From Clostridiales bacterium (GTDB lineage Bacteria; Bacillota; Clostridia; Christensenellales; Aristaeellaceae): a stretch of DNA of 37,755 bases. Location: assembly GCA_012523405.1 (NCBI GenBank), contig JAAYIN010000075.1, forward strand, positions 1 through 37,755. The letters run 5' to 3'. Within the stretch, counting starts at the first letter, position 1; every line of letters begins with the position of its first letter. Below the pieces are notes generated by a model. That model did not search any database. It was given only the letters and a program-made list of their open reading frames with translations, and was not told the DNA's origin. Both the position numbers and the translations under genes were made by a program. Of the stretch, positions 1-37,755 are shown piece after piece.

Positions 1-155
1 CCTGTTATGGGAAAATAAGAGAGTGAAGCTCTCTAGCGAGGGTCTGGAGTCTTGACCCATTTTGGGGCGAGTGAGGGAGCGAAGCGTTCACCTGATCCTG
101 TTATGGGAAAATAAGAGAGTGAAGCTCCCCTGCGAGGGTCTGGAGTCTTGACCCA
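1..155. repeat. 59-bp direct duplication
   Basis: Bases 1-59 and 97-155 are the same 59-bp sequence with three mismatches clustered in the middle. Between them (60-96) lies a short stretch containing GCGAAGC at 79-85. The unit contains GAAGCTC and ends in a G-rich then GACCC stretch, which resembles the repeats at 1987-2430 and 29600-29690. No gene is visible here; the copy at the left edge may continue outside the window. Confidence 0.85.
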
Positions 156-228
156 AGCATTGGAGTGTTGCTCCAATGGCTGGGATAGAGGGCGGTTGGA
201 TACAGCAGGTATAGGTTAAGTTTTTTGT

Positions 229-262
229 GCCAAGTTCATTTGTTAATGGGCTTGGCTTTTTT
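229..262 (+). terminator. Rho-independent terminator of an upstream gene
   Basis: A 12-bp stem (229-240 with 245-256, two G-T wobbles) with a TGTT loop is followed directly by six T at 257-262. No plus-strand gene ends inside the window before it, so it probably ends a transcript that starts left of the window. Confidence 0.75.
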
Positions 263-290
263 GTTATTTGTGGAGGGTTTGTGGTAGAAT
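261..290 (+). promoter_or_regulatory. Promoter of the DUF3795/flavodoxin operon
   Basis: TTGTTA at 261-266 and TAGAAT at 285-290 are separated by 18 bp. The -10 box is preceded by TGG, giving an extended -10. The start codon follows 41 bases downstream. The -35 box touches the T-tract of the preceding terminator. Confidence 0.5.
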
Positions 291-331
291 GGTGGGTAAG
301 GATGATCATCACGGCGAGGAGGGGTTAGGCT

Positions 332-916
332 ATGAAAGACTTTGTCAGGGACGATCGCTTGCTTTCGCTATGCGGGCTTAACTGCGGTCTATGCTCCATG
401 CATTTGGGCGATTATTGCCCAGGCTGCGGGGGCGGGGCGGGCAACCAATCATGCGCCATCGCCAAATGCAGCATGCAGCGTGGCGTGACGTACTGCTTTG
501 AGTGCGAGTCGTTTCCATGCGCTACCTATGATGGCATTGATGAATTTGACTCCTTCATTACTCATCGTCATCAGCTAAAGGACCTGCGAAAGGCTCAAGA
601 AATTGGAATCGATGCGTACCAAAAAGGGCAGGCTGAGAAAGTTGCATGCCTGAGCTTTTTACTTATCAACTACAATGACGGCCGCAAAAAGAGCTTTTTC
701 TGCGTGGCTGTCAATTTGCTGGATTTGGGCGAAATAAAAGCGGTTATTGAGGTGCTGACTCAGGAAACAGCGCAGCGCGAGCTAACCCTCAAGGAGAAGG
801 CGGCGCTTGCCCAGCGGCTCTTTGAAGAGGTTGCCAGTCAGCATGGCATCTCCCTGAAACTGAGGAAGAAGCCGCGCAAGAGCAATGAATCAAAAGAAAG
901 CAAGACAGAGGAGTGA
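332..916 (+). CDS. DUF3795 family cysteine-rich protein
   Basis: A protein of 194 residues whose first 63 residues hold ten cysteines (C14, C18, C21, C29, C32, C41, C46, C55, C58, C63), beginning with the CGLNCGLC signature of DUF3795. The clusters look suited to binding zinc or an Fe-S centre, but the function of the family is not established. The C-terminus is Lys/Glu/Ser-rich and probably disordered. AGGAGGGG at 317-324 fixes the ATG. The stop codon adjoins the Shine-Dalgarno site of the next gene, a flavodoxin-like oxidoreductase, so the two are probably one operon and may act together in redox chemistry (inference). No signal peptide is seen, so it is probably cytoplasmic. Confidence 0.85.
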   Translation: MKDFVRDDRLLSLCGLNCGLCSMHLGDYCPGCGGGAGNQSCAIAKCSMQRGVTYCFECESFPCATYDGIDEFDSFITHRHQLKDLRKAQEIGIDAYQKGQAEKVACLSFLLINYNDGRKKSFFCVAVNLLDLGEIKAVIEVLTQETAQRELTLKEKAALAQRLFEEVASQHGISLKLRKKPRKSNESKESKTEE

Positions 917-922
917 CCATTT

Positions 923-1510
923 TTGAAAAACATATTAGTCGTTCTGGGCGGCGGCAGACCCAATGGCAATACGGCGCAGTTGGCGGATGCTTTCATCCGC
1001 GGTGCGCAGGAAGCGGGGCACACTGTGGAAAAAGTATCCCTCCTCAAAACCGAGGTCAAGGGCTGTATCGGATGCAATGCTTGCCGCTTTGACAAGCCCT
1101 GCATCCAAAAGGACGGATTCAACGAGCTCATCCCCAAAATCAAGGCAGCGGACCTCATCGTCTTTGCTTCGCCCCTCTATTTTTGGACGATATCTGCTAA
1201 GCTCAAGGCGTTCATTGAGCGCTTTTACTGCATCGCGCAGGAAGACCTAAGTCCTCCCTATGGCAGGTACGAGAAGTACCCTGTCAAGGATTCGGCGCTC
1301 CTCATGACCTCGGCTGATGAGTTCTTCTGGACATTTCATCAAGCGGAATCCTATTATCAGTTTGCCCTTGTGAACTATATCGGGTTCAATGATAAGGGCA
1401 TGATTTTAGCGGGCGGCTGCGGGGATACCAACGGCAAAGCGCAGATTGATAAGACGGAGCATTTGAATCAGGCGTACGCGTTTGGCAAAAATATCTACGC
1501 GGATGGCTGA
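923..1510 (+). CDS. Flavodoxin-fold NAD(P)H-dependent oxidoreductase (iron-sulfur flavoprotein-like)
   Basis: A protein of 195 residues of the NADPH-dependent FMN reductase family. An N-terminal beta strand leads into the FMN phosphate loop GGGRPNGNT (residues 9-17). The middle carries a Cys motif (C48, C51, C54, C60) like that of iron-sulfur flavoproteins, followed by the conserved SPLYFWTISAKLKAFIER region (about residues 88-105) of the flavin site. The substrate cannot be inferred. The start is TTG at 923, set by AGAGGAG at 907-913, which overlaps the end of the DUF3795 gene. This implies translational coupling. The C48-C60 motif differs in spacing from a classical ferredoxin motif, so cluster binding is plausible but not shown. 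Confidence 0.85.
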   Translation: MKNILVVLGGGRPNGNTAQLADAFIRGAQEAGHTVEKVSLLKTEVKGCIGCNACRFDKPCIQKDGFNELIPKIKAADLIVFASPLYFWTISAKLKAFIERFYCIAQEDLSPPYGRYEKYPVKDSALLMTSADEFFWTFHQAESYYQFALVNYIGFNDKGMILAGGCGDTNGKAQIDKTEHLNQAYAFGKNIYADG

Positions 1511-1661
1511 GATTTCCCCCAGCCTATTGCAGCCTCCTAGCATCCCAGAAAGTGTAGAAGCAGGAATGACGGCATATATGCATTTGTGAATATTGGAATA
1601 ATGCGGACATATGTTGAATAATCTCCTGCGAGAAGAAAAACTACATAAAGGGGTGCTGACT

Positions 1662-1922
1662 ATGATGGACGGAGCATATACCGACTTTCATGCTTTGACC
1701 GAGGAAGATGTACAATTTTTTGCAGATGTAATGAACGAACAGGTAAGCGTTATCGCTGAGCCGCTGGCAGTCGCTACGCAAGTAGTTGCGGGAACGAACT
1801 ATCGCTATTTCTGCAACGCAACGGTAGAGACACCAAAGGCGCGCAGCTATCCTGCCATGGTAACCATTTTCAAGTCATTGGCAGGTACATCGGAGCTCAT
1901 GGGCGTTACCGAAATCAAGTGA
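1662..1922 (+). CDS. Small stefin/cystatin-like protein
   Basis: An 86-residue protein with the cystatin signature QVVAG at 40-44, extended to QVVAGTNY (40-47) as in animal stefins. Other stefin-like elements are a Gly at position 4 after MMD, an amphipathic helix (about 13-28), a strand before QVVAG, and a VTIFKSL strand (67-73) comparable to the stefin VFQSL strand. No signal peptide is present, as in stefins. Cystatins inhibit papain-like cysteine proteases; inhibition by this protein is inferred only from the motif. The start is the ATG at 1662 because AAAGGGG (1647-1653) lies 8 bases upstream; an in-frame ATG at 1611 has no such site. It is followed by its own terminator. Similar small hypothetical proteins occur in gut Firmicutes, as far as I recall. 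Confidence 0.75.
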   Translation: MMDGAYTDFHALTEEDVQFFADVMNEQVSVIAEPLAVATQVVAGTNYRYFCNATVETPKARSYPAMVTIFKSLAGTSELMGVTEIK

Positions 1923-1944
1923 GCTAAGGAGAAAAAAGAAATAA

Positions 1945-1971
1945 GGCATAGGAAAAATCCTGTGCCTTTTT
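1945..1971 (+). terminator. Terminator after the cystatin-like gene
   Basis: A 9-bp stem (1945-1953 with 1958-1966, one G-T pair), an AAAA loop, and TTTTT at 1967-1971, 22 bases after the stop codon. Confidence 0.8.
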
Positions 1972-1986
1972 CTGTTGCGGGGAATT

Positions 1987-2430
1987 AAAGGGTCAAGGGC
2001 ATATGGGGTGAGCGAAGCTCCCCTTGTGGGGTGTAGGGGGCAAAGCCCCGCATTCGTCCTCCCGCCGCTCGCCCACTCCCCCCATCCTCCCCACAATAAA
2101 GGGTCAAGGGCATATGGGGTGAGCGAAGCTCCCCTTGTGGGGTGTAGGGGCAAAGCCCCGCATCGTTCCCCCGCCGCTCGCCCACTCCCCCCATCCTCCC
2201 ACAATAAAGGGTCAAGGGCATATGGGGTGAGCGAAGCTCCCCTTGTAGGGTGTAGGGGCAAAGCTCCGCATCCGTCCTCCCGCCGCTCGCCCACTCCCCC
2301 CATCCTCCCCACAATAAAGGGTCAAGGGCATATGGGGTGAGCGAAGCTCCCCTTGTGGGGTGTAGGGGCAAAGCTCCGCATCGTTCCCCCGTTCCCCCTC
2401 GTCCCCTCGTCCTCCCGTCCTCCCTCCGTA
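1987..2430. repeat. Four-copy tandem repeat, ~110-bp unit
   Basis: Units begin with AAAGGGTCAAGGGCATATGG at 1987, 2098, 2206 and 2316, giving periods of 111, 108 and 110 bp. Each contains GGGGTGAGCGAAGCTCCCC, an imperfect hairpin with the GCGAAGC core (2012, 2123, 2231, 2341), then a G-rich stretch, an AAAGC(C/T)CCGC stretch and a C-rich pyrimidine tail. The last unit diverges in its tail. The array fills the space between the convergent genes at 1662-1922 (+) and 2486-3430 (-). Open frames exist across it on both strands only because the unit is short of stop codons. Confidence 0.95.
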
Positions 2431-2434
2431 CGTA

Positions 2435-2472
2435 AAAAGCCGATGAATTGCAATCACAATTCATCGGCTTTT
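2435..2472. terminator. Bidirectional terminator between repeat array and E2-like gene
   Basis: A perfect 16-bp stem (2435-2450 with 2457-2472) with a CAATCA loop. The stem begins with AAAA and ends with TTTT, and AAAAA at 2434-2438 gives a T-tract for the minus strand. It lies 13 bases beyond the stop of the minus-strand gene that ends at 2486. Confidence 0.85.
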
Positions 2473-2485
2473 GGTTGTTGTGCAA

Positions 2486-3430
2486 TTATACCGCAGGCAC
2501 AGCTTCAGCTTGCGGGGAAGAGTCTTTTACTTTAGGCATGGCGACATGCTCAGGCTTTGGGACGTGGTATTCGCAGCCCTTGTTGTAGAAAACCTCTTCG
2601 GGGGGTGTTTCGAGGAGTTCTGGGTGACGTAGGCAGTTTTTCGCAACGGCGAAGAACTTGGCATACATTGCGCCGCCGCAGACGCGCTCATCAGCAACGA
2701 TACCGATGGGGAGGGTGCATTTGCGAATGACGTTGCCGCCCGCATCGACGGTGTAGGAGCGCTTGGGATTACCGATGGAGAAAAATAGGCTGGTGTTGCC
2801 GAAGTTGTAGATATGATGATAGACGCGAGTCATACCGATGGATGCCATGTTGGTGACATACATGCCGGTGTGGAAGGGCAGAAAATCAACGAGCGCTTTG
2901 GGCAAAAGACCGTAGCGATCAAGTAGCTTGAGCAAGCCGACGACAACGGTGGGCACGAGCGGCACTTTGAGAATGCCTGCTGCGAGCTTGATGACAAAGC
3001 TTGGGTCTTCGGGGTCGCGGTTGCGGCTGATCATATCCTTGACGCGCGAGCTGACATCAAAAATGGTATCGCTGGGGTCAAACTTGATTTTAACGGCGTT
3101 TTCTTCCAGGCTGCCGTCCTTGGTGTCCAGCAGTAGGGTAAAGGCCGCGGTCAGCTCGGTGCGGTTGTAGAACTGCTTGTTGAGGACGAAGCGGTTGACC
3201 TCGGGAACTTGGGATATGCCGCGGATGTAGGAGGCGATCAAAATCTCCATAAAGGTGATTTTCACACCTTCGCGGCTTTTTTGCGCGATGTAGCGCATGA
3301 GCGGTTCGTACTCAACGTCGTGATCCAAAATGACCTGCGCGTCGCAGCGCATGGGCATGAGGTAGGGGGTAATTTGCACGATAGGGTCGATATCCCTTAC
3401 GCGCTTGCCCTCTGGGCGATGTCCAAACAT
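2486..3430 (-). CDS. Stand-alone 2-oxoacid dehydrogenase E2-like acyltransferase domain, active site altered
   Basis: A protein of 314 residues resembling the catalytic (chloramphenicol acetyltransferase-like) domain of 2-oxoacid dehydrogenase E2 subunits. Supporting stretches are GISQVPEVNRFV (71-82), the TNMASIGM segment (193-200), the YTVDAGGNVIRKCTLPIGIV strands and the C-terminal DERVCGGA (247-254). In true E2 enzymes this last motif is DHRxxDGA, with catalytic His and Asp; here they are Glu and Gly. No lipoyl domain, E1 or E3 gene is nearby. It is thus probably not a working E2; it may use other chemistry or be structural (inference). AAAGGATGG before the ATG at 3430 supports the start. 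It is transcribed alone. Confidence 0.75.
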   Translation of the reverse strand: MFGHRPEGKRVRDIDPIVQITPYLMPMRCDAQVILDHDVEYEPLMRYIAQKSREGVKITFMEILIASYIRGISQVPEVNRFVLNKQFYNRTELTAAFTLLLDTKDGSLEENAVKIKFDPSDTIFDVSSRVKDMISRNRDPEDPSFVIKLAAGILKVPLVPTVVVGLLKLLDRYGLLPKALVDFLPFHTGMYVTNMASIGMTRVYHHIYNFGNTSLFFSIGNPKRSYTVDAGGNVIRKCTLPIGIVADERVCGGAMYAKFFAVAKNCLRHPELLETPPEEVFYNKGCEYHVPKPEHVAMPKVKDSSPQAEAVPAV

Positions 3431-3561
3431 GGCATTCCATCCTTTCGGAGGTCATGCGCCTTTGATCAAGGGGCATAACCAATAGCAGCCTTGAGCACCA
3501 CCATCAGAAACGAAGAAAATAATAGCTGTATACATAATAAATGGCGTAGTTGTGGTACTCT

Positions 3562-3597
3562 AAAGGTTCTCCTCATTGTAACGTGAGGAGAACCTTT
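3562..3597 (-). terminator. Hairpin downstream of the citramalate synthase operon
   Basis: A perfect 14-bp stem (3562-3575 with 3584-3597) with an 8-base loop, 18 bases past the stop codon at 3615. Only TTTA follows on the minus strand, so the U-tract is weak. It may end the operon, or act as an mRNA 3'-end stabiliser. Confidence 0.6.
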
Positions 3598-3614
3598 CGT
3601 CAAGCATATATAGA

Positions 3615-5177
3615 TTATGCAATAAACGATAAAAAATATTCCACTGAATCGCGCAAAGCCACAAAACAAGCCTGAATAATATCGGGGCTAACGCCCATGG
3701 TTGTCCACACGTTGTAGCCGTCGGTGCTCTCGATGAGGACGCGGACGGTACTGGCTGTGCCGCCGCTGTCAATCACGCGCACTTTGAAGTCGCGTAGGTG
3801 CATGTTTTCAACACTTGGGTAAAAGACGCGCAGCGCTTTTCTGATGGCAAGGTCAAGCGCGTTGACAGGGCCGTCGCCCTCGGCAGCGTTGATCTCCTCT
3901 TGCCCGTCAACAGAAATCTTGATATAGGCTTGTGCGTTGCGGTCGTCGTGTCTGGTGGAGGAGAGGACGTGATAATCCTTGACTTCAAAGAAGTGCTTGC
4001 GCTTGCCAAGGGTGTCAAGTGCCATGAGGTCAAAGCTTCCGTCGGCGGTTTCGTAGGCATAGCCGCGAAGCTCGCGCCGCTTGAGGCGCTCAGTGACGCG
4101 CTTGATGCGGGGATCATCGCGCTGAATCTCGGGCATGAGCCGCTTGAGGCGAGCGTAAACGCCTGCGCGACCCACCTGCTCGCTGAGGAGGAAGCGGGTG
4201 CGGTTGCCCACGAGCTCGGGCTTGATATGTTCAAAGCTGGCGGAATTTTTCATCATGCCGTCAATGTGCATGCCGCCCTTGTGCGCAAAGGCGCTGTAGC
4301 CAACGTAGGGCGAGCGCGGGTTGGGCTGTAGATTCATCACTTCGAGCACCTCGCGTGCGGTTTCGGTGAGCAAGGTGAGGTTTTCATCGGGAATGAGGGA
4401 ATAGCCCATTTTGAGCTGTAAAGTTGGGAGGAGGGTGTTGAGGTTGGTGTTGCCGCAGCGCTCGCCCACGCCGCCGATGGTGGTCTGCGCCATGGTCGCG
4501 CCCGCCTCGATGCAGGCGATGCTTCCCGCTACGGCAAGGCCCATGTCGTCGTGGCAGTGAATGCCCACCTTGGTGCCCGAAAACGCAGCAAGTACCTCGC
4601 AGGTCGCGCTCCGTAGGGTTTCGGGGAGCATGCCGCCCTTGGTATCGCATAGGACGAGCACATCCGCGCCGCCGCGCAGGGCAGCGCGCAGCGCCTCGAG
4701 GGCATATTCGCGGTCGTGGATGATGCCGTCAAAGAAATGCTCGGCGTCAAAGAGTACGCGCCTGCCCTCGGAAGCGAGGTATGCGACGCTCTTTTCGATC
4801 ATGCGTAGGTTCTCCTGAGGGGTGACGCGCAGGACGTCGGTCACTTGGAGGATGTCGGCTTTGCCGAAGATGGAGATGACGGGCTGCTCGGTTTGAAGAA
4901 GCGCGTTAAGCCCTGCATCCTTTTGCGCCTTGACGCCGCCGCGGCAGGTGCTGCCAAAGGGGACAAGGATGGCTTGGCTGAGAAAGGGCGATTTTTTCGC
5001 CTCCTCAAAAAATGCCCGATCCTTGGGGTTGCTGGCGGGGTTGCCCGCTTCAATGAGCGGAATGCCAAGCCGATCAAGCGCAAGAGCGATCTTGCGCTTA
5101 TCGTTGACGGAGTGGTCGACTCCTTCGCCCTGTGCCCCGTCCCGAAGGGTGGTATCGAGCAGTTCAATCTTCATCAT
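3615..5177 (-). CDS. cimA: (R)-Citramalate synthase
   Basis: A 520-residue enzyme of the alpha-isopropylmalate/homocitrate/citramalate synthase family. It condenses pyruvate and acetyl-CoA to citramalate, the first step of the threonine-independent route to isoleucine. Residues 6-20 hold LLDTTLRDGAQGEGV with the metal Asp and substrate Arg. GIHCHDDMG supplies the HxH metal ligands, followed by GGVGERCGNTNL. The AFAHKGGMHIDG segment continues the family core. The C-terminal part (about 395-520) matches the LeuA-type dimer regulatory domain, implying feedback control by isoleucine. The TLRDGAQGEG form and overall length fit citramalate synthase better than 2-isopropylmalate synthase. GGAGG lies 6 bases before the ATG at 5177; the ATG at 5174 is an alternative. 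It is the last gene of a three-gene operon, 15 bases after the serine hydrolase. Confidence 0.9.
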   Translation of the reverse strand: MMKIELLDTTLRDGAQGEGVDHSVNDKRKIALALDRLGIPLIEAGNPASNPKDRAFFEEAKKSPFLSQAILVPFGSTCRGGVKAQKDAGLNALLQTEQPVISIFGKADILQVTDVLRVTPQENLRMIEKSVAYLASEGRRVLFDAEHFFDGIIHDREYALEALRAALRGGADVLVLCDTKGGMLPETLRSATCEVLAAFSGTKVGIHCHDDMGLAVAGSIACIEAGATMAQTTIGGVGERCGNTNLNTLLPTLQLKMGYSLIPDENLTLLTETAREVLEVMNLQPNPRSPYVGYSAFAHKGGMHIDGMMKNSASFEHIKPELVGNRTRFLLSEQVGRAGVYARLKRLMPEIQRDDPRIKRVTERLKRRELRGYAYETADGSFDLMALDTLGKRKHFFEVKDYHVLSSTRHDDRNAQAYIKISVDGQEEINAAEGDGPVNALDLAIRKALRVFYPSVENMHLRDFKVRVIDSGGTASTVRVLIESTDGYNVWTTMGVSPDIIQACFVALRDSVEYFLSFIA

Positions 5178-5192
5178 AGAATACCTCCAAAA

Positions 5193-6245
5193 CTATCTGG
5201 ATGCGGCAGCATAGACCATGTTGTGCAGCAAACGGCGCACGCGGTATATGCCCAGACTGTCACGAGATGGACAGATGCGGTTGGAAAGGAAGACGAGGTA
5301 GAGCCCGCTGGTCGGGTCAAGGGTGATGCTGGTGCCTGTGAAGCCTGTATGCCCCACGGTTTCCTTGGGAAAGAGATCACCGATATAGCCGTTGTCCATA
5401 TGGGGCAGATAAAACGAATACCCGCGCGCCTGTGTCATGCCCTCAGTCTGGCTAGAGAGGGCGAGGCGCAAGGTCTGTTTGCATAGGTAGTGCGCGCCAG
5501 ACGGCAGTTCGCCGTAGGCGGCAAGCATTTGCATGAAGAGGGCGAGGTCGTCCATGCCTGAAAACACGCCTGAATTGCCGGATATGCCGCCAAGAAACTG
5601 CGCGTTTTCATCGTGGACAATGCCCTGTAAACAGCGCCCGTCATCCTGCATCTCGGTGGCGGCGATATTGCCCTCTTGGGGACAATAGGAGGTCTTGTGC
5701 ATGCCTAGGGGCTGAAATACCCCGCGATTGGCGAGGACATCCAGACTTTCGCCATAGATGCATTCCAGAAGCTGCCCAAGAAGAATATACCCTGCGCAGC
5801 AGTACAGCATACGCGTGCCGGGCGGCGCAATCAGCGGCGCACCAAGGAGCAGCTCTGTGCTGTGCTCGGGCGTTTCCGCCATCTTCCATAGATGCAGGCC
5901 TGTGGTAAAGCCCGCGGTATGGGTGAGGATTTGCGCGATGGTGATATTTTGCTTGTCTTTGGGGGTGTCAATAAAGGTGCCTAGCTTGTCCCATAGGCAT
6001 AGGTCGCCGCTTTCAACGGCGCGAAGCGTCAGCATTCCAACAACCAAAGGCTTTGTGATGGACGCGATATCGTAGCGGGTTTGTTCGTTGGTCATGGGGG
6101 CATCGTCAATGGAAATGCGCCCGTAGGCACGCCGATGCAATACGCGCTCGTTTCTGCCGACAAGAACCGATGCGGAGGTAAAGGCGTTGTCTGCAATTGC
6201 CTGCCCGATCAGCTCATCGACCTTTGAAAAATTCAGCTTGCTCAC
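5193..6245 (-). CDS. Serine hydrolase, beta-lactamase/class C-like fold
   Basis: A 350-residue protein of the beta-lactamase-related serine hydrolase family (penicillin-binding protein/esterase type). The nucleophile motif is S62-I-T-K65. The second motif is Y148-C-C150, where the family usually has Y-x-N or Y-S-N. The third is H299-T-G301, in place of K-T-G. The TRYDIAS, LLTHTAG-like (QILTHTAGF) and GNSGVFSG stretches are typical. No signal peptide is seen, so it is likely cytoplasmic and more probably an esterase or peptidase than a beta-lactamase (inference). The start is GTG at 6245, preceded by GGGAGG with 7-base spacing. It lies 18 bases after the HAD gene and 15 before cimA. Confidence 0.85.
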   Translation of the reverse strand: MSKLNFSKVDELIGQAIADNAFTSASVLVGRNERVLHRRAYGRISIDDAPMTNEQTRYDIASITKPLVVGMLTLRAVESGDLCLWDKLGTFIDTPKDKQNITIAQILTHTAGFTTGLHLWKMAETPEHSTELLLGAPLIAPPGTRMLYCCAGYILLGQLLECIYGESLDVLANRGVFQPLGMHKTSYCPQEGNIAATEMQDDGRCLQGIVHDENAQFLGGISGNSGVFSGMDDLALFMQMLAAYGELPSGAHYLCKQTLRLALSSQTEGMTQARGYSFYLPHMDNGYIGDLFPKETVGHTGFTGTSITLDPTSGLYLVFLSNRICPSRDSLGIYRVRRLLHNMVYAAASR

Positions 6246-6263
6246 CTGATTACCTCCCTCGCG

Positions 6264-6947
6264 TCATTTGCGCTTTGAAGTGCCCCAGCGGACGGCCTTG
6301 ATGTTTTGGATCTCACCAAGCTTGGCACGTAGCTTGCGCCTTGGATTCACGGCGACATTATTTGCGCAGAGCATCATCATCGGGATATCTCCGCTGGTGT
6401 CGCCGTAGCCGTAGGAGTCCTCATAGCGCAGGCGGTCGCCCTTGGCGGCGAGGTATTCGGCAAGGCGCAGCGGTTTTTGCAGCCCGCGGCAGTTTTCTCC
6501 GCAGATCAGCCCCGTGTGCTTGCCGTTCATGTCAATATCCATGCGCGTGCCGATGATATCGGAAACGCCGAGGATTTTCTTCATAGGCTCAAGGTAAAAG
6601 GAGGGGGATGCGGTGATGAGCAGGACTTCGCGCCCCGCCGCCTTGTGCATGGCAATCTCGTCTTTGCCCTGAGAATATAGCTTTGGCGCGAGGATTTGGC
6701 GACAAAAAGCAAGGGATAGATTAGCGATTTCCTTCTCGCTCTTCCCCACTAAAAAATGCAGCCCCGCTTCCTTTGAACGTTCAGGCGTTGCGAGCTTGAG
6801 CGCATAAGCGATGGCCATCACGCCGCCATGAAGCAATGTCCGTGTGGGGCAGAGCTTTTTTCTCCATGCAAATGTGCAGAAGCGCACGATGGAATCGCCC
6901 TTTATTAGCGTGCCATCAAAATCGAACAGTGCATAACTCTTTTGCAA
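6264..6947 (-). CDS. HAD-superfamily IB phosphatase (SerB-like)
   Basis: A 227-residue HAD hydrolase. Motif I is DFDGT (D9 nucleophile, D11 acid/base), motif II includes TASPSF, and motif IV is GDTSGDIPMM, which binds Mg2+. The helical cap between motifs I and II is of the C1 type found in phosphoserine phosphatase-like enzymes. The phosphorylated substrate cannot be told; phosphoserine or a lipid phosphate are possible. I place the start at TTG 6947 because AAGGGAGG lies 9 bases upstream; a longer frame to 7037 has no ribosome site and runs over the promoter. It is the first gene of an operon with the serine hydrolase and cimA. Confidence 0.82.
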   Translation of the reverse strand: MQKSYALFDFDGTLIKGDSIVRFCTFAWRKKLCPTRTLLHGGVMAIAYALKLATPERSKEAGLHFLVGKSEKEIANLSLAFCRQILAPKLYSQGKDEIAMHKAAGREVLLITASPSFYLEPMKKILGVSDIIGTRMDIDMNGKHTGLICGENCRGLQKPLRLAEYLAAKGDRLRYEDSYGYGDTSGDIPMMMLCANNVAVNPRRKLRAKLGEIQNIKAVRWGTSKRK

Positions 6948-6995
6948 GTAGGGAGGCCTCCCTTTTGAATATGAACTTCGGGGGGGTAAATCCAC

Positions 6996-7025
6996 CGTAT
7001 AGCAGAGTATAGCACGATTTGACAA
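6996..7025 (-). promoter_or_regulatory. Promoter of the HAD-serine hydrolase-cimA operon
   Basis: On the minus strand TTGTCA (7020-7025) and TATACG (6996-7001) are 18 bases apart, 49 bases before the TTG start. The downstream leader carries the palindrome GGGAGGCCTCCC at 6951-6962, over the ribosome site. Confidence 0.55.
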
Positions 7026-7041
7026 AAAACGCCACAACCAC

Positions 7042-7070
7042 TTGCATTCGTTGACTACCTATGTTATATA
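7042..7070 (+). promoter_or_regulatory. Promoter of the acyltransferase gene
   Basis: TTGCAT at 7042-7047 and TATATA at 7065-7070 are 17 bases apart, 34 bases before the ATG at 7104. It diverges from the minus-strand promoter at 6996-7025. Confidence 0.5.
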
Positions 7071-7103
7071 AAGAGGGTTCAGATCACAAATTTGGAGGAA
7101 CAG

Positions 7104-7757
7104 ATGGGTAAATTATATACTGTATTGCGCGGCATAGCGCAAGTGATCACCCCTACGATGAAAACTGAATGGACTACCGAATACGACGGTCAGCCAAGCG
7201 TATTTTGCCCCAATCACGCGGGTGCTTTTGGCCCGATTGATATGTGCGCGCATTTTCCGCTGCACGCCGCCTCCCACCCTTGGCTCAACGCGGGCATGAT
7301 GGACGCAAAGACCGTGCCAGCCTATGTTCGCCAGGACTATTGGTGGAAGCCGGGCTGCTTTTTGGAGCCGCTTTATAACGCGACGCTCCCCTATATCGCC
7401 GCGGCGATTCTGCCGCCCGTGCTGCGCAGCGTCCCGGGCGTGCCTGTCTATCACGACATGCAGGTCATTAAGACCTTCCGCAAGAGCGTTGAATACCTAA
7501 GGCAGGGTGATAACCTCGTCATCTTCGCCCAGCAGCCCTCGGGCTATCAGTCCCATCATATGGAGCTCAATAAGGGCTTTTTGCAGATCGCGCCGATGGC
7601 ATACCGCACGCTTGGCATCGCGCTCAAGTTCTACCCCGTGCATATCGACTACAAGAAGCGTTTGTTCACCGTGGGCGAGCCTGTGCAGTTTGACCCCAGC
7701 CAAACCCTCAAGGAGCAGGAGCAAAGGCTGATTGACGGCATAGCGGCGGGGATTTAA
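7104..7757 (+). CDS. PlsC-like lysophospholipid acyltransferase family protein (tentative)
   Basis: A 217-residue protein with a CPNHAGAFGPIDM segment near residue 35 that resembles the acyltransferase NHxSxxD box, with a longer gap between His and Asp than the usual HX4D. A later LVIFAQQPSGYQ segment sits where the FPEGTRS box of PlsC enzymes lies. A hydrophobic stretch, ATLPYIAAAILPPVLRSVPG (about 95-114), could contact the membrane. If the assignment is right it acylates lysophosphatidate or a related lipid. The motifs are degenerate, so I am only moderately sure. The ATG at 7104 is chosen because GGAGG sits 5 bases upstream; a TTG at 7092 would include that site in the coding region. It is a single gene with its own terminator. 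Confidence 0.6.
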   Translation: MGKLYTVLRGIAQVITPTMKTEWTTEYDGQPSVFCPNHAGAFGPIDMCAHFPLHAASHPWLNAGMMDAKTVPAYVRQDYWWKPGCFLEPLYNATLPYIAAAILPPVLRSVPGVPVYHDMQVIKTFRKSVEYLRQGDNLVIFAQQPSGYQSHHMELNKGFLQIAPMAYRTLGIALKFYPVHIDYKKRLFTVGEPVQFDPSQTLKEQEQRLIDGIAAGI

Positions 7758-7784
7758 TCAAAGAGCGCTCCGATGCATCATACA

Positions 7785-7817
7785 AAAAGCCCTGCGACAT
7801 AGTTTCGCAGGGCTTTT
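7785..7817. terminator. Bidirectional terminator between convergent genes
   Basis: A perfect 13-bp stem (7785-7797 with 7805-7817) has a 7-base loop. TTTT ends the plus-strand arm and AAAAA (7784-7788) gives a T-tract on the minus strand. It lies 27 bases past one stop codon and 7 past the other. Confidence 0.9.
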
Positions 7818-7824
7818 GTTGTGG

Positions 7825-8706
7825 TTACTTTTGCGCGAGTGCGCGTTTGCCAATCAAGTAGCTGCCGATCAGCCCGCTCACGGGGAATAATGTCGGCGCA
7901 ACGATGTATTCATCGATATGCTCCAAAATAGCGGGGGTTTGCACGTAGCCGTTTAGCAGCCTGAGGGTCTCGCTTCTCACTTTGCCTAGGAGAATGCCGC
8001 GCTGCATCACGCCGCCGCCAAGGATGATTCGCTCGGGACTGACGGTCAATATCAGGTTCACGCACATCTGCGCGAGGTAGTAGGCTTCTATGTCAAAGGT
8101 CGGGTGATCATCGGGCAGATCGCGCGCATCGCAGCCGACGCGCTTGCCAAGCCCGGGGCCTGCCGCAAGCCCTTCCAGGCAGCCGTCATGATAAGGACAG
8201 ACGCCCCGCGGATTCGGGTCGTTGGGATGAGGGCGCAGGAGCATATGCCCAACCTCTGGATGCAGCAGCCCGTGCACGGTCTCGCCGTTTACATATACGC
8301 CGCCGCCCACGCCTGTACCCACGGTGATGTATACCGCGCTGTGACAGCCCATTGCCGCGCCTTGCTGGGCCTCCGCGATGATCGCGGCGTTCACATCCGT
8401 ATCAATCGCGCAGGGGATATCCCGCCCGCCTGTGAGGGATGTGAGGAGGGGATAGTTCTGCCAAGCGAGCTTGGGGGTGGAGGTAATATATCCGTAGGTA
8501 GGCGAGCTTGGGTTTAAATCCAGCGGTCCAAAGCTGCCAACGCCAAGCGCATCTACGCTGTGGCTGGTGAAAAAATCAATCATTTTGGGCATGGTGACAT
8601 CGGGGGTAAGCGTAGGCAGCGTCAGCCTTTCAAGCTCCGTACCATCCTCCTCAAATATGCCCAGCACCATTTTCGTGCCGCCTGCTTCAAGCGCACCGAT
8701 CTTCAT
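7825..8706 (-). CDS. ROK family fructokinase-like sugar kinase
   Basis: A 293-residue ROK kinase. GALEAGGTK (residues 4-12) is the nucleotide phosphate motif, D104 in DTDVNAA is the likely catalytic base, and the GTGVGGG stretch follows. The zinc site H154, C170, H173, C176 (PRGVCPYHDGCLEG) marks the bacterial fructokinase branch of the family. It is expected to phosphorylate fructose, or possibly another hexose, with ATP. The start at 8706 is supported by GAGGGATG 8 bases upstream and by the conserved N-terminus; the open frame runs further to 8784, over the promoter. It is single-gene, with a consensus-like promoter and a shared terminator. Confidence 0.88.
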   Translation of the reverse strand: MKIGALEAGGTKMVLGIFEEDGTELERLTLPTLTPDVTMPKMIDFFTSHSVDALGVGSFGPLDLNPSSPTYGYITSTPKLAWQNYPLLTSLTGGRDIPCAIDTDVNAAIIAEAQQGAAMGCHSAVYITVGTGVGGGVYVNGETVHGLLHPEVGHMLLRPHPNDPNPRGVCPYHDGCLEGLAAGPGLGKRVGCDARDLPDDHPTFDIEAYYLAQMCVNLILTVSPERIILGGGVMQRGILLGKVRSETLRLLNGYVQTPAILEHIDEYIVAPTLFPVSGLIGSYLIGKRALAQK

Positions 8707-8755
8707 CGCGACATCCCTCATTTCTCTGCTGAATTGACCAAATTTATGTACCAAC

Positions 8756-8784
8756 AGCATAGCCATATCGCGGAAAATTGTCAA
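8756..8784 (-). promoter_or_regulatory. Promoter of the ROK kinase gene
   Basis: On the minus strand a perfect TTGACA (8779-8784) lies 17 bases from TATGCT (8756-8761), 49 bases upstream of the start codon. Confidence 0.75.
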
Positions 8785-8808
8785 GGGCTAGGGCGCGGGG
8801 GTTGAGTG

Positions 8809-8837
8809 TTTTCACCGCTAGCAAAGTATGCTATAAT
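8809..8837 (+). promoter_or_regulatory. Promoter of recD2
   Basis: Consensus TATAAT (8832-8837) is preceded by TGC, an extended -10 element, with TTTTCA at 8809-8814 as a weak -35 box 17 bases away. It diverges from the kinase promoter. Confidence 0.65.
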
Positions 8838-8873
8838 AACCAAAGAATATGGATACGAAAGGGAGGGATTCGC

Positions 8874-11105
8874 ATGGAGACTGATAAGATCACAGCGGTC
8901 GTGCAGGAAACCACCTTTCGCAATGATGACAACGGCTATACGGTGCTTCGGGTTGGGGTTGGACGCTCGCAGGAGACGGTTGTGGGATCACTGCCGGAGC
9001 TGAGCGCGGGTGAAAACGTGGTATTTGAGGGAACTTGGACCCAGCACGCGATCTACGGACGGCAGTTCAGCGCGAAGTCTTGCACCATCACGCCCCCCAC
9101 AGGCAAGAGCGCCATTGAAAAATACCTCGGCTCGGGGCTGATTCGCGGGATTGGCCCAGCAACCGCAAAGCTGATCGTCAAGCATTTTGGCGAAAAGGCG
9201 CTTGAAGTGCTGGATCAGCAGCCAAATCGCCTGACCGAAATCCCTGGCATCGGTCCCAAGAAAGCATCCATGATCATGGAGAGCTACGTCCAGCAGATGG
9301 GCATGAGGCGCGCGCTGGTGTTTTTGCAAAACTATGGTCTCAGCCCCAATCTTGCGATGAAAATCGCCAAATACTACGGCGAAAATACCATTGAGCTGCT
9401 GCGCCAAAATCCTTACCGCATGGTGATGGATATTGACGGCGTGGGTTTTTTGACGGCAGACCGAATCGCCATCACCATGGGCATTGACCCCCAGAGTGAG
9501 TTTCGCATTCGGGCGGCGCTGTTTTATTTGCTCAACGATGCAGCGGGCAGCGGCGGGCATACCTACCTGCCCAGAAAACAGCTGCTTGACCGCGCGTGCG
9601 TGATGCTCCATTGCGAGACAGCGCTTGTGGACAATCAAATCAGCCATGCGATGCTCAGCAAGATGCTGATCGGGTTTTCAACGCCCGAGTGCGACGAAGC
9701 GCTTTGCCTGCCTACTTTTTACTATGCAGAGAGCGAGATTGCCCTGCGCATGGCGCAGCTTATGCAGTCCCGTCCCTATAAGCGGGTGAGCGGTCTTGAA
9801 GGGCGCATCACCGACTATGAAAAAGAAATCGGCGTATCCTTCAGCGATAACCAAAAGCGTGCGATCATGAGCGCTGTGGAAGAGGGCGTGCTGGTGATCA
9901 CAGGCGGCCCAGGCACGGGTAAAACAACGATCATTCGGTGCATCATCAGCCTTTTGAAGGAAGACAACGAAGTGCTCCTATGCGCGCCCACAGGCAGAGC
10001 CGCCAAGCGAATGGGCGATGCAACGGGCGAGGAAGCGAAGACGATTCATAGGCTGCTGGAATACGGCGGCGATGTGGATGCGTTCGCCCGTGGGGAGGAA
10101 AGCCCGCTGGAAACGGACTGCATCATCGTGGACGAAATGAGTATGGTGGACGTGCAGCTGATGCGCGGTCTGCTTCGCGCGGTGCTCCCGGGTACGCGAA
10201 TCATCCTCGTCGGCGACTCCGACCAGCTCCCAAGCGTTGGCGCGGGCAATGTGCTCAGCGACATCCTCCAAAGCGAGGTCGTGCCGAGCGTGCGCCTCAC
10301 CGATATCTTCCGCCAAGATGAGAGCAGCATGATCGTGCTCAATGCCCACCGCATCAACAGCGGCGAAATGCCGATGCTCAAAAACCGCGACACGGACTTT
10401 TTCTTTGAGCGCAAGGTCATGCAGTCACAGGCTGCACAGACCATATGCGAGCTGCTCCAGTCAAGGCTGCCCAAGTATTTGGGCTTTCCAAAGGACAAAT
10501 GGCAGAGCGAGGCGACGCGCTGCATACAGGTGCTCAGCCCCACCAAAAAGGGCGATTGCGGCTCGCATGCGCTTAACAGATTGCTGCAAGACGCCCTAAA
10601 CCCCGAGCATAAGCATAAGGATGCCATCATCCATGGCGATACGGAGTTCCGCGTGGGGGATAAGGTGATTCAAACCAAGAACGACTACCAGATCGAGTAT
10701 GTGCGCAAGACCACCTTTGGCACAGAGGAGGGCACAGGCGTATTCAACGGCGATGTGGGGTATATTGATCATATCGATCCCGCGGAGCATTTGATGACGG
10801 TGTGCTTTGATGATGAGCGCATTGTGACATATCAAAAGCAGCAGCTGGATTCGCTTGAACTCGCCTACTGCCTCACCGTGCACAAGAGCCAAGGAAGCGA
10901 ATTCCCCGCGGTGGTGATGCCTGTGGTGGGCGGTCCGCCGATGCTGATGGCGAGAAACCTCCTGTATACCGCGCTCACGCGTGCCAGAAGGCTTGTGGTG
11001 CTGGTGGGTAGGGAGGAAGTCATATCCCAGATGGTGCAAAACAATCACGTAGCCAAGCGCTATACCACGCTTTGTGATCGGCTCAAGGCGGCGGTGATGC
11101 TCTAG
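8874..11105 (+). CDS. recD2: RecD2-type ATP-dependent DNA helicase
   Basis: A 743-residue SF1B helicase. The N-terminus has an OB-like region (1-70), then helix-hairpin-helix motifs (IRGIGPATAKL about 90-100 and IPGIGPKKA about 125-133), which are absent from RecBCD-bound RecD1 and mark RecD2. Walker A is GGPGTGKT (344-351), Walker B is DEMS (420-423), motif III is GDSDQLPS, and motif V/VI includes TVHKSQGSEF (668-677). It unwinds DNA 5'-3' and takes part in repair and recombination. The ATG at 8874 follows GGGAGGG; the frame reads further upstream to 8778 but that part overlaps the promoter. The stop codon overlaps the GTG of comF by one base. Confidence 0.95.
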   Translation: METDKITAVVQETTFRNDDNGYTVLRVGVGRSQETVVGSLPELSAGENVVFEGTWTQHAIYGRQFSAKSCTITPPTGKSAIEKYLGSGLIRGIGPATAKLIVKHFGEKALEVLDQQPNRLTEIPGIGPKKASMIMESYVQQMGMRRALVFLQNYGLSPNLAMKIAKYYGENTIELLRQNPYRMVMDIDGVGFLTADRIAITMGIDPQSEFRIRAALFYLLNDAAGSGGHTYLPRKQLLDRACVMLHCETALVDNQISHAMLSKMLIGFSTPECDEALCLPTFYYAESEIALRMAQLMQSRPYKRVSGLEGRITDYEKEIGVSFSDNQKRAIMSAVEEGVLVITGGPGTGKTTIIRCIISLLKEDNEVLLCAPTGRAAKRMGDATGEEAKTIHRLLEYGGDVDAFARGEESPLETDCIIVDEMSMVDVQLMRGLLRAVLPGTRIILVGDSDQLPSVGAGNVLSDILQSEVVPSVRLTDIFRQDESSMIVLNAHRINSGEMPMLKNRDTDFFFERKVMQSQAAQTICELLQSRLPKYLGFPKDKWQSEATRCIQVLSPTKKGDCGSHALNRLLQDALNPEHKHKDAIIHGDTEFRVGDKVIQTKNDYQIEYVRKTTFGTEEGTGVFNGDVGYIDHIDPAEHLMTVCFDDERIVTYQKQQLDSLELAYCLTVHKSQGSEFPAVVMPVVGGPPMLMARNLLYTALTRARRLVVLVGREEVISQMVQNNHVAKRYTTLCDRLKAAVML

Positions 11106-11809
11106 TGGGAGCAGATACAAAGGATCAAGAAGGACAAACGGCGCTGAAAACGCTTGAGACCATCCTCTTTCCCCATCTCAATCAATGCCATATCTGCAAG
11201 CGCGGACTGCCGCCGCTTCAGGGCGTGATCCTGTGCGATGGGTGTATGGAGGAACTTAGGCGCTGCCAAAGAAATGGCGAGATGTGCTTGGATTTCGGGC
11301 ATGAACCGCTGGACGTGGCGGTGAGCGCATATCAGTATGCGGACATCACTGGGCGATTGGTGAGGCGGCTGAAATACCACGGCGACAGCAGTGTCGCGCA
11401 GCTCCTATCCATCGGGATGTGCGCTGCTTATGCCAAGGGAAAGGAACGGATTGGTGACGCGGAATTGATCGTCCCCGTTCCCTCCCATTACACCGCGATT
11501 GTTCGGCGCGGGTATAATCAGGCGTATTATTTAGCGCAGGTCATGACCGAGCATCTGGGTATCCCGATGGAAGCAAACGCCTTGATCAAGTCCCGCGCGG
11601 TCGCAAGCCTTGTGGGACAGACGAGAGAAGCGCGCCGCAAAGCTGTGGACAAAGCTTTTGCAGTCCAGAGGCGAGGGCTCATTGAGGGCAAGCGCGTGCT
11701 TTTGATAGACGATGTACTCACCAGCGGTGCAACCGCTAGTTCCTGCGGCAAAGCGCTCCTTTTAGCGGGCGCAACCCATGTATCCGTGCTCACTGCCTGC
11801 CATGCATAA
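11105..11809 (+). CDS. comFC: ComF family phosphoribosyltransferase-like protein
   Basis: A 234-residue ComFC/GntX-type protein. An N-terminal four-cysteine zinc finger (C28, C31, C44, C47) is followed by a phosphoribosyltransferase fold with the PRPP loop LLIDDVLTSGAT (D202, D203). In Bacillus this family is needed for DNA uptake in transformation, probably at the inner face of the membrane. Here it is downstream of recD2 and starts with GTG overlapping that gene's TAG by one base (TAGTG), with only a weak ribosome site, so it is probably translated by coupling. ComFA is not seen beside it. Its last codons form the left arm of the terminator at 11791-11833. Confidence 0.88.
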   Translation: MGADTKDQEGQTALKTLETILFPHLNQCHICKRGLPPLQGVILCDGCMEELRRCQRNGEMCLDFGHEPLDVAVSAYQYADITGRLVRRLKYHGDSSVAQLLSIGMCAAYAKGKERIGDAELIVPVPSHYTAIVRRGYNQAYYLAQVMTEHLGIPMEANALIKSRAVASLVGQTREARRKAVDKAFAVQRRGLIEGKRVLLIDDVLTSGATASSCGKALLLAGATHVSVLTACHA

Positions 11810-11833
11810 TGTTGCATCAGGCAGTGTTTTTTT
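11791..11833 (+). terminator. Terminator embedded in the 3' end of comF
   Basis: A 9-bp outer stem (11791-11799 with 11818-11826) and a 5-bp inner stem (11802-11806 with 11813-11817) are followed by seven T (11827-11833). The left arm and loop contain the last codons and the stop codon of comF. Confidence 0.8.
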
Positions 11834-11871
11834 GGTTATGCTCAGATCAAAGGATGAAGGAGGATGAGAGC

Positions 11872-12585
11872 ATGCCGCATGAATTTTGGGAGGTACTACA
11901 GTTCAGTGTCATATCGCTCGCCGTGCTTTTTGTATTAACAAAGCTCATCGGCAATCGCCAAATGAGCCAGCTTACGATGTTCGATTATATTATCGGGATC
12001 TCGATGGGCTCGATTGCCGCCGAGATGGCGAGCCGCCCGGGGGATGAAAACTGGTACGGCATACTCGCGATGTGCGTATATGCAGCGTTTGCCATACTGA
12101 TTGGTGTCCTCAACGATAAATCCAGAAAGCTCCGCAAGATCATCCTTGGGGAGCCGCTGGTGCTTTTTGACAACGGGATACTCTACTACAATAACCTCAA
12201 ATCCGCGCGCCTTGACCTCACTGAGTTCATGACCGAATGCAGGAGCGCGGGATTCTTTGACCTATCAGGGCTTCAGCTGGTGCTGCTGGAGGTGAACGGA
12301 AAGCTCAGCTTCCTGCCCAATGAGCAAAACCGCCCCCTAACGCCCCTTGATATGGACATGGACCCAAAGCAAGCAAGACCCGCCATTGCGGTGATCATGG
12401 ACGGATCGATTCTCACCGACCGCCTAAAGACCACGGGCAATAACGAAACTTGGCTCGCCAAGCAGATGAAGGCGCAGGGCTTTGACGATCCAAAGGATAT
12501 CTTCCTCGCGTCGGTCGATAACAACAATGTGCTCACCCTCTACGAAAAAAACGAGGATGTGCACCGCGAGAGCCATTATTCCTAG
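11872..12585 (+). CDS. DUF421 (YetF-like) membrane protein
   Basis: A 237-residue protein with three N-terminal membrane segments (about residues 6-25, 36-54 and 62-82) followed by a cytoplasmic part matching the DUF421/YetF family. KSRKLRKIILGEPLVLFDNG and the TEFMTECRSAGFFDLSGL segment are typical of it. The family is membrane-bound; the biochemical function is not established, and some Bacillus members are linked to spore properties. AAGGAGG lies 8 bases before the ATG at 11872; the frame extends upstream to 11809 without a ribosome site. No promoter of its own is clear downstream of the comF terminator. Its stop is separated by one base from that of the opposite-strand gene at 12587. Confidence 0.85.
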   Translation: MPHEFWEVLQFSVISLAVLFVLTKLIGNRQMSQLTMFDYIIGISMGSIAAEMASRPGDENWYGILAMCVYAAFAILIGVLNDKSRKLRKIILGEPLVLFDNGILYYNNLKSARLDLTEFMTECRSAGFFDLSGLQLVLLEVNGKLSFLPNEQNRPLTPLDMDMDPKQARPAIAVIMDGSILTDRLKTTGNNETWLAKQMKAQGFDDPKDIFLASVDNNNVLTLYEKNEDVHRESHYS

Positions 12586-12586
12586 G

Positions 12587-13672
12587 CTATATCTTTTGCC
12601 ATAGCACCTGATAGAGGCATCCGTTGATCCCGCGCCTTGGGCGGTACGGTCTGCCGTCGGGCACAGGGGCATCGCCAAGCATCGCATAGGCAACGCGACG
12701 CACCGTGCCGTCGATTTGCTGGTAACCAATCCACATCCCATCCCCCTTGCCGATATGCACGAACCGCCAGCCAGGCAGATCGAAGATCGCGCAGGGCTTG
12801 TTTTTATCAAAGTACAGCTTGAGCTCCTCAAACGGCTTTGGCCATCTCAGCTTCCCAGCACGGTCTGCCGCGGGGATTTCCCGCTGTCCGCGAACGGGCA
12901 TGATCGCCTCCGTTTTGGTGGAGAGTATCGGCGCGGGCGGCGGCTGAATGACCTCGATGAGGGGCGGCATTTCTTCGGGTTTCTCCTCGGTCGGGATTAT
13001 GGGCGCATCGGGCGGCGCTGCTTCGAGTGCAACGATGTAGGGCAATGGGTCAATCGCTGGCAGGAAGATCTCGCGCGGCATATGATCGGGCGGCGGCGCG
13101 GGCTTTGGCACAGGTTTTGGCATGAGCGTCAGCTGCTGCTGCGCCTCAACGATGGCCTTAGCCTCCACTAAGACCTTCGCCTCGTTTGCCTCTTTGATTT
13201 CTTTGGCGGCGATTGCTTCCGCCTCGGCTCTCCTCGCGTTCTGTATCTTCTCCGATTCTGCCTGCGCACGCTGCTTTGCTGCGGTGGAGAGCTTTTCGCA
13301 TAGCGCCATCACCGCGTTTTTCGCGTCCAGCAAGCTTCCTGCACTCTGCTCAACGCATAGCCCGATCATCAGCGGAATCGGCTCGTCCCCATCTCCGATG
13401 ATCAGTATCGCCTGCAATCTCTCAGGCGCAATGCGTCCCTGCGGCATATCCACCATGAAGGCGGCTTCCCCGCGCGAATTGGTTTTGGCATGCCCAAGCT
13501 CGCGCACTTCATAGTCACTGCAATACCAGAACGCTCTGACAGAGGCGATTTTCACCCCGCGGATATTGATCTGCATCAAGGTTTGACCCCCGCCTGTCTG
13601 CATGCGGGCGTATCCGCTTACGCCCAGCTGCATCGGCTTTAGCATGATTAGTCGATGGTTATAATCGCTCAT
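12587..13672 (-). CDS. Unrecognised tripartite protein with coiled-coil and proline-rich linkers
   Basis: A 361-residue protein I do not recognise. Residues 1-110 are beta-rich (VKIASVRAFWYCSD, LQAILIIGDGDEPIPLMIGL) and could be an Ig-like or small sandwich domain. Residues 111-180 are rich in Ala, Glu, Lys and Gln (KQRAQAESEKIQNARRAEAE) and likely a helix or coiled coil. Residues 184-260 are Pro-rich. Residues 275-361 form a compact C-terminal domain with conserved-looking aromatics (FDLPGWRFVHIGKGDGMWIGY). There is no signal peptide or membrane segment. AAAGGAGG lies 7 bases before the ATG at 13672. A spore-surface or morphogenetic role is possible from the architecture, but nothing here proves it. 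Confidence 0.7.
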   Translation of the reverse strand: MSDYNHRLIMLKPMQLGVSGYARMQTGGGQTLMQINIRGVKIASVRAFWYCSDYEVRELGHAKTNSRGEAAFMVDMPQGRIAPERLQAILIIGDGDEPIPLMIGLCVEQSAGSLLDAKNAVMALCEKLSTAAKQRAQAESEKIQNARRAEAEAIAAKEIKEANEAKVLVEAKAIVEAQQQLTLMPKPVPKPAPPPDHMPREIFLPAIDPLPYIVALEAAPPDAPIIPTEEKPEEMPPLIEVIQPPPAPILSTKTEAIMPVRGQREIPAADRAGKLRWPKPFEELKLYFDKNKPCAIFDLPGWRFVHIGKGDGMWIGYQQIDGTVRRVAYAMLGDAPVPDGRPYRPRRGINGCLYQVLWQKI

Positions 13673-13701
13673 GGCACAGCCTCCTTTGGGGGAGGATATG
13701 C

Positions 13702-13729
13702 AAAAACCCCGCAAGCAATGCCTGCGGGG
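13702..13729 (-). terminator. Terminator between the secreted protein and the tripartite protein
   Basis: On the minus strand CCCCGCA and TGCGGGG arms (13723-13729 with 13707-13713) with two inner pairs and a mismatch are followed by TTTTT (13702-13706). It follows the stop at 13754 and lies about 30 bases before the start of the gene at 13672, so that gene depends on read-through or an unseen promoter. Confidence 0.75.
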
Positions 13730-13753
13730 GGTAAATTGTCTATGGGTATTTGA

Positions 13754-14464
13754 TTAGTTGCCGCTACCTGAGTCAACGGTGATGGTCACGTCCCCATCCT
13801 CCGATGCGGATGCATCATCTTGGGTGGTGTCATCGGTTTCGTCGGTATCTGCGCTGCTGTCGGGCTCGGCGCTTTCATCGGCGGAGGTGTCCGCGTTGGG
13901 GTCGTCGGCTAGGTTTAGACCCTTGCTGGCAAAGCTTAGGGACACGGTGTCTTCGTTTCGGATGCAGGTGAGGTTATAGGCGCCTGTCTGGCATACGAAA
14001 TAGCCGTCGCCCGCGGCCATCCCCTGCACCACGGCCTCCACCAGCTGATACCGCTGGTACACATCCGAGCTCGTGTGCATCGCCATCAGCAGCGCATAGG
14101 ACTGAAAGCCCATGTTGCTAAACTCGTTGTATACAGCGGTGCCGTACTCCATGCCGTCGGGCGCGACCAAAGTGATCTCGCAGGTTTCGATGGTGTCGCC
14201 TTGGGAGCCCGTGCAAATGGACAGGCTGAGGATATCGCCGGAGAACTCGTAGTAATATTTGCCATCCTTCATGGTGGACTTTCGCTTGGTGATTTCTTTG
14301 GGGATGAGCAGATGATTATCGTTTTCGTTGATGAAGATCAGGTTATCGGCGTAAGAGCTTTCAAAGATGTGATAGGACTGCCCAACGGCCGCGTCTGCAC
14401 AGGCAGGCATGGCAAAGATAATCATGAGGCAAATCGTGAACAAAACGTAAAGTTTTTTAAACAT
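13754..14464 (-). CDS. Secreted protein with acidic Asp/Ser-rich tail, unknown function
   Basis: A 236-residue protein. Residues 1-26 are a signal peptide (MFKKLYVLFTICLMIIFAMP...) with likely cleavage near ACADA; MPAC is only a weak lipobox. A globular beta-rich region (about 30-175) contains YYYEFSGDILSLSICTG and no motif I recognise. The tail after about residue 190 is rich in Asp, Ser, Glu and Thr, as in cell-surface linkers. AAAGGAG lies before the ATG at 14464; the frame reads upstream to 14509 without a ribosome site. It ends at the terminator at 13702-13729. Confidence 0.75.
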   Translation of the reverse strand: MFKKLYVLFTICLMIIFAMPACADAAVGQSYHIFESSYADNLIFINENDNHLLIPKEITKRKSTMKDGKYYYEFSGDILSLSICTGSQGDTIETCEITLVAPDGMEYGTAVYNEFSNMGFQSYALLMAMHTSSDVYQRYQLVEAVVQGMAAGDGYFVCQTGAYNLTCIRNEDTVSLSFASKGLNLADDPNADTSADESAEPDSSADTDETDDTTQDDASASEDGDVTITVDSGSGN

Positions 14465-14499
14465 AATAGGCTCCTTTTGTCTGCAATATAAACAAGTTG

Positions 14500-14528
14500 A
14501 TGATATCATAAGCGGTTTTATTTTTCAA
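14500..14528 (-). promoter_or_regulatory. Promoter of the secreted acidic protein
   Basis: On the minus strand TTGAAA (14523-14528) and TATCAT (14500-14505) are 17 bases apart, 35 bases before the ATG at 14464. The 310-base gap to ftsH holds this promoter, a GC-rich stretch resembling the local repeats (about 14590-14640), and the ftsH promoter. Confidence 0.65.
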
Positions 14529-14661
14529 GTACAGGCATCTTAAGGTGGTGCGCGAGCAATGGTTTCCTTATATATGGGCGCATGGGAATAGGCGGACGAG
14601 CAAAGCGCCTTGTCCCCCCGCTTTCTCGCCCTTTTCCGCCCAAAGTTTTTACGAAATACCT

Positions 14662-14691
14662 TTGTAATTATTGGCGCACCTATGATATAAT
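14662..14691 (+). promoter_or_regulatory. Promoter of ftsH
   Basis: TTGTAA (14662-14667) and TATAAT (14686-14691) are 18 bases apart, with TGA before the -10 box giving an extended -10. The mRNA leader would be about 75 bases. Confidence 0.7.
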
Positions 14692-14774
14692 AGCAAGGTC
14701 ATGCGCGACGCCTGTTTTGTTTGTCAAAAGTGGGTCATTGGAGTGCAGGACGTATTACAAGGAGGACTTTGAAC

Positions 14775-16781
14775 TTGAAGAAAAAACAAAGAGGAATAAT
14801 GGGCTATGTGGTCATCATGCTTGCCCTTGTTCTGATCGCGGTAGCACTCAACGGCGGAATGGGTGCACAACAAAACCGTCGCATCGAGTATCCCCAGCTG
14901 CTCACATCTATTCGCGAGGATAACGTGAAGGCTGTTGCAATCCGCGGAACAACATTGGTTGGTCTATACCGTAACGGCACCATTGCAGACGCAGATTTCC
15001 CCGAACGTGGTTACGACTTTGAAACAACCATCGGCTCTGACTTTATCGATACGGTCAGGCAGATGACAGCGACGGCGCAGGGCAAGCAGCTGGACGAGAT
15101 CAGCGTGAGCGATCTGTCCTTTACAGTGGCATATCGTGCACCGCTCGTGATTCCGTGGTATCAGGAATTCCTGCCCTTCTTCCTGATCATCCTCATGACG
15201 CTTGGCGTTTGGTACTTTGTGATGGCTCGCCAAGGCGGCGGCAACAACAAGGTCATGAACTTCGGCAAGAGCCGTGCACGCATTTCCGATCCTTCCAAGA
15301 TCAAAGTCACATTCAAGGATGTGGCAGGTGCGCAGGAGGAGAAGGAAGAGCTTCAGGAAATGGTAGAGTTCCTGAGAAATCCCAAAGCATATACTGAAAT
15401 GGGCGCGCGCATTCCCAAGGGCGTGCTGCTTGTGGGCCCCCCTGGAACAGGCAAAACATTGCTAGCCAAGGCGGTGTCCGGCGAAGCGAACGCACCTTTC
15501 TTCTCCATCAGCGGTTCTGACTTTGTGGAGATGTTTGTGGGCGTTGGCGCGAGCCGCGTTCGTGACCTGTTTGAACAGGCGAAGAAAGCCGCTCCCTCCA
15601 TCGTATTCATCGATGAAATCGACGCTGTAGGCCGTCACCGCGGTGCAGGCCTTGGCGGCGGACATGATGAGCGCGAGCAAACTCTAAATCAGCTCCTTGT
15701 AGAGATGGACGGATTTTCCAACAACGAGGGCGTTATCGTCATGGCGGCAACCAACCGCCGCGATATCCTTGACCCTGCGCTGCTTCGTCCAGGTCGTTTT
15801 GACAGACAAGTAACCGTTAACTATCCCGACCTTGAAGGCCGCGTGGATATCCTCAAGGTACACAGCCGCGGCAAGACGCTCGCCCCTGACGTTGATTTTG
15901 AAAACGTCGCTAAGCGTATGCCCTACTCCTCTGGTGCTGATCTTGAAAACGTGATGAACGAAGGTGCAATCCTAGCCGTTCGCCGCAAGCAAAAGCAGAT
16001 CACCCATCAGGACTTGATTGACGCTGTGTCCCGCGTGCAGATGGGACCTGAAAAGCGCAGCCATAAGGTCACCCCCCGTGACCGCAGGACCACCGCTTAT
16101 CATGAAGTCGGTCACGCATTGGTTGGCAATCTGGTTCCCGAATGCGATGATGTGCATCTGATCACCATCGTGCCTCGCGGTCAGGCAGCCGGCTATACTC
16201 TCAGCCTGCCGGGCGAGGAAAGCGACAACTACAGCCGCAGGGCGCTTTTGGGCATGATCACCATGGCACTTGGCGGGCATGCAGCGGAGAAAGTTGCGCT
16301 GGACGATATCTATACAGGCGCTTCCAGTGACCTCAAGCGCGCAACCGAGCTGTGCCGCCGTATGGTGACCCAGTTTGGCATGAGCGACGCGATCGGTACG
16401 ATGTATCTTGGCAGCGATAACGAAGTATTTGTCGGCATGGAATTCGGTCAGAGCCGCGAGTACTCCGAGCAATCCTCAGCAGCGATTGACGCAGAGGTAA
16501 AGAACATTTTGGATCAGTGCTATGCCACCGCATGCAAGCTGATCGAGGACAACCGCGAAGTGTTTGAAACCGTTGTGGCCGCTCTTCTGGAGCGCGAAAC
16601 CCTCAACCGCGAGCAGTTTGAAGCATTGATGCGCGGCGAAGAGCTTGCTCCCATGAGCGAAGTGGAGCAGATGAAGCCAAGCGATGACACTGTAGCGGAA
16701 GAAAAGGAAGAGCCGGCGGTACTCGTCAATCCTGATGAGCCGGACAAAGTCCCCTTTATGGAGCCGGAAAGAAAGCAGTGA
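14775..16781 (+). CDS. ftsH: ATP-dependent zinc metalloprotease FtsH
   Basis: A 668-residue membrane-anchored AAA+ protease that degrades misfolded and regulatory membrane and cytosolic proteins. A first membrane segment lies at about residues 10-27 and a second at about 120-145. Walker A is GPPGTGKT (221-228), Walker [11 protein letters not shown] follows, the second region of homology is [19 protein letters not shown], and the zinc site is H443-E-V-G-H447. The C-terminal tail is acidic and Pro-rich. The start is TTG at 14775 with AGGAGG 9 bases upstream. The frame runs upstream to 14721 but lacks a ribosome site there. Unlike many Firmicutes it is not beside tilS and hpt; the upstream neighbour is divergent. 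Confidence 0.95.
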
Positions 16782-16860
16782 AAAGACATTTTCTCTGCAA
16801 AAACATTCCGCAGGTAGCTTCGTCTGCCCGCATGTCAATTGGCAAAAGGCGGATTTCACT

Positions 16861-17760
16861 ATGAAGCCGATGCATACTCAGGAACCATATTTAGTAGATT
16901 TGCATCTGCACTCTACCTATTCCGACGGGCTTAAGAGTCCGTCGGAACTCTGTATTCAGGCGGATCGGCTGGGTCTTACGCATGTGGCGCTGAGCGATCA
17001 TGATACGGTGGATGGCTTGAGCGATATGGCAAAGGCCGCCAAGGTCGTTTTGGAGCAGCGCAGGGCGCGCGCAGACCAAACGCCCTTCACCTTTTTGCCC
17101 TGTATCGAGATCAGTTCAGGCGATGGCGGCAAGGTGCATATCCTAGCCTATGGCATCGATGTAACCAATCCCGAGCTTATCAGCTGCCTTACAGAGGCGC
17201 AGACAGACCGAAAAGAGCGTGCGGGGAAGATATTGAGTCTCCTGTCCGTTCAAGGTATTGAGATACCTGATGACCTGCGCTCCGCGCTGATCGGTCCTCA
17301 TATCGGGCGTGCACATATCGCGCGTGCACTGGTAGAGGTAGGGGTGGTCAATACCATGCAGCAAGCATTTGACCGCTACCTTGGCGAAGGCAGGGATGCC
17401 TACGTTCCGCGCAGATGGCTTTCCACGCTGGATGCGCTGCAAATCATCAAGAATGCGGGCGGCGTGGCAGTGCTTGCACACCCAAGGCGTTTGGGACTGG
17501 ACGACTTGGCACTCCGCGCATTCGTGGACGAATTGATTGCCTTTGGTCTGGATGGGATGGAGGTATTCCACCCATCAGCAGGCAAAAGCGCAGTCCGCGA
17601 TATCCAGCGCTATGCGCGCAGCAAGGACCTCCTCGTCACAGGAGGCAGCGATTATCACGGAGATCTGAATACCCGCGTAAAAATGGGGCGTCTGCCGACA
17701 GGCTGGCACATGATGCGCGAGGATGTGGATGCACTTCTATCTGCGATGCAGCGAACATAA
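16861..17760 (+). CDS. PHP domain phosphoesterase (RNase AM/YciV-like)
   Basis: A 299-residue PHP-family metal phosphoesterase. HLHSTYSDG (H15, H17, D22) and SDHDT (H47, D48) are the first metal-binding motifs. CIEISSGDGGKVHILAYGID supplies the conserved Glu and His, and AVLAHP and GGSDYHG end the site. Length and motifs match the stand-alone 3',5'-nucleoside bisphosphate phosphatase/5'-3' exoribonuclease group rather than the PHP domain of DNA polymerase. The start at 16861 is chosen by the N-terminal fit (LVDLHLHS); AAAGGCGG about 11 bases upstream is a weak site. The longer frame overlaps ftsH from 16735. Confidence 0.85.
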   Translation: MKPMHTQEPYLVDLHLHSTYSDGLKSPSELCIQADRLGLTHVALSDHDTVDGLSDMAKAAKVVLEQRRARADQTPFTFLPCIEISSGDGGKVHILAYGIDVTNPELISCLTEAQTDRKERAGKILSLLSVQGIEIPDDLRSALIGPHIGRAHIARALVEVGVVNTMQQAFDRYLGEGRDAYVPRRWLSTLDALQIIKNAGGVAVLAHPRRLGLDDLALRAFVDELIAFGLDGMEVFHPSAGKSAVRDIQRYARSKDLLVTGGSDYHGDLNTRVKMGRLPTGWHMMREDVDALLSAMQRT

Positions 17761-17842
17761 TATGCACCATACGAGGGTACGAAGCAGTAGCAGATTAGTC
17801 TGGATACACTCATATGCCCCTAATTCGCAAAGGAGCACTATA

Positions 17843-19522
17843 ATGTACAACCAAGGCTTCACCACAAAAAACCAATCCAATCAGCCTGCCAGCTACCAGC
17901 CTGCAGGATACCAGCCCGCTGGTTATCAGCAGCCAAGCAGCGGGCAAAACCCGGCACAATCATGGTACCAAACCCCTCCCCAGACCCAGCCCCAACCAAG
18001 AGCAAAGCGCCAAAAGCAAGTGCGCGGCGGCGGCTCATCGGGCGGCAATGGGCAAAAACCGAAGAAGAAGCGCAGTTTTAAGTGGCAGCTCGTGAAGTTT
18101 CTGCTTATATTAATTGTGCTCGCAGGGGCCGCCGTCGGCGGGTATCTATGGAAGACCCAGAGCGAGGTTCGTCCGTATCAGAATATCTTTTTGGATAATA
18201 TCTATGTGGACGGCATCGAGCTTAGCGGCAAGTCTTGGGCGCAGGGCAGTCAGTTGGTTTGGGATCATGTGAACGCGAAGCAAAATGGCTGGTATGTGCG
18301 CCTCAAGACCAGTTCAGGTCTATACAATGACATTACGGCAGGCACGCTTGGCATAGCCTTTGACCCGACTGCCGCGCTCAGTCAGGCATGGGCAATCGGG
18401 CATAACCTAAGCGGCGCAGAGCAAAAGGATATCTTTGCCTTGCAAGACGAGATCACCAAGGCAAAGAGTACGCGTTATGAATTTTCCTCCGCGCAGCAAA
18501 GCGCGGATACGACCCCCATCGATAGTATATTGCAAACGCTGGAAGCGGCGGCGTACCGCGCTCCGCAGAATGCATCCATATCGGAGTTTGCACCCGATAA
18601 CACCTCAAATCCCTTCATATTCGTGCAGGAGGTATACGGTCAGTCGCTCGATACCACGCAGATCAAGGAACAGATCCTCTACATGGTGCATAACCTTGAA
18701 AGCGGCGAAATCCTGCTAGAGCCAGTGTGGATTGCACCTGCTGTTACGGTGGCAGACCTGCAAAAGACGGTAGCGCTTCGTTATCGCGCGATAACCGCGA
18801 TTTCAAGTTCCTCCACAGAGGAGCGCACCGAGAACATCCGAGTTGCCTTTAGAAAGCTCAACGGTGTTGTCATTAAGAACGGTGATCGCCTCAGCTTTAA
18901 CAAGGTGGTTGGTACGCGTACGATGGCCAATGGATTCTATGGTGCCATTGAGTATGCGTACGGCGAGGAGGTCATGGGCGTTGGCGGCGGCGTTTGCCAA
19001 GCCAGCACGACGCTGTATATGGCGGCGATTCAAGCCGGCATGACCATCACCAAGCGCTCTCCCCATAGCAACCCCGTCAACTACACATTGCTTGGGCTGG
19101 ACGCAACGGTGAACGATATGCGCGGGCACGAGGTCGACTTTGCCTTTAAGAATGGGAGCGGCGCGCCCGTCTATGTTACAGCGCATGTCATTCAGGGCAC
19201 ATCAAAGCGCAGCCTGCTTGCAGAGGTGTGCATCTATGGCGCAGACCTTGGCAGCACCAGCTACGAGCTTGAGAGCGTCACCGTCGAAACGATCCCCAAG
19301 ATCGAAGAAGCTGTATACAAAGAAGATAAAAACGGCGAATACGCCACCTATACCGACGAGCAGGTCAGAACCGTCAAAGGACGCGAGGGCTATATCTCCG
19401 AAACCTACCTGTGCACCTATGAAGACGGCGTGCAGGTGGCGCGCACGATGGTGAGCCGAGATACGTACGAAGCACGAGCGGATGTCTATCGGGTGGGCGT
19501 GATTGATCGCTATAACCCGTAA
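17843..19522 (+). CDS. VanW family membrane protein with G5-like domain
   Basis: A 559-residue protein. Residues 1-75 form a Gln/Pro/Gly-rich tail with a tandem SYQPAGYQPAGYQQP stretch and then a basic segment (PKKKRSFK). A single membrane segment is at about 81-103. The rest is likely extracellular: a peptidoglycan-binding-4/YoaR-like region, the VanW domain (VGTRTMANGF, GVGGGVCQASTTLY, PHSNPVNYT), and a C-terminal G5-type region near residue 500 on. VanW was first named in vancomycin resistance clusters, but here it is a cell-wall-linked housekeeping form. AAAGGAG precedes the ATG at 17843. It sits 15 bases before the TtcA gene. Confidence 0.85.
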   Translation: MYNQGFTTKNQSNQPASYQPAGYQPAGYQQPSSGQNPAQSWYQTPPQTQPQPRAKRQKQVRGGGSSGGNGQKPKKKRSFKWQLVKFLLILIVLAGAAVGGYLWKTQSEVRPYQNIFLDNIYVDGIELSGKSWAQGSQLVWDHVNAKQNGWYVRLKTSSGLYNDITAGTLGIAFDPTAALSQAWAIGHNLSGAEQKDIFALQDEITKAKSTRYEFSSAQQSADTTPIDSILQTLEAAAYRAPQNASISEFAPDNTSNPFIFVQEVYGQSLDTTQIKEQILYMVHNLESGEILLEPVWIAPAVTVADLQKTVALRYRAITAISSSSTEERTENIRVAFRKLNGVVIKNGDRLSFNKVVGTRTMANGFYGAIEYAYGEEVMGVGGGVCQASTTLYMAAIQAGMTITKRSPHSNPVNYTLLGLDATVNDMRGHEVDFAFKNGSGAPVYVTAHVIQGTSKRSLLAEVCIYGADLGSTSYELESVTVETIPKIEEAVYKEDKNGEYATYTDEQVRTVKGREGYISETYLCTYEDGVQVARTMVSRDTYEARADVYRVGVIDRYNP

Positions 19523-19537
19523 AGTGGAGGCAGTGGA

Positions 19538-20260
19538 TTGAAAACAACGTTAGGCTGCATCCGCAGAGCGGATAAGGATTTTCAGATGATATCAGGGGGC
19601 GACCGCGTAGCCGTTGGGGTCAGCGGCGGCAAGGACAGCTTGCTGCTCCTGCGTGCGCTGGCGCTGTACCGAAATGTGAGGCATCATGACTTTACGCTTC
19701 ATGCGATCATGCTCACAACGGGCAAACAAAAGCCCGACACCTCAGCGATTGAAGCACTTTGCGAGGAAATCGATGTGCCGATCACGATCAGGCATACCGA
19801 GCTTTACGAGATTCTCTTTGAGATTCGCAAAGAAAGCAATCCATGCGCCCTGTGCGCCAAGATGCGCCGCGGGATGCTCTGCGACCTGTCAAACGAGCTA
19901 GGGCTAAACAAGCTCGCGCTGGGTCACCAGCGGGAGGATGCGCTGGAAACGCTGATGATGAGCCTGATCTTTGAGGGCAGGCTTCATACCTTCCACCCCA
20001 AGACCTACCTGAGCCGCACGGACGTGACGGTGATTCGCCCCATGGTCTACCTTCCCGAGGCGCATGTCATTCACCTCAAGGAAACCCTCAGCCTCCCCAT
20101 TCTCGTCAATCCCTGCCCTGCAAACGGGCATACCAAGCGAGAGGAAATGAAGGAGCTGCTGGCATCGCTCACAAAGCGTTACCCCAATGTGAAGGAAATG
20201 ATGCTGCTCGCGCTGCAAAACGAGAAGCAATACGGCCTGTGGGAAAAGGATAAAGCATAA
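19538..20260 (+). CDS. ttcA: TtcA family tRNA 2-thiolation protein
   Basis: A 240-residue PP-loop ATP pyrophosphatase. The P-loop is SGGKDS (29-34). The CxxC pair C103-A-L-C106, with a further Cys in the NPCPANG segment, fits the [4Fe-4S]-binding site of TtcA, which makes 2-thiocytidine at position 32 of some tRNAs. Sulfur transfer through the cluster is known for the family. The start is TTG at 19538, with GTGGAGG upstream. It follows the VanW gene by 15 bases and ends at the hairpin 20264-20298. The true tRNA target of this Firmicutes form is uncertain. Confidence 0.82.
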   Translation: MKTTLGCIRRADKDFQMISGGDRVAVGVSGGKDSLLLLRALALYRNVRHHDFTLHAIMLTTGKQKPDTSAIEALCEEIDVPITIRHTELYEILFEIRKESNPCALCAKMRRGMLCDLSNELGLNKLALGHQREDALETLMMSLIFEGRLHTFHPKTYLSRTDVTVIRPMVYLPEAHVIHLKETLSLPILVNPCPANGHTKREEMKELLASLTKRYPNVKEMMLLALQNEKQYGLWEKDKA

Positions 20261-20263
20261 AGC

Positions 20264-20304
20264 AAGGCGCACTACCGATGAACTCGGCAGTGCGCTTTGT
20301 TTTG
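20264..20304 (+). terminator. Terminator after ttcA
   Basis: A stem of about 15 pairs (20264-20278 with 20284-20298, one mismatch at A-C and one G-T) with a 5-base loop, followed by TTTGTTTTGG. The 3' arm and T-tract are the beginning of the first unit of the tandem array. Confidence 0.8.
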
Positions 20305-20872
20305 GTGCATGAAAAGGGCGACAGCCCTCGGTAGTGCGCTTTGTTTTGGTGCATTAAGAGGGCGACAGCCCCCCTCGGTAGTGCGCTTTGTTTTGGTGCA
20401 TGAAAAGGGCGACAGCCCCCCCGGTAGTGCGCTTTGTTTTGGTGCATGAAAAGGGCGACAGCCCCCCTCGGTAGTGCGCTTTGTTTTGGTGCATGAAAAG
20501 GGCGACAGCCCCCCCGGTAGTGCGCTTTGCTTTGGTGCATGAAAAGGGCGACAGCCCCCCTCGGTAGTGCGCTTTTTTATGCATTAAGAGGGCGACAGCC
20601 CCCCAGTAGTGCGCTTTGTTTTGGTGCATTAAGAGGGCGACAGCCCCCGGTAGTGCGCTTTGCTTTGGTGCATTAAGAGGGCGACAGCCCCCCCCGGTAT
20701 GCGCTTTGCTTTGGTGCATTAAGAGGGCGAAGCCCCCCGGTAGTGCGCTTTGTTTTGGTGCATTAAGAGGGCGACAGCCCCCCGGTAGTGCGCTTTGCTT
20801 TGGTGCATTAAGAGGGCGACAGCCCCCCGGTAGTGCGCTTTGCTTTGGTGCATGAAAAGGGCGAAGCCCCGT
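20287..20872. repeat. 13-unit tandem array, 42-47 bp per unit
   Basis: Units begin with GTAGTGCGCTTT (first one GCAGTGCGC) at 20287, 20331, 20378, 20424, 20471, 20517, 20564, 20606, 20650, 20697, 20740, 20785 and 20830. Each unit has TTGTTTTGGTGCATKAARAGGG-like sequence and a GGGCGACAGCCC or GGGCGAAGCCCC palindrome. The first unit's start is the 3' arm of the ttcA terminator. The array lies between convergent genes and ends at the stop codon of the membrane gene at 20872. Units drift only by small indels, mainly in the C-run. Confidence 0.97.
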
Positions 20873-22749
20873 CAGTATCCGTATTCCACCAGCAGGATGC
20901 CGTCTTCACTCTGGGTGACTTCATACAGCGTCCATGTATACAGTTCATCATCCTCTGCCACAAGCTCGCTTGCGGGACTGGTGAGCATATTCACATCATC
21001 AAAGCAGATGACGTGGGTGATCTTGTTTTGGATGATATGCTCAAGTAGAAGCTCGGGGGATGCGGTAAAGTCAGGGGACGGCGATTCAAAGTAGATGGGA
21101 GCGAAGGTATAGCGCAGGTCTTTAATGAAATCCGAGTTGTTTTCAAACCCTGCCAGCACCTTTGCATTCTCGTACCCTTCCAAATCCTCCGCCCAGTAGT
21201 GATCCATCATAGCCTGTTCTTGCACACTAATGGCACGAGCCTGCTGGAAATAATGCTCGGGCAACAAGCCCTCGTTCATCACGTCCCAGTTGGTGCTTAC
21301 CAGGAAAACCGCTATTATAGCAGTTAATCCGATCGCATGTGTGGGCTTTTTCAGCGAAAGGTCTTTTTTGCAAAATGCATCGATGAACATCCCGATCACG
21401 AGCATGGCTGTTCCAAGCACTACGGGCGCGAGATACCTTTCAAGCAACAAGCACATATTCCCCATGTTTTCGCCCACATAAAGCGGAACTTCATCATAAA
21501 ATACGGTGTAGAAGCTAACGAACTGCACAAGTAGATACGCAAGGGACATACAAAGCAGCGTAATGCTGATATTTCGCATGCGGTGCTTGGCGTGATGCTT
21601 TGAGAGCAGGAGAGGCACGAGGGGAATGAGCAGAAGCAATGCAAGCCGCGGAATGCTGACCAGCGCTTGGGTGTTGTAGGTAATGAAGCTTGTGGAGGGC
21701 ATTGTCAAGGCATGCATAAAGGCATAGGGAACATCCTCAGCCATTGGCGATGGGACATAGCTCCCACTGAGCATATTGCTGATGTGCCCGACAAGTCCGC
21801 TTGTGTGATAGCCGGATAAATTCATCACACGGCAGTAAAGCATCCATCCTAGATATACGATCACAGGCGATAGCACGCATAGCGTTAGCTGCCATTTGCT
21901 TTGCCCCTTGTGCTTTTTCATCACATAGAGCATGGGGATGATCATCAGCGCGAGCATGAAGCCGATCTGCTTGATCAGTACCAAGCCACAAAGAGCAAGT
22001 GCGATACTAAATAGACCAAAAGAATCCTTATCCTTCAGCCGCCAGATTTCAAGCAGTGCATACCCAAAGCAAAGCGAAAGCGTGGTATCAACGGCTAGGG
22101 AGAGATAGCTCATGACGTTGCCCCATACAGGCAAGATAACGAGGAACACAAAAGCGAAGGGAATCAGATAAAAATGCTTCCATTTGAGGTCCCTCAGGAG
22201 TGGGAGAAGGAATACGGTATAGGTTGAAAACAGACTAAAATACAGAACTCCTTCGTTGAACTCTCCTGCGATATGCATGAACCACCATTGGATCAGGGAA
22301 ATACCCGGGGTGTAGGTTGCAAAGAAGGGGTTGAGGTGATGCGCGCCATCGACCAAACCATCAAAGATCAGTAGGGATTTGACCTCCAGTGCCCAGTGGG
22401 CGACATCATCACGCCACCAGACGATCATAGGCCCTGATGCATAGTAGTAAAACGCGATCAGGGCAGCAAAGCAGACCAATCCAGGGGTCAAGACATAGGT
22501 AAAGACCCGATGGATAATCTCCTTTGGGGTGATCTTCCTAGCGACGAGCGCGTAGATAAGCAGCAATGCGATCAGAGCCAGCGTGACAGGAGCGAGCGTA
22601 TCGATCAAGCTCAAGCTGCCTGCCATCGCAAGACCTGTTAGCACCAGCATCAAAAGGAGCATGATCGGAGCGAGGACAACCTCAAATTTACGCTTGGCAA
22701 GAATGCAAACAGCGACGGCCGATACTAAAAAAGTTAATGAATGTAACAT
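20872..22749 (-). CDS. Polytopic membrane protein, possibly glycosyltransferase-like
   Basis: A 625-residue protein with roughly a dozen membrane segments from the N-terminus to about residue 475, and a soluble C-terminal region of about 150 residues (from DVMNEGLL) likely outside the cell. Loops such as WWRDDVAHWALEVKSLL and NPFFATYTPGISLIQWW, with the DD and TPG residues, recall lipid-linked GT-C/ArnT-type glycosyltransferases. No enzyme motif is conclusive, so the function is not settled. GGAGG precedes the ATG at 22749 and the promoter at 22821-22849 drives it alone. Its stop codon is adjacent to the tandem array. Confidence 0.7.
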   Translation of the reverse strand: MLHSLTFLVSAVAVCILAKRKFEVVLAPIMLLLMLVLTGLAMAGSLSLIDTLAPVTLALIALLLIYALVARKITPKEIIHRVFTYVLTPGLVCFAALIAFYYYASGPMIVWWRDDVAHWALEVKSLLIFDGLVDGAHHLNPFFATYTPGISLIQWWFMHIAGEFNEGVLYFSLFSTYTVFLLPLLRDLKWKHFYLIPFAFVFLVILPVWGNVMSYLSLAVDTTLSLCFGYALLEIWRLKDKDSFGLFSIALALCGLVLIKQIGFMLALMIIPMLYVMKKHKGQSKWQLTLCVLSPVIVYLGWMLYCRVMNLSGYHTSGLVGHISNMLSGSYVPSPMAEDVPYAFMHALTMPSTSFITYNTQALVSIPRLALLLLIPLVPLLLSKHHAKHRMRNISITLLCMSLAYLLVQFVSFYTVFYDEVPLYVGENMGNMCLLLERYLAPVVLGTAMLVIGMFIDAFCKKDLSLKKPTHAIGLTAIIAVFLVSTNWDVMNEGLLPEHYFQQARAISVQEQAMMDHYWAEDLEGYENAKVLAGFENNSDFIKDLRYTFAPIYFESPSPDFTASPELLLEHIIQNKITHVICFDDVNMLTSPASELVAEDDELYTWTLYEVTQSEDGILLVEYGY

Positions 22750-22820
22750 ATTCCTCCTATTAAATAAAGCACCACCTGCACCGACAAATGAACGCAGTGA
22801 AGCAGCTGCTAGATAAGAGC

Positions 22821-22849
22821 ATCATACCATTATTTCCATATGGTGTAAA
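22821..22849 (-). promoter_or_regulatory. Promoter with palindromic operator candidate of the membrane protein gene
   Basis: On the minus strand TTTACA (22844-22849) and TATGAT (22821-22826) are 17 bases apart, with TGG before the -10 box. GTGTAA-4-TTACAC (22843-22858) overlaps the -35 box, and GTTAC-3-GTAAC (22852-22864) adjoins it, both of operator form. Confidence 0.65.
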
Positions 22850-22871
22850 CCGTTACACTGTAACAATTGCC

Positions 22872-22909
22872 AAAAAAATACGCCCGCTGCACAAAATGCA
22901 GTGGGCGTA
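22872..22909 (-). terminator. Terminator of the secreted triple-repeat protein gene
   Basis: A 13-bp stem (22879-22891 with 22897-22909, one G-T) with CAAAA loop, followed on the minus strand by seven T (22872-22878). It lies about 11 bases past the stop at 22920. Confidence 0.9.
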
Positions 22910-22919
22910 AGGGTTTGCG

Positions 22920-23900
22920 TTAGTCGCGGTAGACCACGATTTCAATCGCGGTGAGCTGCGCGGGGATGCTTCTGGTGGTGACGCCGTTGTAATATACGGT
23001 CACCATGTCGCCATCATTGATCTCAATGGCGGGCTGAATAGCGATCAGGCCAGCTTCAACATCCTCTTGCGTAGGCACATAGTTGCCGGTTGCATCTGGG
23101 ATATCAGCAGCTTCGCTGTTCTCTTTTGCTTCGCTGTCTTCTTCTGCTTCTAGGGCAGCGTCTGCAGGAGCTTCGGTTGCTTTAGCATCAGCTTCGTCTT
23201 CAATCAAATCAGCGCCAGCTGCGTCAGTTGCTGCGTTCATCTCTTCTTCTGAGGCGGATACGAGGAAGAAATGCTCGGATGCGATGGTGTCATTGCCAAA
23301 GAGCACCTGATAGCTTTCGCCGTCAGCGTCTGTGACGATAAAGCCCTCATCGTTCTTTTCGCTTACTGTACCGCGGATTTGAGGCACGACGATCGCGCGG
23401 GCAGATACCTGACCGGGCATGCTCATGGCCATGATGCCGTCAAAGTAAACGGTGATAGGTACGCCGCTGTATACATTGGGAGAATCTACGCCCATGTGCA
23501 CGATTACGTCGCCCCATTGGCCGTCGCCTGTGAGCAGGAACTTGCCGTCAAACAGTGTGTCCACGGTGCCCTCAATTTTGAAGGAAACCACGCGGTCTGC
23601 ATATGCCTGTGGCGGTAAGCTACGGGTTAGGCGTCCGCTGAAGGAAACGATCAGATACTGACCAACTTCGATGGTGCCTTCGGATACGAGGCCGTCATAT
23701 ACGGTGGTGTCGCCTGTGTTGACCATGACGCTTCCGATATCCCTGTCGTTCATGAGGAATCCGTTTTCTACGACTTCGGTTACGAAGCCTTCTAGCTCTT
23801 TATCAATTTCGGCACTCTCAGCAAATGCTGACATTGGCAGAACTGTCATCATTAGTACGGCTGCACCTAGGATGTAGGATAGGAATTTTTTAAAGTTCAT
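22920..23900 (-). CDS. Secreted protein with three related repeat modules, third split by acidic insert
   Basis: A 326-residue protein I do not recognise as a known family. Residues 1-28 are a signal peptide (cleavage near AFAESA). Three modules of about 65-70 residues begin EGFV/EGTV/RGTV (38, 110, 177) and end in a V-x-Y/F-x-G...S-(I/L/M)-P-x-Q strand (84-99, 150-165, 301-315). In the third the two halves are separated by an Ala/Glu/Asp-rich stretch (about 215-290). AAGGAGG lies 8 bases before the ATG at 23900. The frame extends upstream into the polC end but without a start of its own. The modules are probably small beta domains for cell-envelope binding (inference). Confidence 0.72.
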   Translation of the reverse strand: MNFKKFLSYILGAAVLMMTVLPMSAFAESAEIDKELEGFVTEVVENGFLMNDRDIGSVMVNTGDTTVYDGLVSEGTIEVGQYLIVSFSGRLTRSLPPQAYADRVVSFKIEGTVDTLFDGKFLLTGDGQWGDVIVHMGVDSPNVYSGVPITVYFDGIMAMSMPGQVSARAIVVPQIRGTVSEKNDEGFIVTDADGESYQVLFGNDTIASEHFFLVSASEEEMNAATDAAGADLIEDEADAKATEAPADAALEAEEDSEAKENSEAADIPDATGNYVPTQEDVEAGLIAIQPAIEINDGDMVTVYYNGVTTRSIPAQLTAIEIVVYRD

Positions 23901-24012
23901 AATGAGTCCTCCTTCTTGCCCCGCTGGGATCATTGCTGCGGGGTTACAATGGAATAAACGACACGATGATATATTTTGTTCCGAGAAAATAAAATTTATT
24001 TCGACAATCATT

Positions 24013-27000
24013 TTAAAACAGTGAAAACAAGTCCACTTGGCTGGTTTCGGGTAACCCCTCCAATGCGCCTTGCAAACGAAGCATTTCGGTCGCGCTTGCG
24101 CCGACGCGCGCGCGCATGCGCAAATCCTCAACACTTAGGTAGGGTTTTGATTCATCGCGCGTGTCGATGATGCCCTGCGCGGCGCTTTCGCCAAAGCTGC
24201 TGATGGAGGTGAAGGGGCAGCGCAGGTTGCCATCCTCGGGTAGGAAGCGATTGAGGTGGCTTTTGTAAAGATCAACAGGCAGCATTTGAATGCCGCGCTC
24301 CTGCATCTCAAGCACCATGTGGAATGCGTTCTCCTCCTGCTTTTCGCGCACACTCAGCTTTTCCTCGCGCAATTCAAAATCATTGAGGCGATCGCGAAGC
24401 GTTTCGTTGCTCAGCAGCATTTTTGCCGCATCAAAGCCGTCGCCGCGAATGGTGAAATAGGCAGCGTAGTATGCGACAGGGTGGTAGACCTTGTACCACG
24501 CCACGCGAAGGGACATCGTAACATACGCCACCGCGTGACCCTTTGGGAACATGTACTTGATCTTCTTGCAGCTGTCAATGAACCATTCGGGCACGTTTTG
24601 CTCGTTCATCGCCGCTTCCATCGCAGGGGTCAGGCCGCGGCCCTTACGCACAAACTCCATCGTGTCAAAGCTCATCTTGCTGTCAACGCCCTTGGTGATG
24701 AGGTAGTTCATGATATCATCGCGCGTACAGATACAGTTTTTCAGTACGGCGATGCCGTTATCAATGAGGTCTTTGGCGTTGCCCAGCCATACGTCCGTGC
24801 CGTGGGAAAGCCCCGATATACGGATCAGCTCCTCCATGGTGGTGGGCTTGGTGTCCATGAGCATGCCCTGTACGAACTTCGTGCCAAACTCAGGCACACC
24901 AAGGGTGCCCGTGTCGCACATGATCTGCTGGGTGGTGACGCCAAGCGCGTCTGGCGAGGTAAACAGGCTCATGACCTGCTTGTCGTCCAGCGGGATGTTT
25001 TGGTAGTTGATCCCTGTCAGCTCCTCCAGCCTATGCATCATGGTCGGATCGTCATGGCCGAGGCAGTCGAGCTTGACGAGGATGTCATGCATGCTGTTAA
25101 AGTCGAAGTGAGTGGTAATGGTATCGCCGTCAATCGCGTCCGCAGGGTGCTGCACGGCGGTGAACTGGCAGATGTCGTATTCCTTAGGCAGTACGACGAT
25201 ACCGCCCGGGTGCTGGCCTGTGGTGCGCTTTACGCCCACGCAGCCCGCAGCGAGCCGCTCCTTGTGCGCACGCCCTGCCTTGATGCCGCGTTCCTCTAGG
25301 TATTTGGCGGCAAAGCCGTATGCGGTCTTATCCGCAAGGCCACTGATCGTGCCCGCGCGGAACACATAGCCCTCGCCGAATAATTCTTCAACGTATTTAT
25401 GAGCGCGGGGCTGGTATTCGCCTGAGAAGTTCAGGTCAATGTCAGGGACTTTATCGCCCTTGAAGCCAAGAAAGACCTCAAAGGGGATGTCAAAGCCGTC
25501 CTTCACCAGCTTGCTGCCGCAGATGTCGCAGTCCTTATCGGGCAGGTCAACGCCTGTGGTGCCAAGCTCAGGCGGTGTCCAAAAGAGCTTGTGGCAGGTG
25601 TCGCAGCGGTAATGAGGGGGCAGGGGGTTAACCTCCGTGATGCCCGTCATGGTTGCGACAAAGCTTGAGCCAACCGAGCCGCGGCTGCCAACCAAATAGC
25701 CGTCATCAAGGGATTTTTGCACGAGCTTTTGCGCGATGGAATACAGCGTCGCAAAGCCATAGCCGATGATGCTGCCAAGCTCTTTATTCAGCCTTGCTTC
25801 CACGATTTCGGGCAGCGGGTCGCCATACAGCGCCTTCGCTTGTCCCCATGAACAGCTCTCGATGTCATGCGCCGCTTCCTCCCAAAGGGGCTGGAAGGTA
25901 TCCTCGTCCTTTGGATGCTTGGGGAACAGGCGAAGATCCTCGACCTGCTCTGCAATCTTTCTGGGCGCGTCAATCACGACTTCATACGCCTTGTCCTTGC
26001 CTAGGTAGCTGAACTCCATCAGCATTTCGTCCGTTGTCTTAAAGTACAGCGGCGGCTGCTGGTCGCAGTCGTCATACCCAAGCCCTGCCTGCAATATCGT
26101 GCGGTAGATCGCGTCCTCAGGGTTTTGGAAATGTACGTCGCCTGTTGCGACAACGGGGATGCCCATCCTTTCGCCAAGATCGACAATGCGGCGGTTGTAC
26201 GCGCGCAAATCGTCCATATCGCGCGCCGTGCCGTTTCGGATCATGAATTCGTTGTTGCCCGCGGGCTGAATTTCAAGGTAATCATAGAAGGAAGCGATCT
26301 TTTCCAGTTCGCTGTCTGGGCGGTTGTTGACAATCGCCTGAAACAGCTCGCCCGCCTCGCATGCGCTGCCGATGATCAGCCCCTCGCGGTACTGCTTGAT
26401 CAGGTGGCGGGGCATATTTGGGTGGCGGTAGAAGTAATGCAGGTTGCTGTCGGAGATCAAGTGGTTGAGGTTTTGCATGCCCTTTTGGGTCTTGCAAAGC
26501 AATATGATATGGTTGGAGGCGCTCATGCTCTCGCCGCTGACCACCCCGTCAATCCCCGCAAGCGTGTGTGCGCCCATCTTTTCGACTTCGTCATACATCT
26601 TGGCGAGGCATTGCGCGGTTGCCGATGCATCATGAACCGCTCTATGCGCGTTTTTCAGCGATACGCCGTGCACGCGGCATACGGATTTGAGCGTATGGCT
26701 CTTTTGCTTTGGATACAATCGGCGCGAGAACGTGAGCGTATCCAGCACAGGCGCGCTAAAGCTCGTGCCCATGCGGGAACATTCTGCATTGAGCATGCCG
26801 ATATCAAACGGTGCATTATGCGCGCATACCGCGCAGTCGCCGATGAATTCCAGCAGCTTCGAAACGCCTGACGCAGGGCTTTCCTTCCCGCGGAGCATCA
26901 GGTCTGTGATGCCCGTCAGCTCCGTGATTTTGGGGCGAAGCGGTACGCCGGGGTCGCACAAGATACTCAGCTCGTCCGTGATCTGGCCGTCCACCAGCTT

Positions 27001-28464
27001 CACCGCGCCTACCTCGATAATGCGGTCGGTGGCATGCGACAGGCCTGTGGTTTCAAAGTCAAAGACCACAATGGGGCTTGAGAGCAGGCGGTCATCCGCC
27101 TCCTTCACGATGGGAATGAGGTCAACCAAATAGCCCTCCACACCAGGGATGAGCTTGATATTATTTTTCTTGGCAGCAAAAAACGCTGCTGGGAACGCCT
27201 GCGAGCAGCCGTGATCCGTGATTGCCACAGCCGAGTGCCCCCATTTGGCCGCCTGCGCAATCAATGCGCCTGCCTCTGCCGTTGCGTCCATGGTGCTCAT
27301 GTTGGTATGCATATGAAGCTCGATGCGCTTCTCCTTGCCCAAATCCTTGCGCTCGCGCTGGGGCATTTCCTGCATATCACGCACGCCAATGGACAGCTCG
27401 CCCATGAAATTATCCATGCGGCACTCGCCGCGCAGCCTCACGCGCATGCCGTTTTTGATCTGATTGACCTGATCTGCCACGCGCTTCTTTTCTTCTTCTG
27501 ATGGCGGCGTAGGCGTCTCGCCCATCCCGCCTCTTCTCATGCGGTATTGGTAGAAGCCCTTGCAGTAGATCGTTGACGTATCGTCATACACTGCGAATGT
27601 GACCAGCACCGTTTCGCCGCCCTTGAGCTCCTTGGGATCGTTCACGCCCGTGATGATGCCCTCGATCACCACAATGCCGCTATCCTCCGCAAGCTCCCCG
27701 ATGTCCACAGGCCGATCTGCAATCGCGCGACCCTTGAGCACTGCGCCCTTGACTTCCTTTTGCTTGGGCTTTGCGGCGCTTTTCTTGGCAGGGTTGCCAT
27801 ATGCTAGTGCAGGAGCAGAGCTGCCGTTTGCTGCGCCGTTTCCAAACATCGCAGCCGCCTGCGATTCCATCGCCGCATCGTCCCACGGCGGCGCGTCGTC
27901 ATCGTCCGCCATTTGGGGCGCAGCTTGCTTCACGGGGAACGTGAACCCACGCTCCGCGCGCATCTTTTTCACCCATTCATCGCGCTCCCCGCAGATCGTC
28001 AGCGCAATCGGCACAGTGACGCGGAAGATATCATAAATCGCCTGCGACACCTTTTTATCAAGGTGATGCGTTTTGAAAAAGTTCATTGCAATATGGTCTG
28101 GGCAGGTGAGCAGAATTCGCCCATTCTCCATGCTCCAGCCTGTATCGTCAATCCATGCCGACAGCGCAGGGCTTTGGCGGCGCAGAAAATCAGTCAGTAC
28201 GAATTTATATTGGTTGATATTGGCTAGGAAATCCTCGCCAAGCCCAGGGCTTGCGATGCGAAGCGACACGGAGAGCTTAGGAAAAAGACCTGCCAGCGTG
28301 CGTTCCAGCAGCAGGTAGTCCACCTCCGTCACCAGCACATCACTCAGGAAGCTCATATACGCCTTATTTGCGACTTTTTTATACAGCACGCGTTCGATAT
28401 GCAGCTTGCCCTTGAGCGTTGGGATGGTTTCTTCCAGTTTCGTTAGTAGCTCAGTTTTATTCAT
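24013..28464 (-). CDS. polC: DNA polymerase III alpha subunit, PolC type
   Basis: A 1483-residue replicative polymerase of low-GC Gram-positives. The N-terminal domain (1-185) and an acidic, Pro/Ala/Gly-rich linker (about 186-245) precede the OB domain. A PHP domain carries H384-M-H386. Inserted in it is a 3'-5' proofreading exonuclease with DFETT (D469, E471). The polymerase part includes a zinc site (HYRCDTCHK... DCDIC) and catalytic P-D1008-I-D1010-LNF, with GSRGSVGSSF before it and a PHP-like C-terminal helical region. The length is near the usual 1430-1450. GAGGAG precedes the ATG at 28464; the start overlaps the ispG stop by one base (TAATG), so translation is coupled to ispG. Confidence 0.97.
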   Translation of the reverse strand: MNKTELLTKLEETIPTLKGKLHIERVLYKKVANKAYMSFLSDVLVTEVDYLLLERTLAGLFPKLSVSLRIASPGLGEDFLANINQYKFVLTDFLRRQSPALSAWIDDTGWSMENGRILLTCPDHIAMNFFKTHHLDKKVSQAIYDIFRVTVPIALTICGERDEWVKKMRAERGFTFPVKQAAPQMADDDDAPPWDDAAMESQAAAMFGNGAANGSSAPALAYGNPAKKSAAKPKQKEVKGAVLKGRAIADRPVDIGELAEDSGIVVIEGIITGVNDPKELKGGETVLVTFAVYDDTSTIYCKGFYQYRMRRGGMGETPTPPSEEEKKRVADQVNQIKNGMRVRLRGECRMDNFMGELSIGVRDMQEMPQRERKDLGKEKRIELHMHTNMSTMDATAEAGALIAQAAKWGHSAVAITDHGCSQAFPAAFFAAKKNNIKLIPGVEGYLVDLIPIVKEADDRLLSSPIVVFDFETTGLSHATDRIIEVGAVKLVDGQITDELSILCDPGVPLRPKITELTGITDLMLRGKESPASGVSKLLEFIGDCAVCAHNAPFDIGMLNAECSRMGTSFSAPVLDTLTFSRRLYPKQKSHTLKSVCRVHGVSLKNAHRAVHDASATAQCLAKMYDEVEKMGAHTLAGIDGVVSGESMSASNHIILLCKTQKGMQNLNHLISDSNLHYFYRHPNMPRHLIKQYREGLIIGSACEAGELFQAIVNNRPDSELEKIASFYDYLEIQPAGNNEFMIRNGTARDMDDLRAYNRRIVDLGERMGIPVVATGDVHFQNPEDAIYRTILQAGLGYDDCDQQPPLYFKTTDEMLMEFSYLGKDKAYEVVIDAPRKIAEQVEDLRLFPKHPKDEDTFQPLWEEAAHDIESCSWGQAKALYGDPLPEIVEARLNKELGSIIGYGFATLYSIAQKLVQKSLDDGYLVGSRGSVGSSFVATMTGITEVNPLPPHYRCDTCHKLFWTPPELGTTGVDLPDKDCDICGSKLVKDGFDIPFEVFLGFKGDKVPDIDLNFSGEYQPRAHKYVEELFGEGYVFRAGTISGLADKTAYGFAAKYLEERGIKAGRAHKERLAAGCVGVKRTTGQHPGGIVVLPKEYDICQFTAVQHPADAIDGDTITTHFDFNSMHDILVKLDCLGHDDPTMMHRLEELTGINYQNIPLDDKQVMSLFTSPDALGVTTQQIMCDTGTLGVPEFGTKFVQGMLMDTKPTTMEELIRISGLSHGTDVWLGNAKDLIDNGIAVLKNCICTRDDIMNYLITKGVDSKMSFDTMEFVRKGRGLTPAMEAAMNEQNVPEWFIDSCKKIKYMFPKGHAVAYVTMSLRVAWYKVYHPVAYYAAYFTIRGDGFDAAKMLLSNETLRDRLNDFELREEKLSVREKQEENAFHMVLEMQERGIQMLPVDLYKSHLNRFLPEDGNLRCPFTSISSFGESAAQGIIDTRDESKPYLSVEDLRMRARVGASATEMLRLQGALEGLPETSQVDLFSLF

Positions 28465-29570
28465 TACTTCTCCTCTTTAGCTTTAGCGAGTTCTCTGGCA
28501 CGCGCAATTAAAATAGCCGCCAGATCGCCCTCGACCTTCACAGGGGCTTTGCCTTTCTCAAACAATGCACCAACCCCGTACGAGCTGCCCTCGCCCCCTG
28601 CACTGCCGCCGGCTGCCGAGAGTCCGCCCCCCGCGATGCCGATATCTGCCTCGCGCGCTTCCCCGGGACCATTGACCACGCAGCCCATCACCGCGACCGT
28701 CAGCGGAATGCGGATATCCGACAATTCCGATTCCACTCGCCTTGCAATCCCTGCCACGTCAATCCCTGTGCGGCCGCAGGTCGGGCAGCTGACCACGTCC
28801 ACGTGATCCTTCCTCAGCCCAACCGCTTTTAGGATATCAATCGCCGCCTGCGCTTCGGGAATCGGGCTGCCTGTCAGTGACACGCGCACCGTATTTCCAA
28901 TCCCGTCCAGCAGCAGCGAACCGATGCCAACCGCGCTCTTGATATTGCCCGCGCCTGGCAGTCCTGCTTCCGTCACGCCCACATGCAGCGGATAATCCGT
29001 CTCAGCCGCCGCCAGTCGATACGCAGCCACCGTTGTCAAAACCGTGCTCGCCTTCAGCGACAGCACGATATCATGGAAGCCTTCGTTTTCAAGTAGCCGT
29101 GCGTGCATCAGCGCGCTATCAAGCATCCCGCGAGCCGTTACGCCCCCGTCACGCCGCAAAATGTCTTTATCGATGCTTCCGCTATTGACCCCAATGCGGA
29201 TCGGGATATGGTGCGTCTTAGCGCAGCTCGCAACCTTACGCACCCCATCCGCGCTTCCGATATTGCCCGGATTAATACGCACCTTGGCAATCCCGCATTC
29301 CATCGCCATAACCGCCAAATCCGCGCGGTAGTGGATGTCCGCCACCAGCGGCACAGGCGACCCTGCGATGATCCTTGGCAATGCCTTGATGCATTCCTCG
29401 TCATAGATGCTCAGTCTTACAATATCGCATCCAGCCGCCGCCAGTTCCTTCACCTGCGCAAGCGTAGCCTCCGCGTCGCGGCTATCCGTGTTCGTCATGC
29501 TCTGAACCGTTACAGGCGCTTCTCCGCCGATCGGCACACCGCCAATGTGAAAAAAACGAGTTTGATGCAT
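28464..29570 (-). CDS. ispG: 4-hydroxy-3-methylbut-2-en-1-yl diphosphate synthase (IspG)
   Basis: A 368-residue iron-sulfur enzyme of the MEP isoprenoid pathway that reduces MEcPP to HMBPP. QSMTNTDSRD lies at 22-31. The 4Fe-4S ligands are C262, C265 and C297, in SCPTCGRTGID and MGCVVNGPGEA, with E304 the conserved Glu. The ATG at 29570 has AAGGAGG 9 bases upstream; an upstream extension of the frame reads through the intergenic repeat and is not real. The gene sits at the head of ispG-polC behind a long hairpin-rich leader. Confidence 0.95.
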   Translation of the reverse strand: MHQTRFFHIGGVPIGGEAPVTVQSMTNTDSRDAEATLAQVKELAAAGCDIVRLSIYDEECIKALPRIIAGSPVPLVADIHYRADLAVMAMECGIAKVRINPGNIGSADGVRKVASCAKTHHIPIRIGVNSGSIDKDILRRDGGVTARGMLDSALMHARLLENEGFHDIVLSLKASTVLTTVAAYRLAAAETDYPLHVGVTEAGLPGAGNIKSAVGIGSLLLDGIGNTVRVSLTGSPIPEAQAAIDILKAVGLRKDHVDVVSCPTCGRTGIDVAGIARRVESELSDIRIPLTVAVMGCVVNGPGEAREADIGIAGGGLSAAGGSAGGEGSSYGVGALFEKGKAPVKVEGDLAAILIARARELAKAKEEK

Positions 29571-29599
29571 AGTATGGCCTCCTTCGAGTTGTCGCAGGG

Positions 29600-29745
29600 C
29601 AAGGGATAAAATCCCCTGCACCCCTAGCATGGGGCTCTGCCCCCTGCACCCCCGCAAGGGGACGAAGTCCCCTTGACCCCGTTATGTCCATGCAAAGCAC
29701 GGACAGGTGGGTGGGAAAGTAATGGGTACCTCTAATAGGTACTGA
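29600..29745 (-). promoter_or_regulatory. Hairpin-rich 5' leader of ispG, containing a dispersed-repeat element
   Basis: Between promoter and ispG lie five perfect or near-perfect short hairpins: 29603-29615 (GGGAT/ATCCC), 29631-29643 (GGGGC/GCCCC), 29656-29674 (8-bp, GAA loop), 29686-29704 (8-bp, one G-T) and 29726-29742 (6-bp). The part 29600-29690 is a related copy of the 1987-2430 repeat in inverted orientation: GGGGTCAAGGGG, GGGGGTGCAGGGGGCAGAGCCCC-like. No known riboswitch class is recognised. Its role could be regulatory or merely an inserted repeat. Confidence 0.6.
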
Positions 29746-29839
29746 TGGTGCGTTTACTTCATTAGATTGTGTAAGCCTATGTATATTGGATAGAATATTC
29801 AGTGTCATTACGCACGTAGCGCTCGATCGTGCATCTCTA

Positions 29840-29867
29840 ATTATAGCATGTTAGAGAGAACATGCAA
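29840..29867 (-). promoter_or_regulatory. Promoter of ispG-polC with inverted repeat in the spacer
   Basis: On the minus strand TTGCAT (29862-29867) and TATAAT (29840-29845) are 16 bases apart, with TGC before the -10 box. The spacer holds a 7-bp perfect inverted repeat, GCATGTT at 29846-29852 and AACATGC at 29859-29865, which overlaps both boxes' edges. The transcript leader would be about 265 bases. Confidence 0.65.
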
Positions 29868-29895
29868 ATGACAAATCAATGCCATGGAAAGTGCA

Positions 29896-29928
29896 AAAAC
29901 GAACCAATCGCTTGAATTGATTCGTTTT
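29896..29928 (-). terminator. Hairpin after the FakA-like domain gene
   Basis: A stem of 13 pairs with one mismatch (29896-29908 with 29916-29928) and a 7-base loop; AAAAA at 29895-29899 gives T's on the minus strand. It follows the stop at 29971. Confidence 0.65.
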
Positions 29929-29970
29929 GGAATTATTCATTTCAGGTAGGATGCATTGATAGGTAGCGTC

Positions 29971-30222
29971 TTAGCCGTTGAGGCCGCGTGACTGCCTATC
30001 CATATCCTCAATCACGATATCGCAAATCTCGCCAAGGCTTGAGCAGTACTCAAGGATTTCCCAAGGCTTATTGGTGTGGAAATGAATCTTAATCAATTCG
30101 TCATCGCCAACCGCCAGCAGGCAATCGCCCTCGAAGTTTTCAGTAATGTAAGCGTTGATCGCATCTTCAGAAAGGTTTGTTCCCTCAATCAGCATTTGTG
30201 TATCGTATTTGAATTCCAACAT
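29971..30222 (-). CDS. Stand-alone FakA/YloV-like domain protein
   Basis: An 83-residue protein resembling a middle domain of the fatty-acid kinase FakA (YloV). Shared features are FKYDTQMLIEG near the N-terminus, VGDDELIKIHFHTN in the middle, and an LEYCSSLG segment with a short IVIEDM strand. FakA itself is an over 500-residue kinase; the DhaL nucleotide domain is missing here, so no kinase activity is expected. It may be a separate helper or a relic. The ATG at 30222 is preferred to the ATG at 30240, as GAAAGGT lies 10 bases before it and nothing before the other. It is not in a visible operon; about 195 bases separate it from capA. Confidence 0.7.
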   Translation of the reverse strand: MLEFKYDTQMLIEGTNLSEDAINAYITENFEGDCLLAVGDDELIKIHFHTNKPWEILEYCSSLGEICDIVIEDMDRQSRGLNG

Positions 30223-30309
30223 AATCTTTCGACCTTTCATATAAGCCTAAGTAGGCAGAATAAGTCCATGTATAATGTGATAATGGGTGTGGAGAAACCG
30301 AGAGAGAGG

Positions 30310-30346
30310 CATCGGAGGGGCGTGTTTGTCCAAGCCCTCTCCGATG
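30310..30346 (-). other. GC-rich hairpin downstream of the capA gene
   Basis: A 12-pair stem with one bulged base (30310-30321 with 30334-30346) and a 12-base loop, about 72 bases past the capA stop. There is no T-tract, so it may stabilise the 3' end or act as a weak terminator. A CACAATAAAC-GGGCGAAGCCCC element (30361-30382) of the dispersed repeat family lies between it and the stop. Confidence 0.5.
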
Positions 30347-30360
30347 ATTAACCCGAAACC

Positions 30361-30382
30361 CACAATAAACGGGCGAAGCCCC
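30361..30382. repeat. Short member of the GCGAAGC repeat family
   Basis: CACAATAAAC followed by GGGCGAAGCCCC. The first part matches the CACAATAAA joint of the units at 2098-2316, and the second the hairpin core (GCGAAGC at 30373-30379) of both arrays. It lies between capA and the FakA-like gene. Confidence 0.6.
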
Positions 30383-30417
30383 GAAGCCCCGGTGCTTTCA
30401 AGACGAAGCGCCAGCAA

Positions 30418-31584
30418 CTACTCCTCTCCTATCCATGTGAGCGGAAACTCCGTGATCGCATAGGGCAGGTCTTTGCCATTTTGGCGAATCGTGCGCAGTA
30501 TCGCCTCGATGTTCTCGTCCTTGGAGTAGGGGGTTGCTGCGAAATCATTGTAATCGCGTCGGCTTGAGATACGGCAGGGAATGATCTTGATTTGATCACA
30601 GCTCACCGCGCCCTCACGTACGCGCATCTTAATTTGGAAGATGAATGCAGACATATCGCTGGGCTTGTTATCCCCTGCGTAGATGAAGTTGCCAAGCGAG
30701 TAGCAGATATATCTGTCGTTGTAGTATTCGATGGGGTTAATGCGTCCTGCATGGTTGCCAATCACCAGATCAGCGCCCGCGTCAACGGTTCCGTGTGCGA
30801 GGGTTACCTGCTCCTCGTCCGGTGAATAGACATTTTCGCGTCCCCAATGATAGCTGACAAGCACGATATCGCAGCCTAGGATTCGCAGCGCTTCGATATC
30901 GGCGGGCACTTTGAGCATCAGTTCATCATAGCGTCCGTATGCTTGGTAGGCAAGGCTTCCGATTTTGAGCCCGCGCCTAACCAATATGGCGCATTGATCC
31001 TCTGTGACATAGGTAATCGCTTCCTTGTCAAGCGCGGCCTTGGTGTCCGCTAGCCCGATTTCGCCCATGTCAAGAACATGGTTGTTTTCAAGGGTTGCGA
31101 TATCAACGCCGCCATAGGAGAGCATGGAGGAATAGCTTGGGTTTGCACGGAACAGGAACGCACTGTCAAGTTTGTCCGTGTTTTGATCGGCAGTGGTGAG
31201 TGTGCCTTCAAAGTTGATCATGGTCAGATCATCAGCGCCAAAGATATCCTTTACGTTACGAAAGGGAAAAGTGCGGTCATTGCCTTGCTTTTCCAGTTCT
31301 TTTTCAAAGAGCGAGTCCTGATCCGATTGGGTGTTTGTACCGATGATAACATCACCCGCAAAGGACATGGTGATAACAATCGAGCCGTCTGCCTCATACA
31401 CAGCCTTTGTTACGTCGCGCGGAGGCTCTGGGGTGGGCTCGGCATTCGCCAGTGCTATCTCCTCTTCGATTTCTTTGAAAATGTCAATAGATACTTCCTC
31501 GTCATCACCCTCAGCAAACGCTGCTGCGCCAAAGGCAAGGCATAGGCATAGTAGTAGTAACCACGAAAGCAACCGTCTGGTCAT
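30418..31584 (-). CDS. CapA family (PgsA-like) metallophosphatase-fold protein, secreted
   Basis: A 388-residue protein with a signal peptide (1-24) and a CapA/PGA-synthesis-type fold of calcineurin-like phosphatase type. FAGDVIIGTNTQ near residue 75, INFEGTL and ENNHVLDMGEIGLADT are the usual metal-linked motifs. The GNHAGRINPIEYYND segment stands where CapA proteins have GxHPHVxQPIE; the second His is Gly/Arg here. Family members act in poly-gamma-glutamate synthesis or wall-associated hydrolysis; the role here is not known. AAGGAG lies 8 bases before the ATG at 31584. It is the last gene of the fhs-lrp-aminotransferase operon, 16 bases after the aminotransferase. Confidence 0.82.
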   Translation of the reverse strand: MTRRLLSWLLLLCLCLAFGAAAFAEGDDEEVSIDIFKEIEEEIALANAEPTPEPPRDVTKAVYEADGSIVITMSFAGDVIIGTNTQSDQDSLFEKELEKQGNDRTFPFRNVKDIFGADDLTMINFEGTLTTADQNTDKLDSAFLFRANPSYSSMLSYGGVDIATLENNHVLDMGEIGLADTKAALDKEAITYVTEDQCAILVRRGLKIGSLAYQAYGRYDELMLKVPADIEALRILGCDIVLVSYHWGRENVYSPDEEQVTLAHGTVDAGADLVIGNHAGRINPIEYYNDRYICYSLGNFIYAGDNKPSDMSAFIFQIKMRVREGAVSCDQIKIIPCRISSRRDYNDFAATPYSKDENIEAILRTIRQNGKDLPYAITEFPLTWIGEE

Positions 31585-31600
31585 TAGAACACTCCTTAGA

Positions 31601-32785
31601 TTACAGGGACTGCACGAAATCAGCCATACGCGAGAGGGCTTCTGACAGCTTATCTAGGGCGGTGGCGTAGCAGCAGCGAATATGACCTTCGCCCGACGCG
31701 CCAAACGCCGTCCCGGGAACAGCTGCTACTTTCTTTTCACGCAGCAGTCTCTCGCAGAAATCATCGCTTGTCAATCCTGTTTTTGCGATGCTTGGGAATA
31801 CGTAGAATGCACCAAGCGGCTCGAAGCAATCAAGCCCCATGTCGCGGAATGCCTTGACCATCAATCGTCTGCGATGGTCGTAGCTTTGGCGCATCATCAG
31901 TACATCTTGGAATCCGTCCTCGCGGCTTTGCTTTAGTGCTTGCTCGGCAGCAACCTGTCCTTGGCGCGGGGCGCAGAGGATGGTGTACTGATGGACCTTG
32001 CACATCACATCGATGAATGCGGCAGGTCCGCAGATATAGCCAACACGCCAGCCTGTCATCGCAAATGCCTTGCTAAAGCCGTTGAGCACGATGGTGCGCT
32101 CGCGCATCTCGGGCAGGCTTGCAATGCTCACATGCCCCTGCTCGCTATAGCATAGCTCGCTGTAAATCTCGTCGCTGATGACGAGGATGTCATGCTCGAC
32201 GATCACATTGCGCAGACGCTGGAGCGCCTCGCGACCGATCACTGCGCCTGTGGGGTTGTTTGGATAGGGCAGGATGATCGCTTTGGTCTTGGGCGTGATG
32301 ACAGCCTTTAGGGCTTCTGGGGTGAGGACGAAGTTGTTAGCAGCGGTCGTCGGGGCGGCAACGGGTACGCCGCCTGCGAAGACAACGCCCGGGGCATAGC
32401 TAACATAGCTGGGCTCGGGTACGATCACCTCATCGCCGGGGTTTAGCAGCACGCGAAGGCTTAAGTCAATGCCCTCACTTGCGCCAACGGTGACGAGGAC
32501 TTCATCGTTTGGGTTGTAGGTCAGTTGATAGCGTTGCTGCAAGTACATCGAGATTTCCTTGCGCAGGCTGAGCAGACCCCAATTGCTCGTATACTGCGTT
32601 TCGCCGTCTAGCAGGCTGTTAATCGCAGCATTCCTGATATGGTAGGGGGTGACAAAGTCAGGTTCGCCAACGCCGAGCGAAATCGCATCGGGCATGGTCT
32701 GTACGATGTCAAAAAACTTGCGGATACCCGATTTGGGGACATCCGCGATGCTGGGGTTCATGTAGCGAAATGGATCGATACTCAC
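31601..32785 (-). CDS. PLP-dependent class I/II aminotransferase
   Basis: A 394-residue fold-type I aminotransferase. N177 in PNNPTG, D205 and Y208 in SDEIYSE, and the PLP lysine K239 in GFSKAFAMTGWRVGY (R247 nearby) are all present. The C-terminal GHIRCCYA holds the substrate carboxylate Arg. The amino acid used is unknown; aspartate, alanine and aromatic forms are all possible. The start is GTG at 32785 in a GTGA overlap with the end of the Lrp gene; a GGTGG precedes it, and the N-terminal RYMNPSIADVPKSGIRKFF is typical. The overlap suggests co-translation, so Lrp may control this enzyme. Confidence 0.9.
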   Translation of the reverse strand: MSIDPFRYMNPSIADVPKSGIRKFFDIVQTMPDAISLGVGEPDFVTPYHIRNAAINSLLDGETQYTSNWGLLSLRKEISMYLQQRYQLTYNPNDEVLVTVGASEGIDLSLRVLLNPGDEVIVPEPSYVSYAPGVVFAGGVPVAAPTTAANNFVLTPEALKAVITPKTKAIILPYPNNPTGAVIGREALQRLRNVIVEHDILVISDEIYSELCYSEQGHVSIASLPEMRERTIVLNGFSKAFAMTGWRVGYICGPAAFIDVMCKVHQYTILCAPRQGQVAAEQALKQSREDGFQDVLMMRQSYDHRRRLMVKAFRDMGLDCFEPLGAFYVFPSIAKTGLTSDDFCERLLREKKVAAVPGTAFGASGEGHIRCCYATALDKLSEALSRMADFVQSL

Positions 32786-33273
32786 GCAGTGACCACCAAC
32801 CTCTTGTCCTTGGTTTCGCCTTCAAAGACGACGCCGTCACTCTTGTAGCGCTTGAGCACGAAGTGGGTAGCGGTGCCTGTGACGGTTTCAAGGGTGCTGA
32901 GCTTGGTGCTGACAAAGAATGCGAGTTCCTTTAGGGTATGGGATTCGACCAGCAGCAGCAGGTCATACGCGCCGCTCATGAGGTAAACGCTCTTCACCTC
33001 GTCAAAGCGGTAGATGCGCTGGGCAATCGCGTCAAAGCCCTGATCGCGCTGGGGCGTGACGCGAACTTCGATCATCGCTTCCACGCGCTCGCGGTCGGTT
33101 TTATCCCAGTTGATGACAGGGGAATAGCGAAGGATGATCCTATTTTTTTCCATTTCAGTGATCGCTTCTGCTACGTTTTCAATCGTGGTTCCTGTCATAA
33201 CTGCGAGCTTTTCAAGCGGCAGTCTGCAATCTTGCTGGAGAATCTGTAAAAGCTCCATCTGTAAATTCTGCAT
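32782..33273 (-). CDS. Lrp/AsnC family transcriptional regulator
   Basis: A 163-residue protein with an N-terminal winged helix-turn-helix (about residues 5-60, with DCRLPLEKLAVMTGTTIENV) and a C-terminal RAM ligand-binding domain (EVRVTPQR, SGAYDLLLLVES). Lrp proteins sense amino acids and form dimers and octamers. Since it lies within fhs-lrp-aminotransferase-capA it is a likely local regulator of amino acid or one-carbon use (inference). The start ATG at 33273 is preceded by GGAGGTGGG; an upstream TTG at 33294 is not supported. It follows fhs by 27 bases. Confidence 0.88.
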   Translation of the reverse strand: MQNLQMELLQILQQDCRLPLEKLAVMTGTTIENVAEAITEMEKNRIILRYSPVINWDKTDRERVEAMIEVRVTPQRDQGFDAIAQRIYRFDEVKSVYLMSGAYDLLLLVESHTLKELAFFVSTKLSTLETVTGTATHFVLKRYKSDGVVFEGETKDKRLVVTA

Positions 33274-33300
33274 AGGTCCCACCTCCAAAATCAATAAAAT

Positions 33301-34971
33301 TTAGAATAGTCCTTGGATTTCGCCGTTGTCGTCCACATCGATGCTCATCGCTGCGGGCACTTTGGGCAGACCGGGCATAGCGATGATGCTGCCTGCGAAT
33401 GCCACCACAAAGCCTGCGCCTGCACTCAGGCGGGCGCTGCGGATGCTGAGGGTGTAGCCGCTGGGTGCGCCTAGCGCGGAAGCGGTGTCGCTCATGCTGT
33501 ATTGCGTCTTTGCCACGCAAATGGGGCAGCCGCCATGGCCTTCTTTTTCAAGGCCGGCGAGGTCTTTCTCTGCCTGTGGCGAGAAGGACACATCCCCTGC
33601 GTGGTATACGCGGGTTGCGATAGCGGTGATCTTTTCCTTCAGGGACATATCATCCTCATAGCTGAAGGAGGGAATGGCCTCGGGGTTTGCGTCTGCAGCG
33701 TCGCATACGATCTGCGCAAGCTCCATCGTGCCGTTGCCGCCGTTTGCCCAGCCGTTGCAGGGTGCACAGGCAACGCCTGCTTCTGCTAGGATGGATTTTA
33801 CCATGTCCTGCTCTTCCTGTGTGTCGGTTGCAAAGAGATTGAGGGCAACGACAACAGGGGTGTTCCAAACCTTGGTGACATTATGAATATGCGCCATCAG
33901 GTTTGACATGCCCGCTTTAAGTGCTTCGGGGTTAGGCTCGCCGTATGTGCCCTTCGCTGCGCCGCCGTGATGCTTAAGCGCACGGATAGTCGCTACAAGA
34001 ACAATAACGTTTGGCCATAGGTCATTCATCCTGCATTTGATATCTAGGAACTTTTCAGCACCAAGGTCAGCGCCAAAGCCCGCTTCGGTGACGGTGTAGT
34101 CCGACATGCGCATCGCAAGCTTGGTAGCGACAACGCTGTTGCAGCCGTGCGCGATATTGGCAAACGGTCCGCCGTGCATGAGGCAGGGGGTGTTTTCGAT
34201 GGTCTGGATGAGGTTGGGGGAGAATGCGTCGCGGAGCAGTGCGGTCATGGAACCTGCTGCGCCGATATCTCCTGCGGTCACTGCCTTGCCCTCGTAGCTG
34301 TGTCCAACCACGATGCGGGATAGGCGTGCCTTCAGGTCTTTTAGATCAGCGGCTAGGCAGAATGTTGCCATGACTTCGCTCGCTGCGGTGATGTCAAATC
34401 CGTCCTCGCGGGGTGTACCGTTCTGTGTGCCGCCAAGACCCATGACGATCTGGCGAAGCTGACGGTCGTTCACGTCCAGGCAATGCCTGAAGCAAACGCG
34501 GCGCGGGTCGATATTCATCGCATTGCCCTGCTGAATATGGTTATCCAAGATCGCACAAAGCAGGTTGTTGGCGGTAGTAATCGCGTGCAGATCGCCTGTG
34601 AAGTGCAGGTTAATGCTCTCCATGGGAACAACCTGTGCATAGCCGCCGCCTGTTGCGCCGCCCTTCATGCCAAAGACGGGACCAAGGGAAGGCTCACGAA
34701 GTGCGAGCATGGCATCCTTGCCGATTTTGCGCATGCCGTCAGCGAGTGCGACGGAAACGGTGGTCTTGCCCTCACCTGCTGGGGTGGGGTTAATGGCGGT
34801 TACCAGTATGAGCTTCGCACGGGCGGGCTTCTCCAAATAGGAACGTGGATCAACCTTGGCCACATGGTAGCCATAGGGAGATACGGTCTGCGGTGAAAAT
34901 CCAGCGGCATCAGCGATCTCCATAATAGGTTTCATTGTAGCACTACGTGCGATGTCCAAATCAGTCGCCAT
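33301..34971 (-). CDS. fhs: Formate-tetrahydrofolate ligase
   Basis: A 556-residue enzyme that joins formate to tetrahydrofolate with ATP, giving 10-formyl-THF. TPAGEGKTT (63-71) is the P-loop, and the REPSLGPVFGMKGGATGGGYAQV and ALKHHGGA stretches are signature regions. The length is the normal 556-560. It is used in acetogenic and purinolytic anaerobes and by many Clostridia for purine synthesis. AAGGAGG lies before the ATG at 34971; upstream frame to 35070 is not coding. It heads a four-gene operon, and its promoter lies at 35024-35052. Confidence 0.96.
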   Translation of the reverse strand: MATDLDIARSATMKPIMEIADAAGFSPQTVSPYGYHVAKVDPRSYLEKPARAKLILVTAINPTPAGEGKTTVSVALADGMRKIGKDAMLALREPSLGPVFGMKGGATGGGYAQVVPMESINLHFTGDLHAITTANNLLCAILDNHIQQGNAMNIDPRRVCFRHCLDVNDRQLRQIVMGLGGTQNGTPREDGFDITAASEVMATFCLAADLKDLKARLSRIVVGHSYEGKAVTAGDIGAAGSMTALLRDAFSPNLIQTIENTPCLMHGGPFANIAHGCNSVVATKLAMRMSDYTVTEAGFGADLGAEKFLDIKCRMNDLWPNVIVLVATIRALKHHGGAAKGTYGEPNPEALKAGMSNLMAHIHNVTKVWNTPVVVALNLFATDTQEEQDMVKSILAEAGVACAPCNGWANGGNGTMELAQIVCDAADANPEAIPSFSYEDDMSLKEKITAIATRVYHAGDVSFSPQAEKDLAGLEKEGHGGCPICVAKTQYSMSDTASALGAPSGYTLSIRSARLSAGAGFVVAFAGSIIAMPGLPKVPAAMSIDVDDNGEIQGLF

Positions 34972-35023
34972 GATAACCCCTCCTTGTTTAAGTCTTTGGT
35001 ATGGTAAAATGTGAATACGGAAT

Positions 35024-35052
35024 AGTATATCGCAAATAATGCGGAGTTTCAA
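35024..35052 (-). promoter_or_regulatory. Promoter of the fhs operon
   Basis: On the minus strand TTGAAA (35047-35052) and TATACT (35024-35029) are 17 bases apart, 53 bases before the ATG at 34971. The gap to the gene at 35200 otherwise holds only a terminator. Confidence 0.75.
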
Positions 35053-35148
35053 GTGCATGAACGATTGCACACCTGAAAGGATATATTTTTAGGTGCATAT
35101 TCATGCATGAAATCATACAAATATAGGCGGAAATACCCCGCGGGAAAG

Positions 35149-35188
35149 AAAAAACAGGGCAGTGTGGCTTGCACCAACAGTGACCCTG
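35149..35188 (-). terminator. Terminator of the zinc-ribbon/TPR gene
   Basis: An imperfect hairpin whose base is CAGGG (35155-35159) with CCCTG (35184-35188), with several inner bulges, is followed on the minus strand by six T (35149-35154). It lies about 12 bases past the stop at 35200. Confidence 0.55.
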
Positions 35189-35199
35189 CTTGTTTTTCA

Positions 35200-37197
35200 T
35201 TAAGGCATAGAATAATGGACGATCTTTTGCACCTGATCGCCTGACAGGTAAAACTCGAGATACCACATTTTGCTGATCGCCGTATTGCATTGATAGCGAA
35301 CGATGCGCGACCCATCCTCCTGCACAACGACTTGACCGATGGTTGGGTGCTTGTAGTACAGACCTCGGTTGCCGCTTTTGGACTCGGGTTGCCCAAAATC
35401 CTTGAATGCGCCTGTGATACCGCTCTCTGTGCTGGTAAAGCTCAGACCGCGAGGCGCGGTTGCGATGGAGGAGGTCATTTCGATGCGGTATAGCTGCCAC
35501 TCGTTGCTGATCTTGAGGAACACAGCGTAGCCCCATGGATAGGTGAGGTGCTGAGCCTGTGCCGTGCTTTGCAGGTAAGTGGTTTCCAGCTCGCTGGTGG
35601 GGCTGCCAAACGTCTGCTTGAACTCATCCATGGTGGTTTTGCTTAGGGTGAATGAGGAAAACGTGTCGCTTTCTTCATATACGGTCAGCAGACCGGGCTT
35701 CACGTTGAACTTGTACCCATATTCCATCACAGCCGACATCTTGCCAAATTCGTTGACGCATATCGCTTTGAGGGTCACGCTTCCAGCGGGCATGACGATG
35801 GGCGTGCCGTCATAAATCGGGCTGTCCTCGGTAGGGGTTGAGCCGTCGATGGTGTAGTAATAGACGTAGTTTTCCTCCATCTCAGCCAATTCCTTCTTGG
35901 CAACATCCTCAAGATCGCCTGCCCGCAGGGTGATTTGGCGCAATGACTTGTATGTGCCGGGCGCAAGGTTGCATTTGGGCGCAGGCGGCGAGACGAAGAA
36001 GAAGGTATACGATACTTTCATCGGGTCGCTCACCAAATCTCCGCTCACGCATACCGCACGGATGTTAATCGCGCCTTCCACAGGCACGATCCTTCCGTCC
36101 TCCGCAAGGATACCCTCCTGGGGGAGAAGCGCTTCATCGTCGGTGGTGTAGTAGATATCATAGCCTTGGGGGGAGGTGAGGCTGATCGTTTCCGCGATCT
36201 TGTTGATCTGGTAGCGGCCTGCCTTGAGGTTGATTTGCGGAGTGAGGGGGATATAGTCCTTTCGCTGCAGGCGGAAGGTTTCCTTGTCTGTATTATTGTA
36301 GGCAAGGAGCATCATATCAGCAGCCTCAGGGCCGCGCTCCTGCTCTTGATACATGCGGATGAGTGCGGTATATGCTTCGCTTCGAAAGGTGCTGACGGTA
36401 TTGGCGAGATGGAGATACTGCTCCTCTGCTTTATCGTTCTCATCGCTTAGTTCATAGGCATTGGCAAGCAAAATCAGCCCATCATAGTTTTCAGGGTCGA
36501 GAATATCGGCAATGCGGAAGCTGAGGATCGCGTTTTGCAAATCACCAACATCCAGATAATCCTGCCCAACCAGCCAATAGGACTGGGGAGAGGGCTGGTT
36601 CCATTCCTTGAGCAATGCTTCACGCTCGGTTTGCACGAGCACATCCTTTGCGTTCGCGGCGAGCGCGAGCATCGTTTCGTTGGTGCTCAGCACATTGGTT
36701 CTGGCGGTCTGCCTTTGCCCTGCATCGCTGTTTTTTACGTAGACGAAGTAGCTGCCTGCGACGACGATCGAAAGAATCGTCAGGATCACGCCAAAGCGCA
36801 TCCAGTTAAAATGCCCTCTGCGCTTGGTTCTCGAATGGCTCTTGCGTCGGGTCACGGTGGGCGCGCGCCCATAGGCATTCACGGGAACGCCGCGGCTGCT
36901 ATGGGGCTTGCTTGCGCCTGTTTTTTTGGCGGGGGTTACTTTGCCGGCGGGGGCACGTCTGGGCTTGACCGCCTGCGCATCCACGGGAAGCGGGGAGAGT
37001 CCATAGTCGCCGTACTCACGCGAGCCTTTATTTTGTGAGGGAATGGTTTCTTGGGAAGCGCTGACTCTGCCCTGCCTGATAGCGCGTACGCCTGTTTCGC
37101 TATAGGCAGAACCGCTGTATTTCCCAAGGAAAGTACCGCAACCATCGCAGGTTAGGGCATCATCGGGTACAGAGCGGCCACAGTGTAAACAGATCAT
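35200..37197 (-). CDS. Zinc-ribbon, transmembrane, TPR and chitobiase-C repeat protein
   Basis: A 665-residue protein with an unusual domain order. Residues 1-20 form a C4 zinc ribbon (CLHCGRSVPDDALTCDGC). A basic, Pro-rich stretch runs to about residue 130, then one membrane segment (WMRFGVILTILSIVVAGSYF). A TPR-like helical region (about 185-310) follows. Two chitobiase C-terminal-like modules follow (YYTTDDEALLP and YYTIDGSTPTEDSPIYDG). A beta-rich tail ends the protein. Topology is probably N-in, C-out. The start at 37197 is chosen as AGGAGG lies 6-7 bases upstream; the upstream ATG at 37203 is too close. It follows the HD gene by 77 bases. Confidence 0.78.
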   Translation of the reverse strand: MICLHCGRSVPDDALTCDGCGTFLGKYSGSAYSETGVRAIRQGRVSASQETIPSQNKGSREYGDYGLSPLPVDAQAVKPRRAPAGKVTPAKKTGASKPHSSRGVPVNAYGRAPTVTRRKSHSRTKRRGHFNWMRFGVILTILSIVVAGSYFVYVKNSDAGQRQTARTNVLSTNETMLALAANAKDVLVQTEREALLKEWNQPSPQSYWLVGQDYLDVGDLQNAILSFRIADILDPENYDGLILLANAYELSDENDKAEEQYLHLANTVSTFRSEAYTALIRMYQEQERGPEAADMMLLAYNNTDKETFRLQRKDYIPLTPQINLKAGRYQINKIAETISLTSPQGYDIYYTTDDEALLPQEGILAEDGRIVPVEGAINIRAVCVSGDLVSDPMKVSYTFFFVSPPAPKCNLAPGTYKSLRQITLRAGDLEDVAKKELAEMEENYVYYYTIDGSTPTEDSPIYDGTPIVMPAGSVTLKAICVNEFGKMSAVMEYGYKFNVKPGLLTVYEESDTFSSFTLSKTTMDEFKQTFGSPTSELETTYLQSTAQAQHLTYPWGYAVFLKISNEWQLYRIEMTSSIATAPRGLSFTSTESGITGAFKDFGQPESKSGNRGLYYKHPTIGQVVVQEDGSRIVRYQCNTAISKMWYLEFYLSGDQVQKIVHYSMP

Positions 37198-37274
37198 AAT
37201 CATACCTCCTATTACAGGGCAGCGGAAAAGAGACATAAAGGTCTTTGCCGCTGGGATTGCTCGCCGCCTCTGCG

Positions 37275-37755
37275 TTAACTAATCTGGTTGTTAACGGGGC
37301 GATCGTTGATGTTCAGCTCAAACCGCTGACCTAGGAATTCGCAGGCCTGTTCGCACATCAAAATGCGGGGCAGATAAATGCTCAGGTATTCCAGCACGCT
37401 GGAGGAACCGTTCATTTGAAGCTCTTGGCGAATGATATGCTTTTTGCGGTCGACGGTCACGTTGTTTTTCTGAATGGAGAAGTTCACGCGGTCATGAACG
37501 TCCGTGAGGTCTGGTTTGCCGTTTCGAACGCGGCTTTTATGCGCGTCGCTCTTATCGGCGATGACCAGTGCTGCACTCACCGCACTGCTGACCGTTCCGC
37601 TCTCCTCCTCATGGTTGCCAACCGCCGTGATCACCTCGACCACGTCGTTGATCTCCATCCCCGCTTCCCGAAGGATGGGGTAGAGGAGCACAGCGCCGTT
37701 GGGACCGTGCTCGTGGCGGTTGATGCTGTTGCCCACGTCATGAACCCAGCCGGCA
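37275..37755 (-). CDS. HD-domain phosphohydrolase, partial at the window edge
   Basis: The frame continues past the right edge of the window, so its N-terminus is missing; the readable part is 160 residues. At the edge the frame reads AGWVHDVGNSINRHEHG, with the HD pair encoded at 37737-37742, and later come AVGNHEEE and ALVIADKSDAHKSRVR. These fit an HD-type metal-dependent phosphohydrolase. The substrate is unknown. It lies 77 bases before the zinc-ribbon/TPR gene and likely shares its transcript. Confidence 0.82.
   Translation of the reverse strand, partial: AGWVHDVGNSINRHEHGPNGAVLLYPILREAGMEINDVVEVITAVGNHEEESGTVSSAVSAALVIADKSDAHKSRVRNGKPDLTDVHDRVNFSIQKNNVTVDRKKHIIRQELQMNGSSSVLEYLSIYLPRILMCEQACEFLGQRFELNINDRPVNNQIS

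What the first reader, a model, noticed from the sequence alone, without database searches (positions are those of the whole stretch)
1662..1922. Stefin-like cystatin in a bacterium
The 86-residue protein has QVVAGTNY, the exact first-hairpin sequence of animal stefins, plus a Gly at position 4 after MMD, a preceding helix and a strand VTIFKSL where stefin B has VFQSL. A cytosolic cysteine-protease inhibitor motif is unexpected in a free-standing bacterial gene with its own ribosome site and terminator. It might inhibit host or bacterial papain-like proteases, or be convergent. The second-hairpin residues (usually LP) appear as LA, so binding may differ.
Basis: partly seen in the sequence, partly recalled or inferred. 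Interest (0 to 1): 0.7.

Follow-up and report, generated by a model that had tools for sequence, protein, structure and literature searches.

The report
Stefin-like protease inhibitor in Clostridia
This small bacterial gene encodes a protein that looks like the animal cysteine-protease inhibitors called stefins; bacterial relatives of stefins were reported before, but this one belongs to a wider, mostly exported bacterial family that two standard protein-family libraries do not recognise.

Summary
Window 1662-1922 (+) encodes an 86-residue protein with Gly4, QVVAGTNY, and its own ribosome site and terminator. AlphaFold2 gives the cystatin layout (one helix, four strands; mean pLDDT 88.6); the first 32 Foldseek PDB hits come from cystatin entries, though none at E<=0.001. 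A profile of 26 bacterial relatives finds 16 PDB sequences at E<=0.001, all cystatins or stefins. No Pfam or NCBIfam model recognises it above cut-off. So it is homologous, not convergent: a signal-less (type 1-like) bacterial cystatin. Its activity is untested.

Stefins in bacteria, Clostridia included, were reported in 2009 (PMC2784779). New here are two branches. In the window's own family the profile matches 66 of 200 genomes, and 55 of the 56 proteins held from 50 of these look exported; the window protein is the exception. It belongs to a signal-less branch found also on Bacteroidota and Bradyrhizobium plasmids and viral contigs. Its genome has no detectable C1 peptidase, so the likely target is foreign. 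In the family as a whole cystatins co-occur with C1 peptidases, and one lies directly upstream of a secreted papain-like protease gene.

The parts
1662..1922 (+). 86-aa signal-less cystatin (stefin-like) gene; the end includes the stop codon
1593..1622 (+). sigma-70-like promoter match TTGGAA-18-AATAAT
   Evidence: 2 found in the region against 1.1 expected from shuffles, so weak
1647..1653 (+). ribosome-binding-site-like AAAGGGG, 8 bases before ATG
   Evidence: read directly
1671..1673 (+). Gly4, the N-terminal glycine; G in 56 of 64 domains
1701..1733 (+). predicted helix, residues 14-24
1779..1802 (+). QVVAGTNY, residues 40-47, first hairpin loop between strands 30-41 and 45-55
1878..1886 (+). 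L73-A74-G75, second hairpin (Leu-x-Gly in the bacterial family instead of Leu-Pro)
1943..1968 (+). intrinsic-terminator-like hairpin with T-rich tail

Best explanation
The gene makes a small cytosolic protein of the cystatin superfamily, type 1-like (no signal peptide; a single Cys, so no disulfide). By homology it works as a reversible wedge: the N-terminal Gly4 segment and the QVVAG hairpin enter the active-site cleft of a papain-like (C1) cysteine protease, and the Leu-x-Gly second hairpin adds contacts. Shown here: sequence homology, predicted fold, conservation of Gly4 and QxVxG. Inferred: that it inhibits, and that the target is a C1 protease not encoded by its own genome (from another microbe, a host or food), met after release or lysis, or after the protease enters the cell. 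The last step is the weakest.
For: Predicted fold H14-24, E30-41, E45-55, E61-71, E77-84 with the strand break at QVVAG. The first 32 of 50 listed Foldseek PDB hits come from entries of cystatins or their complexes, e.g. CsStefin-1 TMq 0.76 and stefin B of 1stf TMq 0.68. The 26-row profile finds 16 PDB sequences at E<=0.001, all cystatins or stefins (mialostatin and sialostatin L2 counted as such by the entry titles and names). Over 64 non-redundant domains G4 is kept in 56, Q40 in 56, V42 in 55, G44 in 61, N46 in 57, and relatives that lost QxVxG exist, so the motif is not needed for the domain. One relative (L078) carries the start of a chagasin-like (I42) domain after its cystatin domain (Pfam E=0.001, below cut-off); I42 proteins inhibit papain-like proteases. 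In the family cystatin and C1 peptidase matches co-occur: 42 of 66 cystatin-positive against 33 of 134 negative genomes, Fisher p=1.7e-7; by genus 16 of 18 against 11 of 32, p=2.8e-4. In one genome a cystatin gene ends 37 bases before the start of a secreted papain-like protease gene (L167). The window's genome has no PF00112 or PF03051 match, while each search rang in control genomes (3 and 2 of 14).
Against: No activity was measured. No Foldseek hit reached E<=0.001; TMq in the first 32 is 0.39-0.76. Pfam PF00031 did not match; only PF16845 (SQAPI) came near at E=0.013, under its cut-off. The second hairpin lacks the Pro of stefins. I see no route out of the cell and found no C1 peptidase inside it, so where inhibitor and target meet is unexplained. 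The cystatin beside the papain-like protease in L167 has itself lost QxVxG. Most PF00112 hits are short matches to the His/Asn block in frames of about 450 aa; those read on the right strand (L052-L055) resemble cytosolic aminopeptidase C (my reading), which an exported cystatin would not meet. The co-occurrence could reflect genome size, sampling or ancestry, and the window's genus is one of the 2 of 18 cystatin genera without a C1 match.
Confidence: 0.62

Rival explanations
1. A cystatin-fold protein that has kept the fold and motif but not the inhibition, and binds another partner.
For: Loss of inhibition is common among vertebrate cystatins (abstract of PMC2784779). The stefin Leu-Pro is missing; no own C1 protease was found; some relatives have lost QxVxG.
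Against: The window protein keeps both Gly4 and QVVAG, the stretches that degenerate relatives have lost in part.
Confidence: 0.2
2. An immunity-type protein: a mobile, cytosolic cystatin that neutralises papain-like toxins or proteases delivered into the cell by rivals or phages.
For: The signal-less branch is scattered over Bacteroidota and Bradyrhizobium plasmids, viral contigs and Bacillota. The Bradyrhizobium plasmid copy lies between transposase genes, and one viral-contig copy (L050) near an integrase-like gene (my reading). The window gene was not found in 16 of 16 other genomes of its genus. No C1 peptidase was found in its own genome.
Against: No papain-like toxin was found or looked for near these genes; the cargo positions are few.
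Confidence: 0.12
3. Chance or convergent likeness: an unrelated short protein with QVVAGTNY.
For: 29 of 39 stretches with the pattern in viral contigs were not confirmed as relatives.
Against: Whole-domain profile and predicted fold both point to cystatins.
Confidence: 0.03

Closest known systems
Stefins (type 1 cystatins, MEROPS I25), e.g. stefin A and B, Fasciola 6i1m, Clonorchis CsStefin-1
   Same: Predicted fold, Gly near position 4, QVVAG, no signal peptide, no disulfide; single domain
Bacterial stefins of Kordis and Turk 2009 (PMC2784779)
   Same: Signal-less cystatins in bacteria, patchy, Clostridia included; horizontal transfer proposed; a stefin-chagasin fusion in Bacteroides fragilis
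   Different: Their sequences could not be compared here. Their Table 4 lists no cystatins proper (the signal-bearing lineage) in Firmicutes, whereas export-like ones are common in the window's family
Chagasin (Inhibitor_I42)
   Same: Inhibits papain-like proteases; one relative seems joined to the start of such a domain
   Different: Immunoglobulin-like fold; not this protein
SQAPI (PF16845), plant inhibitor derived from cystatins
   Same: Only Pfam model near the window protein (E=0.013)
   Different: Below cut-off; SQAPI acts on aspartic proteases

Membership tests
Cystatin superfamily (I25) | Helix on an antiparallel sheet of four or five strands | tested here: met
   AF2 mean pLDDT 88.6, one helix and four strands; first 32 Foldseek PDB hits from cystatin entries, though none at E<=0.001. 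A prediction, not a structure
Cystatin superfamily (I25) | Profile-level sequence homology to known cystatins | tested here: met
   26-row profile against PDB sequences: 16 of 16 hits at E<=0.001 are cystatins or stefins
Cystatin superfamily (I25) | Match to Pfam PF00031 above its cut-off | tested here: not met
   No match for the window protein; 2 of 26 relatives match at E<=0.1, best 0.085. PF00031 found nothing in 101 order genomes nor in the 14 controls, so that genome search proves no absence
Stefins (type 1) | N-terminal Gly and QxVxG | tested here: met
   Gly4 and QVVAG; conserved in the family
Stefins (type 1) | Leu-Pro in the second hairpin | tested here: not met
   Leu-Ala-Gly; Leu-x-Gly is the bacterial family pattern
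Stefins (type 1) | No signal peptide, no disulfide | tested here: met
   No hydrophobic N-terminus by a crude script rule; a single Cys
Cystatin superfamily (I25) | Tight inhibition of C1 proteases | not testable with these tools
   Needs an assay

The most novel reading that the evidence does not exclude
Bacteria hold a large cystatin family of their own with two arms: an exported arm, surface-anchored or tandem, that partners C1 proteases of the same lineage as a bacterial protease/inhibitor system; and a mobile cytosolic arm, to which the window gene belongs, that guards cells without C1 proteases against foreign papain-like proteases or injected toxins.
Probability: 0.2. Interest if true: 0.75.

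Novelty: new variant of a known kind. Interest (0 to 1): 0.5.

Why it matters
The 2009 survey (PMC2784779) saw cystatins in bacteria as rare and horizontally acquired, for use against host proteases. Here one bacterial family has them in a third of the sampled genomes, export-like in 55 of 56 proteins examined, co-occurring with C1 peptidase genes, and unseen by Pfam and NCBIfam. That makes it testable whether bacteria run cystatin-based protease control of their own, and what signal-less mobile copies such as the window gene are for.

Tried and rejected
Rejected: chance or convergence. Rejected: signal loss from an exported copy of the same family; in a 64-domain tree the window protein falls in an 11-row group (support 100/93) of 10 signal-less domains and one lipoprotein-like one (L128), apart from the rows of its own family (88 columns, bootstrap not settled, 32 of 61 inner branches unresolved). 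Rejected: binning error; the same contig carries a gene (2489-3430) 67-79% identical in 15 of 16 other genomes of the genus.

Inconclusive: insertion in place. None of those 15 loci showed the cystatin or the two ORFs upstream of it, but none showed the next gene on the other side (3615-5177) either, so gene order is not conserved on either side. Inconclusive: whether the giant protein in L041, whose last domain is a cystatin, also has a cysteine-peptidase domain (NFCWGMC...HHSILAL...VYDVNHP, my reading). Pfam at E up to 10 found nothing, PDB sequences gave one unrelated hit at E=0.48, and the AF2 model had pLDDT 38 and was not used. Neighbours: in 20 stretches around relatives my gene picking showed the cystatin gene in 12; no neighbour was shared widely, only by the two close relatives L148 and L149 or by chance-level families. 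Paper listings showed no report of exported clostridial cystatins; the library lacks most subscription journals.

Full report
Observation. The 86-residue ORF at 1662-1922 (+) is real and reads as described. It has a ribosome-site-like AAAGGGG 8 bases before the ATG (read), a weak promoter match and a good terminator hairpin, so it looks like a one-gene unit. Upstream lie two other ORFs (332-916, 923-1510); downstream lies an array of 110-bp repeats.

Homology. Pfam's cystatin model did not match; only SQAPI, a cystatin-derived plant family, came near (E=0.013, cut-off not reached). NCBIfam gave nothing meaningful. phmmer against PDB sequences put a cystatin (6i1m) first at E=0.0027. Relatives were gathered from genomes, one named Clostridia contig (L010), viral contigs and plasmids. 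A profile of 26 of them (A3) matched 31 PDB sequences at E<=1. Sixteen were at E<=0.001, all cystatins or stefins. Over all 31, only a MIF-like protein at E=0.41 is clearly something else; smolstatin, iristatin and CPI I count as cystatins partly by recall. The solved extracellular inhibitor 9vzu (E=1.1e-5) begins MDGAYSKKEVTEED, close to the window's MMDGAYTDFHALTEED. Four of the 26 rows come from viral contigs found through a motif pattern, and L010 was also found through peptide patterns, which leans the profile a little to those motifs; the rows from genome searches were not found that way. Scanned one by one, 2 of the 26 hit PF00031 at E<=0.1 (best 0.085), and no NCBIfam model fits.

Fold. 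AlphaFold2 with 10 aligned sequences gave mean pLDDT 88.6 and pTM 0.77, helix 14-24 and strands 30-41, 45-55, 61-71, 77-84, with the first turn at VAG. Foldseek: the first 32 of 50 listed PDB chains come from entries of cystatins or their complexes; best TMq 0.76 (CsStefin-1), stefin B of the papain complex 0.68; no E-value passed 0.001. The VIA-align library was not available.

Functional residues. The 77 distinct domains then held (those with X or under 70 residues dropped) gave 64 at an 85% identity cut, degenerate ones included. Gly4 is kept in 56 of 64, Trp or Tyr at 6 in 62, Gln40 in 56, Val42 in 55, Gly44 in 61, Asn46 in 57, Leu73 in 42 and Gly75 in 57. [quoted passage not shown] The bacterial family keeps the first two elements and has its own Leu-x-Gly second hairpin. 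Some relatives (for example L062 to L066 and L071) have lost QxVxG while keeping the domain.

Two branches. Of 84 distinct relatives' proteins held, a crude script rule called 46 signal/TM-like, 22 lipoprotein-like and 16 without signal. The lipoprotein figure is an upper one: L060, L061 and L075, for example, have ordinary signal-like starts far upstream. Two of the 16 are pieces of larger or tandem proteins (L041, L133). In the window's own family 55 of 56 proteins held, from 49 genomes, are export-like by the same rule; the one exception is the window protein (these are 50 of the 66 positive genomes, the rest were not held). Signal-less copies sit on Bacteroidota plasmids (Persicobacter, Aureibacter), a Bradyrhizobium plasmid between transposase genes, viral contigs, L010, a distant genome of the same phylum (L080) and the window. 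In a 64-domain tree (QxV-type motif intact, 75% identity cut) this group plus one lipoprotein-like relative is separated with support 100/93, and the other rows of the window's family lie elsewhere. So the window gene is most simply a separate, probably transferred, lineage. It was not found in 16 of 16 other genomes of its genus.

Distribution (each count includes the window's genome). The A1 profile matched 66 of 200 genomes of the window's family, 18 of 50 genera. A3 matched 15 of 248 in the order and 4 of 398 in the phylum, one of them marginal, with E 8.9e-4 and a stop inside; the narrower A2 profile matched 3 of 398. PF00031 matched 0 of 101 order genomes and none of the 14 controls, so it simply does not see this family. 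Exported members come singly, in tandem up to four domains (L139, L138), or joined to other domains, for example DUF218, where the cystatin domain has lost its motif (L062). One seems joined to the start of a chagasin-like domain (E=0.001, under cut-off, sequence then masked).

Targets. PF00112 and PF03051 found nothing in the window's genome (96% complete), so a C1 protease of its own is unlikely, though a divergent one could be missed. In the family the picture differs. Of 66 cystatin-positive genomes 42 had a PF00112 match, against 33 of 134 negative ones (p=1.7e-7); by genus 16 of 18 against 11 of 32 (p=2.8e-4). I took the 200 genomes to be the same draw, as their handles suggest; 5 of the 75 PF00112 genomes are at E<=0.001 but under the family's cut-off. 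A subset was defined after seeing the table: hits starting before profile position 150, meant to leave out aminopeptidase C. It gave 11 genomes, 10 of them cystatin-positive (p=7.6e-5), in 7 genera that all have cystatins (p=3.2e-4). No correction for ancestry, genome size or sampling was possible. In one genome (L167) an export-like cystatin gene ends 37 bases before the likely start of a co-directional gene for a protein of about 970 residues with a signal-like start and a papain-like active-site stretch; that cystatin has lost QxVxG. In 20 other stretches, 12 of which showed the cystatin gene in my gene picking, no widely shared neighbour was seen.

What is known. Kordis and Turk 2009 (PMC2784779; sections 18 and 19 read; other passages) found stefins in 17 bacterial genera including Clostridium, a stefin-chagasin fusion in Bacteroides fragilis, no cystatins proper in Firmicutes, and proposed horizontal gain for use against host proteases. 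A 2012 review (PMC3594739, passages) says that more experimental data are needed. I saw no assay of a bacterial cystatin in the listings and passages seen.

Conclusion. The window gene is a bacterial, signal-less cystatin, a divergent relative of stefins with a changed second hairpin. The finding is sound but not a first. The wider pattern around it (an exported family co-occurring with C1 peptidases, and a mobile signal-less branch) is the more interesting part. The inhibitory function and the target of the window protein remain inferred.

Noticed in passing
window 1986-2382: Tandem array of 3.6 copies of a 110-bp GC-rich unit just after the cystatin terminator; parts of the unit recur at 17 further places on other contigs of the same genome (21 matches in all), so it is a dispersed repeat.
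   Followed up: partly
window 1-180: The contig (and window) begins inside a stretch that is repeated within its first 160 bases, which may be why the assembly ended there.
   Followed up: no
L167 3625-6940: Export-like cystatin gene directly upstream of a secreted papain-like protease gene on the same strand, gap 37 bases; the cystatin has lost QxVxG.
   Followed up: partly
L041 3-5252: Giant protein with cadherin-like and Cu_amine_oxidN1 domains ending in a cystatin domain 40% identical to the window protein, with a stretch that might be a cysteine peptidase.
   Followed up: partly
L139 4589-6223 and L138: Lipoprotein-like proteins with four cystatin domains each.
   Followed up: no
window 332-1510: An ORF with a Cys-rich start (332-916) and a flavodoxin-like FMN-reductase-type ORF (923-1510; names from recall); for the latter the genus mates gave only distant matches, best 40% identity.
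   Followed up: partly
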